Part shown: positions 1 to 64,000 of the stretch, in pieces
How the letters are laid out: each line of letters starts with the position of its first letter
How positions within the stretch are numbered: position 1 is the stretch's first letter
DNA from: Bdellovibrio bacteriovorus HD100
GTDB taxonomy: Bacteria; Bdellovibrionota; Bdellovibrionia; Bdellovibrionales; Bdellovibrionaceae
Length of the DNA stretch: 64,000 bases
NCBI RefSeq assembly: GCF_000196175.1
Contig: NC_005363.1
Span: 2,604,001-2,668,000 of the forward strand
Reading direction: 5' to 3'
The notes under the pieces: model-generated
What the model was told of the DNA's origin: nothing
What the model saw: the letters and a program-made list of their open reading frames with translations, nothing else
Database searches by the model: none
Translations under genes and position numbers: made by a program

Positions 1-33
1 TGCTAGCTTGATTGCATCTCAGAAGGGACACTC

Positions 34-1134
34 ATGACAAAATTGAGTCAAAATTTACTAATCATCGGAGCCGGTGCACATAAGCCATATCGTTTTCCAA
101 CCAGCAATGACATCAATAAAAAATTAAAAGACCTTCTTACTGCCGGAAAAATTATTTTTGTAAATGAGACGTCGTCCTCACATAAGTCGCAAGCTTTTTT
201 AGAAAAACAAAGACTTTGCAGAAAAATTATGGATATGAATTTGCTGCCTGGAGCCGAAAAATACGGCTCCAATTCAAAAGACATATTCATAGGGCAGCAA
301 CTCGATGAATTCATCAAATCATTTGCAGCTTCAAGCGCTACCTCGATTGACTCTTATCTTTCCCGCATACACCTATCGAAGAATGACTACAAAAGAACTG
401 TTTACCCCACGCTTGGTAAGTTTCTTCTGTCTTATTTAATCTCGAACATCGAGAATCAAGAACCAATCGGCTGCCAAGATGCAGACTGGATACAGTTTCT
501 AATTAAAGAATATATAGAGCCATCACCAGATGAATTCTTTAAATCACCCCCCAAAATAGTAACATTCAACTATGATCGACTTCTCGAAAGATACATCTAC
601 GAACATTTGATCGAGTTTCATCACATGCCCGAAGAGGAAGCGAAGACTCTCGTTGATTCACTAGATATTCTTCATGTTTATGGTGATCTGGGAGCCTACA
701 CCGAATGGTCTCCTCAGAGCGATTCTTTTTATACCGAGGCATGTAGTCGTATCAAAGTAATCGGCGAAGACCGAGATGAAAACTCCATCACCGATGTAAG
801 AAAAAAAATAAAAAATATCATCGAGGAAGCAACTAAAATATACTTCCTTGGCTATGGATTCGATCCTATTAATAATGATTTAATATTCAAATCTCTCAAA
901 GAGGACTGGCGCAAAGGAAAATATATATTCTCCACAAATATCGGCATTGGGCAGAGAGATCGGACTCGAATTTACAATCAGATTGGTTTTTTACCAGCCT
1001 TCCTAAAAAAGAAGTCTATTCATGGAGACGTAATGTGTCTGGATTTACTCAAAAATTTAGTTCCATTGGAAAAAAGCATAAAGCCCAAAAGAAAGATGAT
1101 CGTCAAATCCAAACCGTTTGTTTCCGAGTGGTAA
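34..1134 (+). CDS. SIR2-like NAD-binding domain protein, defence candidate
   Basis: 366 residues with the layout of the SIR2-like (SIR2_2-type) Rossmann fold used by many bacterial antiphage NADases. Seen in the protein: an N-terminal GAGAHKPYRFPTS glycine motif (about residues 12-24), TFNYD at 177-181 (the Asn/Asp pair expected in the NAD pocket), a His in LHVYGDLG (H214, candidate catalytic His) and FLGYGFDP at 271-278, matching the usual GYS-type motif. No second domain is obvious, so it is a single-domain member rather than a ThsA- or DSR-length protein. AGAAGGGAC lies just before the ATG. The DNA is much richer in A/T and in AAA/ATA codons than genes beyond 2.4 kb, suggesting transfer. 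The next gene is convergent, so no operon partner is visible. Defence function is inference; the fold call is fairly safe. Confidence 0.75.
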   Translation: MTKLSQNLLIIGAGAHKPYRFPTSNDINKKLKDLLTAGKIIFVNETSSSHKSQAFLEKQRLCRKIMDMNLLPGAEKYGSNSKDIFIGQQLDEFIKSFAASSATSIDSYLSRIHLSKNDYKRTVYPTLGKFLLSYLISNIENQEPIGCQDADWIQFLIKEYIEPSPDEFFKSPPKIVTFNYDRLLERYIYEHLIEFHHMPEEEAKTLVDSLDILHVYGDLGAYTEWSPQSDSFYTEACSRIKVIGEDRDENSITDVRKKIKNIIEEATKIYFLGYGFDPINNDLIFKSLKEDWRKGKYIFSTNIGIGQRDRTRIYNQIGFLPAFLKKKSIHGDVMCLDLLKNLVPLEKSIKPKRKMIVKSKPFVSEW

Positions 1135-1149
1135 GTGAACTTGAAAATA

Positions 1150-1797
1150 CTACTTTCTATAGTGGTTAACTAACTGTGGAACCAAAAATCCTTCCTCGGG
1201 GGTCGCATGAATCAAGCGTTTAACAAACGGATACAAATATCGCTCGGTCCCATCGACGGTCAGCTCGAAACTTTGCAAAGGAAAATCGGGTTGCATTTCC
1301 GAAAACATAAATCTTGGATCACTATAACTTACGCAAAATGAAACAATACAACTATCCCTTTCAGGAAGAATTTGATTTACTTCGACCACAACTCCAGGAA
1401 CATCAGAATTAAAATTCGCGACAGTCACGACCGGCACCCTTTGCATCGGATGCCGATACCTAATATGAACCTCATAAAAACTTCTTGTGTAATCTCGAGA
1501 TGCTTTTAAAACCGTGTATCTTGAACTGTCGCGATAGAGAACCATAGACTTTTCAAAGTAATGCATTCGCCGACCACGAACTTGCCTAAGTAATTGTAAA
1601 AACAAAGTTCCTAAGAAAACACAGAATGACACCATCATGGGTTTATCCAGCCAAATATCTTTTAGTTGCTCGGAAAACACTGATCCCAAAAGTGTTAATA
1701 AAGCAAAAATAACAGCTTTAACTTCCGCGAAACGAAAGATATGTAAAGCAAGCTCTGGCAACGACCGCAAAGTTCCACAAAAATATGTATTTGACAT
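1150..1797 (-). CDS. Two-helix membrane protein of unknown function
   Basis: 215 residues, not recognised as a known family. Two hydrophobic segments near residues 26-43 and 54-71 are followed by a basic stretch (RQVRGRR, about 71-77) and a C-terminal soluble domain of about 140 residues, probably cytoplasmic by the positive-inside rule and rich in predicted beta strands. It is AT-rich like its neighbour and converges on the SIR2-like gene, with only 15 bases between the stops. The ribosome binding site is weak. Two membrane helices plus a soluble domain are common in defence effectors, but nothing here proves such a role. Confidence 0.6.
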   Translation of the reverse strand: MSNTYFCGTLRSLPELALHIFRFAEVKAVIFALLTLLGSVFSEQLKDIWLDKPMMVSFCVFLGTLFLQLLRQVRGRRMHYFEKSMVLYRDSSRYTVLKASRDYTRSFYEVHIRYRHPMQRVPVVTVANFNSDVPGVVVEVNQILPERDSCIVSFCVSYSDPRFMFSEMQPDFPLQSFELTVDGTERYLYPFVKRLIHATPEEGFLVPQLVNHYRK

Positions 1798-2036
1798 AAA
1801 CTACTAATAAATACTCGAATTTCGGAAAGCAATGTCTCAATTAAATTAACTTTACATAAGAGTCACAAATAGTCGTCAATAGGCATTGTCGGTAGAATTG
1901 CGAATGTATAGGTGACACCTTTCATATCGACACCAGGCAATTTTGAATGCTGAACGCGGCTAAGGCGATCCTAACCTCCGACGGGCCAAGCCCAGCCTTC
2001 CGGGTTAAATTAGTTGAGATAAAAAGAGAAGAAAAT
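1798..2036. other. Non-coding stretch, nothing recognised
   Basis: About 240 bases between the AT-rich pair of genes and the tRNA fragment. No open frame with a ribosome binding site is visible on either strand. Base composition shifts from AT-rich (to about 1930) to mixed. It may hold decayed mobile-element sequence, but I recognise no terminal repeat or transposase fragment. Confidence 0.4.
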
Positions 2037-2063
2037 TGGGGTGATCGTCGGGATTTGAACCCG
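2037..2063 (-). pseudogene. tRNA-His 3' end fragment, possible attachment-site remnant
   Basis: On the minus strand these 27 bases read CGGG TTCAAAT CCCG followed by ACGATCAC, C and CCA. That is four T-stem pairs, a canonical T-loop, the 3' acceptor strand, a C discriminator and an encoded CCA. A C at position 73 with this acceptor strand fits tRNA-His. The rest of the tRNA is missing: upstream bases (2064-2074) do not continue it. Such 3' tRNA pieces are typical direct-repeat ends of integrative elements. It lies at the edge of the AT-rich genes and just past the tRNA(CAU) terminator. Confidence 0.6.
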
Positions 2064-2073
2064 CTTTGGAAAT

Positions 2074-2104
2074 AAAAAAAGGCAGCTCAAAGGCTGCCTT
2101 TTTA
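2074..2104 (-). terminator. Rho-independent terminator after tRNA(CAU)
   Basis: On the minus strand AAAGGCAGC pairs with GCTGCCTTT around a 6-base loop and runs into a T tract. It lies 7 bases past the 3' end of the tRNA. Confidence 0.85.
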
Positions 2105-2110
2105 AAAAAT

Positions 2111-2187
<77 letters not shown>

Positions 2188-2332
2188 ACACAGTAACGCC
2201 AACTTATAAGGAACGAAGTCCCCACTTGTCTGCGTGAAGCAAGATTTTTAGTTGTGAACACGCAGGAAGTCAATAATGGGCTTTGCGTTATATTTCGAAA
2301 CTTAAATTTTCGTACTTAGCCCGCCTTAAGTC

Positions 2333-2361
2333 TTGACCCTGTGGCTTTTCCGCAATGCAAT
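2333..2361 (+). promoter_or_regulatory. Candidate sigma70-type promoter for the 2.4 kb lipoprotein gene
   Basis: TTGACC (2333-2338), a 17-base spacer and TGCAAT (2356-2361). A transcript would start near 2368 and carry a leader of about 75 bases that includes the 20-base palindrome. The -10 matches only 4 of 6 consensus bases. Confidence 0.45.
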
Positions 2362-2407
2362 TACAGACTGTGACAGATTTTGGGTCCCAAAGACAGGGAC
2401 CGCAACA

Positions 2408-2427
2408 TGGTCCTTATATAAGGACCA
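2408..2427. repeat. Perfect 20-base palindrome in the leader
   Basis: TGGTCCTTATATAAGGACCA is fully self-complementary and ends 4 bases before the CGGAGGG ribosome binding site of the gene at 2444. It could be an operator for a dimeric regulator or, in RNA, a stem-loop next to the ribosome binding site. No T tract follows, so it is not a terminator. Confidence 0.6.
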
Positions 2428-2443
2428 CCACGGAGGGATACTT

Positions 2444-3883
2444 ATGAAAAAGCTTATGATGGCACTTGCCGTCCCAGCGTTGTTGGCAGGCTGTTCTGAC
2501 AAGAAAACGCCAAAAACCGGTGATTCTGAAGGCCTTGCAGGCCTGTTCTGGCAACAAAGTGCTAACGTCATTTCCGTTCGCACCTTTGATGACCAGCCTA
2601 TTAAAAATGCTCAAATTTTGATCGGTGATGCCCTGAACTCCCCGTTCAGCGGGAACTTCCTGACCACAGACGCTAACGGCCAGGTTGAAATCCCGGCCGG
2701 CTGGAACACTGGCATGGCTGTGACTGTTCAAGCCCCGGGCTTTATTCGCTCTACTTATATGAACCAGGAACCAGGCGCTTTGACCTTCAAACTGCGCCCG
2801 TCCGTGACGACCACTCAATATGAAGTCAAAGGTGTGACTTCCGGTCTGCCGGTTCAGGACAAAGACGGTTATGTGGATTTCGGTTTGGTGATGCCCGCGT
2901 TCTCTAAAATGGCGCTGCTTTCCTTCGACATCAACAACGTGATCAGTCCTCAATCTGATCGCATCGAAGCCATGGGTCAGGACATCGATGTTCCAGCCAA
3001 CATCTCCCTGCCTCGCCAAAGCGAGAAATACGCTCTGTTCACGATCACTCTGGATAAACCGAACTATCGCATTTACTACGGAAACACCGGTGTGAACCGC
3101 GTTTTTGCGGCTCGCGGCAGATTCCCATTCAAATCCACCGTGGACGCCCTTCGCGGCGGAGCTGAATTCTATGAGCTGATCAACAGCTTCACCATCAACG
3201 GTGGAGCTGTTCGCGACATCGACGTGAAATCCGGCAGCACCCGTCTGGACATGCCAACGCGCGAGCTGAACTTCAACGCCAAACAAGACGTGATGGCCCC
3301 GGCATTCCGCAGTGATGAGATGTTCATCGCAGTCGGCGTAGCCAATCAGTCCGGCTATCTGATCCCAACAGACGTGAAAAAGATCGAAAACGGCAAAAAA
3401 CTGGGTCTAAACACCCTGCCAGGGTCCGAGCCGATGGTTCTGGGCGTATTGAAGAAAACCTCTGAGATGAAGTCCGGTGGCGACCGCATGAGTGCGACAC
3501 TTCTTCCGTTCGCGGCAGGCGTAGCACCTAAGATGCTGCCTTTGATCCCGGATCCGTCCCTGCAATCTGGCGAGATCCTGATGCCTAAGTTTAATACGAT
3601 TGATGGTGTCAGCCCGATTGCGACTTACTCTGTCCTTTCCAAGGAAGAGGAAGTGGTTCAAGGCTCTGCAAAAGTGAAAGTCCTGAACCCACAATGGGAA
3701 GTTTATGCTCAGAACTGGCTTGAGCGCATGAAGCTGCCACAATGGCCGAATGACTCAGTTCCAGCCGGCAAAAAACGCTGGGAAGTGAATTTCGTCGGAA
3801 GCCAGACGGCAACGACGGCTCCGGTGGGACCTCAGATGATCGAATCTGCGACTCACGTGACCCACAGCTCTGTTTCCTTCTAA
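2444..3883 (+). CDS. Large secreted lipoprotein with an N-terminal Ig-like/regulatory domain
   Basis: 479 residues beginning MKKLMMALAVPALLAGCSD: a type II signal peptide with lipobox LAGC, so a lipid-anchored envelope protein. I chose ATG 2444 because CGGAGGG (2431-2437) sits 6 bases upstream and the lipobox follows; the frame is open further upstream without a ribosome binding site. About residues 38-110 resemble a carboxypeptidase-regulatory-like/Ig-like beta-sandwich (DQPIKNAQILI, TDANGQVEIPAGW, VQAPGF). The remainder is beta-rich and unrecognised. It is monocistronic, with its own promoter candidate and a strong terminator. Function unknown; a structural or adhesive role is a guess. Confidence 0.85.
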   Translation: MKKLMMALAVPALLAGCSDKKTPKTGDSEGLAGLFWQQSANVISVRTFDDQPIKNAQILIGDALNSPFSGNFLTTDANGQVEIPAGWNTGMAVTVQAPGFIRSTYMNQEPGALTFKLRPSVTTTQYEVKGVTSGLPVQDKDGYVDFGLVMPAFSKMALLSFDINNVISPQSDRIEAMGQDIDVPANISLPRQSEKYALFTITLDKPNYRIYYGNTGVNRVFAARGRFPFKSTVDALRGGAEFYELINSFTINGGAVRDIDVKSGSTRLDMPTRELNFNAKQDVMAPAFRSDEMFIAVGVANQSGYLIPTDVKKIENGKKLGLNTLPGSEPMVLGVLKKTSEMKSGGDRMSATLLPFAAGVAPKMLPLIPDPSLQSGEILMPKFNTIDGVSPIATYSVLSKEEEVVQGSAKVKVLNPQWEVYAQNWLERMKLPQWPNDSVPAGKKRWEVNFVGSQTATTAPVGPQMIESATHVTHSSVSF

Positions 3884-3891
3884 GACACCTT

Positions 3892-3922
3892 AAGCCGCTT
3901 CATCCCGAAGCGGCTTTTTTTT
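3892..3922 (+). terminator. Rho-independent terminator
   Basis: AAGCCGCTTC pairs with GAAGCGGCTT around ATCCC, followed by eight T. Ends the lipoprotein gene transcript. Confidence 0.9.
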
Positions 3923-3973
3923 CGCGCCAAAAAGCTTTCCAAAAGCGCCAAGTTGCTGTTAGATTTTTCTTAG

Positions 3974-4489
3974 ATGTCTAATCCAGCGCGCATTCTATCC
4001 AAAAAAGTTCTGATGGGACTTGTGATTATCACAGGATGCACATTCGTGGGTTGCAGTCTTTTTGACAAAAAACCCTCTGCCCACCAGCGCATGGGACAGA
4101 TCAACAAACAAAAAGTCTTCTTTGCTTCTTACGACAACGTCTGGCGTGCCGCGCACGCGGTTTTGAAATACCCGATTGCCCAGGAAAACCAGGACACCGG
4201 CGTTATCGAAACCGAATACATCAAAGGCGTCGACGGCTGGATTCCACCGAACGAACAGCGCCCGCCTTCCAGTGGGATTCGCTACAAACTGACCTTGATC
4301 TTTGCCAAAGGTAAAACCGAAGGCCGAGAATCCACCCGAGTCACCATTGAAAAGCGCATGGAGATCCTGCGCGACTTCTTCAGCGAACCTGAAACGATGG
4401 AAACCGACGGTCTGGAAGAAAAGATCATCTTCTATCGCATTGAACGAGAACTTATCGTCAACGAAGCCTTGAAAAAAGCGGGCTTCTAG
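3974..4489 (+). CDS. BamC-like (NlpB/DapX) outer-membrane lipoprotein
   Basis: 171 residues. The N-terminus has a hydrophobic segment ending in ITGC/FVGC, either of which could be the lipobox. Around residues 50-80, ASYDNVWRAAHAVL, a proline, then a GVIETEYI-type strand matches the BamC-like repeat (helix-grip fold) found in accessory lipoproteins of the beta-barrel assembly machine. Only one such domain fits in this length; E. coli BamC has two. The following gene starts 11 bases later, so they probably form an operon. The start lacks a good ribosome binding site and a downstream ATG at codon 14 is an alternative. The family call is moderately sure; membership in a Bam complex is inference. 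Confidence 0.65.
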   Translation: MSNPARILSKKVLMGLVIITGCTFVGCSLFDKKPSAHQRMGQINKQKVFFASYDNVWRAAHAVLKYPIAQENQDTGVIETEYIKGVDGWIPPNEQRPPSSGIRYKLTLIFAKGKTEGRESTRVTIEKRMEILRDFFSEPETMETDGLEEKIIFYRIERELIVNEALKKAGF

Positions 4490-4500
4490 GATTTTTGACC

Positions 4501-4959
4501 ATGAACAAACTTAAAAAATTAGCGATCCTTGCCAGTGTTTTGTTGCTTCAACCGATCATGACCCCAGACTCTGCCGCTTGGGCGAAAAGAAGAACTCCGC
4601 CGAAAGCTTTCAGCTTTATCGCGGAAGGGGGCAAGGCTTCCCAAGGCGAATGTGACGGCGAACGCAAGATTCCTCGCTTAAAACGTCTGAAAGAATTCTC
4701 TGGGGCAAGCTCTTACATGGGGTCTGAGCTGCAAGATCCAGAAATCAAAGGCAAACCAGGTGAAGAAATGTGGAAGCACTTCTTCAGAGCCAAACCTGCC
4801 TGCAACTCGGTTCTGGCTAAAACCCCTTCTTCGGTGAACGACAACCTGGCCAAAGCCAAACCGGACGTTTCCAGCGAAGAGGACTCGGAAGAGGCCGCAG
4901 AAAATGCGGATGAAAAGCAGGAAATCGAAAACGCAGAGGCAGAACCTGCCACTGAATAA
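4501..4959 (+). CDS. Small secreted protein with acidic C-terminus
   Basis: 152 residues from ATG 4501 (AGGA at 4488-4491). Signal peptide of about 29 residues ending in SAAWA. The mature part is basic at first (KRRTPPK), has two Cys (in GECDGE and PACNS) that could form a disulfide, and ends in a low-complexity acidic tail rich in Glu, Ala and Asp over the last 40 residues. No known family recognised. It follows the BamC-like gene closely and shares its terminator, so the products may act together in the envelope. Confidence 0.75.
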   Translation: MNKLKKLAILASVLLLQPIMTPDSAAWAKRRTPPKAFSFIAEGGKASQGECDGERKIPRLKRLKEFSGASSYMGSELQDPEIKGKPGEEMWKHFFRAKPACNSVLAKTPSSVNDNLAKAKPDVSSEEDSEEAAENADEKQEIENAEAEPATE

Positions 4960-4961
4960 AG

Positions 4962-4987
4962 AAAAAGCCGGGGTGACCCGGCTTTTT
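4962..4987. terminator. Bidirectional rho-independent terminator
   Basis: AAAAAGCCGGG pairs with CCCGGCTTTTT around GTGA. It lies between convergent genes and has A and T tracts on both sides, so it can serve both strands. Confidence 0.9.
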
Positions 4988-4989
4988 TA

Positions 4990-5715
4990 TTAGTTGTTCT
5001 TCTTAATATAGTCTTTCCACATGTCGACCAGGGCTGTCTGCTTGATCGGTTTGTCGCTTAAGCGAACCCCGGTCAGGCGCTCAAGCCCCCGCACCGCTGG
5101 CAGATGAACCCTAGTATCCGAATCTGAGAGCAGATCCGCAAAAGTCTTCAGCTCGCGATCCATCGGTTTTTTTGCCAGGACATCCACGATCTGATGGCGG
5201 ATCCACAGACTGTGGGCGTTTTTGAAGTTGTATTTCTGGTTCAGCTCTTCCCACAAAAGGTCACGAACTTCCGGAGAAGAGCTCTTTTCCAGAACCTCCA
5301 CCGCCGCGGAACGAACCACCAGGGCTTTATCTTTGATCAGCTTTTGCGCGAGCTTCTGGGCTTCGTCGGTGTTCACTTCACTCAGCGCAATCAGCGCCGC
5401 GTTTCGCATGAACCACTGACTGGAATCCCCTGCACGCACCAGATCCGGCGTGGATTTAGGGCCGCGGGCTTCCGCCGCCGCCATCAAAGCCTTCCAGCGA
5501 AGACTCATGGGTTGAGCCTCGTTGAACGCCAAAGACACAAATTGAGTGTAGTATTTTTCACCTTGAACCTGGACCACCATACGGCGGTTTTCACCAGGAA
5601 GCTTCAGCAGTTCCAGGGCCGAAGTTAAAGTGCTGGATGAACCCTTGGGCCCTGCTGCCAAAGCACTTGAAGAAAGTCCCGCAATCAAAACAGAGGCCAC
5701 AAGAATCTTATTCAT
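4990..5715 (-). CDS. Secreted HEAT-repeat protein
   Basis: 241 residues. Signal peptide MNKILVASVLIAGLSSSALA, then helical repeats of about 30 residues typical of HEAT/PBS-lyase-like scaffolds, for example MRNAALIALSEVNTDEAQKL, LVVRSAAVEVLEKSSSPE and THVHLPAV-like turns with conserved Arg/Ala/Leu spacing. Probably a periplasmic protein-binding scaffold. It follows the membrane coiled-coil gene at 5721-6698 with only 5 bases between stop and start, so the two are very likely co-transcribed and may interact. The precise partner is unknown. Confidence 0.8.
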   Translation of the reverse strand: MNKILVASVLIAGLSSSALAAGPKGSSSTLTSALELLKLPGENRRMVVQVQGEKYYTQFVSLAFNEAQPMSLRWKALMAAAEARGPKSTPDLVRAGDSSQWFMRNAALIALSEVNTDEAQKLAQKLIKDKALVVRSAAVEVLEKSSSPEVRDLLWEELNQKYNFKNAHSLWIRHQIVDVLAKKPMDRELKTFADLLSDSDTRVHLPAVRGLERLTGVRLSDKPIKQTALVDMWKDYIKKNN

Positions 5716-5720
5716 AGCTT

Positions 5721-6698
5721 TTAACTCTTTTTGGTGACGAAGTTTTCAAACTCACTCATCAGCTGGTTGGTTTCATCGCCGTTCTTGGCGGCTTCTTCGC
5801 TGCCATCACCGGCTTTTTCAGCGGCCTTGTCCAAAGCGCGCTGACCTTCCACCGCTGCTGCAAATTCTTTCATCAGATCATCATCGATCAAATCAGAACC
5901 GCCACCACTGTCCGCCGGAGCTTCCGGAGCAGGTTCTGCCGCCACTTCTGCTGCCGGGGCTGCCGGTTCCGGAGTTGGTTCTGGAACTGGTTCCTTAACC
6001 GCCGCCCCTTGTGCCGCCGAAGCCGCAGGCGAAGGAGCAGCCTTCAACGCTTCCAGTTGTTTTTTCAGATCTTCATTTTCATCGCGATAGCGGGAAAGAT
6101 CGGCGATGTCTTCGCTGATGATTTCATATTCCGCCAGGCGCGCTTCCAGATCACGAAGCTTGCCGTTGAGTTCTTCTTTTTCCGCCGAAGACATTCCGCC
6201 TTCACCGCCGCCAGCTCCACCGCCTGCGGAGGCGGCTTGCGCTGCAGCAAGAGCTTCTTGCAATTGCGCCTGAAGGGTTTCAACTTTCTGATGATTTTCA
6301 GACAACGAAAGACGCAATTGCGCCACTTCCGCTGCGGACTCTGCCGCGGCTTCACCGGCTGCTGCGCTTGCCGAAGCTGCTGCCGCCGCCGCGGTGGCTT
6401 TCTTGGTCGTCAGCGGGGATTCGTCCATTTCAACATCCACACCCAGGTCTTCCGCCGCCGCACGGGATTTCGCCGCCGGTGCCTGAGCCTGACTGTCGAG
6501 GATCTTTTGCAGCGTTTTCTCAAGCTGAGCCGCATCAATACCCTGACCGTTTTCTGCAGATATGGATGAAGAACCTTTCTTCGCGAAAAAGGCCCGGAAG
6601 GCCAAGAACAACGCAAGAAGGATGATGAGCCCTAGAAGGCCCTCAATGATCGAGGTATTGTGGTGATCCCAAAAGGACAGAAATTTATCAATTGTCAC
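5721..6698 (-). CDS. Membrane-anchored coiled-coil protein with acidic Ala/Pro/Glu linker
   Basis: 325 residues starting at GTG 6698. One transmembrane segment at about residues 19-38 (GLLGLIILLALFLAFRAFFA) with a short N-terminal tail. Then Ala/Gly-rich low complexity, a coiled coil at about 125-235 (AQLRLSLSENHQKVETLQAQ; DLEARLAEYEIISEDIADL), a PEPTPEPAAPAAE linker, and a conserved-looking amphipathic C-terminus (DDDLMKEFAAAVEG and NQLMSEFENFV). The two short C-terminal motifs may bind partners. Divergent from the dihydroorotase gene; upstream of, and coupled to, the HEAT-repeat gene. No known family recognised. Confidence 0.75.
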   Translation of the reverse strand: MTIDKFLSFWDHHNTSIIEGLLGLIILLALFLAFRAFFAKKGSSSISAENGQGIDAAQLEKTLQKILDSQAQAPAAKSRAAAEDLGVDVEMDESPLTTKKATAAAAAASASAAAGEAAAESAAEVAQLRLSLSENHQKVETLQAQLQEALAAAQAASAGGGAGGGEGGMSSAEKEELNGKLRDLEARLAEYEIISEDIADLSRYRDENEDLKKQLEALKAAPSPAASAAQGAAVKEPVPEPTPEPAAPAAEVAAEPAPEAPADSGGGSDLIDDDLMKEFAAAVEGQRALDKAAEKAGDGSEEAAKNGDETNQLMSEFENFVTKKS

Positions 6699-6789
6699 AA
6701 TTCAAATTCTCACCCATCCCAAGGGCCCCGTCAATGCTGGACCTTTGAAGGTATTCGGGTTAGCGTGATTCCATCTCGAGGTGATACTT

Positions 6790-8145
6790 ATGTCTCAAAA
6801 GCCCTATGACCTGATTATCCAAGGCGGGATCTGCCTACTCCCCCACCCCTCTGAAAGTGGCCTTATCGAGCACCAGGCCGACATCGCCATTACAGATGGA
6901 CGCATCGAAAAAATCCGCGACTCCATCAACGAGCCCGCCCTCAGAATCATCAAAGCCCACGGGCTGCACGTCCTTCCCGGGGTTATCGACAGCCAGGTGC
7001 ACTTTCGCGAACCCGGCCTGACTCACAAAGAAGACCTTGAAACTGGCACCCGCGCGGCGGTTTTAGGGGGAGTCACCAGCATCTTTGAGATGCCAAACAC
7101 CAACCCTTCCACCACCACCAAAGAGGCTTTCGAAGACAAACTGCAAAGAGCCAAAAACCGCGCTCACTGCAACTATGCTTTCTTTATCGGTGGAGCCCAT
7201 GACAACGTCGCCCATATCGCGGAACTGGAGCTGATGCCTCACTGCTCGGGCGTGAAAATCTTTATGGGAAGCTCGACCGGGAACTTATTGGTCGAGGACG
7301 ACGAAACCCTGGAACAAATCCTGAAGCGCGGCCACCGCCGCATCATCTTCCACAGCGAAGATGAAATGCGCCTGCGTGAACGCAAGCACATTGCCACTGA
7401 CATGGCCGACCCCCACTATCACCCGGTATGGCGTGATGTGGAAACGGCCGTGAACTCGACCACCCGTCTTTTGAGACTGGCCCGAAAAACCGGACGTAAG
7501 ATTCACGTTTTGCACGTTTCCACCGGCGAAGAAATGGATCTGCTAAAAGACGCCAAAGACATCGCCACGGTTGAAGTGCTGCCTCAGCATCTGACTTTGT
7601 ATGCGCCGGATTGTTATGACAAGCTGGGCACCTATGCCCAGCAAAATCCGCCGATCCGTGAAAAACGCCACATGGACCGCATCTGGAAAGCGCTTTTGGA
7701 TGGCACCGTGGATGTGATTGGTTCAGATCACGCGCCCCACACCCGTGAAGAAAAAGACCGTCCCTACCCGGCAAGTCCGTCCGGGGTTCCGGGTGTGCAA
7801 ACTTTGGTGCCGATCATGCTGAATCACGTGCACGACGGCCGACTGTCTTTGAAAAAGTTCACCGAACTTGTCACCGAAAATCCTTGCCGCGTCTTTGGTG
7901 TCAAAAACAAAGGTCGCCTGCGCCAAGGTTTCGACGCTGACATCACGATTGTGGATCTGAAAAAAGAGATGACGATTGATAATTCCTGGATCGCCAGCCG
8001 CTGCGGATGGACTCCGTTCCATGGCATGCGTGTGACCGGATGGCCAACGCACACGATTGTGGGCGGAAAACTTGTGATGGAAAATGATCAAGTCGTTTTG
8101 CCAAGCCAAGGTCAGGCCGTGGACTTCTTGGAAACCCGTTCATGA
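6790..8145 (+). CDS. pyrC: Dihydroorotase, type I amidohydrolase
   Basis: 451 residues. Dihydroorotase converts carbamoyl-aspartate to dihydroorotate in pyrimidine synthesis. The type I pattern is clear: PGVID-SQVHFREPG (residues 63-76), EMPNTNP (100-106), VKIFMGS with the Lys that is normally carboxylated (K156), FHSED (H188), LHVST (H242) and GSDHAPH (D313). The first His of the metal-binding HxH is Gln here (Q69-V-H71), a variant I recall in a broad subgroup annotated as dihydroorotase, which may bind metal differently. ATG 6790 is preceded by GAGGTG; GTG 6781 is an alternative. Overlaps the next gene by 4 bases (ATGA), so translation is coupled. An allantoinase-like or inactive ATCase-partner role cannot be excluded. 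Confidence 0.85.
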   Translation: MSQKPYDLIIQGGICLLPHPSESGLIEHQADIAITDGRIEKIRDSINEPALRIIKAHGLHVLPGVIDSQVHFREPGLTHKEDLETGTRAAVLGGVTSIFEMPNTNPSTTTKEAFEDKLQRAKNRAHCNYAFFIGGAHDNVAHIAELELMPHCSGVKIFMGSSTGNLLVEDDETLEQILKRGHRRIIFHSEDEMRLRERKHIATDMADPHYHPVWRDVETAVNSTTRLLRLARKTGRKIHVLHVSTGEEMDLLKDAKDIATVEVLPQHLTLYAPDCYDKLGTYAQQNPPIREKRHMDRIWKALLDGTVDVIGSDHAPHTREEKDRPYPASPSGVPGVQTLVPIMLNHVHDGRLSLKKFTELVTENPCRVFGVKNKGRLRQGFDADITIVDLKKEMTIDNSWIASRCGWTPFHGMRVTGWPTHTIVGGKLVMENDQVVLPSQGQAVDFLETRS

Positions 8146-8720
8146 CTCCAGCTCCGAAAAAAACTGCGGCGGGCCTGTTCTTTGGCGGCCTGCTGCCGGT
8201 TATCGCCTTCACCCTGATTGAAGAATACTATGGAATCATTCCCGGTCTGATTGCCGGGATGATTTTTGGTTTGGGTGAAATCATCTGGGAACTTTACCGC
8301 CACAAGAAAGTTCAAAAGATCACCTGGATCGGCAACGGGATGTTGCTGGGCTTGGGGGCGATTTCTTTGATTTCTTCCGAAGGCATTTGGTTTAAACTTC
8401 AGCCCGCTTTGATGGAAGGGGCCTTTGCGATTGTGCTTTGGGGCTCGCTGATCGTCAAAAAGCCGTTGTTGGTTTATCTTGCAGAACAGCAGGGGCAGCA
8501 GTTTCCGGAGATCATCAAATCACGCATGGCCGGAATCACCTTCCGCACGGGTGTTTTCTTTGCCATTCATGCCGTCTTGGCAACGTGGGCGGCCCTCGAG
8601 TGGAGCACCACCAACTGGGCGCTGTTAAAAGGCCTCGGCCTGACCGTCAGTTTTATTCTGTATCTTGTCATTGAGGCTGTTCTGCTTCGAAGGATCGTTC
8701 TAAAACAAAGATCAGAATGA
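8142..8720 (+). CDS. YciB/IspZ-like inner-membrane protein
   Basis: 192 residues with five or more hydrophobic segments (about 10-28, 33-50, 62-78, 90-105, 135-155, 160-182). The pattern of paired helices and the LEWS/W-rich loop fits the YciB (intracellular septation protein A) family, which spans the inner membrane and is linked to envelope maintenance and septation. It overlaps pyrC upstream and the lipoprotein gene downstream by 4 bases each. Function here is inferred from family resemblance only, and the resemblance is moderate. Confidence 0.7.
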   Translation: MTPAPKKTAAGLFFGGLLPVIAFTLIEEYYGIIPGLIAGMIFGLGEIIWELYRHKKVQKITWIGNGMLLGLGAISLISSEGIWFKLQPALMEGAFAIVLWGSLIVKKPLLVYLAEQQGQQFPEIIKSRMAGITFRTGVFFAIHAVLATWAALEWSTTNWALLKGLGLTVSFILYLVIEAVLLRRIVLKQRSE

Positions 8721-9547
8721 AAAACCTGATCTTGGGAATTATCTTATTACTGTGCACCGGGTGCGGCCAGCTGGACATGATGGTCCGCTGGGCTGACATC
8801 ACCGCCACGTCCCGCGCGGATCGCTATTTTGATCTGACCAGCGAACAAAAATCCGAACTGAAAGAAAACATCCAAAACGACATCACCAAGATGCGCAAAG
8901 AGATGTTCCCCGAAGTCGCAAAAACCTTCCGCAGTCTGGAACCAGAAATCAAAAAAGAACAGATCAACAAGGACCTGGTCGCCAAAAACTTTCTGGAGAT
9001 TCAAAGTTATTTCAAAAAAGGCACGAACTACTTCAAAGACTCGGCACTTAAAACTGCCGGCACCCTGACAAAAGCGCAGTTTGAACACTTCGCCAGGAAA
9101 GTCCGCGAAGACATCACTGAAACCCAGGAAGACAACGAAACCCCGGAAGAAGCGCTGAAGACAGCCTACAAACGCTATCGCCGCAGTTTGGAATTCTGGA
9201 TCGGCGGGATTTCCGTGAAACAACAAGATGAAATCGAAAAATTCTTAAAAGCCCACCCCTATCCGTGGGAGCTTCAAAACAAAAGCCGCGAACACACGCT
9301 AAAACTTTTCCTGGCGGCCAGTCATAATCCCCCGGCCTTGCAAAAGTTTGTGGCGGACTATTTTGTCGACTATGAAGCCAGCCGCCTGCCGGAATTCACC
9401 GAAGCGCTGAATAAACACAAAGCCGCCTTCCAGGCTTTTCTGACCGAGCAGTTCTGGCAGAGCTTAAGTTCCTCGCAAAAGAATGTGCTAAGGGATAATC
9501 TGATATCCAGAGCCGAGGATCTGGACAAGATCGCTCAGCGCCCCTGA
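8717..9547 (+). CDS. DUF6279-like lipoprotein
   Basis: 276 residues. Lipobox LCTGC at residues 12-16. The mature protein is helical and charged, beginning QLDMMVRWADITATSRADRYFDLT, which resembles the DUF6279 lipoprotein family known from many proteobacteria (role unknown). It starts inside the end of the YciB-like gene (ATGA overlap), making a coupled three-gene unit with pyrC. Its last 13 bases overlap the end of the convergent crotonase gene, so the two transcripts are complementary at their 3' ends. Confidence 0.75.
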   Translation: MKNLILGIILLLCTGCGQLDMMVRWADITATSRADRYFDLTSEQKSELKENIQNDITKMRKEMFPEVAKTFRSLEPEIKKEQINKDLVAKNFLEIQSYFKKGTNYFKDSALKTAGTLTKAQFEHFARKVREDITETQEDNETPEEALKTAYKRYRRSLEFWIGGISVKQQDEIEKFLKAHPYPWELQNKSREHTLKLFLAASHNPPALQKFVADYFVDYEASRLPEFTEALNKHKAAFQAFLTEQFWQSLSSSQKNVLRDNLISRAEDLDKIAQRP

Positions 9548-10350
9548 AACTCGGGCGCTTTCTTTTCTTTCATCGCTTCCAGGGCCGTGAAGTGATCCTC
9601 CGTGCGCTGAGTGATCCCCTGATAAGCCGCCGCCAGATCCAAGATCGTGGCAAGATCGTTCATATACGCCATCTTCATGGTCTTTTTCGTCATCTGCACC
9701 GCCACCGGCGCATTGCCAGCGACTTTGTCCGCCAACTTCTCAGTTTCAGCCATCAAAGATTCCACCGGCACCAGATAGTTCAAAAGCCCCCAGTTCAACG
9801 CTTCAGCCCCTGAAACCAGATCCCCGGTCAAAGACATCTGCATGGCCTTACTAAAGCCAATCACCCGCTGCAGGAAGAAACTGCCCCCGTCCCCTGGAAC
9901 CAGCCCCAGTTTTACGAAGGTCTCGCCAAACTTGGACTTTTCAGTGCCGATGCGCAGATCACACATCATCGCCAAATCACACCCAGCCCCAATCGCCGGC
10001 CCATTGACCATGGCAATCACCGGTTTAGAAAGCTCTTCAATACACTTAGGAATCTGCTGAATACCATGCATGTAACGCATACGAAGCTCATTCGATTCCC
10101 CAGCAAACATGCCCGTCTTGTTCTGCATAGCCTTCACATCACCACCAGCACAGAACGAGGTTCCTTCACCAGTAATAACAATCACCCGCACCAAAGAATC
10201 AAAATCCGCAAACCTCAAAACCCGAGTCAACGATTCCACCATCTCAAGCGAAATAGCATTACTCTGCTCCGGATTAGCAAGCGTAACCCAAAGCGTATGA
10301 TTTTTCTTCTGAACCGAAAGATGCGTAAAAGCTTGAGAATAAAAAGACAA
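9535..10350 (-). CDS. Enoyl-CoA hydratase/isomerase (crotonase) family protein
   Basis: 271 residues, full length for the family. Oxyanion-hole motifs are visible: SFCAGGD (65-71) and GPAIGAG (117-123). A Glu follows at E143 (FGETFVKLG), a usual catalytic position, and PGDGGS (152-157) has Asp where hydratases often carry other residues, so the exact reaction (2-enoyl-CoA hydration, isomerisation or other) cannot be told. Likely acts in fatty-acid or amino-acid acyl-CoA breakdown in the cytoplasm. No other beta-oxidation genes are next to it. It converges on, and overlaps by 13 bases, the DUF6279-like gene. Confidence 0.9.
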   Translation of the reverse strand: MSFYSQAFTHLSVQKKNHTLWVTLANPEQSNAISLEMVESLTRVLRFADFDSLVRVIVITGEGTSFCAGGDVKAMQNKTGMFAGESNELRMRYMHGIQQIPKCIEELSKPVIAMVNGPAIGAGCDLAMMCDLRIGTEKSKFGETFVKLGLVPGDGGSFFLQRVIGFSKAMQMSLTGDLVSGAEALNWGLLNYLVPVESLMAETEKLADKVAGNAPVAVQMTKKTMKMAYMNDLATILDLAAAYQGITQRTEDHFTALEAMKEKKAPEFQGR

Positions 10351-10382
10351 GATTCCCCCTACCCTCGACGCTACCGAAGCGA

Positions 10383-10470
10383 CCTAGGAGATGTCAAATG
10401 CAAGGCGGAAGAAGGAGGCGTACCCCTGGTACGTCGACGCCGACCAACGCAGCAGTTGGCATCTCATAGG
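10383..10470. repeat. Palindromic dispersed repeat, copy A
   Basis: The outer arms CCTAGGAGATGTCAAATGC and GCAGTTGGCATCTCATAGG (19 bases each) are complementary with three mismatches. Inside lie GCAAGGCGGA, a hairpin GGCGTACC-CCT-GGTACGTC, and CCGACCAACGCAG. The second copy at 23087-23207 shares this order of elements. It lies between the crotonase start and the protease terminator, outside any gene. Confidence 0.7.
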
Positions 10471-10488
10471 CCGCTCCCTCTTAGAACG

Positions 10489-10519
10489 AAAAAAGGCTCC
10501 CCTGAGGGAGCCTTTTTTT
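10489..10519 (-). terminator. Rho-independent terminator of the subtilisin gene
   Basis: On the minus strand AAAGGCTCCC pairs with GGGAGCCTTT and is followed by a T tract, 9 bases beyond the protease stop codon. Confidence 0.9.
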
Positions 10520-10527
10520 GTTCGTCA

Positions 10528-12069
10528 CTACTGACAGAATGGTAGGTCTGGTTTGATTTGGCAGATGATTTGGCAGATCGCTGGATCACCAAGTGGACAT
10601 TCGCCAGGTTGACCTGGGTCAGGCAAACCACCACCGTTGTCTGGCGGAGGATTGTTGCCGCCACCGGAAGAAGCACCCACGTGGATGTTCAGAGTGGAAG
10701 CCGTTTTACCGTCAGCATCAGTTACTGTCACAACAGTGGAACCGTTGGAAGCTGCAGTCAAAGTACCGTTGTCAGATACAGAAGCTACAGAAGAGTTGCT
10801 GGAAGCAAATTTGAATGGCGCTTTACCGTGAAGAACAGACAAAGCCAGAGTCTCAGAAGGTTTGATAGTTGCCGCAGCCGGAACTACAACCATTTTCTTG
10901 GACATAACAGCTTCAACCGCTTCGTAAGCGTCAACGCGGCAGTTACATGCAGTTTCGATGGAAACTTTAGCACCTGTCGTCTGAAGGATCGCGCGGATTT
11001 GCGCACCAGTCAGAGAAGGATCTTGAGCTTTCATCAAAGCCACCAGACCGGAAACAAGCGGAGTTGCCATGGAAGTACCAGACAAGTTGCCGTATTTGTT
11101 TTTTGGAAGAGTGGACATGATGTTCTCACCCGGTGCAGAAACGTGAACAGTCGCTGTACCGTAGTTAGACCAAGATGGTTTCGCATCTGCAGGGCCGGAA
11201 GCCGCTACTGTGATGGAATTTGGGTAACCGTTGTTCGCTGGGAACATTTCAGTTTTATCGTTGTTTTTACCGTCATTCGCAGCCGCTGCGATGAAGATAA
11301 CACCTTTGTCGTCAGCACGTTTTACGGCCTCAAGAAGCGGAGCTGCTTGAGAACGAGGAACGGCCGCACCCCAAGATGCAGAAATGATCTGAGCGCCTTT
11401 TTCAACAGCGTAGTCGATAGACTTGATCGCGTTGTTCAGGTCACCAGAACCGTCAGCACCCAGGAAGCGCAAAGGCATCATGGAAACTTCAGGAGAAAGA
11501 CCTACGATACCACCGTCGATCAGACCCGTCGCGCCAACCGCACCCGCACAGTGCGTACCGTGACCTGGGTTTTGGAAGCCCGTCAGATCCATTGGATCAG
11601 CGTCGTTGTCGCGGAAGTCATAACCAGTGATCATGTTCGGAGCCAATGCCGGGTGAGTGTAATCAACACCAGTATCGATAACCGCAACGATCACGTTTTT
11701 GGAACCTTTGTTACCAGCGCGCTGCCAAGCTTTTTCAGCTTGAACTTTTGCGATAGCCCATTGCTCTTTCAAAGCAGCAGCGTCAACTGGCGCTGTGAAA
11801 GCTCTGATTTTGAAGTTAGGAACGATGTACTCAACGCCTGGTTGAGACAACAAAGAAGCCAAAGCCTGAGCTTCGTGTTTCTTGTTCACATCAACCAACA
11901 CCAAGCTAGCAGTGTCGTTGTGATCCATCATTTGGATCGTGGACACCTTAGATGTCGTCATTGTATTCAGCATGTTGAAAGCGCGAGTGTTCGAATATTT
12001 CACCAGGTATTCGCCAGCGAACGCCTGAGAACCAAACAGAACCGCACCAACTAGTAATGCACGTTTCAT
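10528..12069 (-). CDS. Secreted subtilisin-like (S8) serine protease with Ig-like and Cys-rich tail
   Basis: 513 residues. Signal peptide to about residue 18 (SQAFA), inhibitor-like propeptide (19-95), then the S8 catalytic domain with Asp in AVIDTGVDYTHP (D132), His in GHGTHCAG (H173), oxyanion Asn in AANDG (N265) and Ser in SGTSMATP (S333). About residues 395-465 look like a bacterial Ig-like (BIG2-type) domain (SSNSSVASVSDNGTLTAAS). A Gly/Asn/Pro linker precedes a short tail with four Cys. Secreted proteases of this kind are abundant in predatory bacteria, where they are thought to digest prey proteins. The start has GGAGGGGG upstream; codon choice looks optimised, suggesting high expression. 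Own terminator; monocistronic. Confidence 0.95.
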   Translation of the reverse strand: MKRALLVGAVLFGSQAFAGEYLVKYSNTRAFNMLNTMTTSKVSTIQMMDHNDTASLVLVDVNKKHEAQALASLLSQPGVEYIVPNFKIRAFTAPVDAAALKEQWAIAKVQAEKAWQRAGNKGSKNVIVAVIDTGVDYTHPALAPNMITGYDFRDNDADPMDLTGFQNPGHGTHCAGAVGATGLIDGGIVGLSPEVSMMPLRFLGADGSGDLNNAIKSIDYAVEKGAQIISASWGAAVPRSQAAPLLEAVKRADDKGVIFIAAAANDGKNNDKTEMFPANNGYPNSITVAASGPADAKPSWSNYGTATVHVSAPGENIMSTLPKNKYGNLSGTSMATPLVSGLVALMKAQDPSLTGAQIRAILQTTGAKVSIETACNCRVDAYEAVEAVMSKKMVVVPAAATIKPSETLALSVLHGKAPFKFASSNSSVASVSDNGTLTAASNGSTVVTVTDADGKTASTLNIHVGASSGGGNNPPPDNGGGLPDPGQPGECPLGDPAICQIICQIKPDLPFCQ

Positions 12070-12241
12070 AATTAAACCCCCTCCGTGGTGAAAAAATAAT
12101 ATTCACCTTTCTTAAGCATTGAATACAAAAATCTTAAACAAATCTTAAATTTTTTGACACAACCCATCGAATATTGAACCCACCGGCGTTCTTTTCAATG
12201 ATGTTCGCGACTGTTTTTTTGCAGCGAAAGAGGGTTCATCT

Positions 12242-13033
12242 ATGAGTTATCTGCACGCGATCATCCTTGGCATTGTCGAGGGGATCACCGAGTTCCTGCC
12301 CATTTCTTCCACGGGTCATATGATTATTGCCAGCTCTATGATGGGCATCGAAGACAGTTCTTTCACAAAGGCTTTCGAAGTCATCATCCAGTTTGGCGCG
12401 ATCATGTCGGTGCTGGTTTTGTATTGGAAACGCTTCCTTCCTCACTGGGGATTCTATCGCAAGCTGTTCGTGGCATTCCTGCCGACGGCAATCATCGGTT
12501 TCGTCGTAAAGGATGTGGTGGAACACCTGATGGGCAGCGTGCAAGTGGTTGCCTGGTCGCTGATTATCGGTGGAGTGATCCTGATTTGGGCCGACAAAGC
12601 GTTTGCTCATCTGACAATGATGGGCCGAAAAACCGATGATCTGACATACAAAGATTCGGTGAAACTCGGACTGTTCCAGGCCATCGCGATGATTCCGGGT
12701 GTTTCGCGTTCTGGTGCGACCATCATGGGCGGATTGACACTTGGCATGAATAAAAAAGAGGCAGCGGAGTTTTCATTTTTCCTGGCGGTTCCGACAATGG
12801 CCGCAGCCACGCTGTACAAACTGTTAAAGATCTACAAGACGATTGAGCCTGCACAGATCAACTTGCTGCTGGTGGGCTGCGCTGTGGCCTTTGTTGTGGC
12901 GATGATTGCGATCAAGTTCTTTATCGGTATAGTGTCGCGCTATGGGTTCCGGGGCTTTGGTTACTACCGAATTGTTCTGGGTTTGGTGATTTTGATTCTG
13001 CTCTATACAGGGCATGATTTGCAGATGGTGTAA
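12242..13033 (+). CDS. uppP: Undecaprenyl-diphosphatase UppP (BacA)
   Basis: 263 residues, the normal family length. It removes a phosphate from undecaprenyl diphosphate to recycle the lipid carrier of peptidoglycan and other envelope polymers. Both signatures are present: EGITEFLPISSTGH (13-26) and PGVSRSGAT (152-160), along with multiple membrane helices. AGAGGG precedes the ATG. The MscS gene begins 2 bases after its stop, so they are co-transcribed. Confidence 0.95.
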   Translation: MSYLHAIILGIVEGITEFLPISSTGHMIIASSMMGIEDSSFTKAFEVIIQFGAIMSVLVLYWKRFLPHWGFYRKLFVAFLPTAIIGFVVKDVVEHLMGSVQVVAWSLIIGGVILIWADKAFAHLTMMGRKTDDLTYKDSVKLGLFQAIAMIPGVSRSGATIMGGLTLGMNKKEAAEFSFFLAVPTMAAATLYKLLKIYKTIEPAQINLLLVGCAVAFVVAMIAIKFFIGIVSRYGFRGFGYYRIVLGLVILILLYTGHDLQMV

Positions 13034-13035
13034 GT

Positions 13036-14178
13036 ATGAAAGAGCTGTCTTCCATGGAAAAGTTTTTGTTCGAAGAATCCCACTGGTTCAATCCAGAGGT
13101 GGTTGAGGTTCTAAAATCCACCACCTTTGTGATGCCCAACTGGAAGTGGGCCTTCCTGGCCCTGGCCATCGCAGTCGGGCTTTTGATTCGCCCGGTGCTT
13201 CACCTGATCCTGAAAAGCCTTAAGAAACACAACCCCATCACAAAAAAGTACCCGAACACTTTCTGGGCTTACTTCCTAAGAACCGAAACCGACCGTCCGA
13301 TGGCCTGGATCCTGGTAATCCTGCTGTGGTTTGCGGCCGGTGATGCCGCCGAGCTCACGGGCAAGTTTGCCACTTACTATGAACACTTCATGCGCGGCCT
13401 GATTGCCATCTTCATCATTCGTTTGGTGTATTACCTGGTCGATGCCGCGTGTTCCGTCATGGCAGACTATACTTCCAAAACCTCGAGCACCTTTGATGAC
13501 CAGTTGGTGCCGTTTGCCTCAAAGGCTCTAAAGATCTTGGTCGTGGTGATGGGCTTCCTGATCGTGCTGCAAAGCTTTGGACTGAATGTGATGTCCTTGC
13601 TGGCCGGTCTGGGTTTGGGGGGCTTGGCCTTGGCCTTGGCGGCGCAAGACACCGCTGCCAATCTGTTTGGCTCGATCACCATCTTGTTTGATCGTCCGTT
13701 TCAGGTTGGCGACTGGGTGAAGATCAAGGACATGGAAGGCACCGTTGAAGAGATCGGCTTCCGCTCCACCCGTGTCCGCACGTTCTACAACTCTTTGATC
13801 ACGATTCCGAACGCCATGATGGCCAAAGAAACGGTCGACAACATGGGTGTTCGTCCTGCTCGCCGCGTGCGCCAGGTGCTGGGTTTGGTCTATGAAACCG
13901 CGCCCGAGACGATCGAGGCCTTCTGCGACCGCGTTCGTTACTATATTAGATCGGACGAAAAGGTTATTGCGGACACCGTGACAGTTCACTTTAATAATTA
14001 CAACGCCTCTTCTTTGGATGTTCTCGTCAACTTCCACTTGAAGGTATACACTGGACCCGAAGAGCTGGAGCATCAGCAAAGAATCTTTATTGAGATTTTG
14101 AAAATCGCAGCCGATATGAAAGTCAGTTTTGCTTACCCGACTCAAACAGTTTATAGTCAGGTGACCACGGTCAAATAA
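13036..14178 (+). CDS. MscS-family mechanosensitive channel
   Basis: 380 residues. Four or five membrane helices in the N-terminal half, then the glycine/alanine-rich pore helix (LLAGLGLGGLALALAAQDT, about 188-206) and the cytoplasmic beta domain beginning LFGSITILFDRPFQVGDWV. Such channels release solutes on hypo-osmotic shock. It sits between uppP (2-base gap) and a STAS-like gene (15-base gap), suggesting an envelope-stress operon. It is longer at the N-terminus than E. coli MscS, like YnaI-type members. Confidence 0.92.
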   Translation: MKELSSMEKFLFEESHWFNPEVVEVLKSTTFVMPNWKWAFLALAIAVGLLIRPVLHLILKSLKKHNPITKKYPNTFWAYFLRTETDRPMAWILVILLWFAAGDAAELTGKFATYYEHFMRGLIAIFIIRLVYYLVDAACSVMADYTSKTSSTFDDQLVPFASKALKILVVVMGFLIVLQSFGLNVMSLLAGLGLGGLALALAAQDTAANLFGSITILFDRPFQVGDWVKIKDMEGTVEEIGFRSTRVRTFYNSLITIPNAMMAKETVDNMGVRPARRVRQVLGLVYETAPETIEAFCDRVRYYIRSDEKVIADTVTVHFNNYNASSLDVLVNFHLKVYTGPEELEHQQRIFIEILKIAADMKVSFAYPTQTVYSQVTTVK

Positions 14179-14193
14179 GGAGACCACGAAGCC

Positions 14194-14685
14194 ATGTCAG
14201 TCAAAGTCGACCACGTTATTTTAAAAGACCAAAACCTGGCTCGAGTCAGCCTGGGTGGAGTGCTTGAAAATGATGAAAAGGCTTTGGCGGAACTGTCTAT
14301 TCCGGCGACTTTGGATCTGCACCTTCACCTGGAGCAGCTGCGCGGGATCAACTCTTTGGGGGTCCGTGCCTTCGTCAACTGGTCCTCTAAGTTAAAAAAT
14401 CCCAAGATCATGATTCACGATGCCCCGAAGGCCTTTGTGGATCAGATCAACATGGTGGATGGCTTCCTGCCAGCGCAAGCGCGCATGCGAAGCTTCTATG
14501 TGCCCTATTATTCCGAAGCCACCGGCGAAGAAACCCAGGTCCAATTCACCATCGGTATCAATTTCTATCTTTACGAAGGCCAGTGGAAGTTTTTCTTCCC
14601 TGAAGTCCACGACAGCCGGGGCAACCTGATGTCAGTGGACGTCCAGCCAGAGCGCTACTTCCGCTTCTTGAATAAGATGAAATAA
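14194..14685 (+). CDS. STAS-like domain protein
   Basis: 163 residues. The pattern of an N-terminal strand pair, then LDLHLHLEQLRGINSLGVRAF, helix, and NPKIMIHDAPKAFVDQINMV resembles STAS domains (anti-sigma-factor antagonists), with a SLG turn where the phosphorylated Ser often lies. The C-terminal 60 residues (YEGQWKFFFPEVHDSRGN) are not typical. AAGGAG precedes the start. Last gene of the uppP-mscS operon, closed by a strong terminator. STAS assignment is by pattern only; function unknown. Confidence 0.65.
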   Translation: MSVKVDHVILKDQNLARVSLGGVLENDEKALAELSIPATLDLHLHLEQLRGINSLGVRAFVNWSSKLKNPKIMIHDAPKAFVDQINMVDGFLPAQARMRSFYVPYYSEATGEETQVQFTIGINFYLYEGQWKFFFPEVHDSRGNLMSVDVQPERYFRFLNKMK

Positions 14686-14717
14686 AAAAACCCACAAACT
14701 GAGTTTGTGGGTTTTTC
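14685..14717 (+). terminator. Rho-independent terminator
   Basis: AAACCCACAAACT pairs with GAGTTTGTGGGTTT with only a tight turn, then a T run. Ends the uppP operon and could also act on the convergent gene. Confidence 0.9.
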
Positions 14718-14739
14718 GTTCTTGGTCTTAGCGTAAAGA

Positions 14740-15939
14740 CTATTTCTTTTTCTTCGGCTTCAAGCCGGCATCCAGGCGGATTTTAACCGCTTCCAGACGG
14801 GACTCTTCGGCCTCAAAGTTGGCTTTGGCCGTGGCCACCTTGATACGGATTTCTTCAGCTTCGTTCTTGGCAGAGTCCAGACGGCTTTCCAGCTTTTCAC
14901 GCTCTTTTTTGGCCTTCTCAGTTTCTTCCGTCAACCGTTTCAGTTCACTTTCGGATCTAGCCACTTCAGATTCGTATTCGGCAATGGCTTTTTTGGATCT
15001 GGCAATTTCCAGATTCGCTGTCGCCTGCTCTTTACGAAGATTGTTGCGGTTGCCTTCCAGTTCCTGACGGGCCTTGGCCGCCTGCTGTTTCAGCTTTTCT
15101 TCCTGCGACTTGGTTTCTGCCACCTTTTTGCGCTCGGACTCAGCTTCTTCTTTGGCTTTCTTGGAAGCATCAACGGCCGCCTTCAGCTCGTCTTCAACTT
15201 TTTCAATCATCGCCTTGGCTTGTTCATCCTGCGCCTTCAGGCGGGACATCTCGGCTTCCGCGCGGGCACGATCGGCTTCGGCTCGGGCGATCTCTTGTTT
15301 GGCTTTGGCTTCACGAGCCTTGGCTTCGGCCACCGCTTTTTGTGTCAGCAGTTTCGCTTTGGACAGATTCTGTTCGGCCTTCAGGGTTTCATTCTTCGCG
15401 GCTTCAGCTTCTTTCGTCGCCGCTAGGCCCGCTTCAGTTGCCGAGTTGGCCTGCTTTTCCTGATCTTTGGCTTGGTCACGCAGTTCATCGGCTTTGCTTT
15501 CCGCCTGCTTGCGCTTGGCTTGAGCTTCGTCGCGAATCTGGATGGCTTTTTGAGTTTTCTCCTGAGCGGCCTTGATGCGCGCCTGGGCAGACGCCTGCTC
15601 TTTTTCAGCGGCTGTCTTAGCTCTGTCATGTTCGTTGGTTTCAGCCTTCAGCTTTGCAGACTCACGCTCGGAATCCGCCTGTTCCTTTTTGGCGTCATTT
15701 TCCAAAGAGCGGGCCTTGTTGATGGCGGACTGGGACTCGGCACGGATTTTATCCCGGCGCTTGCGATCTTCTTCCGCGCGTTTTTTCGCTTCGTTGGCTT
15801 CGGCTTTGGCGGCCTCCGCGTCGGCGGTGGCCTCTTCGGCTTCAATTTGCGAGCTGTCGACTTGTGCGTACGCTGCCAGAGGCATGGTGCCGGTCATAAG
15901 AGCTGCCAAGAGAAGTGTTCCCAGTGGTTTTACCTGCAT
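14740..15939 (-). CDS. Secreted long coiled-coil protein
   Basis: 399 residues from ATG 15939, preceded by AAGGAG; an upstream in-frame ATG at 15963 lacks a ribosome binding site. Signal peptide ends near PLAAYA (about residue 26). Almost all the rest is a continuous charged coiled coil rich in Ala, Glu, Lys and Arg with heptad patterns (AEATADAEAAKAEANEAKKR and similar) and ends in PKKKK. Likely a periplasmic rod or scaffold. No enzymatic domain. It may resemble TolA- or lipoprotein-like spacers only through composition. Confidence 0.8.
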   Translation of the reverse strand: MQVKPLGTLLLAALMTGTMPLAAYAQVDSSQIEAEEATADAEAAKAEANEAKKRAEEDRKRRDKIRAESQSAINKARSLENDAKKEQADSERESAKLKAETNEHDRAKTAAEKEQASAQARIKAAQEKTQKAIQIRDEAQAKRKQAESKADELRDQAKDQEKQANSATEAGLAATKEAEAAKNETLKAEQNLSKAKLLTQKAVAEAKAREAKAKQEIARAEADRARAEAEMSRLKAQDEQAKAMIEKVEDELKAAVDASKKAKEEAESERKKVAETKSQEEKLKQQAAKARQELEGNRNNLRKEQATANLEIARSKKAIAEYESEVARSESELKRLTEETEKAKKEREKLESRLDSAKNEAEEIRIKVATAKANFEAEESRLEAVKIRLDAGLKPKKKK

Positions 15940-16001
15940 TGAAAATCTCCTTCGATGATTCATCGATGTTCAATAGCAACTAGGATATAGGGATTTTAGG
16001 C

Positions 16002-16044
16002 AAAAAAAAAGCGACCAGGATTGGGGGGGGAGGGTCCTGGCCGC
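16002..16044 (-). terminator. Terminator of the candidate small RNA
   Basis: Stem 16011-16020 with 16035-16044 (nine of ten positions pair), a loop of C on the minus strand, followed by nine U. No annotated gene lies upstream of it on this strand within the gap. Confidence 0.8.
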
Positions 16045-16134
16045 CATGGGGGGTTGCCTTGTACTAAAGCAACGCAGATGCCATGCCTACTTGTTTGCCA
16101 GATCCGATTAAACTCGCAGCCAGCCCAGATCCTA
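16002..16134 (-). ncRNA. Candidate structured small RNA ending at a strong terminator
   Basis: No coding frame is visible here. On the minus strand the segment ends in a terminator hairpin (GCGGCCAGGA / TCCTGGTCGC, C-rich loop, nine T) located 60 bases before the start of the next minus-strand gene, so it must end an RNA that starts within this gap. Just upstream of it are nested stems: CATGG/CCATG (forward 16045-16049 with 16081-16085) enclosing GTTGC/GCAAC (16053-16057 with 16069-16073). The 5' end is uncertain; TAGGAT at 16134-16129 is a possible -10 but no good -35 is seen. It does not match the c-di-GMP-I riboswitch, SRP or RNase P cores I know. Confidence 0.5.
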
Positions 16135-16399
16135 TGTCGAGGTTTTTGACAGAAAACGACAATTGGCGGAAGGTTCCGTCATATAAACGCATCTTTGTGG
16201 GAGATTTCCCTCTGACCAAAGCCTGCAAACGGACTTAGATTTTTTTAGTTTACCTGTCCCAAAACAAGACTGAGCTCCGTCGACTCTGGTCCGGATTTGT
16301 CTTTAAACCACGCTGGATCGCTTATTCGAGCGATGCCCAAATCCAGTTCGTTGCCCCACTGTAAACAAAGAAAACCAAGAACGGTTTGAAAGGACAAGA

Positions 16400-16939
16400 G
16401 TGAAACACCTAAAAATGAGTTTGAACATCGTGATCGCAGCTTCTCTTCTGACAGCAGTGGCGTGCTCTAACAGCAGTTCCAATCCCGGCTCCACCACCGA
16501 GCCTGAACTGACGGGATATTGGAAAGGTGAATGCATCATCGACAATGGCCGCAGTGGTTATAGCGATTACGCCATCCTGCATTTCGCTGACGACGGCACT
16601 CTGACAAAAACCACTTACAAGTTCGATGGCACCACCTGCTCTGGTGAACCTATTTCAGCCAATGGCCCAACCAACGGCACTTTCACTCTTGGCACTGTAG
16701 TTACAGAAAGCCCGCTGACTCAGGAATTCATGTCCTTCCTAAGTTGCACGGAATTCTATTCCACCTTTAAAATTCAGAACAACACCCTGTACGTTGCCAA
16801 CGCGGGCGGTGACGGTTCTACGGCGGAGACTCGTGCCACTGATTTTACCGATGCTGACGAGCTCACTCCAATTACCGAAGCAGACATCCCGGCCCTGCCT
16901 GAACCAGTCAGCGTTGAACCACAACTGTGCCTGAAGTGA
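16400..16939 (+). CDS. Small secreted lipoprotein
   Basis: 179 residues from GTG 16400 (AAGGACA upstream); ATG 16415 is an alternative. Lipobox TAVAC (about residue 22) follows a hydrophobic segment, then a Ser/Asn/Pro linker. The mature domain carries five further Cys and reads as a single beta-rich domain (LTGYWKGECIIDNG; DYAILHFADDGTLTKTTYKF), similar in style to lipocalin-like or copper-resistance-like small domains, but no family can be named. Own gene unit, followed by a hairpin without T tract. Confidence 0.75.
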   Translation: MKHLKMSLNIVIAASLLTAVACSNSSSNPGSTTEPELTGYWKGECIIDNGRSGYSDYAILHFADDGTLTKTTYKFDGTTCSGEPISANGPTNGTFTLGTVVTESPLTQEFMSFLSCTEFYSTFKIQNNTLYVANAGGDGSTAETRATDFTDADELTPITEADIPALPEPVSVEPQLCLK

Positions 16940-16947
16940 TCTTTCAA

Positions 16948-16971
16948 GGAGCCTGCCTCTGCGCAGGCTCC
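16948..16971. repeat. GC-rich hairpin after the lipoprotein gene
   Basis: GGAGCCTGC pairs perfectly with GCAGGCTCC around CTCTGC. No T tract follows on either strand, so it may protect the 3' end of the message or be a factor-dependent stop. Confidence 0.5.
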
Positions 16972-17051
16972 CACCCTGACCCACGGCTAGGTTCCCGCTC
17001 TGAACCCGTCTGGACTCGACACACCCAAGACTTCTTTCTTATTCTGACAGC

Positions 17052-17837
17052 ATGAACTTTCCGTTTCTAAAACGAAGCCTCGGTGCTTTGCTTATTCTTT
17101 GTTCCCCTTCTGCGTTTGCTCTGCACATCATGCTGGATCCCGGCCATGGTGGGGTCGACACCGGAGCTGTCTATGGTGGAGCCAAAGAAGCGGATCTGGT
17201 TTTGAAGGTCGCACAAAAGCTGCAGACTCTTTTGGCCAAAGATGAAAAGTTCAAAGTCACCATGACTCGCACCAACGACCGCAATCTGTCGTTGCCTGAA
17301 CGCGTGAAGATGGCCGAAGGCACCAAAGCGGATTTGTTCGTCAGCCTGCACGCCAATGCCGCGTCCGATCAGCGCGCCAAGGGTGTGGAGTTCTTCTTCC
17401 AGAACAATCTTCCACCGGATGAAGATGCGTTGTTTTTAGCCAGCCAGGAAAACCAAATGGTCCTTAACAGCCGCGAGTTGCACGACATCTCTGGTGGTGA
17501 CGAACTTTCCAAAAAAGGCGACGTGGCGGCGATTGTGGAAGACCTGCACCGCCAAAACCGTCTGAGCAGCAGCCTGCGCCTGACTCAGGCCCTGACGCAA
17601 GTGTGGGGTACGGACAATAACGCAGCTCAAGCCACCATCAAGCAAGCCCCGTTTTATGTGATCTCAAAAACGACAATGCCTTCGGTTTTGATTGAAATCG
17701 GCTTTTTGACCAACCCGCGTGAAGCCAAAAAACTGGTCAGCGCCGAATATCAAAACGATCTTGCTCAAAAAATCTACACAGCCCTGCAGTCCTACAAAGA
17801 AAAGATGGACAACCACACTGCAAAATCCTTAAATTAG
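17052..17837 (+). CDS. N-acetylmuramoyl-L-alanine amidase (Amidase_3)
   Basis: 261 residues. Cleaves the bond between MurNAc and the stem peptide of peptidoglycan. Signal peptide to about residue 23 (SAFA), so periplasmic. Zinc ligands are visible: DPGHGG (H32), KEADLVL (E46) and SLHAN (H100); catalytic Glu in LIEIGFLTN (E215). It has only the catalytic domain, without an AMIN or SPOR module. Its length and RTNDRNLSLPER-type motif match the AmiC/CwlM-like core. Separate from rph downstream by 71 bases that hold a small hairpin. Confidence 0.93.
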   Translation: MNFPFLKRSLGALLILCSPSAFALHIMLDPGHGGVDTGAVYGGAKEADLVLKVAQKLQTLLAKDEKFKVTMTRTNDRNLSLPERVKMAEGTKADLFVSLHANAASDQRAKGVEFFFQNNLPPDEDALFLASQENQMVLNSRELHDISGGDELSKKGDVAAIVEDLHRQNRLSSSLRLTQALTQVWGTDNNAAQATIKQAPFYVISKTTMPSVLIEIGFLTNPREAKKLVSAEYQNDLAQKIYTALQSYKEKMDNHTAKSLN

Positions 17838-17908
17838 CTTGTTTTAATCACCCCAAAACTAAGACTAAAAAAAGGCCCCTCTCTGAACGGCCTTACTGGA
17901 GTTTTCTT

Positions 17909-18640
17909 ATGCGTGCTGACGGCCGCCTGTTTGATCAACTTAGAAATATTAAAATCACCCCGAATGTATCCGAGTACGCTGAAGGCTCTGCCATCGTGGA
18001 ATTTGGTCGCACCAAAGTTCTTTGCACGGCGACTTATGAATCCAAAGCGCCTAGCTGGTTGCTGGGCACCGGTGCCGGCTGGATCACCGCGGAATACGGC
18101 ATGCTGCCAAGATCCACGCACACCCGCATCCGTCGTGATAAATCCATGACCGGGGGTCGCACTCAGGAAATTTCTCGCCTGATCGGACGCTCTTTGCGTG
18201 CGGCAGTGGACTTAAAACAACTGGGTGAAAAACAAATCATCATCGACTGTGACGTATTGAATGCCGACGGCGGCACACGTACGGCTTCGGTGACCGGCGG
18301 CTTTGTGGCGCTAGCATTGGCTCTTAAAAAACTGCATGCGGTGAGTGAAATCAAAACGTTGCCTTTGATCAACTATGTTTCCGCGATCAGCGTCGGCCTG
18401 CATGAAGGTCAAATCCTGCTGGATCTGAACTATGATGAAGATTCTGCCATTGGAACGGACATGAACTTTGTAATGACCGACAAAGGTCAGTTCGTCGAAG
18501 TTCAGGGCACCGCCGAACACGTGCCGTTCACTCGCGATCAGCTGTTCAAAATGATGGATGTCGCTGAAAAAGGCTGCCGTGAACTCTTCATTCACCAAGC
18601 GTCCGTGATGGGCGAAATCTACAAGATCGCAGGAGCCTAA
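17909..18640 (+). CDS. rph: Ribonuclease PH
   Basis: 243 residues, full length. Phosphorolytic 3'-5' exoribonuclease that trims tRNA 3' ends. Family motifs: MRADGR at the N-terminus, GRTKVLCTA, WITAEYGMLPRSTHTR and QEISRLIGRSLRA, and the phosphate-binding region GGTRTASVTGG. The rdgB start codon directly follows its stop (TAA then ATG), so the two are translated together, a common pairing in bacteria. Confidence 0.96.
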   Translation: MRADGRLFDQLRNIKITPNVSEYAEGSAIVEFGRTKVLCTATYESKAPSWLLGTGAGWITAEYGMLPRSTHTRIRRDKSMTGGRTQEISRLIGRSLRAAVDLKQLGEKQIIIDCDVLNADGGTRTASVTGGFVALALALKKLHAVSEIKTLPLINYVSAISVGLHEGQILLDLNYDEDSAIGTDMNFVMTDKGQFVEVQGTAEHVPFTRDQLFKMMDVAEKGCRELFIHQASVMGEIYKIAGA

Positions 18641-19240
18641 ATGGAACTTTGGATTGCCACCGGAAACAAAGGGAAACTGGCTGAATACAAACAACTGCTG
18701 CGTGAACTGCCGGACTTGAAAGTCTTTTCACAAGGCGACATTGCGTCCTTCACTCCCCGTCCAGAGGACGGAAAGACCTTTGAAGACAACGCGCGCATCA
18801 AAGCCAAAACTTTGCGTGCGGTGAAAAACAATGTCTGGGTGCTGGGTGAAGATGCCGGTTTGGTTGTTGAAGGTCTGAACGGCTTGCCAGGAATTCATTC
18901 GGCTCGTTATGCGGGACCGAAGGCTTCGGACAGCGAAAACGTTTCCAAACTTTTGAAAATGATCACACTCAGACCCATGCCGAACAAGAATGCGAAGTTC
19001 GTTTGCACGACGGTGGTTTACACTCCGACGGGTGAAGAGTGGGTGTTCAATGGCGAGATGAAGGGCACGATTGCTTCCAAACCTGCAGGCTTGCATGGTT
19101 TTGGCTACGATCCGGTGTTCATTCCGGAAGGCCAGACTCAGACTTTGGCGGAACTGGGCACAGGTTATAAGAGCCTGCTTTCCCACAGAGCGATGGCTTT
19201 AAAAGCCTTCCTGGAAAAGCTTCAGACCGTAAACCCATAA
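18641..19240 (+). CDS. rdgB: XTP/dITP diphosphatase (RdgB/HAM1)
   Basis: 199 residues. Hydrolyses non-canonical purine triphosphates to keep them out of DNA and RNA. Motifs: ATGNKGKLAEY at the N-terminus, FEDNARIKA, GEDAGLVVEGLNGLPGIHSARY, and the C-terminal GFGYDPVFIPEG and SHRAMALKAF. The start codon follows the rph stop with no gap. A hairpin terminator lies immediately after the stop. Confidence 0.96.
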   Translation: MELWIATGNKGKLAEYKQLLRELPDLKVFSQGDIASFTPRPEDGKTFEDNARIKAKTLRAVKNNVWVLGEDAGLVVEGLNGLPGIHSARYAGPKASDSENVSKLLKMITLRPMPNKNAKFVCTTVVYTPTGEEWVFNGEMKGTIASKPAGLHGFGYDPVFIPEGQTQTLAELGTGYKSLLSHRAMALKAFLEKLQTVNP

Positions 19241-19241
19241 A

Positions 19242-19271
19242 AAAAGTTCCCACGACTTCTCGTGGGAACTT
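19242..19271. terminator. Hairpin terminator between rdgB and the secreted protein gene
   Basis: AAGTTCCCACG pairs with CGTGGGAACTT. On the minus strand a run of seven T follows, which suits the gene at 19301-19711; the T run on the plus strand is weak. Confidence 0.8.
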
Positions 19272-19300
19272 CTTCAAGGCATTCAATAGCTTTCCAGAAA

Positions 19301-19711
19301 CTATTCGCCACCCATTGTAAGAGTGCAAGAAAGCGGACTCTTATTCAAAATAACTCGCCCACCTTTGATGATCGTGATGGTCTCGTTTTTCAGGTCCAAC
19401 TGGAAGGTGCGTTCTGCGATGTCGCTGTACGCTTCAACGAAAATCCAGTTTTGCATACGTTTGTCATTGCCGGAAACGCTGAATTGTATTTCATCGGTTC
19501 CAAATTTCAATTTAGAATCACCTGATTTATCTTCTTTGTGACGCATAAATGGATACAGTTTACCATCGCGACCCACTCTGTGGTCGATTTTCAGATACTG
19601 ACCGACGTTTTTATACTCATAGCTGCAGGCAAGCTCAGTCACCGCGTGAGCCGCTGTGGAAAAAGTAGAAATAGCAAGAACTGCCGTGGCAATTGCAGAC
19701 ATCATTTTCAT
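19301..19711 (-). CDS. Small secreted protein of unknown function
   Basis: 136 residues. Signal peptide MKMMSAIATAVLAISTFSTAAHA, then a domain of about 113 residues with two Cys (in LACSY and LSCTL) at the two ends, probably disulfide-linked, and alternating strands (EIQFSVSG, TFQLDLKNETITII, GRVILNK). AAGGAG lies 8 bases before the ATG. No family recognised. Monocistronic. Confidence 0.75.
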   Translation of the reverse strand: MKMMSAIATAVLAISTFSTAAHAVTELACSYEYKNVGQYLKIDHRVGRDGKLYPFMRHKEDKSGDSKLKFGTDEIQFSVSGNDKRMQNWIFVEAYSDIAERTFQLDLKNETITIIKGGRVILNKSPLSCTLTMGGE

Positions 19712-19875
19712 AATATACTCCTTTATTCATTTGGCCTTCGCCGAATGCTTGTTTATTTAAAATGGCTTTGTTTACAAAGTGAGATCTTGCAGCATTCGGG
19801 CCTCTGCATACCAGCCCCGCCCAAGTAGCGATAAATTGGACTACAGGGCTTTAGAGATGTCTTTCGGCTCGCTCC

Positions 19876-19913
19876 GAGCTGTGGCTTAAGTAACTGCCAC
19901 AGCTCAACTTTTT
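19876..19913 (+). terminator. Terminator-like hairpin on the plus strand without an upstream gene
   Basis: GAGCTGTGGC pairs perfectly with GCCACAGCTC around TTAAGTAACT and is followed by AACTTTTTC. No plus-strand gene precedes it after rdgB, whose own hairpin is 600 bases earlier. Together with CCGAATGC/GCATTCGG (19740-19800) it hints at a short plus-strand RNA. Confidence 0.55.
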
Positions 19914-19955
19914 CACAGTTTTTCGGGCCAGTGACGTTTTGGGTTACTCTTAAAC

Positions 19956-19985
19956 TTGTCTTTGCCATTGCATCAGGCTTAAAAT
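19956..19985 (+). promoter_or_regulatory. Candidate promoter for the mini-ORF and rsgA
   Basis: TTGTCT (19956-19961), 18-base spacer, TAAAAT (19980-19985). Points to the mini-ORF at 20026 and rsgA. Confidence 0.45.
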
Positions 19986-20025
19986 CGGTCCATACTTTCT
20001 CAAGCACACCCAACAAGGAGGGCCT

Positions 20026-20076
20026 ATGATTGTAAAATCTCTTATCGCTAAAGCCGCTCTCCTTGCGTCTTTCTAG
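20026..20076 (+). CDS. 16-codon mini-ORF with strong ribosome binding site (leader peptide candidate)
   Basis: Encodes MIVKSLIAKAALLASF and stops at TAG. AAGGAGGG at 20015-20022 is one of the best ribosome binding sites in the window and stands 3 bases before the ATG, while rsgA downstream has a modest one. The peptide is hydrophobic with two Lys. After the stop come T-rich bases. It could be a leader peptide controlling rsgA or a stand-alone small membrane peptide; chance is possible given the size. Confidence 0.4.
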   Translation: MIVKSLIAKAALLASF

Positions 20077-20147
20077 TTTTTTCATTTTTAAAACTTATTC
20101 TGCGCATGAGAGCTCCTGAATTTTAATTTTATTCAATGGAGTTATCC

Positions 20148-21257
20148 GTGACTATTTCATCAATCTTTCCCCTGTGGGGATGGAACGCGCTTTTACAGGC
20201 GCAAATCGAACTTCGACCGCTTAAATCGCACGAGGTCGTTGGACGTATTATTAATCAAGAACGCGAAATGTACCGTGTGGTGTTTTTTAAAAACGACCAT
20301 GAAGGCAAGGCCCTGGCGCAGCTTTCAGGAAAATTTCGCTATGAACATTCTGACCTAAACTTGGAATATCCCGGCGTGGGCGACTGGGTGATCTGCGAGC
20401 TGCATTCCAATGATGAGCATGCGGTCATTCACGAGGTCCTGTCCCGCCAAAGCTGCTTTTACCGCAAGGAACCCGGCAGCGGGGCCCGGGCGCAGATCGT
20501 GGCCGCGAATGTGGATGTGATCTTTGTGGCGGTGTCGGCCAATCAGGATTTCAACCTGAAACGCCTGGATCGCTACATGAGCCTGGCGTGGGAATCCAAC
20601 GCCTCGCCGGTGATTGTGCTGACCAAAGCCGACCTGGCCGAAGACCTTAAAGGCCTCATCGCCGAAGTGGAGGACCGCCATCCCGCAGTCCCCGTGCACG
20701 CAGTGAGTGCTTTGGATCCTGAAAGTCTGGAGCCGCTAAAGACTCACCTGCTGCCCGGAAAGACCGTGGTGCTTTTGGGGTCGTCCGGGGTTGGTAAATC
20801 CACCCTGGGGAATTTGCTTTTGGAAAAGGAGCAGATCAAAACCCAAGGCATCCGCGAAGACGACGACAAAGGCAAACACACGACCACTTCAAGGTCCTTG
20901 TATCAACTGCCATCCGGCGCCCTTTTGATGGACACGCCGGGCATGCGAGAGCTGGGGCTTTTGGATCATCGGGAAGGTTTTGAAAACCTCTTTGACGACA
21001 TCCTGGAACTGGCGACCCATTGCCGGTTTAAGGACTGCCAACATCAGACCGAACCGGGTTGCGCCGTGCAGGCGGCTTTGGCCTCGGAAGAGCTGGAAGT
21101 GGGACGTTGGGAAAGTTTTCAAAATCTGGAACGGGAACTGCGGTATTTTGAACGCAAAACCAACCCCGAAATCGCCCGGGAGGAGCGTCAAAAATGGAAG
21201 AAAATCACCAAGAGCCTGCGGGTGCGCGTAAAACAGAAATCCAGAGGGGAAATCTAG
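20148..21257 (+). CDS. rsgA: Small-ribosomal-subunit biogenesis GTPase RsgA
   Basis: 369 residues from GTG 20148, chosen because TGGAG lies 7 bases before it; ATG 20136 in frame has no ribosome binding site. Circularly permuted GTPase acting late in 30S assembly. Order of motifs: OB-fold N-terminus, TKAD (G4), GSSGVGKST (G1), a TTTS (G2 region), DTPG (G3), then a zinc-binding C-terminal domain with Cys/Cys/His/Cys in HCRFKDCQHQTEPGC. Followed by its own terminator. Confidence 0.95.
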   Translation: MTISSIFPLWGWNALLQAQIELRPLKSHEVVGRIINQEREMYRVVFFKNDHEGKALAQLSGKFRYEHSDLNLEYPGVGDWVICELHSNDEHAVIHEVLSRQSCFYRKEPGSGARAQIVAANVDVIFVAVSANQDFNLKRLDRYMSLAWESNASPVIVLTKADLAEDLKGLIAEVEDRHPAVPVHAVSALDPESLEPLKTHLLPGKTVVLLGSSGVGKSTLGNLLLEKEQIKTQGIREDDDKGKHTTTSRSLYQLPSGALLMDTPGMRELGLLDHREGFENLFDDILELATHCRFKDCQHQTEPGCAVQAALASEELEVGRWESFQNLERELRYFERKTNPEIAREERQKWKKITKSLRVRVKQKSRGEI

Positions 21258-21271
21258 GTATTTCCCACGGC

Positions 21272-21299
21272 AAAGGGGGTCAAAAAAGACCCCCTTTTC
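21272..21299 (+). terminator. Rho-independent terminator after rsgA
   Basis: AAAGGGGGTC pairs with GACCCCCTTT around AAAAAA, ending in four T. Confidence 0.8.
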
Positions 21300-21367
21300 G
21301 TTGGACAAAATCTGGACCCCTTGCTAGCTTCCTTTAAACGCACTTTTGACTCAGGAGACTACGAGTG

Positions 21368-22312
21368 ATGAAGGGCCTAAAGATCTTTTCCGCCAATGCC
21401 AATCCCACATTAGCCAAGAAAGTAGCCGAAGCCGCAGGAGTTGAGCTCGGATACTGTGAAGTCAGCAGTTTTGCTGATGGCGAAATCCAAGTTGAAATAC
21501 ACGAGAGCGTCCGCGGGCAACATGTGTTTGTTGTCCAAAGCACCTGCCCTCCTGTAAATCAAAACTACATGGAGCTGTTTGTGATGCTCGATGCCCTTCG
21601 CCGGGCCTCCGCCGCCTCCATCACCGCCGTGATCCCGTATTACGGTTACGCCCGCCAGGATCGAAAAGTGGCCCCGCGCGCCCCTATTTCGGCCAAATTG
21701 ATGGCGGACCTTTTGACAACCGCGGGAGCCGACCGTGTGGTGTCCGTGGACCTGCACGCCGCCCAAATCCAAGGTTTCTTCAATGTTCCGGTAGACCACT
21801 TGTTCGCAATTCCGACTTTGGCTCGCGCTTGGCGGGATGCCTACGGCCAGGGCTCCGAGTTTGTTGCAGTGAGTCCAGACGCCGGCGGGGTCGAAAGAAC
21901 CCGGGCCTTTGCCAAGAGAATTGAGTCCTCCATGGCGATCATCGATAAACGCCGTTCCGGCCCTAATGAGGCCAAAGCCCTGCACCTGATCGGGGATGTG
22001 ACTGGCAAAACGGCCGTCATCGTGGACGATATGATCGATACGGCGGGAACTCTTACACAAGCAGTTGACAGCCTGTATAAGAATGGGGCAAAACGTGTGT
22101 TCGCCGTTGCAACCCACCCTGTTTTGTCAGGTCCTGCGATCAATCGCCTGAAGGAAAGCCCTATTGAAAAAGTATGGGTCACCGACACGATCCCGCTGTC
22201 TGAAGCGGCGAAAAACTGCGGAAAAATTGAAGTGGTTTCAGTAGCTCCGGTCCTGGCCGAAGCCATGAAGCGAATCCACGGAAATGACTCCGTAAGTTCA
22301 TTGTTTGACTAA
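21368..22312 (+). CDS. prs: Ribose-phosphate pyrophosphokinase
   Basis: 314 residues from ATG 21368 (AGGAG at 21353); the adjacent GTG 21365 is possible. Makes PRPP from ribose 5-phosphate and ATP for nucleotide, His and Trp synthesis. Motifs: FSANANPTLA at the N-terminus, SFADGEIQVEI, PYYGYARQDRK (ATP site), VDLHAAQIQGFF (metal site), and the PRPP loop VDDMIDTAGT. Full family length. rplY follows after 59 bases with no clear terminator between (only a short CCACC-TTCG-GGTGG hairpin), so some readthrough is likely; prs-rplY-pth-ychF is a familiar gene order. Confidence 0.97.
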   Translation: MKGLKIFSANANPTLAKKVAEAAGVELGYCEVSSFADGEIQVEIHESVRGQHVFVVQSTCPPVNQNYMELFVMLDALRRASAASITAVIPYYGYARQDRKVAPRAPISAKLMADLLTTAGADRVVSVDLHAAQIQGFFNVPVDHLFAIPTLARAWRDAYGQGSEFVAVSPDAGGVERTRAFAKRIESSMAIIDKRRSGPNEAKALHLIGDVTGKTAVIVDDMIDTAGTLTQAVDSLYKNGAKRVFAVATHPVLSGPAINRLKESPIEKVWVTDTIPLSEAAKNCGKIEVVSVAPVLAEAMKRIHGNDSVSSLFD

Positions 22313-22371
22313 CTAACCCACCTTCGGGTGGATATTATTAACTTCCTCTATTGGACTAGAAGGATAAATAC

Positions 22372-23010
22372 ATGAAAACAAGAATCGACCTAACAGTTGA
22401 ACCTCGTGAAACTGGTAAACACAACAGCCGTGGCCTGCGCACTAGCCGTAACGTTCCTGCTGTTATCTACGGAGCTGTAACTCCAACTAACGTTTCCGTT
22501 GGTGAAAAAGAAATCGTTAAGTACAACACTCGCGCTTACGAGAATGCTCTTTTCAACTTGAAATCTTCTGACAAGACAGCAAACGGCATCGTTGTTCTGA
22601 TCAAGTCTGTAGACGTACACCCATTGACTCGTCGTCCACAACACGTAGACTTCTTCGCTTTGGATCTGAAAAAAGCGGTTCGCGTTAACGTTGAAGTACG
22701 TCTTGAAGGTAAAGCTATCGGTCTTTCTGAAGGCGGTCTGTTGAACGTAGTTCTTCGTTCCGTTGAGGTTGAGTGCTTGCCAACTGAAATCCCTGAGTTC
22801 TTCACTGCTGACATCTCTAACTTGGCAGTTGGTGACGCTCTTCACGTTTCCGACATCAAAGTTTCTGGTTCCGTGAAAATGATCACTGGCGCTGAACAAA
22901 CTATCGCGGTTGTTAACGCTCAAGAAGAAGAAGTTGCTGCTGCACCTGCTGCTGCCGCGGCTCCTGCTGCTGCTGCTCCGGCTGCAAAAGCTCCTGCTGC
23001 GAAAAAGTAA
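22372..23010 (+). CDS. rplY: 50S ribosomal protein L25 (CTC form)
   Basis: 212 residues: N-terminal 5S-rRNA-binding L25 domain (RETGKHNSRGLRTSRNVPAV) and the extra C-terminal TL5/CTC beta domain, ending in an Ala/Pro/Lys-rich low-complexity tail (last 30 residues). Codon use is strongly biased, as for a highly expressed gene. Followed by a terminator and then a dispersed repeat before pth. Confidence 0.97.
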   Translation: MKTRIDLTVEPRETGKHNSRGLRTSRNVPAVIYGAVTPTNVSVGEKEIVKYNTRAYENALFNLKSSDKTANGIVVLIKSVDVHPLTRRPQHVDFFALDLKKAVRVNVEVRLEGKAIGLSEGGLLNVVLRSVEVECLPTEIPEFFTADISNLAVGDALHVSDIKVSGSVKMITGAEQTIAVVNAQEEEVAAAPAAAAAPAAAAPAAKAPAAKK

Positions 23011-23033
23011 TTTCCAGCAAAGATTTGAATTCC

Positions 23034-23067
23034 AAAGAGGCAGCTCACCAGAGCTGCCTCTTTTTTT
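23034..23067 (+). terminator. Rho-independent terminator after rplY
   Basis: AAAGAGGCAGCTC pairs with GAGCTGCCTCTTT around ACCA, with seven T. Confidence 0.92.
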
Positions 23068-23086
23068 GCCCTACCCCCACTTCAAA

Positions 23087-23207
23087 GGCTGATCAAAAAG
23101 GTTCAGCCGCAAGGCGGAGTAGGCCCTCGCAGCGCAGGCGTGCTCCAAGCACGTCGGAGCGAGAAGGCCGCCCGACAACGCAGTCGGATGGGCCTTTTTC
23201 ATCGGCC
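23087..23207. repeat. Palindromic dispersed repeat, copy B
   Basis: Outer arms GGCTGATCAAAAAGG and CCTTTTTCATCGGCC are nearly complementary. Internal elements match copy A at 10383-10470 in order: GCAAGGCGGA, a central hairpin (GGCGTGCTCC-AAGCACGTC), and CCGACAACGCAG. It ends 14 bases before the pth start codon, next to its ribosome binding site, so it would be transcribed in the pth leader. Confidence 0.7.
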
Positions 23208-23221
23208 GTTATGGAGGAAAA

Positions 23222-23785
23222 ATGTGGTTGATTGTTGGTCTTGGCAATCCGGGTGGCGAGTACAAGCTGACCCGTCATAACATCGGCTTTATGGCCGTGG
23301 ACTTTCTGATGGAAGGCCTGGGAAATCCCCCGATCAAAAATCAGTTCAAAGCCGAAATCGCTCAGGCGAAAATCAAGGACCACCCGGTTATCTTTTGCAA
23401 ACCCCAGACGTACATGAATCTGTCCGGCGAATCCGTACAACCCCTGATGGGATTTTATAAAATCCCTCTGGAACGCCTGATCGTCATCCACGACGAAATT
23501 GACCAGCCGTTTGCGCAGATGAAAATCCAGAAAAACCGTGGGCACGGCGGCCATAACGGCATTAAAAGCATTTCAGGGCTGATGGGCTCGATGGACTACA
23601 CCCGACTGCGTTTGGGGGTGGGTCGCCCGGCCAACCCGAATATCCCCGTGCCTGATTACGTCCTGGGTAAGTTCACCAAGGAAGAGTTCGCGCAGATGCC
23701 GGATTTCCTGAACAAAGCCGGCGATGCTGTGGAAAGCATCATCCTGGATGGAATTCAAAAAGCTTCGACAAAATTCAACACTTAG
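23222..23785 (+). CDS. pth: Peptidyl-tRNA hydrolase
   Basis: 187 residues, full length. Releases peptides from stalled peptidyl-tRNA. Motifs: VGLGNPGGEY with N9, TRHNIGF with catalytic H19, KPQTYMNLSG, HDEIDQPF and GHGGHNGIKS. ATGGAGG gives a good ribosome binding site directly after repeat copy B. Confidence 0.97.
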   Translation: MWLIVGLGNPGGEYKLTRHNIGFMAVDFLMEGLGNPPIKNQFKAEIAQAKIKDHPVIFCKPQTYMNLSGESVQPLMGFYKIPLERLIVIHDEIDQPFAQMKIQKNRGHGGHNGIKSISGLMGSMDYTRLRLGVGRPANPNIPVPDYVLGKFTKEEFAQMPDFLNKAGDAVESIILDGIQKASTKFNT

Positions 23786-23820
23786 GCTAGATTGAGCCGT
23801 CATTTCGCAAGGAGTTTTCA

Positions 23821-24921
23821 ATGGCACTTCAAGTCGGTATCGTAGGTCTTCCGAACGTGGGTAAGAGCACGCTTTTCAATGCTCTGACATCTGCCAAGGC
23901 TGAGGCGGCCAACTATCCATTCTGTACTATCGACCCGAACGTGGGCGTGGTGACAGTTCCAGATCCTCGCATGGATAAAATCACTGAATTCATCAAACCT
24001 CAAAAAGTTGTTCCGACAACTATGGAGTTCGTGGATATCGCGGGTATCGTAAAAGGTGCGTCCCAGGGTGAAGGTTTGGGAAATCAGTTCCTGTCCCACA
24101 TCCGTCAGACAGACGCGATCGTTCATGTGGTTCGTTGTTTTGACGACCCAAATATCATTCACGTGGCGGGTTCTGTGGAGCCTATCCGTGACATCGAAAT
24201 CATCAACACTGAATTGTTGCTGGCAGATTTGGACTCTGTTGAAAAGCGCCTTCAGCGCACGGAAAAACAGGCGAAAAACTCCACTGACAAAAAGCTGAAA
24301 CTGGATGTCGAAGTTGCCAAGAAAATCAAAGAAGCTCTGGGCAAGGGTCTTCCTGCCCGCGCTGTGGTTTTGGACGAGATGGAGCAAGTTGCTTTGAAAG
24401 AGATGCACCTTCTGACCGCCAAGCCGGTTCTTTACGCGATGAACGTCAACGACGCTGACTTCGCAGCCGGTGGCAATGACTGGACAAAGGCTGTTGAAGC
24501 CCGCGCCGCTGAAGAAAACAACAAAACCATCCTGATCTGTTCTGCGATGGAAGCTGAAATCGCTTTGTTGCCGCCAGAAGAACGCAAGGACTTCCTGGAT
24601 GCACTGGGCGCGGAAGAGCCAGGCTTGAACCGCCTGATCCGCGAAGCTTACACACTTTTGGGGCTTCAGACTTACTTCACCGCAGGTGTGACGGAAGTGC
24701 GTGCATGGACGATCCGTGCAAACACCAAAGCTCCTCAAGCGGCGGGTGTGATCCACTCTGACTTTGAGCGTGGATTCATCAAAGCTGAAACTTACCACTG
24801 TGAAGACTTGTTCAAGTACAAATCTGAGCAAGCAATCAAAGACGCTGGTAAATACCGCATCGAAGGCAAAGAGTACGTTGTGAAAGACGGCGACGTTTTG
24901 TTCTTCAAATTTAACGTTTAA
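23821..24921 (+). CDS. ychF: Ribosome-binding ATPase YchF
   Basis: 366 residues. OBG-family P-loop protein that binds the 50S subunit and prefers ATP. G1 GLPNVGKSTLF at residues 7-17, then the family signature NYPFCTIDPNVGVV, DIAGIVKGASQGEGLGN (G3), MNVND in place of NKxD (consistent with ATP preference), and the C-terminal TGS domain with TTYHCEDLF-like end. Pth-YchF adjacency is widespread. A terminator follows. Confidence 0.97.
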   Translation: MALQVGIVGLPNVGKSTLFNALTSAKAEAANYPFCTIDPNVGVVTVPDPRMDKITEFIKPQKVVPTTMEFVDIAGIVKGASQGEGLGNQFLSHIRQTDAIVHVVRCFDDPNIIHVAGSVEPIRDIEIINTELLLADLDSVEKRLQRTEKQAKNSTDKKLKLDVEVAKKIKEALGKGLPARAVVLDEMEQVALKEMHLLTAKPVLYAMNVNDADFAAGGNDWTKAVEARAAEENNKTILICSAMEAEIALLPPEERKDFLDALGAEEPGLNRLIREAYTLLGLQTYFTAGVTEVRAWTIRANTKAPQAAGVIHSDFERGFIKAETYHCEDLFKYKSEQAIKDAGKYRIEGKEYVVKDGDVLFFKFNV

Positions 24922-24938
24922 TTTCTTCTTAAGAAGGG

Positions 24939-24965
24939 AAAAAGGGGCCGCAAAGCCCCTTTTTT
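24939..24965 (+). terminator. Rho-independent terminator after ychF
   Basis: AAAAAGGGGC pairs with GCCCCTTTTT around CGCAAA. Ends 8 bases before the amidase start codon. Confidence 0.9.
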
Positions 24966-24972
24966 ATTTTGT

Positions 24973-26442
24973 ATGAATGAACTACTGAAATTATCCGCAT
25001 TAGATCTGCATAAAAAAGTTCAAACCAAAGAAGTCTCCCCGTCTGAAGTTCTTGAGGCGCACATCACGCGCATCGAACAGGTGAACCCGGCCTTGAATGC
25101 GATGGTCGAAGATGACTTCGTCCGTGCCAGAAAATTGGCGCACGAACAGACTGAAACTTTGGCGAAGAACAATTCGGATCTTCCGCCACTGTTCGGTGTT
25201 CCTTTCACCGTCAAAGAAATGTTCTCTTACCAGGGCATGAAACGCACCGGGGGCAGCATCCATCACAAAAATGACGTGATGGACTGGGACGCCACAGTTG
25301 TCGCGCGAATGAAAAAAGCCGGTGGCATTCCCATGGGCACCACCAATGTGCCGGAACTGGGATTCTGGTTTGAGTGCTTCAATCCTGTTTACGGTCGCAC
25401 CAGCAATCCGTATGACCTGGGCCGCACCTGTGGTGGCAGCAGCGGTGGTGAAGGTGCCTTGATCGGCGCGGGGGCTTCTCCGCTGGGTCTTGGCAGTGAT
25501 ATCGGCGGCAGCATCCGCATGCCGGCGTCCTTCTGCGGGGTCTTTGGTCACAAGCCGTCTCGCTATTTGTTGCCACTGACCGGCCACTTCCCGTTTGAAC
25601 AAAATGACTTCCGCACGCTGTTGCTGGATCAAAAGTATCCGTACACGTCTATGGGGCCGATGACCCGCAAAGCCGTGGATCTGGCGCCGATGATGAAGAT
25701 CCTGATGGGTTCTGATGATATCGATCAGCACACGCTGAAAAATCCGACCATGGAAGAACTGTCCCAGGAATGGAAAGGCCGCAAGGTTTTGATTTGTCCT
25801 AACCCCGTCTTCCACCGCGCGCGCGGAACGGATGATGAAATGGTGCAAGTGGTGAAAAACTGCGGAAAGCTCTTTGAGGAACTGGGCGCCCACGTTGAAG
25901 AACTGGATCCAAGATTCTTCGTCCGTTCTGCCGAACTGTGGTTTGCGGCGGTGAAAAACTCGAAGAACAGAAACTTGTATGAAACCCTGATGGGTCCCAC
26001 CCAGCATCTGTCGATTGGGAAAGAAATCCTGCAGCTGACTTTCGGTAAAGGTAACTACACCCTGCCAAATCTGCTGGTGTCTTTGGCTGAAATTTTTGAC
26101 ACCCGCAAAAAAGACTTCACTGAAGAAATGCAGGCCTTGGCCAAGATGAAATCCGACCTGGATGAAAAACTGGGAGCGGACGGAATTTTGATTCTGCCTC
26201 CGCACCCGCGTGTGGCGCCGAAACACAGAGCTCCGCTATGGTCCCCGTTTGATTTCATTTACACGGCGATCTTTACGACTCTAGGACATCCAGCGACGTC
26301 CGTGCCCATGGGCCTGAACGAAGACGGTATTCCATTGGGAGTTCAAGTGGTCGGTCCTTACATGAAAGACCATCTGACGCTGGCGTGTGCGGAATTCCTG
26401 GAAACGACTTTCGGCGGCTGGCAGCCGCCCAAAAACCTATAG
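24973..26442 (+). CDS. Amidase signature enzyme, fatty-acid-amide-hydrolase-like
   Basis: 489 residues. Ser-cisSer-Lys hydrolase of the amidase signature family: K81 (FTVKEMF), S156 (CGGSSGGEGALIG) and S180 (SDIGGSIRMPASFCG). The spacing (75 and 24 residues) is the same as I recall for mammalian FAAH (K142, S217, S241), and the signature segment is much closer to FAAH than to GatA. So it probably cleaves fatty-acid amides or similar small amides rather than acting on Gln-tRNA; no gatB or gatC is nearby. No signal peptide is obvious. The start codon lies right behind the ychF terminator with little room for its own leader or ribosome binding site. Convergent with the permease gene (1 base between stops). 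Confidence 0.9.
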   Translation: MNELLKLSALDLHKKVQTKEVSPSEVLEAHITRIEQVNPALNAMVEDDFVRARKLAHEQTETLAKNNSDLPPLFGVPFTVKEMFSYQGMKRTGGSIHHKNDVMDWDATVVARMKKAGGIPMGTTNVPELGFWFECFNPVYGRTSNPYDLGRTCGGSSGGEGALIGAGASPLGLGSDIGGSIRMPASFCGVFGHKPSRYLLPLTGHFPFEQNDFRTLLLDQKYPYTSMGPMTRKAVDLAPMMKILMGSDDIDQHTLKNPTMEELSQEWKGRKVLICPNPVFHRARGTDDEMVQVVKNCGKLFEELGAHVEELDPRFFVRSAELWFAAVKNSKNRNLYETLMGPTQHLSIGKEILQLTFGKGNYTLPNLLVSLAEIFDTRKKDFTEEMQALAKMKSDLDEKLGADGILILPPHPRVAPKHRAPLWSPFDFIYTAIFTTLGHPATSVPMGLNEDGIPLGVQVVGPYMKDHLTLACAEFLETTFGGWQPPKNL

Positions 26443-26443
26443 C

Positions 26444-27268
26444 TTAAATACGGTATTTGGTGCGTAGATGATCCAAGATGATGTGGAAGCTCCAGACGGT
26501 CAGGAACAACATCAGGCTTGGATACAAGATCAGATGCGGGAAGCTTGAAAGAGTCTTCCACCCTTCGCGCACCAAAATTCCCCAGCTTGTATAGGGGGGA
26601 TGAATTCCCAGGCCGATAAAGCTCATGAAGCTTTCATACAAAATATTGGTCGGAATCTGCATCGCCACCAGAATCAGCAGTGTTCCCAGCATATTCGGAA
26701 GCACATGGCGAAGCATCACGTGCACACGGCTGCCACCTAGTGAAATTGCCGCTTCCACGTAGGGCTTGCGTTTGATTTCCAAAACCATGCCGCGGGTGAC
26801 GCGCGCAAGACTCATCCAGTGGGTCACCGCAATACTGATGCACAAGCCGATCAATGCCCGAGTGAGCGGATCTTCAAATGGAAGCAGCAACTGCAGACTT
26901 AAACACATTACCGACACCAGAATGAAACTTGGCACCGCCATCAGGATGTCACAAAAACGCATCAAGATGCGATCGACAATCCCTTCGCTCCAACCGGCAA
27001 TGGCCCCGTAAACAAAGCCCATCATAAAAGCCAGGAACGAACCCACCAGGCCCACCAGCAAAGAAATGCGCCCGCCCATCAACACCCGGGCAAACAGATC
27101 CCGACCCAGGGTGTCCGTGCCGAACCAGTGTTCTGATCCGGGCGGTAAAAGAATGCTTTCGACGTTTTGTTCAAGCCCCGAGCTGTTCAACACCCACGGA
27201 TAGAAAACCGTGGCCAGCACCAGAGTGGAAAGGAACAAAATGGCAAAAACCAAAAGCACCTTTTTCAT
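26444..27268 (-). CDS. Peptide-type ABC transporter permease (DppC/OppC-like)
   Basis: 274 residues, about six membrane segments. An N-terminal helix, the conserved HWFGTDTLGRDLFARVL segment (about 47-63) and the EAA loop (EAAISLGGSRVHVMLRHVLPN, shortened here to the region about 176-196) are those of DppC/OppC. It would pair with the upstream DppB-like gene, which it overlaps by 4 bases. No ATPase or binding-protein gene is adjacent, so those must be elsewhere. Confidence 0.93.
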   Translation of the reverse strand: MKKVLLVFAILFLSTLVLATVFYPWVLNSSGLEQNVESILLPPGSEHWFGTDTLGRDLFARVLMGGRISLLVGLVGSFLAFMMGFVYGAIAGWSEGIVDRILMRFCDILMAVPSFILVSVMCLSLQLLLPFEDPLTRALIGLCISIAVTHWMSLARVTRGMVLEIKRKPYVEAAISLGGSRVHVMLRHVLPNMLGTLLILVAMQIPTNILYESFMSFIGLGIHPPYTSWGILVREGWKTLSSFPHLILYPSLMLFLTVWSFHIILDHLRTKYRI

Positions 27269-28197
27269 GCGCGCTCCTGCAGGCGTGGATCCGCCAGCTT
27301 CAGCAGCACATCAATAAAGGAATTCACCACAATCAACAAAGTTCCATAGAACAACGTCAGGCCCACAATCAAAGTGTAATCCCGGTCGTTCAAGGCGGCG
27401 ATAAATTCACTGCCCAAACCAGGCACGGCGAACAAAACTTCGACCAGGAAAGAACCTGACAGCAGCGACACAGTCAAAGGACCGACATAACTTAAAAACG
27501 GAATCAGCGAGTTTTTAAGTACATGATGAATCAAAACTCCCCACACGCCGACGCCTTTGGCTTTGGCGGTGCGGGCATAATCCTGCTGCAGATTTTCATT
27601 CAGGGAGTTTTTCAACAAACGAATCAAGGAGGCCAGCGGTCGCACACTTAAAGTCACCACGGGCAAAATGTAGTGCGCTGGAGAAGACAAGAACGCCACG
27701 GGCAAAAGATTCCAATAAAAACCAAAGGCGTAAATCAACAGAGGCCCCCAGAACAGGCTGGGTAAGGACAAGAACGCGATCACGGTCTGATCGACCAGAT
27801 TTTCAAACCAAGTTTCACGGAATCTTACGGCGGCCACGGCGATCACAAAGGCGCCCACCAAAATCACACAAAGCGCGATGGCATTTAACGTCAGTGTGTT
27901 ACCCAAACCCTGGCCGATGATTTCCACCACCGTGCGATCGGGTTTCGACATCGAGACACCCAAGTCCCCTTGCACGACGGACAGAAGATAGTTCCCTATT
28001 TGGGAAGGAAGGCTTTGTTCCAGTCCCCAGTGTTGCGCCAGCTTTTCGCGCACCACGGGATTCAGGGCCGTCTCTTCATCGAAAGGACCGCCCGGAAGAG
28101 CTTTCAACAGCACAAACGTCAACGCCGCTAGGACCCCTAGCGACGCTGTCATTTCCACTGTTTTTTTAAAGACGAACCGAAACGCGTTGTCGATCAA
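27265..28197 (-). CDS. Peptide-type ABC transporter permease (DppB/OppB-like)
   Basis: 310 residues with an N-terminal helix, the LPGGPFDEE loop typical of DppB, five further membrane segments and an EAA-type loop (DYARTAKAKGVGVWGVLIHH). It overlaps the lytic transglycosylase gene upstream by 4 bases and the DppC-like gene downstream by 4 bases, so all three are translationally coupled. By context it may import peptides or muropeptides. Confidence 0.93.
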   Translation of the reverse strand: MIDNAFRFVFKKTVEMTASLGVLAALTFVLLKALPGGPFDEETALNPVVREKLAQHWGLEQSLPSQIGNYLLSVVQGDLGVSMSKPDRTVVEIIGQGLGNTLTLNAIALCVILVGAFVIAVAAVRFRETWFENLVDQTVIAFLSLPSLFWGPLLIYAFGFYWNLLPVAFLSSPAHYILPVVTLSVRPLASLIRLLKNSLNENLQQDYARTAKAKGVGVWGVLIHHVLKNSLIPFLSYVGPLTVSLLSGSFLVEVLFAVPGLGSEFIAALNDRDYTLIVGLTLFYGTLLIVVNSFIDVLLKLADPRLQERA

Positions 28198-30566
28198 ATG
28201 TCATCCCAGTTTTCTTTCCCCGCCAGTTCGGCCTGGAATTTCACCGGAACCGCGCCTGCCATGTATGGGAAAAGATCTTTCTTGTTGCCGTACAATTGAG
28301 AATAAATATAAGCGTTTGAAACCACACGTTTCACATAGTTGCGTGTTTCCAGAAACGGGATGTGTTCAATGAACTCATCGGTTTCCAAGTTACCGAAAGA
28401 CGACAACCAGTTTTTCACGCGGTGCGGACCGGCGTTGTAACCTGCTGCCACCAATGGAATCGTGTTTTCAAATCGATCCATCAGACGTTTCAAATAGCGG
28501 CTGCCGATCTTCACCGAAGTTTCTGGTTGCAGCAACAAAGGCGCTTTGAATTCTTTTTCACCCAAAAGCGTCGCCACTTTGTGCCCCGTGAATGGCATGA
28601 CCTGCATCAGACCCAACGCCCCCACCGGAGAAATCGCATCGCGACGGTAATGGGTTTCTGCACGCATGATCCCCCATACCAGCTCTTCTGGCACGGCGAA
28701 TTTCTTGGTGTATTTTTCAACATGCTCAGAATATGCACGCGGGTATGCAAACTCCCAAAGGTAACGAATGCCTTCCACACCGTGCGCCGCTCTTTGACCG
28801 CCGAAATTAATCTGGGCGATGTAAGAAGAACGGTTGTAGTGACCGGCAGTATTGTATTCGCTCATCAACGTGCGCAGATATTCGCGGTTGGAGGTCTTTC
28901 TTTCAATGTCATAAAGATCCCAGCGCGCCCATTCGTTTTCACCCAGGATCATCATGTCGCGGGCTCTTTCAAAACGTTTCATCAGGGCCGGGTTCGAGAA
29001 TGTGGTCACCTTCTCGCCGCTGGAGTCCGGAACTTCATCTTCAGAAGTTGCCACTTCCACGGATTTCAAATCCGGGTTGTCAGCAGCTTCCGCTTCTTCT
29101 TCCTCACCTTTTTCGTCATCCGCAGAATACTGGGTCAGAACCAGTGTTTCTTCCGATTCAGAATCATCCCCACGATAGCTGTCAGATGAGTAAGGCATCA
29201 GGAACTCGCCAGCGGAGAATCTGGAAATCACACGCGGCTGCGTTGGCAGACTGGATTCAGCCAAACGGGGCACTTTCACTTCTTCCATTTTCTTCAGACG
29301 GCTTTGCGCGGCGATAGAGTAATAACCCAGCAAAGGATCTTTCGCCAAAGAAGACATCATGGCCTTGGCTTGCTCGACCTTCCCCTGACGGAAAAGGCTC
29401 ATCGCCATCCAGTAAGTCACGCGGTCTTCCGGGAAGGACTTCCAGGCTTTGCGGTTTTTCTTTTTCGCCGCATTCAAGTTCCCCAGAGCTTTGTAAGCGC
29501 CCTGATAGTCCCCTTTAAGATATTTCAACCACGCCAGGTGCCACTGGGCATCGCGGTTCAGACCGGAGCTTGGATACGCCTTCATGAACTCCTGGAAACG
29601 GCGGGCCGCCCCGTCGTAATCCTGGAACTGATAAGACAGGAACGCGGACTGATACAAAGCCTGACGACCTGTTTTGGATTTCGGGCTGAGCTTGTAAGCG
29701 GAATAATAAGAACCCACCGCCAATTGCACTTCACCCGCTCTTGCTGCAGAGGACGCAAACAGAATCAGGAAGTCGAAGTTTCTTTTGTTCGCCTCATAGT
29801 AAGGCTTCAGCAATTCGACCGCTTTAGTGACTTCACCCTCTTGCAGATAGAACTGTGCCTGAAGTTTGTCAGCCAGGTACTTGTCAGACTTGGCCACTTT
29901 GGATTTCATGATATTGATTTCGCCCTGGGCTTTTTGATCCAGACCAGCCCATAGCAGGTAACGAACGCGCGTGCGGAAATCTTCCGGCGTGACTTTGCAG
30001 TCTGTCGGTTTGCCTTCAAATTCATTGATGGCCAGGTCCACGCTCCAGTCCGCCACTTTCGGGTAAGCCGGATAGCGTTCGTACAATTTCACCAGCCATT
30101 TGCACATTTGGCCGTGACGGTTCAGACCTTTTTCCGCGATCGCCAGATTGTAAATCACATCCGGATAATCTTCGGTGTTGCGGGTTCTTTTTTCAAGTTT
30201 CACAAACTGCGTGCTGGCCAGTTTGTAGTTCTTCTTTTCAAGCGCGATCTGCCCCATCAGGTTTGACGCCTCGATGGACATTTTCACGTTCGGGGAAAGA
30301 TCCAGAACTTTTTTAAGCTCCCCTTCCGCATCATCCCATTTGGAAGTTTTCATATAGGATTGCGCCAGATAAAAGCGCACGTATTCTTCCAGAGTGGTTT
30401 TCTCTTTCAGAATATCCTGAAGTGCGGGAATGGCCTGATCGTATTTCGCTGCGCGGAACTGATCCAGGGCCTTTTTAAAGGGCTCAAGGTCATTTTTAGT
30501 AACTTGGGCGCCGGCCACCGGACCGAGCAAGAGAGAAAACACAATACATTTCAGGGAGACCTTCAT
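28194..30566 (-). CDS. slt: Soluble lytic transglycosylase with TPR-like repeats
   Basis: 790 residues from ATG 30566, chosen for the signal peptide MKVSLKCIVFSLLLGPVAGA and TGGAG upstream; the frame is open further upstream but without a signal. The N-terminal 570 residues are helical TPR-like repeats (superhelical ring as in Slt70), interrupted by an acidic linker near 440-490 (EESDDDEKGEEEEAEA-like). The C-terminal SLT domain has catalytic Glu in MRAETHYRRDAISP (Thr replaces the usual Ser after Glu), GALGLMQVMP, and AAGYNAGPHRVKNW. It cleaves glycan strands with anhydro-MurNAc formation. Divergent from radA; coupled to two permease genes. Confidence 0.93.
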   Translation of the reverse strand: MKVSLKCIVFSLLLGPVAGAQVTKNDLEPFKKALDQFRAAKYDQAIPALQDILKEKTTLEEYVRFYLAQSYMKTSKWDDAEGELKKVLDLSPNVKMSIEASNLMGQIALEKKNYKLASTQFVKLEKRTRNTEDYPDVIYNLAIAEKGLNRHGQMCKWLVKLYERYPAYPKVADWSVDLAINEFEGKPTDCKVTPEDFRTRVRYLLWAGLDQKAQGEINIMKSKVAKSDKYLADKLQAQFYLQEGEVTKAVELLKPYYEANKRNFDFLILFASSAARAGEVQLAVGSYYSAYKLSPKSKTGRQALYQSAFLSYQFQDYDGAARRFQEFMKAYPSSGLNRDAQWHLAWLKYLKGDYQGAYKALGNLNAAKKKNRKAWKSFPEDRVTYWMAMSLFRQGKVEQAKAMMSSLAKDPLLGYYSIAAQSRLKKMEEVKVPRLAESSLPTQPRVISRFSAGEFLMPYSSDSYRGDDSESEETLVLTQYSADDEKGEEEEAEAADNPDLKSVEVATSEDEVPDSSGEKVTTFSNPALMKRFERARDMMILGENEWARWDLYDIERKTSNREYLRTLMSEYNTAGHYNRSSYIAQINFGGQRAAHGVEGIRYLWEFAYPRAYSEHVEKYTKKFAVPEELVWGIMRAETHYRRDAISPVGALGLMQVMPFTGHKVATLLGEKEFKAPLLLQPETSVKIGSRYLKRLMDRFENTIPLVAAGYNAGPHRVKNWLSSFGNLETDEFIEHIPFLETRNYVKRVVSNAYIYSQLYGNKKDLFPYMAGAVPVKFQAELAGKENWDDI

Positions 30567-30635
30567 GTCCACCACTCCAATACGAAAAGTTGTACAGTCC
30601 TTGTAACCGTCATTTAATAATGATACCGAATATCT

Positions 30636-32027
30636 ATGGCAAAATCGAAAACTAAAACGATCTATACCTGTCAAAATTGTGGGGCCCAAAGACCAAGGTG
30701 GGAAGGCAAATGCTCTGACTGCGGCGCGTGGAACTCTTACGTTGAAGAACTGCAGATGCCGGAAGTGAAAACTCGAGGATGGTCTACAGGGTCTGGCGAA
30801 CGCGAAAGCACAGGGTCTAAGCCAGTCGCGCTGGACCAAAGGCTTGAAGAAGTGAAGTTGGATCGTTTTGATACAAGTTTTGAAGAGCTCAATCGCGTGT
30901 TGGGCGGCGGTTTGGCCAAGGGAAGTTTCGTGCTTTTGGGGGGATCCCCGGGCATTGGAAAGTCCACTCTTTTGCTGCAAATGGCCGGTGGTTTAGCCAA
31001 CAACAAGCACAAGGTTCTTTACATTTCCGGAGAAGAAAGTGTCTCTCAAACCGGGTCCCGGGCTCACCGCCTGGGCATCCGTTCGCCCCTGATTGAAGTC
31101 GGCTGTGAAAGCAATCTGACGGCCGTGATGGAAATGGCGCGATTCAAAAAACCGGATGTTCTGGTTGTCGACTCTATTCAAACGATGTTCCTGCCTGATT
31201 TGCAGGCAGCGCCGGGCTCTGTTTCCCAGGTGCGTGAATGTGCCGGGCACTTGATGGGCCTAGCCAAGCACGATGGCATCACCGTGATCCTGATTGGTCA
31301 CGTCACCAAAGATGGCAACATCGCCGGTCCTAAAGTTTTGGAGCACATGGTGGACTGCGTGCTGTCCTTTGATGGCGATATTTCCTACAACTTCCGCCTG
31401 CTGCGCTCTTTGAAAAACCGTTTCGGGGCAGCTCACGAGCTGGGTGTGTTCCAAATGAACTCCAAGGGGTTGGAAGAGGTTTCCAATCCGTCAGAACTGT
31501 TCTTGGAAGAGCGCGGGGATCAACTGATTGGTTCTGCCGTGTTTGCTTCGATGGAAGGCACAAGACCTTTACTGTGCGAAGTTCAGGCGCTGACTTTATC
31601 AAGCCCCATGGCGATGCCCCGTCGCACGGCTTTGGGTATTGATATCAACCGTCTGCATCTTTTGACCGCCGTATTGGATCGTCACCTGGATGTGCGCCTG
31701 GCCCATAACGATATCTTTATCAATGTCGTTGGTGGTTTGAAGCTGGTGGAACCGGCTTCGGATCTGGCGGTGGCCGCAGCCATCTTGTCGACAGAACACC
31801 GTCGTGATCTTGACGCCAAGACTTGTTACTTTGGCGAAATCGGCCTGACTGGCGAAGTTCGTGGTGTATCCTTTGTTGAACAACGAATCAAAGAGGCCGA
31901 CAAGCTGGGCTTTAAACATTTTGTTATTCCGTTTTCAAACAAACGTCACCTGGAAGACGTCAAGCTTTCCAAGGACAAGAAGATTTCGTTTGTCAAAAAC
32001 GTGCATGATCTGAATAAAATCATCTAA
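30636..32027 (+). CDS. radA: DNA repair protein RadA (Sms)
   Basis: 463 residues. RecA-like branch-migration helicase. N-terminal zinc finger CQNCGAQRPRWEGKCSDCG, Walker A GGSPGIGKSTLLLQ, the RadA-specific KNRFG motif (LKNRFGAAHELG), and a C-terminal Lon-like domain (VVGGLKLVEPASDLAVAAA; GEIGLTGEVRGV). Full length. The cyclic-nucleotide-binding gene follows after 25 bases, probably in the same transcript. Confidence 0.97.
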   Translation: MAKSKTKTIYTCQNCGAQRPRWEGKCSDCGAWNSYVEELQMPEVKTRGWSTGSGERESTGSKPVALDQRLEEVKLDRFDTSFEELNRVLGGGLAKGSFVLLGGSPGIGKSTLLLQMAGGLANNKHKVLYISGEESVSQTGSRAHRLGIRSPLIEVGCESNLTAVMEMARFKKPDVLVVDSIQTMFLPDLQAAPGSVSQVRECAGHLMGLAKHDGITVILIGHVTKDGNIAGPKVLEHMVDCVLSFDGDISYNFRLLRSLKNRFGAAHELGVFQMNSKGLEEVSNPSELFLEERGDQLIGSAVFASMEGTRPLLCEVQALTLSSPMAMPRRTALGIDINRLHLLTAVLDRHLDVRLAHNDIFINVVGGLKLVEPASDLAVAAAILSTEHRRDLDAKTCYFGEIGLTGEVRGVSFVEQRIKEADKLGFKHFVIPFSNKRHLEDVKLSKDKKISFVKNVHDLNKII

Positions 32028-32052
32028 GGACCCAACAAAAAGGATTTCTGGC

Positions 32053-32445
32053 ATGGACGCACAGAGCGCGATCGTAAAAGAGACATACAAACCCGGTGAC
32101 TTCATCTTCTTTGAAGGTGACATCGAAAATCACTTTTACATTGTCGAAAGCGGTGTGGTGAGTATTTTCACCAAAGATCAAATGGGCAAACGAATTCCCA
32201 TTTGCGACATCGTGGATGGTGAATCCTTTGGCGAGTTCGCTTTGATTTCCAAAAGCCCGCGATCCGCTTCGGCCCAAGCCGTTACCGACGTTGTGCTGGT
32301 GAAGGTATCTGAAGAGGGGTTCCAGCAACTTCTGTCAGAATTACCCACCTGGGCGGAGTGCATGCTGAAGTCCTTTACGGACCGCTTGCAGAACATGACG
32401 GAAAAGATCCGCGAAGCCGAACAGTTCCGCAGACGAGAGTCCTAA
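32053..32445 (+). CDS. Stand-alone cyclic-nucleotide-binding domain protein
   Basis: 130 residues, essentially one cNMP-binding beta-roll: YKPGDFIFFEGDIENHFYIVESG then the phosphate-binding cassette GESFGEFALISKSPRSASAQA. The Arg in PRSASAQA and the Glu in GEFALI are the residues that usually hold cAMP or cGMP, so ligand binding is plausible. There is no DNA-binding helix-turn-helix, so it is not a CRP-type regulator; it may pass a signal by protein contact. Located 25 bases after radA. Confidence 0.88.
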   Translation: MDAQSAIVKETYKPGDFIFFEGDIENHFYIVESGVVSIFTKDQMGKRIPICDIVDGESFGEFALISKSPRSASAQAVTDVVLVKVSEEGFQQLLSELPTWAECMLKSFTDRLQNMTEKIREAEQFRRRES

Positions 32446-32510
32446 AAAACCAAAAAATTGTAATTTCATTGAGTTGGTTATTTTCTTTTCCTGCTTGTAT
32501 GCTGGAGAAA

Positions 32511-33554
32511 ATGCTTAGCTCATTTAAACATCTTTTTTTAACAGCTTTGCTTTGGCTTTTGCCACTGTCCTTTGGGCAGGCTTCCGCCCTGGAGGTGCCT
32601 GTCTGGAGCGGGCCTGCCTCGGGCCCAAAAGCGCAAGAAGGGCGCAGAATCATTTTTATCGCCTCGGATCTTAAGAACGGCGGCGCGGCCGCCGTCAGCG
32701 AAGGCTTTCTTTCCGCCGGGCGAATGCTGAAATGGAATATCACGATTCGAGATGGCCAGGGAAGCCGCGCCAAGATCCAAAAAGCCCTGAACGAAGCCAT
32801 TCAAGCCGGGTCCGATGGAATTGTTCTCGGGGGTTTTGACGCCGCCGACTTCCGCGCCGAGATCAAAAAAGCCCAATCCGCCCATATCAAAATCGTGGGC
32901 TGGCATTCAGCCCCCCGCCCCGGCAGCTCCTCCCTGATGTTTTCAAATGTGACGACAGACCCTTTGACCGTGGCCGAAAAAGCCGCCCGGTTGGTGTGTG
33001 AAGGTTCTGAAAAATCAGGCGTCGTGATCTTCACTGACAACGATTTTTCAATTGCCCGGGCAAAAACCCTGCACATGAAAAAGTATATTGATGATCACAA
33101 GAACTGCAATGTCCTGGAAATCATGGATGTGCAAATCTCCAAAGCCGAACATCTGATGCCGGGGGCGGTCGCCCGACTGAACGAACGCTTCGGCAAAAAG
33201 TGGACTCACAGTCTGGCGATCAACGACATCTATTTTGATCACATCAACTTTCCCTTAAAAAACATCGGTCGCAAGGATTTGATCAATGTCTCGGCGGGGG
33301 ATGGTTCCGCCACGGCTCTGCACAGAATCAAATCCGGACTGTCCCAACAAGTGGCCACCATTGCAGAACCCTTAAAAGCCCAGGGCTGGCAGGTCGCAGA
33401 CGAATTAAACCGCGCCTTTGCCGGAAGCGGTGAAAGCGGATATACAACGGAACCTTTGGTGATTACACAGGAAGTTTTGAAGAACTTAAAAGATGGAAAT
33501 CTGGATTCAAAGATGAACTATAAAGAAGCTTACTCGAAAATCTGGTATCCCTGA
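32511..33554 (+). CDS. Orphan periplasmic sugar-type binding protein
   Basis: 347 residues from ATG 32511 (TGGAG close upstream); ATG 32499 is an alternative. Signal peptide of about 27 residues. The fold pattern is that of Peripla_BP_4 sugar-binding proteins: IIFIASDLKNGGAAAVSEGF, SDGIVLGGFDAADFRAEIKKA, SGVVIFTDNDF, LAINDIYFDHINFP and a C-terminal QQVATIAEPLKAQGWQ. No permease or ATPase is near it, so it may feed a receptor (chemotaxis or sensor kinase) or a distant transporter. The ligand is not deducible. Ends at a terminator overlapping the stop. Confidence 0.85.
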   Translation: MLSSFKHLFLTALLWLLPLSFGQASALEVPVWSGPASGPKAQEGRRIIFIASDLKNGGAAAVSEGFLSAGRMLKWNITIRDGQGSRAKIQKALNEAIQAGSDGIVLGGFDAADFRAEIKKAQSAHIKIVGWHSAPRPGSSSLMFSNVTTDPLTVAEKAARLVCEGSEKSGVVIFTDNDFSIARAKTLHMKKYIDDHKNCNVLEIMDVQISKAEHLMPGAVARLNERFGKKWTHSLAINDIYFDHINFPLKNIGRKDLINVSAGDGSATALHRIKSGLSQQVATIAEPLKAQGWQVADELNRAFAGSGESGYTTEPLVITQEVLKNLKDGNLDSKMNYKEAYSKIWYP

Positions 33555-33582
33555 GGCCCGAAAGACCCCAGGGATTTTTTTT
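33547..33582 (+). terminator. Rho-independent terminator overlapping the stop codon
   Basis: ATCCCTG (33547-33553, including the stop region) pairs with CAGGGAT (33569-33575), followed by eight T. Confidence 0.8.
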
Positions 33583-33584
33583 GA

Positions 33585-34307
33585 CTAATAACGAATTGGA
33601 TAGATGGAAGGTGCACCGTAGCTGGACGTCACCGTCACATTCAGATCCGCATTCCCACCCATGGATTCAGCACGCAGATCAATTGCCACAATACGCTCCC
33701 CTGCCGTCAGATACTCTGAAGTCAGGCTGTAATAGAAAGTACCCGTGTAGCTCAACTGACGAAGCTGGATACGACGGCCACTTTGAGTGATCGCATAGGT
33801 TTCATGCAATTGAACACCGTTGAAATACGGATTCACACGAACATAGTCCACATAGGAAGCATAGTTGAACGCCACACGCAGCCACTCGCCACCACTGCGA
33901 CGGGAAACTCCATAGAAACGCACTGTGGATTCACCGTAGTTGTTCGGTGGATGAGGCGGGTTTGGATACGGCGGATATGGATCCGGGCGGTGTGGAGGAT
34001 ATGGCTGTGGATAGGGATCCGGACGAGGACCCGGTCTGACTGGAGGACGATCCGGACGAATACCACCGTGGCGGCGGTCGTCTCTGCGATCATCACGTCG
34101 ATCGTCGTCATAACGGCGGTCATCACGGTCATGGAATTGGTCAGGTCCGCGGCGATCATCGTGACGATCGTTGCGATCGTTGTCGCGGCGGTCATCACGA
34201 CGCTCGTCGTTGCCACCACGATCACCCGGGCGGATTTGCGCTCCGGCTACGGGACTTTGCAGCAAAACGGCTGCGGTCAAAAGGGCACTCAGCAATGGTA
34301 GTTTCAT
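33585..34307 (-). CDS. Secreted protein with Arg/Asp-rich and Pro/Tyr-rich linker
   Basis: 240 residues from ATG 34307 (AAAGGAG upstream). Signal peptide MKLPLLSALLTAAVLLQSPVAGA. Residues about 27-80 are an alternating Arg/Asp tract (NDERRDDRRDNDRND and further DDRR repeats), residues about 82-122 are Pro/Tyr/Arg-rich, and the last 115 form a beta-rich domain (FYGVSRRSGGEWLRVAFNYA) of unknown type, perhaps a surface or carbohydrate-binding module. The mixed-charge tract should be disordered and can stick to itself or to polyanions. No family recognised. Monocistronic. Confidence 0.8.
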   Translation of the reverse strand: MKLPLLSALLTAAVLLQSPVAGAQIRPGDRGGNDERRDDRRDNDRNDRHDDRRGPDQFHDRDDRRYDDDRRDDRRDDRRHGGIRPDRPPVRPGPRPDPYPQPYPPHRPDPYPPYPNPPHPPNNYGESTVRFYGVSRRSGGEWLRVAFNYASYVDYVRVNPYFNGVQLHETYAITQSGRRIQLRQLSYTGTFYYSLTSEYLTAGERIVAIDLRAESMGGNADLNVTVTSSYGAPSIYPIRY

Positions 34308-34381
34308 AAAGACTCCTTTTTTTGAAGACGAAGGAGTTATTCCAAGATCCGTGCCTGGCCAAAGTGACACCAAAGGGCCTT

Positions 34382-35098
34382 CTATGAATTTATTTCTTGG
34401 GGTACTTTAAAGAACAGTTCGCGCTGCAGATCCATCATCAGACTCAATAGGCGCGTCTCCAGGATATTTGTGACGTTCAGGAACTGCAAACCAGCAGTCT
34501 GAATGATCTGCCCATCGACTTCCCGCTTCTGGGCAAAACGCACCTCCACATCAAACTCCATGGCGCGACGAACACCGAGGCGCAAGGCCCCTTTGATCTG
34601 ATCCCCGATTTTCAGCTCAGGCACAGTACCCTTGAATTCAATCTTCAAGCCACCGGCGCTGACGTCGCGCACCCGAGTTTCGACAAAATGCACCTTCCCA
34701 CCGTGGTGAAGAATGCTGAAAATGGCTTCGTATTTGCCCGGGATATCAATGCGGGCGTTGGCCCTTCTTTGCAGCTGGAACAAATCCACATCGGTCCTAA
34801 GAACCGCCCACCCGACACTGAAACTCAGTTCGGTTTGCAGGAAGTAGCGTTCGCTCTTAAAAGGAAAGTTCACCACAACCTTCTGCGGTTGGGTGACATT
34901 TTTCGAGTCCGCCGTGTGATGACACAGCAGCGTTTCGTCCTTGTCAGTCTGAACCGCAATCAGGTGAAAGACCTCTTCATTCACTGAGCCCTTCATTGAC
35001 AGCTGCAGCTTATCGTCGGCGATCTCCCGAAAAAGCATTTTCTTTTCCGACACTGCGACTTTTTTAAAAATGGTCTGACCCGACAGCGGTGTGGCCAT
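34382..35098 (-). CDS. PilZ-domain c-di-GMP-binding protein
   Basis: 238 residues. The C-terminal half is a PilZ domain: RRANARIDIPG gives the RxxxR c-di-GMP motif and DVSAGGLKIEF the D/NxSxxG motif. The N-terminal half (about residues 1-110) is a second beta domain similar in layout to YcgR-N (PilZN). So it likely binds c-di-GMP and acts by protein contact, for example on flagella or gliding machinery. It begins 3 bases after the end of glpK, so they share a transcript. Confidence 0.9.
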   Translation of the reverse strand: MATPLSGQTIFKKVAVSEKKMLFREIADDKLQLSMKGSVNEEVFHLIAVQTDKDETLLCHHTADSKNVTQPQKVVVNFPFKSERYFLQTELSFSVGWAVLRTDVDLFQLQRRANARIDIPGKYEAIFSILHHGGKVHFVETRVRDVSAGGLKIEFKGTVPELKIGDQIKGALRLGVRRAMEFDVEVRFAQKREVDGQIIQTAGLQFLNVTNILETRLLSLMMDLQRELFFKVPQEINS

Positions 35099-35101
35099 GA
35101 T

Positions 35102-36583
35102 TTACACTCGCTCCAGCGCCTGTGCCCAGCGCTGCAAACGTTCTTTGCGGGCTTTCGGGGTCATCTTTACTTTGAATTCTTTGTTCACTTTCCAGACGCG
35201 TTTGATCTCTTTCAGGTCTTTCCACACACCAGCCCCAAGACCCGCCATAAATGCGGCCCCCAAAGCTGTCGTTTCAAGATTTTGGGGACGAACCACGTTG
35301 GCTCCGCAGTAATCCGCCTGCATCTGCATTAACAAATCATTGGCCGCCGCACCTCCGTCGACACGGACTCCGCGCAGCTTTTTTCCCAGATCTCTTTGCA
35401 TGGTGTTCAGGATATCCACGTTTTGCAAGGCCATGGCTTCCAACGTCGCGCGCGCAATGTGGGCTTTGGTGCTGCCACGGGTAAGACCGCAAATCAGGCC
35501 ACGTGCTTCCGGCTGCCAGTGCGGAGCCCCCAGTCCCGTCAGGGCGGGAACAAATTCCACCCCATCAGTGCCGTCGACTGTTTTTGCCAGAGCTTCAACA
35601 TCCGAAGACTGCTGGATCAACCCCAGGCCGTCGCGCAGCCACTGAACCGCAGCTCCACAGACAAAGGCGCCACCCTCCAGTGCGTAAGTCATCTCCTGAT
35701 TTTTTAGTTTCCAGGCAATCGTGGTCAGCAATTTGTTTTTCGATTTCACGGCTTTTTTGCCGGTGTTTAAAAGCAGGAAACTTCCGGTGCCGAAGGTGCA
35801 CTTGGAATCTCCGGTTTCAAAACATGTCTGCCCAAACAAGGCCGCCTGCTGGTCCCCCACAATACCTGTGATTGGAATTCCGTCGGGCATAAAACCCAGA
35901 CCTTGGGTCACACCAAAATCAGAATTGGACGGACAGATCTCTGGCAGGATGGCTTCAGGCACACCAAAGATTTTCAAAAGGTCCTCATCCCACCACCCGG
36001 TGTGGATGTTCATCAACATCGTACGGGAGGCATTACTGACATCTGTCTTATGTGAATGCCCTGCAGTCAGTTTCCACAACAAGAAGCTGTCGACGGTGCC
36101 GGCCAGAGCCTGCCCGTCTTTGGCCTTCTTTGCCGCGTTCGGGACATTCTTAAGCAACCACTGAATTTTGGTGGCTGAGAAATAAGGATCCAGCACCAAA
36201 CCCGTCTTGGCGGTGATGATCTTTTCTTTTTTGTTTTTCTTGAGCTTTTCACACAGATCCTGCGTGCGGCGACACTGCCAGACAATGGCGTTATGCAGGG
36301 CTTTTCCGGACTTCGCGTCCCAAAGCATCACAGTTTCACGCTGATTGGTGATGCCAATCGTGCGAATCTGCGATCCTTTGATTTTTGCTTTTTCCAGCGC
36401 CAGACGCATGGACCTTTGCGTGGAATACCAGATATCTTCAGGATCATGTTCAACCCAGCCTGGTTTCGGGAAGATTTGTTTGAATGCCTCACGAGCCTCG
36501 GCGACAAGACCTCCGGCTTGATTGATAATGCATGTTCTTGAGCTGGTTGTCCCTTGGTCAATGGCCATGATAAAAGAAGACAT
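35102..36583 (-). CDS. glpK: Glycerol kinase
   Basis: 493 residues from ATG 36583 (TTGGAGAG upstream; GTG 36589 possible). Phosphorylates glycerol to glycerol 3-phosphate. FGGY kinase motifs: AIDQGTTSSR at the N-terminus, GITNQRET, NAIVWQCRRT, the GDQQAALFGQ and GLGAPHWQPEARG segments, and C-terminal DGGAAANDLLMQ. No glpF or glpD nearby. The start is only 27 bases from the divergent acyltransferase gene, and the two act on the same metabolite branch (glycerol 3-phosphate to phospholipid), suggesting a shared control region. Confidence 0.96.
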   Translation of the reverse strand: MSSFIMAIDQGTTSSRTCIINQAGGLVAEAREAFKQIFPKPGWVEHDPEDIWYSTQRSMRLALEKAKIKGSQIRTIGITNQRETVMLWDAKSGKALHNAIVWQCRRTQDLCEKLKKNKKEKIITAKTGLVLDPYFSATKIQWLLKNVPNAAKKAKDGQALAGTVDSFLLWKLTAGHSHKTDVSNASRTMLMNIHTGWWDEDLLKIFGVPEAILPEICPSNSDFGVTQGLGFMPDGIPITGIVGDQQAALFGQTCFETGDSKCTFGTGSFLLLNTGKKAVKSKNKLLTTIAWKLKNQEMTYALEGGAFVCGAAVQWLRDGLGLIQQSSDVEALAKTVDGTDGVEFVPALTGLGAPHWQPEARGLICGLTRGSTKAHIARATLEAMALQNVDILNTMQRDLGKKLRGVRVDGGAAANDLLMQMQADYCGANVVRPQNLETTALGAAFMAGLGAGVWKDLKEIKRVWKVNKEFKVKMTPKARKERLQRWAQALERV

Positions 36584-36610
36584 AAACACTCTCCAATCGA
36601 TGTATTAATA

Positions 36611-37381
36611 ATGAAGAATTTCCTGAAGAAACCCAACGAAAAAATCTTTGGCTTACGATCTCTGGATCGTGACACTTTGATTTTCCGTGTGCTGCCGCGT
36701 TTTCTGCTGGAGATCCTGCGCAAGTACTTCCGGCTGGAGATTGAGGGTGTTGAAAACATCCCGCGCCGCGGGGCCGTGATCCTGGCCCCCAATCACTCGG
36801 GTTACACCGGTTTTGATGCCTTCTTGCTGGGCCACGTGGTGCAACAAGAAGCCAAACGCATTCCCCGCGTGCTGACACATCACTTTTGGTTTCTGACCGA
36901 AACGACCGCCATCCCTGCGAACAAAATGGGTTTCACCGAAGCCACTTATGAAAACGGCATCAATGCGCTGAAAAAAGGAAATGCGATTGTTTTGTTCCCG
37001 GAAGGCGAACAGGGCAACTTCAAACCCACGACCGAACGCTATCAGCTGCAGGAATTCAAGCGGGGCTTTGTGCGTATGGCCCTGGAAGCCCAGTGCCCGA
37101 TTGTTCCGGTGGTGATCTTAGGTGCCGAAGAAACTCATATTAATTTGAAAAAGCTCAAATTCACCAAGTTCTTGAAGGGCTCGGTGATTCCTTTGCCTTT
37201 GAACGTAATTCCCCTGCCCGCCAAGTGGCGCATTCGCTTCCTCGAACCAATCACTCTGCCCTACAAGCCATCGGCCGTAGACGACGCGGATCTGGTTCAC
37301 GAAATCGCGCAAGACATCCAGGAACGGATGCAAACTGCGGTTGAGGAAGAAATCCAAAAACGCGGCAACGCTTTCCTTTGA
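36611..37381 (+). CDS. Lysophospholipid/glycerolipid acyltransferase (PlsC-like)
   Basis: 256 residues from ATG 36611; no good ribosome binding site is seen. Acyltransferase domain: APNHSGYTGFDAF (residues 59-71) is the NHSGYxxxD variant, with six rather than four residues between His and Asp, known in a subfamily of 1-acyl-glycerol-phosphate acyltransferase-like proteins; LFPEGEQGN (about 134-142) is the substrate phosphate motif. Probably acylates a lysolipid at the inner membrane. Divergent from glpK with 27 bases between start codons. Confidence 0.88.
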   Translation: MKNFLKKPNEKIFGLRSLDRDTLIFRVLPRFLLEILRKYFRLEIEGVENIPRRGAVILAPNHSGYTGFDAFLLGHVVQQEAKRIPRVLTHHFWFLTETTAIPANKMGFTEATYENGINALKKGNAIVLFPEGEQGNFKPTTERYQLQEFKRGFVRMALEAQCPIVPVVILGAEETHINLKKLKFTKFLKGSVIPLPLNVIPLPAKWRIRFLEPITLPYKPSAVDDADLVHEIAQDIQERMQTAVEEEIQKRGNAFL

Positions 37382-37398
37382 TTTGAAAATTTTCGGGT

Positions 37399-37578
37399 TT
37401 ACTTCTTATCAGGCAAGTCATCAGCGATGACTTGTAAGATATTCTGCCATTTCGCCACGAGGATGCCTTCATTGCCTTCTTCCCGACTGACAAGTCGGCT
37501 TACCAGCAAAGCAGCAAGACTGACGGCTAGGACGAGGAGGAGCACGTACTCCACCACGATTTGACCTCGTTTATTCAT
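37399..37578 (-). CDS. Short pilin-like / TadE-like membrane peptide with class III-type leader
   Basis: 59 residues, MNKRGQIVVEYVLLLVLAVS at the N-terminus. A short basic leader ending in Gly, then QIVVEY and a hydrophobic helix of about 20 residues, is the Flp pilin/TadE-type prepilin pattern with Glu at +5 (cleavage after Gly5). The C-terminal 28 residues are soluble (REEGNEGILVAKWQNILQVI). TGATACAAT lies 8 bases before the ATG like an extended -10, and no ribosome binding site is seen, which would fit a leaderless message. Located alone between the acyltransferase and the gene at 37592. No tad genes nearby. Confidence 0.6.
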   Translation of the reverse strand: MNKRGQIVVEYVLLLVLAVSLAALLVSRLVSREEGNEGILVAKWQNILQVIADDLPDKK

Positions 37579-37591
37579 GTTTAAGATTGTA

Positions 37592-38023
37592 TCACACTTC
37601 CGCAGGAGCGGAAGCCTTCAACATCGCGGCTGGACGCCAGTTTTCCATTGTGAGACGCAGAGACTCGACCAGCAGGTCCAAGTTCTCATCTGCGATCGGC
37701 CCGCGCAGGCCAATCACCACATCATCATGCCACTTCTCTACTTCCAGAGGGCTGATGTGTTTGGCGGCATCTTCAAAAGATAACAAGAAGCTGTCTTCTG
37801 TCGGGTAAACCATCACTAGGATGTTTGCCCCGGCCGCCTTGGAAACCTCTTTGGCTTTCGCCATTTCCGCACTCAGTTTTTGCTGAATCAGGAAATAGAT
37901 TTTCAAAGCCAAAGCTTCGTGGAACTGGGCAAAGTAGATACGAACAGGGCCATCAAAGATGGCACTATTAAAAGCAGGATTAAAATATTTCGACTGCATT
38001 AACGTGGTGTATGACGACCTCAT
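37592..38023 (-). CDS. Conserved-type hypothetical protein
   Basis: 143 residues from ATG 38023, with GGAGGGGGGAG upstream. Not recognised. It looks like a soluble cytoplasmic alpha/beta protein without signal peptide: helix (FAQFHEALALKIYFLIQQKL), strand (NILVMVYPTEDSFLLSFE), strand (DVVIGLRGPIADE). A GCGGAAG hairpin lies over its last codons. The short pilin-like gene follows after 13 bases. Confidence 0.65.
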   Translation of the reverse strand: MRSSYTTLMQSKYFNPAFNSAIFDGPVRIYFAQFHEALALKIYFLIQQKLSAEMAKAKEVSKAAGANILVMVYPTEDSFLLSFEDAAKHISPLEVEKWHDDVVIGLRGPIADENLDLLVESLRLTMENWRPAAMLKASAPAEV

Positions 38024-38124
38024 GTTGTAGCTCCCCCCTCCACAGACACACCCCAAGACTAGGAAGAAAACCCTTCCTAATTCAAAGGAAATTTTAAGAA
38101 TCTTAAATTTTCTGACGCATCAGA

Positions 38125-39369
38125 TTATTTAAGAGTGCCAAAAACCTTCTTTCCTCTCGAGAAAACCACCTTCTCAGAGGCTTCACCCACACTGTAAAAC
38201 AGCGTCTGCCAGTCTTGATCTATGCATAAAATATCAGCAGACTTACCCACTTCCAGCGAACCCACTTCATTTTGCAGATTCAAAGCATGCGCCCCACCCA
38301 CTGTGTAGGCCGCAATGACTTCCGGCAGACTCATCTTCATCTCCAGTCGCGCAAGCAAGCCCACCAGATTCAAATTTTGTGTCGGCGACGTGCCCGGATT
38401 AAAATCCGTGGCAAGCGCCACACGCACACCCGCATCGATCATCGCGCGAGCTGGTGGGTATTTGGTCTTGGTGTAAAGATCGGCGGTTGGCAAAAGCACA
38501 CCGGTCACTTCGCTTTGCGCAAGCTTCCTGATTTCTTTATCTTCGATCTGCAGAAGGTGATCCCCGGACAGCGCCCCCAGGCGCACGGCGATCTCGCTGC
38601 CACCACTTAAGGACATCTGATCGGCGTGAATCAGAATCTCGAAGCCCAGCTCTTGCGCGCGACGCAGATACTTTTCAGAAGCTTCCGGCGGGAAGAATCC
38701 TTTTTCAATAAAGACATCCACCCGACGAGCCAGCTTCTTTTTCGCGACCACCGGCAGAACTTCGTCAGCCAGAAAGGTCAGATAGTCTTCATAGGACTTA
38801 AATTCCGGCGGCAAAGCATGTGCGCCCAGGAATGTGTTCACCGTACGAATGCCTGACAACTTTTGTGCCGCCTGCAGCATCTTCAGTTCATCTTTCAGGT
38901 TCAATGCATAACCTGACTTGATTTCGACCGTCGTCACCCCTTGGGAGACGAAGTGATCCAGACGCCTCTGCCCGGCTTTCACCAGATCATTCAGGCTGGA
39001 GGCACGGGTCTTTTTCATGGTCGAAAGGATCCCGCCCCCTTTGGCGGCGATTTCCTGATAACTCACACCCTGATTGCGCATTTCAAATTCTGCCGCACGA
39101 TCACCGGCAAAGATCAGATGGGTATGACATTCCACGAAGCCCGGCAGCACCGTGCGTCCCCTCATGTCGTAATCACGCAGAGCTTTCTTTCTGGCGAATT
39201 CTTTGGGAAGTTTCTTCTGCGGGCCTACCCAGACGATTTTGTTCTTTTCTATGACAACGGCCGCTTGTTGCAAAAGGCTGAGATCTTCTTCTTTGATACG
39301 GCGGCCCTGTTTTGCAGCGGCGCCCTGAAGAGTCAGAAGTGTCGATATATTTTTAAGCAAAATACCCAT
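38125..39369 (-). CDS. hutI: Imidazolonepropionase
   Basis: 414 residues from ATG 39369. Third step of histidine breakdown: imidazolone propionate to formimino-glutamate. Amidohydrolase motifs: VLPGFVECHTHLIFAGDRAAEF, GGILSTMKKTR, KSGYAL, HADQMSL, SGDHLL and ATDFNPGTSP (metal Asp). No hutH, hutU or hutG next to it. The start codon is inside a perfect 9-base-pair hairpin (39365-39390), with only a weak ribosome binding site, so translation may be controlled or the start mis-set (in-frame ATG 39384 is another). Confidence 0.93.
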   Translation of the reverse strand: MGILLKNISTLLTLQGAAAKQGRRIKEEDLSLLQQAAVVIEKNKIVWVGPQKKLPKEFARKKALRDYDMRGRTVLPGFVECHTHLIFAGDRAAEFEMRNQGVSYQEIAAKGGGILSTMKKTRASSLNDLVKAGQRRLDHFVSQGVTTVEIKSGYALNLKDELKMLQAAQKLSGIRTVNTFLGAHALPPEFKSYEDYLTFLADEVLPVVAKKKLARRVDVFIEKGFFPPEASEKYLRRAQELGFEILIHADQMSLSGGSEIAVRLGALSGDHLLQIEDKEIRKLAQSEVTGVLLPTADLYTKTKYPPARAMIDAGVRVALATDFNPGTSPTQNLNLVGLLARLEMKMSLPEVIAAYTVGGAHALNLQNEVGSLEVGKSADILCIDQDWQTLFYSVGEASEKVVFSRGKKVFGTLK

Positions 39370-39390
39370 GTGCCTATTCAAGCACATGGG
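39365..39390 (-). promoter_or_regulatory. Hairpin covering the hutI start codon
   Basis: CCCATGTGC pairs perfectly with GCACATGGG around eight bases. The downstream arm contains the hutI ATG. It could hide the start codon, or serve as the weak terminator of hsp20 upstream (TATTTTGC follows). Confidence 0.5.
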
Positions 39391-39418
39391 TCCCAAGGAT
39401 CAAGTTAAAACAGAGATC

Positions 39419-39862
39419 CTACATAATCTTGATACTATGACTGCGCGCACCTTCTGCTTTGGGCACTGTGATCTGCAAAACACCATCCTCAAAATGCGCC
39501 TCAATTTTTTCGGAGTTCACTTGCACTGGCAAGGTGAAAGAGCGCTGGAAGCGGCCATAGGATCGCTCGGAATACCCACCTTCGGATTTTGACTCGCGGG
39601 TGCGTTCTCCAGAGATTGTCAGGATATTGTCATTAAGCTCAACTTTGATTTCATCCTTCTTCATACCCGGCAGGTCCGCACTGACCAGATAGGCATTGTC
39701 CTTTTCTTCCACATCCACAGAGGGCGAGAAATCAAATCCCGCTCGAGTCAGGGCACTGGATTCACCCCGGTCGAACTCATTGATAAAATCCTGAAACTGA
39801 CTGAAGAGATCCGAAGACGGCAGACGACGACCGCCCCAGGGACTTAAACTTCGCATTGGCAT
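39419..39862 (-). CDS. Small heat-shock protein (Hsp20/alpha-crystallin)
   Basis: 147 residues. ATP-independent holdase chaperone. The N-terminal region (SPWGGRRLPSSDLFSQFQDF) is typical of class A bacterial sHsps; the alpha-crystallin domain spans about 47-140 (VDVEEKDNAYLVSADLPGM; GERTRESKSEGGY; GRFQRSFTLPVQVN; DGVLQITVPKAE). AAGGAGG precedes the ATG and a promoter candidate lies at 39889-39917. Confidence 0.96.
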   Translation of the reverse strand: MPMRSLSPWGGRRLPSSDLFSQFQDFINEFDRGESSALTRAGFDFSPSVDVEEKDNAYLVSADLPGMKKDEIKVELNDNILTISGERTRESKSEGGYSERSYGRFQRSFTLPVQVNSEKIEAHFEDGVLQITVPKAEGARSHSIKIM

Positions 39863-39888
39863 GGCATCCTCCTTAGTGAGATGCCTTA

Positions 39889-39917
39889 AACGTAAGAAGA
39901 CTGTGGGAAAGCGTCAA
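39889..39917 (-). promoter_or_regulatory. Candidate promoter of hsp20
   Basis: On the minus strand CTTGACG with TTGACG at 39917-39912, 17-base spacer and TACGTT at 39894-39889. The -35 also fits the sigma32 CTTGA core, but the -10 is not CCCCAT-like. Confidence 0.45.
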
Positions 39918-39943
39918 GAATGCGCAAGGGCCAGTGTCAAAAG

Positions 39944-39980
39944 TAAAAAGCCGGAGTGCTGTCAGACACTCCGGCTTTTC
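39944..39980 (-). terminator. Rho-independent terminator of the pilin/EF-hand operon
   Basis: On the minus strand AAAAGCCGGAGTG pairs with CACTCCGGCTTTT and continues in T. Lies 22 bases after the EF-hand gene. Confidence 0.9.
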
Positions 39981-40001
39981 TGTTTTGATTATCAATAAGA
40001 C

Positions 40002-41156
40002 TTATTTCATTTTTGGCGAGAACCAAAGGTCGATCACACGACCTTCTTTCTTTTTGCCTTTTTCAACAAAGACGAAAGTGCTCTTTTCACGAATCTGGGC
40101 ACGGTCCGCGATGCCACTCACTGCCGAGTCATCATATTTCAGGGACACGGATTCAATGCGGGATTTCAGCGGTACAAGCTCGCCTTTTTGCACTTTACCA
40201 TCGCCGTTTTTATCAAACCACAGCGAAAGTTTTGCAAAGTCCTTGTCGTTTTTATCGATCACATTGTCTTTGTTCGAATCAAACTCACGCAAGGCTTCAA
40301 AACCGTTTTTAAACTTGTCTCCCTGATTCCCAAACAGTTCATCTTCCGTTGTGATCTGACCATCACCATTGCGGTCCACCGCAATGAAGGCCCCCGGTGC
40401 ACCGGCTTCAGGCCACATGGTCTTGCCCGTTGGATTCAGTGGGAAGTCCGTCACCGCCGTGAAGTTTGGCATCTTTTCATCGAAGAACACCATCAGAGGT
40501 GAGAAGTATCCGCCGCAATAGCCATTCTCACCCGGGAAGAAGGCGGACACACTGTATTGTTTGCCGTCTTTGGAGTTGCTGGTGTAAACGGACGCTGACA
40601 GCGGACCATTGTAACCCATGTATGCACCGCCCTGCTTTTGGCCCGGCGCAAATACCTGGTCAAAGCTGACGGCTTCAAGCTTGGCTTCAAAGTCATTGGA
40701 GATATTACCTTCTTCATCCACGGTCGTGGTGAAGTTCACCGGAAGGATCACACGCACGCTGTTACCAGCATACTGAGCTTTGACCCCGGCCGTGACGTCC
40801 GAAACCTGCGTCACCTGTGCGTCGTTACCCGCTTGGGTCACGACATTGGCCGGATACTTCACGGTGTATGTTTTAAGTGCGCCCTTTTCCCGCAAGGTCA
40901 GCTTTACTAACACGCTTGAAACCGGCGAAAGTGGGTTGGAAACGTGTCGCAGATTTGTACCGAAACACGTGTTGGAAATATTCACAGTAATTCCATCGAC
41001 CGAAGCCCTGGCGGCTTGGCCGGAAAGAACAACCCCTTGAAAACCTGCTGAGCCCCCGGCTCCCGAATTCACGGCTGCAGGCTGTTGTTCAGTCTGTGCA
41101 TTCGCAGTGGATGACACCACCATGGCTGTTGCACAAGCCCATCTTAACCAAAACAT
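40002..41156 (-). CDS. Secreted protein with three EF-hand calcium loops
   Basis: 384 residues. Signal peptide ends near STANA (residue 20). Residues about 40-250 are beta-rich (LVKLTLREKGALKTYTVKY; VRVILPVNFTTTVDEEG) with three Cys. Three EF-type loops follow: DRNGDGQITTED (261-272), DSNKDNVIDKND (293-304) and DKNGDGKVQKGE (315-326), a cluster of Ca2+ sites. It is the last gene of the four-gene prepilin operon (24 bases after the PilW-like gene), a position where type IV pilus systems often encode the calcium-binding tip adhesin PilY1. It has no PilY1 propeller, so a PilY1-like role is inference. Confidence 0.85.
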   Translation of the reverse strand: MFWLRWACATAMVVSSTANAQTEQQPAAVNSGAGGSAGFQGVVLSGQAARASVDGITVNISNTCFGTNLRHVSNPLSPVSSVLVKLTLREKGALKTYTVKYPANVVTQAGNDAQVTQVSDVTAGVKAQYAGNSVRVILPVNFTTTVDEEGNISNDFEAKLEAVSFDQVFAPGQKQGGAYMGYNGPLSASVYTSNSKDGKQYSVSAFFPGENGYCGGYFSPLMVFFDEKMPNFTAVTDFPLNPTGKTMWPEAGAPGAFIAVDRNGDGQITTEDELFGNQGDKFKNGFEALREFDSNKDNVIDKNDKDFAKLSLWFDKNGDGKVQKGELVPLKSRIESVSLKYDDSAVSGIADRAQIREKSTFVFVEKGKKKEGRVIDLWFSPKMK

Positions 41157-41180
41157 ACAAGCCCCCTTTTGGTTTCCCTT

Positions 41181-42158
41181 TTATTTCTTATCCTTGCGCA
41201 CGATTTTGAAATAAATCAAAGCATCGTGTGCACTTTTTCTGGAAAACTCCACTTTCGCAACATCCGATGCGAAGAGCTGTCCAGGGCCAAACGTGCGACC
41301 GGTGTACATTGACCGATACACATTGACCGTATCCCCCTTGGAATCCTTCTGTAGATAATACTTGATAATACTGACAACTTTCAAGCGCACCAAAGGGGCG
41401 GCGCCTCCCATTGGCGGTATATCCCTTAAGAACTTATCTTCATCACCGATTGTCTCAGATGGATACATCGGATTGGTGGTGTTGATGAAGCCCGGGATAT
41501 TCAAAGGTAACAAACGTGTGGCCCCCGGCGCCTGCACACTGCCCAGGAAAATCGGTGATCTGGCCGGTTTACTATAGTCCGGACCCGATGCCGTCATCTG
41601 ACGAACCATGGTTGGTGTGTCCAGCATAAGGACATTGCCCACCTGCCAGAAGCGGCCCAACCCTTGAGGATCGGAAAACTGCACGATGCTGTCCTTATTC
41701 AATGAAACAAACGTCAACGAAGCCGCCACAAACGGATCACCGGGTGGTGTCCCGACTTGATAGGCGTTCGATGGAGCATACATCATCGAACCGCCCATTT
41801 TCTCATTGGTCGCGATAAAGATAAATTCGTTGCGGCGACCCGCTTCAAGCGTCAATTTTCTGGGCGCATTGTCCACTGCGGACTGGGTCACATCGGGAAC
41901 ATAGTCAAAGAACTGACGGCCATTGTCGTCAGTGATAATAACGTTATTAAATGATGGCTCGGAATACTTCAGATCCCGCAGAATCATTCGCTCTGCCAGG
42001 ATATTGTCGACCTTGTCTTCGATCTCGTTTGTAATTTCTTTTTTAGTCTTTGCAGTAAAGACAAAGAAAGACGCCGCGACCATCCCCATGATCCCCATGA
42101 GGGCCACACCGACAATCATCTCTGCTAAAGTTAAACCGCGATTGTTCTTGATCATCAT
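41181..42158 (-). CDS. Prepilin-like protein (PilW/GspJ type)
   Basis: 325 residues. N-terminus MMIKNNRGLTLAEMIVGVAL: short basic leader, Gly8, then LTLAE with Glu at +5 and a hydrophobic helix, the class III signal processed by prepilin peptidase. The long C-terminal domain is beta-rich. Overlaps the preceding prepilin gene by 4 bases. Size and order fit a minor pilin of the PilW/GspJ kind in a type IV pilus or type II-like priming complex. Confidence 0.88.
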   Translation of the reverse strand: MMIKNNRGLTLAEMIVGVALMGIMGMVAASFFVFTAKTKKEITNEIEDKVDNILAERMILRDLKYSEPSFNNVIITDDNGRQFFDYVPDVTQSAVDNAPRKLTLEAGRRNEFIFIATNEKMGGSMMYAPSNAYQVGTPPGDPFVAASLTFVSLNKDSIVQFSDPQGLGRFWQVGNVLMLDTPTMVRQMTASGPDYSKPARSPIFLGSVQAPGATRLLPLNIPGFINTTNPMYPSETIGDEDKFLRDIPPMGGAAPLVRLKVVSIIKYYLQKDSKGDTVNVYRSMYTGRTFGPGQLFASDVAKVEFSRKSAHDALIYFKIVRKDKK

Positions 42159-42643
42159 TGTGAGTTCACCACGAATTGATAGTCCACATAACCATAAGAC
42201 TTGGCATCTCCCGCCACAGCCGCTTTTTCACCTTGCGCCCAGTCCCGGTGGGTCAGACGCACGGTCACCAAATACAACCCTTTCATACCCGGATAGGCCT
42301 GAATCACAAATCCGTAGCGCCCAGGGCAACCCGGGCAGTCTTTCGCCGTCGACATCATGCCATTTCCCCAAGCCATTGGCAGATCACCAGGATTCAAGGC
42401 GTTTTCACGCTCTTTGTCGGAGGTGAAATAGTTGATCTGGTACATACGCACATTCGGACGGATATTTTCGATCACGTCATTGATTTGTTTGTACAGCGAG
42501 TTTTTGGTGCCACTGTCCATGGCGACCTTCTTCATACTCAGAATCCCTGAGATAAAGAACGACCCCACCAGCGTGATCATCGCCAGACCCAGCAGAACTT
42601 CCAGAATGGACATACCCTTTTGGTTTGATGCTATTTTCATCAT
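42155..42643 (-). CDS. Prepilin-like protein (PilV/GspI type)
   Basis: 162 residues. MMKIASNQKGMSILEVLLGL gives leader, Gly10, MSILE with Glu at +5 and a hydrophobic helix. A CPGCPGR motif in the globular part may form a local disulfide. Overlaps both neighbours by 4 bases. Likely a minor pilin. Confidence 0.88.
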   Translation of the reverse strand: MMKIASNQKGMSILEVLLGLAMITLVGSFFISGILSMKKVAMDSGTKNSLYKQINDVIENIRPNVRMYQINYFTSDKERENALNPGDLPMAWGNGMMSTAKDCPGCPGRYGFVIQAYPGMKGLYLVTVRLTHRDWAQGEKAAVAGDAKSYGYVDYQFVVNSQ

Positions 42644-45414
42644 ATGCCGGACTCCCTGGAGACTTCGAGAACATAGAATCTCATCAGACGATTTTTACAC
42701 ATCGTCGAGTTGCTGTTATTGATCAGACCGCAATCCGGGTCCACCGCAGTCCAGCGGAATGGATCGGCCTTGGCACGCAATGACAGCGAATTACATTTAT
42801 ACAGATTCGAAACATCACGCATGCTTGGATACGGATGCCATACCGGATAACGGTTGATGGTCGTACAATCCTGCGCGTTCAGGCCTTTCAAAATCCCCGA
42901 TTGACGAAGCTCAAACGTCGCCATTGGATGATAGATTGTGCTCCACACGATACCGTGCTTATAGGCTTGCTCGTCAATTTCTATCCCCTGAGAAACAATA
43001 ATACTGCCAATGATTCTCAACTTAGACGAGCGGCTGCGAATCACGAGTTTTTCACAGTTCAAGAACCCAGAAACCAGATTCGCTGAAGACTCAATGATAC
43101 AGGTCTTCGCCATCGAAACAACATGGAACACCGCGGTCCCCATTCCGCCCGGAGGTGCATAGGCATTGCCCCCATCAAGGATCAAATCCTTGCGATCTTC
43201 ATACTTGTTGGTAAAGGACCAAGAGTGTTTGGAGTTTGGCGCAAAGGACTTGGACCAGTCCGTTCCTGCGAAGGCTGACGTGTTGGTACCCAAAGTTTTA
43301 CAAGCCAGATCCAGATTCACGTAAGGATCTTCCCCTTCCGGCAAGCCTCCTTTGGACTGTCCACGGGAATCCAGAAGAGTTTGCGACACATCAAAGCCAC
43401 CACCATCCGGATTAAACACCAAAGCTCCGCGGTTGTTATTGGACCACGGACGCATGGAGTAACCTTTATAGTAGGCCACATCAAAGGCTTCAAATTCGAA
43501 GGACACCGGAATGCGGTCCCCGTTGGAGTTCACCAGCACATGGCCGTTTTCAAATTTGATTTCCAAATCTTTGAACGACGCATTGGTGTTTTCCGGATTG
43601 TCGCCCGCTTTCACCGGATTCTTCATGGTGATATTGATTTTAGGCTGAATGCCCATATTTGAGCGCACTTCACTCAAGTTGCCGCGCAATTCAGACACGC
43701 GCTTTTCTGAGTTTTCCACCTGTTGTTCTTGGCGGTTCTTTTCTGCTTCCGCATTTCTCAAGTCATTCTGGGCATTATTCAAATTATAACGAGCTTGCGA
43801 CACGCGGGCCGGATCGGCTGGCACACGGTTGCGCGCCCGTTCCAGATCATCTTCAGCTTCGTTAACATCACGACGGGCTCTTTCGACTGCGCGGGCGGCC
43901 TGATTCAGGTCGCGACGGGCGTCATCCAAGCCGGCTTCCGCAGCACTCAACTGGCGTTCGATGCTTCTTTCCAAAGGACGAAGGTCAATTTTTGGCTCCA
44001 GGGTCACGGTTCCGTCCAAAGGGACCTCCCCTTCGACTTCCAGATTTCCAAAACGCATTTTAAATTTACTGACCGGCGTTGCACGGCTGGTCAATCCCCA
44101 GTCCTTCAAAAGGTCACTGGAGAAGAAGTTCCGTACCGTCGGTTTATCAACCTCTTTGGTTTGCGGATTGAACAAGTTTCCGTCCGTCAATGCCAGGCGA
44201 TAATTGTACTTGCTGCCGCTTTTGCTTAACAGCGCACCCGTCAACTGACTGTTCGCGGTGGTGTTCAGATTGTATTTGCGATCCTCGTGACGTTTACACA
44301 GCGCCATCAGGTTCGCGTTGGGGTTTCCAGCCCCTGTCGCATAGCCGGACAAATAATCCAGCCCCAAGTCACGCTCTCCGTCGACTTCAACCCCTTTTTG
44401 GAATCCACCAAACTGACGGATATTAGACCAGAACTGATCGACCTGATTTCCCGCGGAACGCGGTCGAAATTCAACATTTTCACGTTTGATAGGACCATAA
44501 CCCAGAATGACTTTGTCTTTGAAAGTGACTGGCGTATAGACCGTATCACCTTCAGCAATATCCACCGCCAGATCCGGAGCTTTTGGCAAATGAATAGCAC
44601 CATTTACAAACACCGGAGACTCAAAAGTGAGCCCTGGATATTTGATAGTTTGTTCACGGGAACCATGTTGTTTGAAGTAAGCCCCGCCAACCCCAAGATC
44701 GGATGCGGATTCTTTGTCCAGACGCAAGTCTCCGGCCACGAGCAAAGCAAAACTTCCCACTTCACGCGGGTACACACCAACAAAGGATGTTGTTTCAAGC
44801 TTGCTGGATCCAACTTCAATGACCTTCTTCTGACTATTCAAAAGTCTCACGACAACTTTAAGATAGACCTCACGGCCATACTCGGGAATCGCCGCGCGCA
44901 CATCACGTGTGATTTGAATTTGAATGAACTCAACTGTATAACCCTTCAAATCAGCCACGATCTTGTAAACCGGGTGCATGGTTGAAAAGTTCGCCAGGTT
45001 AATTTCCTGACTGATCCCATCTTCCAACGGCACTTTTTCAGGATTCGCAATCCCGATCGCACGCAGGAAATCCACGGACTCCTGCTTCATCAACAGGCGC
45101 TCGACCGAGCGCGGGTGACTCAAAATTTCAACAGCCTTCGGTGGTGTGCTGGCACCGCAGCTTTCCTGCATCCAGGATTCAGAAAAACACCAGCGCTGAC
45201 GGATACCGAAAAGTGTGTAGTCCACCATCGAATGCAGCGCCAAACGTGCGGTGATGATCGACGCGGTCTTGGTCACCTGACTGCGATGTTTGATAACGGT
45301 AGGAGAAAGGAAGTAAATCATCACGCCGACAACGCCCACAGCCACAAGGGCTTGGACGAAGGCACTTCCTCGATTGTTTAAGACGGAACGTCCCATTGAT
45401 CTGCAAGATTTCAC
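42640..45414 (-). CDS. Giant prepilin-like protein with internal coiled coil
   Basis: 924 residues from GTG 45414 (GGGAG upstream). Leader to Gly16 (NNRG), then SAFVQALVAVGVVGVMIYFL: a prepilin-type helix lacking Glu at +5, as in PilX/GspK tip pilins. It is several times the size of normal minor pilins. Residues about 481-586 form a charged coiled coil (ERSIERQLSAAEAGLDDARR and so on). The C-terminal 300 residues hold many Cys (for example DLACKTLGT, DCTTINRYP, DPDCGLINN, STMCKNR). First gene of the operon; overlaps the PilV-like gene by 4 bases. I infer a tip pilin fused to an adhesive or ruler module. Confidence 0.85.
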   Translation of the reverse strand: MKSCRSMGRSVLNNRGSAFVQALVAVGVVGVMIYFLSPTVIKHRSQVTKTASIITARLALHSMVDYTLFGIRQRWCFSESWMQESCGASTPPKAVEILSHPRSVERLLMKQESVDFLRAIGIANPEKVPLEDGISQEINLANFSTMHPVYKIVADLKGYTVEFIQIQITRDVRAAIPEYGREVYLKVVVRLLNSQKKVIEVGSSKLETTSFVGVYPREVGSFALLVAGDLRLDKESASDLGVGGAYFKQHGSREQTIKYPGLTFESPVFVNGAIHLPKAPDLAVDIAEGDTVYTPVTFKDKVILGYGPIKRENVEFRPRSAGNQVDQFWSNIRQFGGFQKGVEVDGERDLGLDYLSGYATGAGNPNANLMALCKRHEDRKYNLNTTANSQLTGALLSKSGSKYNYRLALTDGNLFNPQTKEVDKPTVRNFFSSDLLKDWGLTSRATPVSKFKMRFGNLEVEGEVPLDGTVTLEPKIDLRPLERSIERQLSAAEAGLDDARRDLNQAARAVERARRDVNEAEDDLERARNRVPADPARVSQARYNLNNAQNDLRNAEAEKNRQEQQVENSEKRVSELRGNLSEVRSNMGIQPKINITMKNPVKAGDNPENTNASFKDLEIKFENGHVLVNSNGDRIPVSFEFEAFDVAYYKGYSMRPWSNNNRGALVFNPDGGGFDVSQTLLDSRGQSKGGLPEGEDPYVNLDLACKTLGTNTSAFAGTDWSKSFAPNSKHSWSFTNKYEDRKDLILDGGNAYAPPGGMGTAVFHVVSMAKTCIIESSANLVSGFLNCEKLVIRSRSSKLRIIGSIIVSQGIEIDEQAYKHGIVWSTIYHPMATFELRQSGILKGLNAQDCTTINRYPVWHPYPSMRDVSNLYKCNSLSLRAKADPFRWTAVDPDCGLINNSNSTMCKNRLMRFYVLEVSRESGI

Positions 45415-45549
45415 GGTGGTTTCTCCCTGTATCTTGTATCGACATTTATCGTATCAAACTTAAGATTTCAGAGTATGGAGCGCCCCGTTTTTGACCAGGT
45501 GATGTCTCAGATCAAAACAGTTTTTGTATCAATTTTGGCTTGTTTACAT

Positions 45550-45583
45550 AAAAAAAGCCCACGACCTGACGGTGGTGGGCTTT
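45550..45583 (-). terminator. Rho-independent terminator of gpmA
   Basis: On the minus strand AAAGCCCACCACC pairs with GTCGTGGGCTTT (one mismatch) and continues in seven T. Confidence 0.88.
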
Positions 45584-45608
45584 GGGAAGAAATTTGCACT
45601 GGAAGGAA

Positions 45609-46355
45609 CTACTTCGCCTTCCCCTGGTTGGCCACGGCCTCAATCGCCGCCTTGACCTCGTCCGGATCGCCAATGAACTCCTTTTTCAGGACCTTCAAGT
45701 TTGCGTCCAATTCATACATCATCGGGATCCCGGTCGGCATATTGACGCCCATGATCTCGTCCGGGGTCATGCCCTCCAAATGCTGCATCAAGGCACGCAA
45801 ACTGTTCCCGTGGGCCACGATGAGCACATTTTTGCCTGATTTTACAGCAGGTGCGATCGTGCCGTCCCACAACGGAAGGAATCTGGCCACGGTGTCTTTC
45901 AAAGACTCGTTGCTAGGCAAAAGTTGAGCGTCAACATTCTTGTAACGAGGGTCATGGGAAGGATGACGAGGGTCGCTCACTTCCATCGGAGGTGGCGGAG
46001 TGTCGTAACTGCGACGCCAGATCTTCACTTGCTCTTCACCATGACGAGCTGCGGTCTCAGCTTTGTTCAGTCCCTGAAGGGCTCCGTAGTGTCTTTCGTT
46101 CAAACGCCAGTCTTTGTGGACTGGAAGCCACACCTGATCCACTTCATCCAATACGAAATTCAGAGTTTTAATCGCTCTTTTCAGCACGCTTGTGTATGCA
46201 ACGTCGAAACTGAAGCCTTTTTCGCGAAGAGCTTTGCCGCCCTTTAGAGCTTCCGCTCGACCTTTTTCAGAAAGATCTACGTCCTGCCAGCCAGTGAAGC
46301 GATTTTCCTGGTTCCACACACTTTCGCCGTGTCGAATTAGCACCAACTTATACAC
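45609..46355 (-). CDS. gpmA: 2,3-bisphosphoglycerate-dependent phosphoglycerate mutase
   Basis: 248 residues, full length. Interconverts 3- and 2-phosphoglycerate in glycolysis. Phospho-His loop IRHGESVWN (H9), [16 protein letters not shown], and [15 protein letters not shown] with the second His. Own terminator; divergent from sucA. Confidence 0.97.
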
Positions 46356-46520
46356 GCTTAAACTCCTTCATTTTGGATAGAAAAAGAGCTATCATGACAG
46401 GGCTTTAAATAACATCAAAAGCTTGGCGTTTTGCTACGCATTAAGGCGTGTCAAACCCCGAAGATTTTGAAAAATTAGCGAGCGCTAATCAACTACCAAA
46501 TGCGACGTTTGAGGTTAATC

Positions 46521-49226
46521 GTGAGCAACAGTGGCATCAACAGTGCGAATCTAGAATATATCGAACAACTCTATGCTGATTTCAAAGCGAATCCGGATTC
46601 TCTCGCAGTTGAATGGAAAAGTTTTTTTGAAGGTGTTGAGTTTGCCCAAGGTGGCAAATTCGGAATGTCCGACAAGGAGCTGGCCGTCTTCCAACTGATC
46701 CAGGCGTATCGCGCTGACGGACACACTGAAGCCAATCTGAATCCACTCTATGCTCCACAAGCGGGTGAGCTTCTTTCTTTGAAACGCTTCGGTCTGACAG
46801 AAAAAGATCTGACAGCAAAATTCCAAATCGGTTCTGTGATTGGCAAAGCCAATGCCACGTTGGGCGAAATCATCAATCACCTGAAAGCCACTTACTGCGG
46901 AACTCTTTCTTTGCAGGCAGCCGACGCTTCGCCGAAAGAAGTGCAATGGCTGACCCAGCAGTTTGAAAACAATCCGGCGAAACTGGCTTTGGCTGACAAG
47001 AAAGACGCCCTGTCTTCTTTGACCAAAGCTGAGACTCTGGAAAAATTCGTACACACCCGCTATGTGGGAACCAAGCGTTTCTCTGTCGAGGGTGCTGATT
47101 CCATCTTGCCGATGATGGACACTTTGGTGAACAAAGGCACTGCCCAGCAGGTTCAGGAAGTTTTCGTGGGCATGGCTCACCGTGGACGTGTGAACATTCT
47201 GGTGAACTTCTTCGGCAAGCCTGAAGAATATGTTTTCGGTGACTTCAATGGCCCACTGGAACTGGCAGAGCCTATCGAAGACTTCGACAACGACGTGAAG
47301 TACCACTTGGGTTATGTCACTGAAAAGAAAACCCCGACTGGCACTTGCAAAGTCACTTTGGCTTACAACCCCTCTCACCTGGAAACCGTGAATGCGGTGG
47401 CTTTGGGTATGGCTCGTGCGGCTCAGGATCAAATCGGCGCTTCTGGTAAAAAGAATGTCGTTCCGGTTCTGATCCACGGGGACGCGGCGTTTGCCGGTCA
47501 GGGCATCGTGCAGGAAACTCTGCAGATGGCCGGAGTCCACTCTCACTCCACTGGCGGCACGATTCACATCATCATCGACAATCAGGTGGGTTTCACCACC
47601 AGCGGCAAAGACACCCGTTCCACCCGTTATGCATCCGATGCGGCGAAGATGACCTTCACGCCGGTTCTGCATGTGAACGGTGACGACGTTGAAAGTGCTG
47701 TTCGTGCCATGGACATCGCCCTTCGCTATCGTCAGGAGTTCGGCAAAGACGTAGTCATCAACCTTCTGTGCTACCGCAAGTACGGCCACAACGAAGGGGA
47801 CGAACCAGCCTTCACTCAGCCACAGATGTATGAGCTGATCAAAACTCACGCGACTGTGCGTGAGTTGTTCGCCAAGAAACTGGCAGCCGAAGGATCTGTG
47901 GACGCGAAGACTTCCGAAGACCTGTACAACCAGGCCATGGATCGTCTGCAGAAAATCTATGAAGACACCAAGAAGAACCCGCCTAAGCTTAAGAACTTCA
48001 AGTTCGAAGGCAACTGGAAGGGACTTCGCAAAGCCAAGGACGCTGATTTTGAAAAAGCAGCGGACACAAGCTTCGACCTGGCAAAACTAAAACAGATCGG
48101 TGAAAAAATCGGCAGCTACCCTGCTGACTTCACTCCGCATCCGAAACTGATCAAACTTCTGGAAGCCCGTAAAGCCATGGGTGCCGGCAAAGAAAACATC
48201 GACTGGGGCATGGGCGAGCTTTTGGCTTACGGCTCTTTGCTTTCCGAAGGCACCTCCGTTCGTCTGACCGGTGAAGACTGCGTGCGCGGCACGTTCACTC
48301 ACCGTCATGCGGGTATGTATGATTTCAAAACTGGCAAAGCTTACTTCCCACTGGCGGATCTGAATCCAAAAGCCAAACTGCTGGTGGCTGAAAGTATCCT
48401 GTCTGAGTACGGCGTGATGGGTTACGAGTACGGTTACACCGTTCACGATCCAAAATCCCTGGTTATGTGGGAAGCGCAGTTTGGTGACTTCGTCAACGGC
48501 GCGCAAATCGTGATCGATCAATACCTGGCTGCGGGCGAATCCAAATGGCAGCAAATGAGCGGCTTGGTTCTGCTTCTGCCACACGGCTATGAAGGTCAGG
48601 GCCCAGAGCACTCCTCGGCCCGTCTTGAACGCTTCTTGCAGCTTTGTGCCCAGAACAACATGCAGGTTGTGAACCTGACAACACCAGCCCAGATCTATCA
48701 TGCTCTTCGCCGTCAGGTGTGCCGTGACTTCCGCAAACCATTGGTTGTGATGTCTCCGAAATCCCTGTTGCGTCACCCACGCGCGGTATCCTCTATTGAG
48801 GATCTGGCAAAAGGCCGCTTCCAGGAAGTGATTGCTGACACCATCGACAAATCCAAAGTGGACACCGTGGTGTTTGTTTCCGGCAAGCTTTACTATGAGC
48901 TTCTGGAAGAAAGAGAAAAATCCAAAAAAGAAAACGTGGCTTTGGTTCGTCTGGAGCAGATCTATCCATTCCCTGCAACTCAGGTGACGGAAGTTCTGAA
49001 GTCCTACCCTAAAGCGAAGACTTTGGTTTGGGCACAGGAAGAACCTAAAAACATGGGTGCCTTCCAGAATGTGTACTTCAAGTTTGTTGAGGTTGTATCC
49101 AAAGCCGGCTTGAAACTGGGCTTTGAATACGTGGGCCGTCCGGAGAGATCTTCTCCAGCGACGGGTTCCGTCTACAGACACAGAACTGAACAAGCTGAGA
49201 TTATTAAAGCAGTTTTTAATAGATAA
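46521..49226 (+). CDS. sucA: 2-oxoglutarate dehydrogenase E1 component
   Basis: 901 residues from GTG 46521 (TGAGG upstream); an in-frame ATG at 46500 lacks a site. Thiamine-diphosphate enzyme that decarboxylates 2-oxoglutarate in the TCA cycle. N-terminal SANLEYIEQLYADFKANP motif binds E2/E3; then FVGMAHRGRVNIL, IHGDAAFAGQGIVQETLQ, NQVGFTT, YRKYGHNEGDEP, and C-terminal GYEGQGPEHSSARLERF. First gene of sucA-sucB-lpdA. Confidence 0.97.
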   Translation: MSNSGINSANLEYIEQLYADFKANPDSLAVEWKSFFEGVEFAQGGKFGMSDKELAVFQLIQAYRADGHTEANLNPLYAPQAGELLSLKRFGLTEKDLTAKFQIGSVIGKANATLGEIINHLKATYCGTLSLQAADASPKEVQWLTQQFENNPAKLALADKKDALSSLTKAETLEKFVHTRYVGTKRFSVEGADSILPMMDTLVNKGTAQQVQEVFVGMAHRGRVNILVNFFGKPEEYVFGDFNGPLELAEPIEDFDNDVKYHLGYVTEKKTPTGTCKVTLAYNPSHLETVNAVALGMARAAQDQIGASGKKNVVPVLIHGDAAFAGQGIVQETLQMAGVHSHSTGGTIHIIIDNQVGFTTSGKDTRSTRYASDAAKMTFTPVLHVNGDDVESAVRAMDIALRYRQEFGKDVVINLLCYRKYGHNEGDEPAFTQPQMYELIKTHATVRELFAKKLAAEGSVDAKTSEDLYNQAMDRLQKIYEDTKKNPPKLKNFKFEGNWKGLRKAKDADFEKAADTSFDLAKLKQIGEKIGSYPADFTPHPKLIKLLEARKAMGAGKENIDWGMGELLAYGSLLSEGTSVRLTGEDCVRGTFTHRHAGMYDFKTGKAYFPLADLNPKAKLLVAESILSEYGVMGYEYGYTVHDPKSLVMWEAQFGDFVNGAQIVIDQYLAAGESKWQQMSGLVLLLPHGYEGQGPEHSSARLERFLQLCAQNNMQVVNLTTPAQIYHALRRQVCRDFRKPLVVMSPKSLLRHPRAVSSIEDLAKGRFQEVIADTIDKSKVDTVVFVSGKLYYELLEEREKSKKENVALVRLEQIYPFPATQVTEVLKSYPKAKTLVWAQEEPKNMGAFQNVYFKFVEVVSKAGLKLGFEYVGRPERSSPATGSVYRHRTEQAEIIKAVFNR

Positions 49227-49247
49227 TTTTTATAAAAGGACGTTGCC

Positions 49248-50507
49248 ATGAAACAAGAGATTAAAGTTCCCGCGGTTGGGGAATCCATCACAGAAGCAAC
49301 CATCGGCAGTTGGACTAAAAAATCCGGCGACTTTGTAAAACGCAATGAAGTTCTTATGCTTCTTGAGACTGACAAAGCCAGCGTGGAAGTTGTCGCGGAA
49401 AACGACGGTGTTTTGACTATCAACCCAGGCTGCGAAGCCGGTGCGGTTGTTCAGATCGGCGCGACAGTGGCGACTCTTGATACAGACGCAAAACCAGCTG
49501 CGGGCGCAGCAGCTCCTGCGGCTGAGACTGCAAAGGCAGCTGCTCCAGCTTCCGCACCTGCCGGTGCTGCAGCTCTGCCGGCTGCCGCCGGGAAAGACGC
49601 TTCTGCGCACTTGTCCCCTGCTGTTAACAGAATCGTAAATGAAAAGGGTCTGGACCCTTCTGCGATCCAAGGCACGGGTAAAGACGGCCGCCTGACTAAA
49701 GGGGACGTTCTTGAGGCGCAGCCGGGCGCAAAACCTGCCGCTCCGAAAGCTGCTCCAGCTTCCGCGCCGACCGGCGCTCCAGCACTGCCCGCTGCCGCGT
49801 CCAAGCAGGGCGACAAAAAGCTTGTTCCGATGACGACCATCCGCAAGCGTATTTCCGAAAAACTGAAAGAAGCGCAAAACACGGCAGCTCTACTAACCAC
49901 TTTCAACGAAGTGGACATGGGCAAGGTGATGGAGCTTCGTTCTAAATACAAAGACAAGTTCAAAGAAAAATACGGCGTGAACCTGGGCTTCAACGGCTTC
50001 TTCGTAAAAGCCGTTGTTGAGGCACTGAAAGACTTCCCTGCAGTCAACGCATGGATCAACGGCACAGACATCGAGTACCACAACTACTACAACATCGGTA
50101 TTGCGGTTTCCACAGAGAAGGGCTTGATGGTTCCGAACGTGAAAGACGCGGATACACTGTCCCTTGCTGGCATTGAACTGGCGATCCGTGATCTGGCGGC
50201 AAAAGGCCGTGATGGTAAAATCACTCCGAATGATCTGGGTGGCGGCACCTTCTCTATCACCAATGGTGGTGTGTTCGGTTCTTTGCTTTCCACGCCGATT
50301 TTGAACTTCCCGCAGTCAGCTATCTTGGGCCTTCACAAAATCCAGGATCGTCCAATGGCGATCAACGGAAAAGTGGAAATCCGCCCGATGATGTATCTGG
50401 CTTTGACTTACGATCACCGTATCATCGATGGCAAAGAGGCTGTGAGCTTCCTTGTTAAAATCAAAGAACTTGTCGAAGATCCTGAAAGATTGCTTCTAGA
50501 GGTATAA
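49248..50507 (+). CDS. sucB: Dihydrolipoyllysine succinyltransferase (E2)
   Basis: 419 residues. One lipoyl domain with the lipoylated Lys in [10 protein letters not shown] (K43), a peripheral-subunit binding domain ([24 protein letters not shown], given here in part, about 120-155), and the catalytic domain ending with the [11 protein letters not shown] active-site His. The two Ala/Pro linkers flanking the binding domain are near-duplicates ([15 protein letters not shown] and [15 protein letters not shown]). Starts 21 bases after sucA. Confidence 0.97.
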
Positions 50508-50509
50508 TC

Positions 50510-51919
50510 ATGGCAGACACTCAATTTGACCTAATTATTATTGGTTCCGGTCCCGGCGGTTACGTAGGGGCCATTCGTGCAGCTCAACTGGGTCTTAAAA
50601 CGGCCGTGATTGAAAAAGATAAAACTTACGGAGGCACGTGCCTGAATGTGGGTTGCATCCCTTCCAAGGCCCTGCTTGAAAGTTCTGAGCACTATCAAGC
50701 GGCTCAGCACGACTTGGCTGCTCACGGTGTGAAGGTTTCCAAAGTGGATTTGGATCTTCCAACCATGCAGGCTCGCAAGGACAAGGTTGTAAAAACAAAT
50801 ACCGAAGGCATCGCCTTCTTGTTCAAAAAGAACAAGATCACTCCATTCAACGGCATGGGTAAAATCGTCGCCGCTGGCAAAGTGGAAGTGAAAGGTGCTG
50901 ACGGCAACACTCAAATCCTGACGGCCAAGAACATCGTAATCGCAACCGGCTCTGTTCCTGTGGAACTGCCGTTCTTGAAGTACGATGAAAAACGTATCGT
51001 TTCCAACACCGGCGCACTGGCATTGGATCAGGTTCCAAAGTCCATGATCGTTGTGGGTGGTGGCGTGATCGGTCTTGAGCTGGGTTCTGTATGGCAGCGT
51101 CTGGGTGCCAAAGTCACTGTGATCGAATATGCCAACCGTCTGGGCGGCACGATGGATCAGGACTGCATGAACGTGCTTAAAAAATCCATGGAAAAAGAAG
51201 GCATGAGCTTCCTTCTTTCCACGAAAGTGACTGGTTCTAAAGTTGGCAACGACGGCGTTGAAGTGACTTATGAATCTTTGACTGACGGCAAAGCGTCCTC
51301 CATGAAAGCGGATGTTGTGCTTGTTTCCACGGGTCGCAAAGCATTCTCTGCGGGCGTTGGCTGCGAAGAAATGGGCATCCAAAAAGACCCTCAAGGTCGC
51401 ATCATCGTGGATAAACACTATCAAACCAACGTGCCGGGCATCTATGCCATCGGTGACGTTATTGCCGGCCCGATGCTTGCGCACAAAGCGGAAGAAGAAG
51501 GCGTGGCATTGGCAGAAATCCTGGCTGGTGGTGCGGGTCACGTGAACTACGACACGGTTCCAGGTGTGATCTATACTCACCCGGAAATTGCTTCTGTTGG
51601 TATCACGGAAGAATTCGCCAAAGAAAAAGGCCTGGAAATCAACGTGGGTAAATTCCCGTTCATGGCCAACGGCCGTGCCCGCGCGAAAGGGTACACCGAA
51701 GGTTTCGTAAAGATCATCGCGGACAAGAAAACAGACAAAATCCTGGGCGCTCACATGGTGGGTCCAAGCGTGTCTGAGCTGATCCACGAAGTGATCGTGT
51801 GCATGGAGTTCGGCGGCAGCAGCGAAGATCTGGCAAGATCCTTCCACGCCCACCCTACTTTGTCTGAAGTTGTGCGTGAAGCCGCTTTGGCCGTTGAAAA
51901 ACGTCAACGCCAGATGTAG
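50510..51919 (+). CDS. lpdA: Dihydrolipoyl dehydrogenase (E3)
   Basis: 469 residues. FAD motif IIIGSGPGGYVGAIRAAQ, redox disulfide GGTCLNVGCIPSKAL (C44, C49), NAD motif VVGGGVIGLELG, and the C-terminal HAHPTLSE active-site His-Glu pair. Starts 2 bases after sucB, so the complex is made from one operon. It may also serve the pyruvate or branched-chain complexes if no other copy exists. Confidence 0.97.
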   Translation: MADTQFDLIIIGSGPGGYVGAIRAAQLGLKTAVIEKDKTYGGTCLNVGCIPSKALLESSEHYQAAQHDLAAHGVKVSKVDLDLPTMQARKDKVVKTNTEGIAFLFKKNKITPFNGMGKIVAAGKVEVKGADGNTQILTAKNIVIATGSVPVELPFLKYDEKRIVSNTGALALDQVPKSMIVVGGGVIGLELGSVWQRLGAKVTVIEYANRLGGTMDQDCMNVLKKSMEKEGMSFLLSTKVTGSKVGNDGVEVTYESLTDGKASSMKADVVLVSTGRKAFSAGVGCEEMGIQKDPQGRIIVDKHYQTNVPGIYAIGDVIAGPMLAHKAEEEGVALAEILAGGAGHVNYDTVPGVIYTHPEIASVGITEEFAKEKGLEINVGKFPFMANGRARAKGYTEGFVKIIADKKTDKILGAHMVGPSVSELIHEVIVCMEFGGSSEDLARSFHAHPTLSEVVREAALAVEKRQRQM

Positions 51920-51982
51920 CCGCGACAGCGGGCAGAGCTTCGGGCCCAGCCCGGCAGCCACGTAAGCTGAAGCAGCAAAACA

Positions 51983-52013
51983 AAACCCACAGTCACCGAC
52001 TGTGGGTTTTTCT
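51983..52013. terminator. Bidirectional rho-independent terminator
   Basis: AAAACCCACAGTC pairs with GACTGTGGGTTTT around ACC, with A and T tracts on both sides. Separates the convergent lpdA and fibre genes. Confidence 0.92.
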
Positions 52014-52032
52014 TTTCCACGTATTCAACCAG

Positions 52033-54552
52033 CTACAGCTTCTTCAAATAGATTTGCATCTTATCCTGCCCAGGCACCGTAATATCGGCACGGCAGTTTT
52101 TCGTGGCCGTCAGCGTCTGCGCCTGAACATAAAAGGTCAAATTCGTCTGGTCCGTGGCATAAGAAAACAACCCGGTCATTTGATAGATTTCACTTTCATA
52201 GGCCCCTGCCATGCCCGAGAAGTTTGTGCCGTCCCAAAGACGATAACGACAGTAAACCCCGGCATCCACCGGATACATCGAAAAAATTAATACAGTCAGC
52301 TCATAATCTCCCGCTGGAAGATTTGCGAAACGAATGCCCGGAATCTTGCCTTCCGTTGGAGCCGAAGCCAGTCCCGTCACCGTGGCCGTGTTACATGCCA
52401 CCACGTTTGAAAAAGAGGCAAACGAAGTATTGGCATGCTCCCACTGGCACCCCGCTTTTCCCAGCATCGTCAAAGACCCCATCAGGGTGCTTGTCCCCGG
52501 GATGTTCACGTTACAGATAATGCCAGTTCCGGTACCATCCGAAGTACACATCTTGTTCGCTGTCATACCACCCACACCCAAGACCGGGACATTGCCTGAG
52601 GCACTCCCCGTTGTCGCCACAGCCGCAGTTCCCAAGCCCAAAGCTGTGCGGGCATTGGCCGCTGTCGCAGCCCCCGTACCGCCGTTTGCAATTGGTAAAA
52701 CTGAAGTTCCCACAACATCCGCAGAAGCCAAATCAATAGCACCGAAGGTCGGCGCACCGCCACCTGCTGGCACACGTAAAACCTGATTGGCCGTCCCCGC
52801 TGACGTCGTCACTGGCGAAGCCCCCGCACCACCGCCCAAAACAACACCGTTTTGAACGAGAGCTGCCGAAGATGCCATCGTCGTTCCCGAGTTATAATAT
52901 GGAATCCCGCCAGAAGTTCCCGCTGTCAAACCTGTACCGCCCTTCGTGACTGGTATGGTCGGCAGCACAGAAGTCCCCACGGTCCCTGTCGCGATATTGC
53001 TGGCATTGATATTCGTCAAAGCAGAACCATCCACAGCGGGCAATTTCGAGTCCGCCCCCAGCTTCACAATCTGATTTGCGCCGGTCCCCGTATTCACACT
53101 GGCTAATCCGGATGCCACCGTCATCCCCGAGACGTCCGCACTGGTATCAAAGCGCACAAGACCTTTTGCGGCGTAAGAGGCATCTCCCGGCGTAGTCCCG
53201 CTGGAGTCGACCGAGCAATCCCAGGTTTTCGCCGTGTTATTCCATTTTAAAATCTGCCCGTCAGCGCAGGCAGAGGTGCTGGCCGCCACCGTCAGTTTTG
53301 CAGCTCCATCATAGTAACGAAGCGCTTTCAAGTCCGAATTGTACCAGGAAAGACCTTTGTGACCGGCATTCAGCACCAGCGCATCTTCCTGCGCTTGCGT
53401 GAAATTACCCAGCAACAAAGTCTTCGTCGCACCCATGGTGATGTGGCCGACAGAAAGAACATCCTCGCCACCCATATTCAGATCGCCCGTCATCGTACCG
53501 CCGTTCAAAGGCAATTTGGGATTGGCGGTGTCCGCCGCACTGACCCGAGCATCCACCGCGGTGTTAAAGTCAGACATCTGACTGGCCGTGATGCTGATGT
53601 TAGAGCAGGCAAAAGTGTCCGAAACTGAATTCCATATTGAAACCTGACTGCTGGTACACTGCTGCAGCAGACTCATTTGCAGGCGATCATCCAGCGCCGT
53701 CTGCAGGCCGGCAATCTGGGAAATCGGCAAACTGCCGACACTTAAAACGCCAGCGCCATTGACCGACAGACCTGAACCCACTTGGACAACACCGGTGCTG
53801 GCCGCTGTCGCCACCGGCACAGCACCCCCTGTATCAGTCACACACGAGAAACTGGTTCCATTGGATTTTAAAACCTCACCCGCAGCACAAGTCGGCAGCG
53901 CCGATTTTGCAAAGGCCTGAACGGTCGGATCATTTTCGTTGTTAGGAACTTCCGTCGCAAGATCTGCGATCTTTGCGTAACTTGCGGCTGAGACTCCCCC
54001 CAACTTGTCGGCATCCCGGGCCTTGGCGGCCTCTTGTGCGACCATGGCATAAGGAACTGTACCGATCTGATGGTAAGGCAAGATAGCGCGAGGACCACCA
54101 GTACCGGTATCAAAGACGATTTTCACTTTGCGGATGTCACCGGCGGCGGGAGTGTAAGAGCCCGAGCAGACAGTGGACTCAGCCCCCTGATGCTGAGAGG
54201 TCAACCCATTAGCAACAGCCGAATCATTGGAAAAGACCTTCAGAATATTTTCCCGTGTCTGTTCCTGCCCGGCGGTGGCATAAACGTTCATCGCGGCAGT
54301 TCCCGCACCAATCGTCAGCGCAAAGCTGCCATCAGATGCAGAAAGATCTTTGTTCAGATGTTGCTCTTCATACAAAAGACAGTTGTCGGGGCTTAACACT
54401 TTGACGGTAAAATCCACACTGCCCGCATTCAACGGAAGCTCGGAAGCCACATCCAGAATGCGCCCGGAAATTTGAATGCCCTTAGGTCCACTGGCCCAAG
54501 CACCTGTGACAGAGATACTGAATGTCAAAATCGCCAGAAGCTGCTTCCCCAT
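52033..54552 (-). CDS. MAT-type fibre protein (phage-tail-fibre-like), copy 1
   Basis: 839 residues from ATG 54552 (GAGGAA upstream; GTG 54564 possible). Signal peptide MGKQLLAILTFSISVTGAWA. N-terminal module (about 25-215: ISGRILDVASELPLNAGSVD, FTVKVLSPDNCLLYEE) and NDPTVQAFAKSALPTCAAG closely resemble the fibre at 57728. The middle holds tail-fibre repeats: LPLNGGTMTGDLNMGG, VTKGGTGLTAG, NGGTGAATAANARTALGLG. The last 150 residues are a unique beta domain (YCRYRLWDGTNFSGMAG), presumably the receptor-binding tip. This is the architecture of Bdellovibrio mosaic adhesive trimeric fibres used in prey recognition. Preceded by a small lipoprotein gene. Confidence 0.85.
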   Translation of the reverse strand: MGKQLLAILTFSISVTGAWASGPKGIQISGRILDVASELPLNAGSVDFTVKVLSPDNCLLYEEQHLNKDLSASDGSFALTIGAGTAAMNVYATAGQEQTRENILKVFSNDSAVANGLTSQHQGAESTVCSGSYTPAAGDIRKVKIVFDTGTGGPRAILPYHQIGTVPYAMVAQEAAKARDADKLGGVSAASYAKIADLATEVPNNENDPTVQAFAKSALPTCAAGEVLKSNGTSFSCVTDTGGAVPVATAASTGVVQVGSGLSVNGAGVLSVGSLPISQIAGLQTALDDRLQMSLLQQCTSSQVSIWNSVSDTFACSNISITASQMSDFNTAVDARVSAADTANPKLPLNGGTMTGDLNMGGEDVLSVGHITMGATKTLLLGNFTQAQEDALVLNAGHKGLSWYNSDLKALRYYDGAAKLTVAASTSACADGQILKWNNTAKTWDCSVDSSGTTPGDASYAAKGLVRFDTSADVSGMTVASGLASVNTGTGANQIVKLGADSKLPAVDGSALTNINASNIATGTVGTSVLPTIPVTKGGTGLTAGTSGGIPYYNSGTTMASSAALVQNGVVLGGGAGASPVTTSAGTANQVLRVPAGGGAPTFGAIDLASADVVGTSVLPIANGGTGAATAANARTALGLGTAAVATTGSASGNVPVLGVGGMTANKMCTSDGTGTGIICNVNIPGTSTLMGSLTMLGKAGCQWEHANTSFASFSNVVACNTATVTGLASAPTEGKIPGIRFANLPAGDYELTVLIFSMYPVDAGVYCRYRLWDGTNFSGMAGAYESEIYQMTGLFSYATDQTNLTFYVQAQTLTATKNCRADITVPGQDKMQIYLKKL

Positions 54553-54560
54553 AACGTTCC

Positions 54561-54842
54561 TCACATGACTTGAAAGCGTATGTTTATTTCCGCCTGATAG
54601 ACTCCGTCTTCGGTATAGGATTTGTCTGTCGTGGTGACTTCACCCACCACGCCTTCCACCCGGTATTGACCGGATTCATCCTTGGCGCTGATTTGTCGAG
54701 AAGGAGTAATAGCCATCTTGCCGGGAACAGAACGCAGAGGAACTGGCGCATCCTCTAGCGAAACAATGGACGCCTCCATCGAGCAAGCCGACAGAAGACT
54801 CCACAGTATCAAGGTGAGACAAGTTTTTACAATAACGCGCAT
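54561..54842 (-). CDS. Small lipoprotein upstream of fibre gene 1
   Basis: 93 residues. Lipobox LLSAC (16-20), then a Pro/Ser-rich linker and one short beta domain (GQYRVEGVVGEVTTTDKSY; YQAEINIRFQVM). Its stop is 8 bases before the fibre ATG, so the two are co-translated. The gene at 57396 has the same size and the same position before the other fibre gene, with a similar lipobox-linker-beta layout, although residue identity is low. Likely an anchor or assembly partner; inference. Confidence 0.75.
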   Translation of the reverse strand: MRVIVKTCLTLILWSLLSACSMEASIVSLEDAPVPLRSVPGKMAITPSRQISAKDESGQYRVEGVVGEVTTTDKSYTEDGVYQAEINIRFQVM

Positions 54843-54928
54843 TTGGAAAATCTATCGGATTTTCCAAAGAAAGCCTCAACTGTATTACGTTTAATTAATC
54901 CCGGATCGATCAGGCGCGGGCCAAGGGC

Positions 54929-55378
54929 CTACTGACACAAAGATTCTAACACCTTCCAACCCGGCAAGACTGCAGGCTCGGTCGGAGACTCTTCCGCGGT
55001 GGGTTCGTACTGATTGATCAGTTCGTATTCGTACTTCGCACAGTCTTTCTTTTTGAACTTTTTTTCAGCAGGGAGGGATTCCAGAACGGACACCAGCAAA
55101 TCCATGTGTGCCTCGTCCTGCGCCCCTTGCGGCACGCTATTGTCCCTCAAAGATCGAATCTGAAGGACAATGCGGTTCATGGCCCGGTAGCGCTCTTTGT
55201 TGTTCTTGGCTTTGGAGACTTCTTTTTCCAGCATCTCGGTATAGGATTCCACCTGCTGGCGCACACTGCGATTGCTGCGAATGGCGACCTCGCCGGCCCC
55301 CAGCCCTTCCGGTGGGATAATGGCATGAGCGTCCAGACTGCAGACCATAACTGCTGACAAGACCCAGATCGTTTTCAT
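54929..55378 (-). CDS. Small secreted helical protein, paralogue of 55472-55891
   Basis: 149 residues from ATG 55378 (TGGAGG upstream). Signal peptide of about 20 residues ending in DAHA. The helical region KEVSKAKNNKERYRAMNRIV, LRDN and SLPAEKKFKKKDCAKYEYEL lines up with KELKKEKDVTKRYDVFLKSF-type, LRSKN and FLPEKKEFQASKCKDYKKEV of the next gene, including one central and one C-terminal Cys (C at the end, SLCQ versus DLICK). No known family. Same strand and order as the fibre and lipoprotein genes. Confidence 0.72.
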   Translation of the reverse strand: MKTIWVLSAVMVCSLDAHAIIPPEGLGAGEVAIRSNRSVRQQVESYTEMLEKEVSKAKNNKERYRAMNRIVLQIRSLRDNSVPQGAQDEAHMDLLVSVLESLPAEKKFKKKDCAKYEYELINQYEPTAEESPTEPAVLPGWKVLESLCQ

Positions 55379-55471
55379 GCGCACCTCCAGCCCCTTTTAT
55401 CTTATGATTCGAGATGTTTTTCAATCTCTAGCAGGGCTGAAGGCACCATATTAAGTGATTTTTTAATCTGC

Positions 55472-55891
55472 TTACTTACAGATCAGATCAACGACATTGA
55501 AAGCCTTGTCGACAAAGGGCTCTTTTTGATCCTTTGCATAGGATTTCATCATGTCATTCACTTCCTTTTTATAGTCCTTGCATTTGGACGCCTGGAATTC
55601 TTTCTTCTCTGGCAGGAACGCCAATGAATCCATGAACAGACTCATATTGATTTCTTTCTCTTCGGCCTGGCGAGGATTTTTTGATCGCAACTCGCCCATT
55701 TCCCGGAAGCTTTTCAGGAAGACATCGTAACGCTTGGTCACGTCCTTTTCCTTCTTCAACTCCCCTTCAAGTTTCGTGATCTTTTTGTTGAACTCAGCAA
55801 AAACGTCCACTTTGGCCGCTTGTGCCACATTCACAGAAAGACCGGTCATCAGTACCGCAATTACAGTTCTAAGAATTTGTTTTCTGTGCAT
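55472..55891 (-). CDS. Small secreted helical protein, paralogue of 54929-55378
   Basis: 139 residues. Signal peptide ends near VAQAAK (about residue 25). Charged helices with heptad character (FAEFNKKITKLEGELKKEKD), central CKDYKKEVNDMM and a C-terminal Cys (VVDLICK). Paralogous to the following gene (see there). Its first 31 bases overlap the end of the SLT-type gene, so it is expressed with it. Confidence 0.72.
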   Translation of the reverse strand: MHRKQILRTVIAVLMTGLSVNVAQAAKVDVFAEFNKKITKLEGELKKEKDVTKRYDVFLKSFREMGELRSKNPRQAEEKEINMSLFMDSLAFLPEKKEFQASKCKDYKKEVNDMMKSYAKDQKEPFVDKAFNVVDLICK

Positions 55892-57294
55892 GTGCCAGCT
55901 CCTAGTGCTTTGTCCAATACGCGTGCCTGTGCTTTGACTGCCGGGATATAAAGAGAATCTTTATATGCAAACAGATATTCCGCCAGCGTCAAAGGGGTCT
56001 TTTTGCCAATGGCTTTCACACGGGCTTCCCCGGTTTTAGCCTTCATCTGCGGTCCTGTCGGCCAGTAATTCATGTCAAAGTCAGCCTTTGTGATCGGATA
56101 CTTTTTCAGTGTCGCGATACGATATTTCAGCCACTCTCGATAGAAGACCGGAGGACGACCCGGACCCGAGTTGTAAGCCATTACAAAGATCATTTCTTTG
56201 ATAGACTCTTTGTCGAAGCTGTCGATACCAGCGTCTTTCATCAGCTGTTCGACACCCTTGAAATCCGGATTCTTGGCATCCGTGGAACGATTCCACGCAC
56301 CGTTGGAATTTCTTTTGGTCGCATGATAGAAAATACCGTAATAAACCATACTTCGCAGCGGATTCGGCGGTGTTGAAATCGCATGGCAGCGCTGAGAGTC
56401 CTCGGACAGAATTTCTGCGGCTTTGGCGGGAACTGCTCCCGGAATGCTGCGCAGTCTTTGGCAGGATTCTTTGGTGCTGTTGTTGATACGGCCTTTGAAG
56501 TTTTCAAAGTTCTGAGCCACATCCGCCAACGCCTGATCCGTGAACTGACCGATACCACCGTCATTCACCAGACCAAACGCATTCACATGCAGACCGCTTT
56601 CATTGGAAAGTTTTGGCGCAATGAATTTTGCCGGCACTTCCAGACAGTCCGCCACATCAATCAAAGAGTTATAAACCAGATTCACATAGTTTTCAGTCAC
56701 GCAGGCCTTGTGACCATAACGCTCTGGAGTCCCTGTGTCCTTGTCACACTTGGCGAACAACCAAGGGTCTTTTTTATAGTCTTTCACGTCTTTGACTTCA
56801 CGCTGATTTGTCGGAGGGGCCGTGCGGTTGAACTCAATGTCCGCCTCACGCTTTTCTTCCGGCGTCAGGGCGCGGTCTTTCCAGAAGCGCTTCATGATAT
56901 AAAGAGCACATTTGCGAGGCAGAATTTCAGCCGTCTTGGAATAGTCACGTCCCCCAGCGAACAACCCTTTCGGGTCCGCTTTTTTGAAGGCTTCAAACTG
57001 CTTTTGCAGGTAGTTGCGATCCGGGCCGCAGTTTTCCGGTTTTTCGAACGTGATCATGTTTTCCACATCACCAAAATTACAGGTGCAGGTCATGTCGTCT
57101 TTGGCCGCCGTCGTGCCAATTCCTGTCAGGGATTTGTTCACGGTCTGCAGTTTTTTAATCACCTGCTCTTCAGCGCTGGAGGCATAATCGCCAGAGCCCG
57201 CAGTTGGACGAGTGACTTCATACCAGCCAAACGCAGTGAATGAAACCAGGCAACAGAATGTGTAAAACCAAAAGGATGTCCTTGAACGTTGCAC
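55861..57294 (-). CDS. SLT-type (lysozyme-fold) putative transglycosylase
   Basis: 477 residues from GTG 57294, which has GAGGAG at a proper distance; ATG 57300 (479 residues) directly abuts that site. N-terminal membrane or signal segment (FWFYTFCCLVSFTAFGWY). A Cys-rich region (TCTCNFGD) follows. The core has the lysozyme-like pattern of lytic transglycosylases: LSNESGLHVNAFGLVNDGG (Glu-Ser), GIGQFTDQALADV in place of GLMQ, and MAYNSGPGRPPVF in place of YNAG. It probably cleaves peptidoglycan. It overlaps a small secreted-protein gene and is divergent from the second fibre pair. Confidence 0.75.
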   Translation of the reverse strand: MQRSRTSFWFYTFCCLVSFTAFGWYEVTRPTAGSGDYASSAEEQVIKKLQTVNKSLTGIGTTAAKDDMTCTCNFGDVENMITFEKPENCGPDRNYLQKQFEAFKKADPKGLFAGGRDYSKTAEILPRKCALYIMKRFWKDRALTPEEKREADIEFNRTAPPTNQREVKDVKDYKKDPWLFAKCDKDTGTPERYGHKACVTENYVNLVYNSLIDVADCLEVPAKFIAPKLSNESGLHVNAFGLVNDGGIGQFTDQALADVAQNFENFKGRINNSTKESCQRLRSIPGAVPAKAAEILSEDSQRCHAISTPPNPLRSMVYYGIFYHATKRNSNGAWNRSTDAKNPDFKGVEQLMKDAGIDSFDKESIKEMIFVMAYNSGPGRPPVFYREWLKYRIATLKKYPITKADFDMNYWPTGPQMKAKTGEARVKAIGKKTPLTLAEYLFAYKDSLYIPAVKAQARVLDKALGAGTCTENKFLEL

Positions 57295-57395
57295 GATCAT
57301 CTCCTCTTTCCATATTTATCAATGTCTTATCTGTTTAAATGCCCGAAAACTGAATGCACTAAAGTCCAGTTCCGTTCATCCGATAAGTATTAAGA

Positions 57396-57674
57396 ATGCT
57401 TAAACTGTCTTTTAGTCTTTTGAGTGCGTTGCTGGTCTTAGGGGGATGTTCTGACGTCACCCCGCAGGTCAGCTTTTTAAAAGGGCAAACACCCTCTCCG
57501 AGCACCGGCAGCCCCACAGGGGGCTCATTTATAAAGACAGATCTGGCAAGTCATGGGGTCTCCACATCCCCGGACGGATTCAAACTGGAAGCCACTGTTT
57601 CGAAAGAAGACAGAAGCACCCAACTTGTCTCATCTCAGGGCTACCTTCTAATTCTTAATGAAGATACCGACTAA
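57396..57674 (+). CDS. Small lipoprotein upstream of fibre gene 2
   Basis: 92 residues. Lipobox VLGGC (about residue 18) then TPQVSFLKGQTPSPS, a Pro/Ser/Gly linker and a short C-terminal beta element (GFKLEATVSKEDRST, GYLLILNE). Located 53 bases before the fibre gene on the same strand. Counterpart of 54561-54842. Confidence 0.72.
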   Translation: MLKLSFSLLSALLVLGGCSDVTPQVSFLKGQTPSPSTGSPTGGSFIKTDLASHGVSTSPDGFKLEATVSKEDRSTQLVSSQGYLLILNEDTD

Positions 57675-57727
57675 ATTACGGTCAAAATCCTAAGGATTTA
57701 TCTAAATAACTCCGAATATATAGTGGA

Positions 57728-59611
57728 ATGAAACCAAAGCACGTTCGTTATCCTTTGTTGATAATCTCGCTTTTGTTTGCCGTCGCCGCAAAGGCGGAAG
57801 GCTATCATGTTTCAGGGAAGATCCTTCGCCCTGACGGCACTCCTGTGGAGTCCAACGCAGTCAGTTTTAATCTGGAAGTCCTATCCCCCGACACCACCTG
57901 CGTGGTGTACCAGGAAACCATCAACAATCAGGATTTGAGCAGCTCCAAAGGCCGCTTCAACCTGGTATTGGGTTCCGGCACACGGGTTTATTCCAGTGGT
58001 GACGTGCCGCTGGAAAAGGTCTTTGCCAACAGTGCGGCTTTGTCTTGTAAAGGCGGTGCCAACTACAATCCGGCATCCAATGACGAAAGATCTTTGCGCA
58101 TTTCTTTCTATGATGGATCCAGCTGGCAAAGTTTCTCCCCGCAAAAACTGAAAGCCGTTCCATTTGCAACAGAATCCAAAAACGCCCAGTCCGCCGCCAA
58201 ACTGGGCGAATACAGCGCCACCAGTTTGTTGCGTGTCGATGGCGGCACAGCTCCGGCGATGTCACCGGCGCAGATGACGGCCTTGCTCTCAGTGGTGGCA
58301 AACTACGACCAGTTCCTGACGGCGGAAAATGATCCGACTGTACAGGGTTTTGCAAAGTCCACTCTGCCCACGTGTGCCGCTGGGTACACCTTGACCTCCA
58401 ACGGTACGAATCTGGCCTGCGTGCAGGATCAGACCGGTGCGACCTTTACTTTACCAACGGGCGCTAACGGTCAGGTTCTGAAACACGATGGGACTCAATG
58501 GAAAGCCAGTGCAATGGCTATCACGGACATCAGCAATCTGAATGCAGAACTAAGCAGTAAAGTAAATAAAGCCGCGTTTCCAAGTTGTTCTGCTGGAGAA
58601 ACGCTCCACTACAATTCCGTCACGGACACCTGGAACTGTCAGGCCCTTTCACTGGCCTTGGCCGGCGATGTGACCGGGACAGCTTCCGCGAATCAAGTGA
58701 CTCGACTGCGCGGGGTCAACATCTCGTCTACGGCTCCTACCGTCAATCAGGTGCTTCGCTATAATGGGACTGACTGGACTCCAGCGACCATTCCAACGGG
58801 CACCGGCACAGTGACGTCCATCGCCGCAGGCACTGGCCTGAGCGGAGGAACCATCACTTCAACCGGCACGATTTCGTTGGCGAACACCAGCGTAACTCCG
58901 GGAACCTATGGCAGCGCCACTCAAATTCCGTCCTTCAGTGTTGATGCCCAGGGACGCCTGACTGCCGCCGGTGGCACCACCGTCAATATCATCAGCGGCG
59001 TCACCAGCGCCAATGCCTATATCACTGTCGCTAACAGCAGCACCGCTCCGGTGATCACGGCCAACGTGGGCACCGCCGCCAACACTTTGGCGGCCGGAAA
59101 CGATGTGCGCTTCACAGATGCTCGTACACCAGCCGGGGCTGCCGGTGGGGATCTGAGCGGAACTTATCCAAATCCAACAATTTCCAAAATCCAGGGTAAA
59201 ACCGTGAACGTAGCCGCTGGATATTTTGACGGTGGATCTTTGATTTATGACTCTGCAACTTCAGCGTGGAAAACAGCCGCGCCTTGTGACTCGGGATGGA
59301 CCTTGATCAACAAGGGGGATCCGTTCTGCGCAAAACAGCAATCTGTCACAGGGACCAACTTCGCGACTTCCATGACCCAGTGTCTGAACAATGGCGGCAA
59401 GCTGTGTGACCTGCAAGAGGCCGTTGGTATGTGCCAAACAGGATTCATCCCCAGCAACACAACTCTTTGGATCAGCCAGCTGGCGGACAATTCCAGTGCC
59501 CATGTCATCAATTGCACCAGTGGATCCTGGTCTGCGGGTTTCTATGGCTTTGGTGTCACCGTGGATGGATCCAATCCGATTCTTCCTTACTGCTGTAAGG
59601 GCCGCCGCTAA
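57728..59611 (+). CDS. MAT-type fibre protein (phage-tail-fibre-like), copy 2
   Basis: 627 residues. Signal peptide MKPKHVRYPLLIISLLFAVAAKA. The N-terminal module (VSGKILRPDGTPVESNAVSF, NLEVLSPDTTCVVYQE) and NDPTVQGFAKSTLPTCAAG match copy 1. The middle has tail-fibre elements (ITDISNLNAELSSKV, GTGTVTSIAAGTGLSGG, GGDLSGTYPNPTISK). The last 110 residues are a Cys-rich domain (CDSGWTLINKGDPFC; MTQCLNNGGKLCDLQEAVG; YCCKGRR) of C-type-lectin-like or FGE-like look, unrelated to the tip of copy 1. Fits a mosaic adhesive fibre with a different ligand. Its end is 8 bases from the convergent gene. Confidence 0.85.
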   Translation: MKPKHVRYPLLIISLLFAVAAKAEGYHVSGKILRPDGTPVESNAVSFNLEVLSPDTTCVVYQETINNQDLSSSKGRFNLVLGSGTRVYSSGDVPLEKVFANSAALSCKGGANYNPASNDERSLRISFYDGSSWQSFSPQKLKAVPFATESKNAQSAAKLGEYSATSLLRVDGGTAPAMSPAQMTALLSVVANYDQFLTAENDPTVQGFAKSTLPTCAAGYTLTSNGTNLACVQDQTGATFTLPTGANGQVLKHDGTQWKASAMAITDISNLNAELSSKVNKAAFPSCSAGETLHYNSVTDTWNCQALSLALAGDVTGTASANQVTRLRGVNISSTAPTVNQVLRYNGTDWTPATIPTGTGTVTSIAAGTGLSGGTITSTGTISLANTSVTPGTYGSATQIPSFSVDAQGRLTAAGGTTVNIISGVTSANAYITVANSSTAPVITANVGTAANTLAAGNDVRFTDARTPAGAAGGDLSGTYPNPTISKIQGKTVNVAAGYFDGGSLIYDSATSAWKTAAPCDSGWTLINKGDPFCAKQQSVTGTNFATSMTQCLNNGGKLCDLQEAVGMCQTGFIPSNTTLWISQLADNSSAHVINCTSGSWSAGFYGFGVTVDGSNPILPYCCKGRR

Positions 59612-59619
59612 TTAATAAT

Positions 59620-60183
59620 TTAAAAACTGTAGGTCACCGCCAACAGAGTGTTGGCCCCGCCCAGGAAGTAGAACACAGAACGCACGTCGCTGTTTTCTTC
59701 CTGCGTGGCACTGTAAATGTTCGCCACCGCCAGCAAGGCATGCGTGGCCACGCGGATCCATTTGCGCTTTTCTTTTTCTTCGCGCTCTTTCAGCAAAAAC
59801 CGCTGCAATACTTCATTCTTTTCCGCCAAGGACAATGAAGATCCATCAATCGCATAAAAGAACGAATCCATTTCGTTGCCGGTGTAGTAATAGGTCGCAC
59901 CCAACCCTATCGCCGCCAGCCCCACATTGGACGTAATGGCAAAAATCGTGCGACTGAAGATTTCCTCTGACTGCTGATAGCCGATCGTGCCACCGATGGC
60001 CGCGACCGCACCGGAAATCATATAGGCTAAGCCCGCCTGCTCGTCTTCTTTTTGTTGATTGTGAACAAAGGCGCGGAATTCATTCCAGTTGGATGGACCG
60101 GAATAGTCCACGTCGCGGCGATCGCCAGCGAAGGACTCCCCGCTTAAAAAAACCAAAAAGATCACGAAGACAAGAAATCTCAC
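59620..60183 (-). CDS. Small membrane protein in a three-gene envelope operon
   Basis: 187 residues. Signal peptide MRFLVFVIFLVFLSGESFAG. Two Gly/Ala-rich membrane-like segments (AYMISGAVAAIGGTIGY and FAITSNVGLAAIGLGATYYY), a basic/acidic helix (RFLLKEREEKEKRKW), then two further hydrophobic stretches (THALLAVANIYSA; VFYFLGGANTLLAV) ending in a C-terminal Phe. No family recognised. Overlaps the barrel gene by 4 bases. Confidence 0.72.
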   Translation of the reverse strand: MRFLVFVIFLVFLSGESFAGDRRDVDYSGPSNWNEFRAFVHNQQKEDEQAGLAYMISGAVAAIGGTIGYQQSEEIFSRTIFAITSNVGLAAIGLGATYYYTGNEMDSFFYAIDGSSLSLAEKNEVLQRFLLKEREEKEKRKWIRVATHALLAVANIYSATQEENSDVRSVFYFLGGANTLLAVTYSF

Positions 60184-61199
60184 AGGCTCACCCCGAACTG
60201 CACAAACACGGCTTTGTTCGTGCGCTCACTCCAATAAGAAAGGCCCGTGGAAAAACTTTTGTACGTCGCCAAAAATGCCGCGGCCTGATCGTACTGGGAG
60301 GCGCTGAGAACGCCTTGCAAGACTCCCAACTGATAGGTCACAGCCCCACGAACGGCATCCTGAAAGTTTTCAGTGTCGTTGTGAACCTGGAGCTGCATGC
60401 CGACTTCTAACAGCCCCAGCGGGACAGCGGGTTTTACGGAAGCCCCCAACAAGCCCTGAGGGCGGATGGGATACTGCTCGGACTTTTTGTCGCTGACTCC
60501 CCATTGGGAAAGCATCGCTGAAATCTGCGGCTCCCACGAAGTGTCCTCCCAGGCATACAAAAGACCCGGTTCGACATACAGGATATCCTGATTGTGAATT
60601 TCAAAAAGTTTGTCCCGGTCCCCGGCCACCGCCTCAACCACAGAAAAATAGTTACCGACATACTTCACATGCGTGTAGCGCAGCTGCAGACCCGCATAGA
60701 AATTTCCGGAGGTGAAACTGGCAAGCTGCGCTTTAATGCTTTGTTCTTCCGAAGCAATCATGTCCACCATGGGTAACGACGCGTTTTCAAACTGATATAC
60801 ATACACCAGACGATAGGGCTCTACCGAAACACCCCAGGTCGGACGCTGAAAGGAGGCTTCGATGGAAATTTCTCCGTCGACCGCTTCGCGGCGGGAAAAC
60901 ATTTTCGCAACGGACGCCTCGTCGCTGTTACCGTTTAACAACGCCTCCGCCTCGCGCAGATACTCCATGTTACTGCCTAAAAGCAGATCGGTATCAAAAC
61001 GCGGGGATTTTTCTTTCGCGACATAAGCCGGATTGCACGGAAGTCCCCGGCGCAGACTGTCCATGGAATAGCAGGCACTTCCCAGGGATCTTGCCAGAAA
61101 GCGGCTGCCGCCATCACGAATGGCCGGCGAATAGGTCGCGGCCTTCGCGATCGTCGAAAGGAGTATCAGAAAGATCGACAAAAGAAGTCTTAGAAGCAT
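60180..61199 (-). CDS. Probable outer-membrane beta-barrel protein
   Basis: 339 residues from ATG 61199 (AGGA upstream). Signal peptide of about 20 residues. Repeated amphipathic strands with aromatic ends (PYRLVYVYQFE, NFYAGLQLRYTHVKYVG, FSTGLSYWSERTNKAVFVQF) and the barrel-like terminal residues VFVQFGVSL. Residues about 60-100 hold a charged insert. Family not recognised. Overlaps the lipoprotein gene upstream by 10 bases and the membrane-protein gene downstream by 4. Confidence 0.75.
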   Translation of the reverse strand: MLLRLLLSIFLILLSTIAKAATYSPAIRDGGSRFLARSLGSACYSMDSLRRGLPCNPAYVAKEKSPRFDTDLLLGSNMEYLREAEALLNGNSDEASVAKMFSRREAVDGEISIEASFQRPTWGVSVEPYRLVYVYQFENASLPMVDMIASEEQSIKAQLASFTSGNFYAGLQLRYTHVKYVGNYFSVVEAVAGDRDKLFEIHNQDILYVEPGLLYAWEDTSWEPQISAMLSQWGVSDKKSEQYPIRPQGLLGASVKPAVPLGLLEVGMQLQVHNDTENFQDAVRGAVTYQLGVLQGVLSASQYDQAAAFLATYKSFSTGLSYWSERTNKAVFVQFGVSL

Positions 61200-61924
61200 A
61201 TTTTTTCCTGGGGCCATGGGACGCCTTCGGCTTCTTTCTTAAAACGTTGCAGATCTTCGGTGTAGCGGCTGAATTCCGCTTTTTTCCCGGGAAACGCGGA
61301 AGTCAGATCCTGACTGATCAGAATCAGGTGCTCCAGCAACTGCAAAGCCCAATCATAGTAAGGCTGGACCACGTCTGAGCAGATCTTCTGAGTGCGCACC
61401 ACCTGCCAGTTCAATAGCCCTTCATTGACGACGGACTTTAAAAGCACCACCCGCAAAGTCGCGGCATAAAGGCGCGCCCCGGCTTCTGGTTGCTCGGCCA
61501 GCACCTGCAAGGCGCGGGTTAAGTCTTCACGGCCCGAGGCCCTTACTTCCGGGATTTTCTCCCACTGGGCAGCATAGCGGCCCAGTGACTGCATCAACTC
61601 TTGAGTCTTCTGATCCATGCGAGCTGCGTTCAACGACACGGTCTGAGGCTTCAGATTACGGACCGCCACAAAGGAATAGATCTTTTCAATCCGCACCCCC
61701 GCCCGGCCCGCATACGCGGAAGCCAGCGCCAGTCTCACGTGCAGATGCGGGTCTTGCTGCTCGAGCTTCGTCAGGTACTCAATCGCCTCATCCCAATGAC
61801 TCTGATCAATTAGCTGATGCCCCTTGGAAAGGCGGCTTTCCCGAGTGACAGGCTCCTCTTTTGACTGACAAGCCAAAAGAGACAAAATGACCGCAATAAG
61901 GGTGAGTTGGATGAGTGTTCGCAT
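61190..61924 (-). CDS. TPR-like lipoprotein
   Basis: 244 residues. Lipobox SLLAC (15-19). Tetratricopeptide-like start (RLSKGHQLIDQSHWDEAIEY, KLEQQDPHLHVRLALASAYA) followed by long helices (TQELMQSLGRYAAQWEKIPE). First gene of the operon with the barrel and membrane protein. By analogy to other barrel/lipoprotein pairs it may help assemble or plug the barrel; inference only. Confidence 0.75.
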   Translation of the reverse strand: MRTLIQLTLIAVILSLLACQSKEEPVTRESRLSKGHQLIDQSHWDEAIEYLTKLEQQDPHLHVRLALASAYAGRAGVRIEKIYSFVAVRNLKPQTVSLNAARMDQKTQELMQSLGRYAAQWEKIPEVRASGREDLTRALQVLAEQPEAGARLYAATLRVVLLKSVVNEGLLNWQVVRTQKICSDVVQPYYDWALQLLEHLILISQDLTSAFPGKKAEFSRYTEDLQRFKKEAEGVPWPQEKICF

Positions 61925-61982
61925 AGATAACGCAGCATACTAGCGAGCCGCGGTATAAAATTCGAGATGACACACGACGCAC

Positions 61983-61988
61983 TATAAT
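61983..61988 (+). promoter_or_regulatory. -10 element of the gene at 62054
   Basis: A perfect TATAAT. The -35 is poor (ATTCGA, 17 bases upstream). The leader to 62054 would be about 60 bases. Confidence 0.4.
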
Positions 61989-62053
61989 AATTCCATTGAT
62001 CCTTACCTGCCAGCAATATACCCCTGCCCCGGTGTAACACTCGAGGGGGTAAA

Positions 62054-63361
62054 ATGCTTCGTACACTCTTAATGTCTGTAATGTTGATGATGGGAACGAC
62101 GGCCAATGCGGCTGTTTGGACGGAAGTCAATGAATGGTCCCCAGCCTATGAAGACCGCTTTGCGGAGTGGGTTCGCACGGAATGGCGCACGGACTTCTTC
62201 TCCCGCAAGTCTTTGCGTAACGGCCAAAGCAATCCTTATTATGGCCTTCGTGTGGACTGTGCCGACACAGTTTATTCCATGCGTATTATTTTTGCCTATG
62301 AAAACCGCCTGCCGTTCGTGGCTCAAGACCCGACTGCAGCTGGCAAAACCATCTCCAACAAAATGAGCCGTTGGGACGGCCAAAGCGAAAATCAGCGCGT
62401 GCGCAACTTCCTTTGGTACATCTATGGTGTGATGTCCACGCGTTCTCTTCCGAACGACACCTATCCGGTGGCGATCAGCCGCAACACCATCCGCCCAGGC
62501 AGCCTGCTGGCGACATCGAAAAAGAACCACCACTCCTGGACAATCAAAGAGATCCTGCCGATCGGCGTTCCGTACCTGGTTTACAACTCTGTTGTCGGTG
62601 CGAACTCTGGCTTCGGCCTGCAAGAACGCCAGTCCTGGCCAAATCCTGACTGGGTGTTTGAGGGTGATTACTCTGTGAACAGTGGTGCGGGCTTCCGTTA
62701 CTGGAGACCAGCATCTGCGTTGAATAAACCCGTGTGGCAGACGCCGGGTTACAGCGATGAACAGTTCAAAATTCCTTTGAACAAATGGGTTCGTCACATG
62801 CAAAACCGCCTGGCTCTGCGCCAGGAAACAGACGACCAGTTGGTCGCTCGTCTGATCAAGACCACGTGCTCTGGTTTTGCGGATCGCGTGACTTCCATCA
62901 ATGAAGGTGTGGATTACCTTAAGCGCAACAACAAGTGCATGGACTATGCAACTTATGACACTTACTCCACGCCAAACCGTGACCGTCGTATCTTTGACGA
63001 CTTCATGTCTTTGCGTCGCGCGTACAAAGAAATTCTGCAAATCAACGGGGGCAACCAGCTGAGCGCTTCCACAAAAGCTCAATTGGACAAAATCTTCCCG
63101 GCGATCTCTTTGTCTGCAGCCCAGGAAACTTCCCGCATGGCCGCTCAGACCGTGACTGCTGCTTCCGTCTGCGTGGTGGATTACCTGCCAGGCCGCAAGA
63201 TGGATCTGGCAGAGTTCAAACGACGTCTGTTCCAGGGCCTGATTTCCAACAATCCGCATGACAGTGGTGAGTACCGCTGGGGTGAGGCTCGTGGACCTTC
63301 GCAGCGTGCAAGAAGCTGCCAATCATGGGACCATTGGGCTCCAGATTTAACTCAGGAATAA
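62054..63361 (+). CDS. Secreted protein with cysteine-peptidase-like motifs
   Basis: 435 residues. Signal peptide MLRTLLMSVMLMMGTTANA; GAGGGGG upstream of the ATG. YYGLRVDCADTVYSMRII (about residue 70) looks like the Cys-helix start of NlpC/P60- or transglutaminase-like enzymes, and SKKNHHSWTIKEI (about 155) could supply the His. The C-terminal half is helical with four Cys. Not assigned to a known family; an envelope peptidase or structural protein is possible. Followed after 9 bases by the truncated gene at 63371. Confidence 0.7.
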   Translation: MLRTLLMSVMLMMGTTANAAVWTEVNEWSPAYEDRFAEWVRTEWRTDFFSRKSLRNGQSNPYYGLRVDCADTVYSMRIIFAYENRLPFVAQDPTAAGKTISNKMSRWDGQSENQRVRNFLWYIYGVMSTRSLPNDTYPVAISRNTIRPGSLLATSKKNHHSWTIKEILPIGVPYLVYNSVVGANSGFGLQERQSWPNPDWVFEGDYSVNSGAGFRYWRPASALNKPVWQTPGYSDEQFKIPLNKWVRHMQNRLALRQETDDQLVARLIKTTCSGFADRVTSINEGVDYLKRNNKCMDYATYDTYSTPNRDRRIFDDFMSLRRAYKEILQINGGNQLSASTKAQLDKIFPAISLSAAQETSRMAAQTVTAASVCVVDYLPGRKMDLAEFKRRLFQGLISNNPHDSGEYRWGEARGPSQRARSCQSWDHWAPDLTQE

Positions 63362-63370
63362 AAAGGAACT

Positions 63371-64000
63371 ATGAGATCGACTAAACTTAGCACATGGATC
63401 ACTTGGGCCTTGGTGCTTTTCGCACTGGGTGTGGCAACGGACTATTACTTCCTGCATATTCTTTTCCATCAGAAGCAGCAGGAAGCTTTGCAGATAGCGG
63501 AAGGAGAGCAAGCCGCAGCGACGGCAGCAACTCCAGCGACCACTGCGGGCGATGACAGCTTCCTGGGTGAAAAAGGCAATGCGCAAGTTCAGACCGATTC
63601 CGGCAAAGACACCTTCCTGGCGTCTTTGCAGGCCTGTGCCCCGGAAGTGGCGGCTCAAGCCATCGCCACGCCGGAAGCCCTGATGGAATACCTGCAAAAA
63701 AGTGTCGGCATTGCCAAAGAGGAAATCTCTCTTGAAAACTACCACCTGACTTTGCCGGATGGATCTTTGCGCCGCGTGCACTTGATCACGGCGGACAACA
63801 CCAATGCCAAAGACAAAGTGGAAATCCGCTTCTTCAAATTGGATGCTGAAGGATACCCGGAGCGTCTGCCTCTGAAAGGCGATGAAACTCTGGAGTCCCT
63901 GCTGGCTTTGGGTAAAGTCAGCCGCCACGAAGTGAAGTCCGTCTTGGAACTGAAAGACAAAACCACGGTCAACCTGGAAAAGCATGACAATGTCGTGTTC
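63371..64000 (+). CDS. Membrane-anchored protein, cut by the window end
   Basis: 210 codons read to the last base with no stop, so the gene continues beyond the window. AAAGGAACT precedes the ATG. One membrane segment near residues 12-32 (WALVLFALGVATDYYFLHIL), then an Ala/Thr/Glu-rich linker, then a mixed domain (SFLGEKGNAQVQ, FLASLQACAPEVAA, RRVHLITADN, EIRFFKLDAEGYPER). Nine bases after the cysteine-peptidase-like gene, so same operon. Function unknown. Confidence 0.7.
   Translation, partial: MRSTKLSTWITWALVLFALGVATDYYFLHILFHQKQQEALQIAEGEQAAATAATPATTAGDDSFLGEKGNAQVQTDSGKDTFLASLQACAPEVAAQAIATPEALMEYLQKSVGIAKEEISLENYHLTLPDGSLRRVHLITADNTNAKDKVEIRFFKLDAEGYPERLPLKGDETLESLLALGKVSRHEVKSVLELKDKTTVNLEKHDNVVF

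What the first reader, a model, noticed from the sequence alone, without database searches (positions are those of the whole stretch)
40002..45414. Minor-pilin operon with a giant coiled-coil tip pilin and an EF-hand protein
Genes in order: 924-residue prepilin lacking Glu+5, PilV-like, PilW-like, secreted protein with three EF-hand loops, all overlapping or nearly so. Normal tip pilins are under 300 residues; this one carries a coiled coil of about 105 residues and a Cys-rich end. The EF-hand protein occupies the place of PilY1. This would be a non-canonical priming and adhesin complex, relevant since type IV pili are needed for prey entry in Bdellovibrio.
Basis: partly seen in the sequence, partly recalled or inferred. 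Interest (0 to 1): 0.6.

Follow-up and report, generated by a model that had tools for sequence, protein, structure and literature searches.

The report
Predatory bacterium's pilus-tip gene cassette
Four neighbouring genes in a bacterium that eats other bacteria most likely build a four-part tip for its grappling pilus; the same matched gene set recurs, sometimes in several versions per genome, among its relatives, and published screens tie it to attacking prey.

Summary
The four genes are real, on the - strand, at the stated coordinates. They are not unpublished: gene lengths match Bd2723-Bd2726 of B. bacteriovorus HD100. A 2025 paper models these proteins, and the paralogous Bd2209-Bd2212, as four-protein complexes without proposing a pilus role; published Tn-seq links genes of both operons to predation. 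Added here: (1) the large protein is a prepilin whose leader is lost in the 901-aa annotation; its coiled coil is a fast-changing two-helix hairpin set between conserved, cysteine-bearing regions; (2) the EF-hand protein is not PilY1-like: its C-terminal half is a FrpC-type Ca2+ self-processing module with Ser in place of the scissile Asp in 57 of 59 sequences, so probably Ca2+-folded but uncut; (3) the large protein occurs in 58 of 290 Bdellovibrionota genomes, with the EF-hand protein close by in 55 of the 58, and up to four cassettes per genome; (4) the four proteins co-evolve as matched sets, also against within-genome paralogues. Best reading: a dedicated pilus tip, most likely of the type IVa pilus. 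Tip location, machinery and Ca2+ binding are inferred. T4aP genes are near universal in the order and the cassette is not, so it is accessory.

The parts
42640..45414 (-). X: giant minor prepilin (Bd2726 by length and order; annotated as 901 aa)
45367..45414 (-). Prepilin leader of X, residues 1-16, outside the 901-aa annotation, which would start at GTG codon 24
   Evidence: the start at codon 24 is inferred from the length difference
43660..43980 (-). Two-helix hairpin of X, residues 479-585; the variable insert
42155..42643 (-). V: minor prepilin with Glu+5 (Bd2725)
41181..42158 (-). W: minor prepilin with Glu+5, GspJ/PilW-like in its N-terminal 64 residues (Bd2724)
40002..41156 (-). E: protein with an apparent signal peptide (not tested by a predictor) and EF-hand loops (Bd2723)
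40005..40499 (-). FrpC-type self-processing-module fold of E, residues 220-384; residue 219, at the scissile place, is Ser
40341..40376 (-). EF-hand loop 1 of E, residues 261-272
40245..40280 (-). EF-hand loop 2 of E, residues 293-304
40179..40214 (-). EF-hand loop 3 of E, residues 315-326
39946..39979 (.). Inverted repeat just past E, a possible terminator
   Evidence: scored as a + strand terminator-like site; the number of such sites in the region is not above shuffles (5 found, mean 6.4)

Best explanation
The operon encodes one dedicated four-protein tip for a type IV filament, most likely the type IVa pilus. X, V and W are minor prepilins: prepilin peptidase removes their leaders and their first helices bundle, with X at the far end (no Glu+5) and W and V below, starting the fibre. 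X carries a large head with nine conserved Cys, from which a two-helix hairpin, its fastest-changing part, projects. E is a separate exported protein that docks on X; its FrpC-type module folds on Ca2+ outside the cell but, without the scissile Asp, stays whole and serves as a Ca2+-dependent cap or adhesive part. Genomes hold one to four matched sets, so a cell can build different tips for prey attachment and entry. Shown here: the genes, leaders, co-evolution, conservation, the fold of E's C-terminal half (predicted model), the variable hairpin. Published by others: predicted complex, attack-phase expression, predation defects in Tn-seq. Inferred: tip location, use by the T4aP, Ca2+ binding, lack of cleavage, adhesion.
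For: Prepilin leaders kept in X, V and W. 53 of 57 complete cassettes in the order X-V-W-E, 4 as E-X-V-W. Tree distances correlate at 0.904-0.934 for X with V, W and E; 0 of 500 permutations, also when only paralogues within a genome are exchanged, reach this. E lies on the same contig within about 6 kb in 55 of 58 genomes with X. Others' AlphaFold-Multimer complex ipTM 0.837, with the largest protein as hub. Bd2726 required for predation; BD2210::tn (paralogous W) defective in attachment, killing and rounding; loss of predation reported for Bd2210, Bd2211, Bd2212 and Bd2723. T2SS and Tad have candidates of their own.
Against: T4aP marker PilM in 116 of 118 genomes of the order against X in about 33, so the cassette is not a general priming complex; at least two genomes of the same genus lack it (G072, G306). 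X has no detectable sequence match to GspK and its core was not compared by fold. V is not specifically GspI-like. Genes of both operons matter for predation, so the two tips are not simply interchangeable. Bd2726 is listed as a c-di-GMP pull-down protein, unexpected for an exported pilin. No data here place any of the proteins on a pilus. PilY1's absence has no positive control.
Confidence: 0.68

Rival explanations
1. The complex tips another filament of the same cell, the Tad (type IVb/Flp) pilus, like the Kil tips of Myxococcus.
For: Kil tips have the same plan: paralogous sets of minor pilins, the largest with a distal domain that includes two long helices and a beta-scaffold (PMC12075869 passages). 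That paper predicts a Bdellovibrio tip complex; its main text names no Bd2726 or Bd2212 and I could not see which genes it means. A Flp-like ORF lies about 2.4 kb from the operon.
Against: V and W carry the T4aP/T2SS-type leader with Glu+5; the genome's single PF13400 (Tad) hit is elsewhere, at 131997.
Confidence: 0.12
2. The complex caps an alternative T2SS pseudopilus or another periplasmic assembly rather than a surface pilus.
For: W matches the genome's own GspJ over 64 N-terminal columns (hhalign probability 96.6); Bd2725 is annotated as a type II secretion system protein.
Against: The T2SS has its own set of four, two of which match T2SSJ and T2SSK; attachment defect of the paralogue's W mutant.
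Confidence: 0.1
3. E is an active self-processing module that cuts itself and cross-links the tip to a target.
For: Much of the module is kept: Pro220, Trp248, Trp313 and Asp376 in 59 of 59 sequences; one sequence has Asp at the scissile place (L059).
Against: The scissile Asp, which forms the anhydride in FrpC (PMC7078468 passages), is Ser in 57 of 59; the place of Asp478 is Asp in 32 of 59; the place of Asp419, first ligand of FrpC's fourth Ca2+ site, is Phe in 52 of 59 (both places by alignment).
Confidence: 0.05

Closest known systems
Bd2723-Bd2726 and Bd2209-Bd2212 complexes (PMC12034629, 2025)
   Same: The same proteins by length and order, and the paralogous operon; predicted four-protein complexes, attack-phase expression, link to predation.
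   Different: There mostly 'hypothetical', X 901 aa, no pilus role proposed in the sections and passages I saw; 'pilin', 'calcium' and 'EF-hand' do not occur in its main text.
Minor-pilin priming and tip complexes: PilVWX-PilY1, GspHIJK
   Same: Several minor prepilins, the far one without Glu+5, plus in T4aP a non-pilin Ca2+-binding partner (PilY1; PMC13190605 passages).
   Different: X is about 920 aa with no match to GspK; the partner is a FrpC-type module, whereas PilY1's C-terminal domain is a seven-bladed beta-propeller with an EF-hand-like site.
Kil tips of Myxococcus (PMC12075869)
   Same: Several paralogous sets of minor pilins in a predator, the largest carrying a variable distal domain.
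   Different: Tad-type pilins; the passages and section I saw mention no E-like partner.
Self-processing module of FrpC, Neisseria meningitidis (6sjw, 6sjx)
   Same: Fold of E's C-terminal half: Z 19.3, 2.5 A over 154 residues, 29% identity; three EF-hand-like loops.
   Different: Scissile Asp replaced, fourth Ca2+ site apparently lost, no large RTX protein around it.
Modular pilins of Streptococcus sanguinis (PMC8179133, PMC9934059)
   Same: Minor pilins carrying an added module with a role in adhesion.
   Different: Different host and, as far as the start of the abstracts shows, different modules; seen in the search listing only.

Membership tests
Type IV minor-pilin tip or priming set (GspIJK / PilVWX-like) | Class III (prepilin) leader on each pilin | tested here: met
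   Cleavage-site Gly in 57 of 58 X, 57 of 57 V, 58 of 58 W; Pfam cut-off passed only by W
Type IV minor-pilin tip or priming set (GspIJK / PilVWX-like) | Distal pilin without Glu+5, the others with it | tested here: met
   X 0 of 58, V 57 of 57, W 58 of 58; that this marks the distal pilin is recalled
Type IV minor-pilin tip or priming set (GspIJK / PilVWX-like) | Homology of the pilins to PilV/PilW/PilX or GspI/J/K | tested here: inconclusive
   W-GspJ probability 96.6 over 64 columns; V-GspI 55, V-GspJ 90, V-GspH 88; X-GspK 1.1; single T2SS sequences only; PilVWX not compared
Type IV minor-pilin tip or priming set (GspIJK / PilVWX-like) | Location at the pilus tip | not testable with these tools
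   -
PilY1 | PF05567 beta-propeller domain in E | tested here: not met
   Pfam scan of E at E up to 10 lists EF-hand families and a weak dockerin only; modelled fold of its C-terminal half is FrpC-type
FrpC-type self-processing module | Fold and EF-hand-like loops | tested here: met
   Z 19.3; profile E 9.4e-26; loops
FrpC-type self-processing module | Scissile Asp-Pro at its start | tested here: not met
   Ser-Pro in 57 of 59, Asp-Pro in 1, Ala-Pro in 1
FrpC-type self-processing module | Ca2+-dependent folding and cleavage | not testable with these tools
   -
Tad/Kil tip | TadE/F/G-type pilins | tested here: inconclusive
   No Tad family among the Pfam matches of the four proteins (list of X capped at 25); single PF13400 hit of the genome at 131997; Kil proteins not compared directly

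The most novel reading that the evidence does not exclude
Bdellovibrionota arm a type IVa pilus with several matched tips: each cassette makes a self-contained three-pilin spearhead with a variable hairpin or spacer, capped by a dedicated protein built on a self-cleaving Ca2+ module that evolution has frozen in the uncut state. This would be a T4aP counterpart to the Kil tips of Myxococcus, with a new answer to what stands in for PilY1.
Probability: 0.42. Interest if true: 0.8.

Novelty: new variant of a known kind. Interest (0 to 1): 0.6.

Why it matters
How Bdellovibrio attaches to prey is called unknown in the Tn-seq paper (passage). This reading gives the predicted Bd2726 and Bd2212 complexes a concrete job, names the part that changes fastest (the hairpin) and the part that should depend on Ca2+ (E), and offers a reason why X went unrecognised (an annotated start inside the pilin helix). 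It would also mean that two distant predators, Myxococcus on Tad pili and Bdellovibrio probably on T4aP, use the same design of several matched tip sets.

Tried and rejected
Rejected: E as a PilY1 (FrpC-type module). Rejected: the missing Glu+5 as an anomaly (0 of 58). Rejected: X as a recognisable relative of the 847-aa X3 of the third operon (no match). Rejected: 79 of 290 as the count for X; 21 of the 79 are hits centred on the coiled-coil region with E of 1.7e-5 or worse, leaving 58. Likewise 2 of the 35 hits (G093, G099) cover only 84 and 33 residues, leaving about 33 of 118. In one search, 88 genomes match the E profile, but many hits cover only the module inside other proteins; the count of 55 uses hits with E of 6.2e-60 or better, and the list of matches there was cut at its weak end.

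The N-terminal domain of E has only weak matches (best Z 6.3). Promoter- and terminator-like sites are not above shuffles. A positive control for PilY1 was not obtained. The NC01 evolution paper (PMC9888234 passages) lists a mutated prepilin-type gene that I could not tie to this family. Supplementary files were not read, so I cannot say which genes PMC12075869 means by its Bdellovibrio tip.

Papers: PMC12034629 sections 17 and 24 and passages; PMC12075869 section 16 and passages; PMC6561027, PMC7078468, PMC13190605, PMC5430801, PMC3818213, PMC3271064, PMC2797640, PMC9888234 passages only; PMC8179133 and PMC9934059 search listing only. Recalled and from no call: that GspK and PilX lack Glu+5 and that this marks the distal pilin, the size of the HD100 genome, and the T4aP, T2SS and PilY1 gene names where no paper is cited.
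Full report
What is there. The window lies at 2604001-2668000 of a single-contig genome of 3,782,950 bases. Four - strand genes run from 45414 to 40002: X (924 aa), V (162), W (325), E (384). Order and lengths match Bd2726, Bd2725, Bd2724 and Bd2723 of Bdellovibrio bacteriovorus HD100: 162, 325 and 384 aa agree exactly, and X is given as 901 aa (PMC12034629 passages). The difference of 23 residues puts the annotated start at codon 24, a GTG, inside the first helix of the model (15-73) and after the prepilin cleavage site. In 58 of 58 aligned sequences at least four residues precede the cleavage position, which is Gly in 57, so the longer reading is the better one and X is a prepilin. Whether codon 1 (GTG) or codon 7 (ATG) is the start stays open.

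A second copy and a third relative in plan. The same genome holds a paralogous operon at about 2107364-2113059 (X 995 aa, V 153, W 328, E 418), which by length is Bd2212-Bd2209. A third giant-pilin operon at about 3741805-3745928 has an 847-aa protein followed by two prepilins of 167 and 359 aa; its large protein shows no match to X, E was found only at the other two operons, and the large protein occurs in 16 of 118 genomes of the order. A T2SS set with GspJ and GspK matches is at a separate place, and the genome's single Tad-domain hit is at 131997.

Distribution. X was found in 35 of 118 genomes of the order (two of these are poor hits) and in 79 of 290 of the phylum; 21 of the 79 are hits centred on the coiled-coil region, leaving 58. 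In 55 of the 58 a strong E lies on the same contig within about 6 kb. The other three (G239, G250, G252) are fragmented assemblies; G250 has a partial E at its contig end beside X. All genomes with such a strong E are among the 58. At least two genomes of the same genus (G072, G306) lack X. Named records with X include Bdellovibrio strains, Bdellovibrio sp. qaytius, and assemblies labelled Bacteriovorax or Bacteriovoracaceae. From the window and fetched order-level loci I read 58 cassettes: 57 hold all four genes, 53 in the order X-V-W-E and 4 as E-X-V-W; one (L047) lacks a detected V. One genome (G068) has four, and in G055, G078 and G090 two stand in tandem.

One unit. Distances in trees of the 57 complete cassettes correlate at 0.904 (X-V), 0.934 (X-W) and 0.917 (X-E); 0 of 500 permutations reach these values, and 0 of 500 when only cassettes inside one genome are exchanged (20 genomes with two or three complete cassettes, 12 with one). 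E thus belongs to its own X. This agrees with the published AlphaFold-Multimer models (ipTM 0.837 and 0.852), which others made and I did not repeat.

Anatomy of X. Leader, first helix (15-73), mixed regions, a hairpin of two helices (479-528 and 535-585), then a conserved C-terminal part. Nine Cys are present in 58 of 58 sequences. The segment from 472 to 596 is 20 residues or fewer in 13 of 58, 21-100 in 3, 101-140 in 21 and longer in 21; in two of the long ones printed, spacers rich in Ser/Pro/Thr or Gly/Thr interrupt it. Among 42 sequences with a long insert, mean pairwise identity is 22% in the insert against 42% and 50% in the flanking regions. The hairpin resembles the receptor-binding hairpin of E colicins (Z 12.8), but such hairpins are common and I draw no relation from it.

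Anatomy of E. The model (mean pLDDT 82) has a low-confidence start (1-49), strands at 48-209 with weak Ig-like matches, and at 220-384 the fold of the FrpC self-processing module: Z 19.3, 2.5 A over 154 residues, 29% identity, profile E-value 9.4e-26. FrpC is cut at Asp414-Pro415 on Ca2+ binding, through an anhydride of that Asp (PMC7078468 passages). Model residue 220 aligns with chain residue 1, which I take as Pro415. Pro220 is present in 59 of 59 E sequences; the residue before it is Ser in 57, Asp in one and Ala in one. Trp248, Trp313 and Asp376, the likely equivalents of Trp451, Trp519 and Asp579, are in 59 of 59; the place of Asp478 is Asp in 32; the place of Asp419, first ligand of FrpC's fourth Ca2+ site, is Phe in 52. 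Loop 2 is canonical in 59, loop 3 in 54, loop 1 in 33. The 59 include this E and one protein with no X of its own (L045:8022-9368, the one with Ala). I conclude that E has probably kept Ca2+-dependent folding and lost self-cleavage; neither was measured.

Function. The Tn-seq paper names Bd2726 among genes required for predation and reports a BD2210::tn mutant (W of the paralogue) defective in attachment, killing and rounding (passages). The 2025 paper adds attack-phase expression of both operons and cites loss of predation for Bd2210, Bd2211, Bd2212 and Bd2723. With X, V and W being prepilins, and T2SS and Tad having candidates of their own, the type IVa pilus is the likeliest user. Against a general need stands PilM in 116 of 118 genomes of the order compared with X in about 33: other genomes must start their pili differently. 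Since genes of both operons are reported as needed, the two tips probably do different jobs and are not simply interchangeable.

PilY1. PF05567 matched 0 of 1, 0 of 118 and 0 of 290 genomes, but none of the 14 control genomes rang either, so absence is likely, not shown.

Novelty. The operon and its predicted complex are in print. The searches showed me no paper that reads these proteins as pilus tips, and 'self-processing module' with 'pilus' gave 0 papers. Two limits: only open-licence papers are held, and PMC12075869 predicts a Bdellovibrio tip complex whose genes I could not identify; Bd2212 and Bd2726 do not occur in its main text. Hence 'new variant of a known kind'.

Noticed in passing
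window about 37350-37566, - strand: Small ORF with a Flp-pilin motif (G....EY and a hydrophobic run), about 2.4 kb from the operon; probably the 'bd4000' flp gene that PMC5430801 places in the bd2719-bd2720 region (passage).
   Followed up: partly
G000:C1 3741805-3745928 (L040:3806-7929): Third giant-pilin operon (847 + 167 + 359 aa), with no match of its large protein to X; in one relative (G028) the large gene is broken by a stop codon and a frame change.
   Followed up: partly
G000:C1 about 234407-236005 (L041:6408-8006): Two more adjacent pilin-like genes of 207 and 324 aa; the first passes Pfam's N_methyl cut-off.
   Followed up: no
Bd2726 (window 42640-45414): Listed among c-di-GMP pull-down proteins required for predation (PMC6561027 passage), hard to square with an exported pilin.
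   Followed up: no
Bdellovibrionota genomes, for example G165:C12:70489-71013: FrpC-type modules also occur inside many other proteins of the phylum, one in an open frame of 5987 aa.
   Followed up: no
L059:1585-2832: The one E whose aligned scissile position is Asp-Pro; possibly a natural active form.
   Followed up: no
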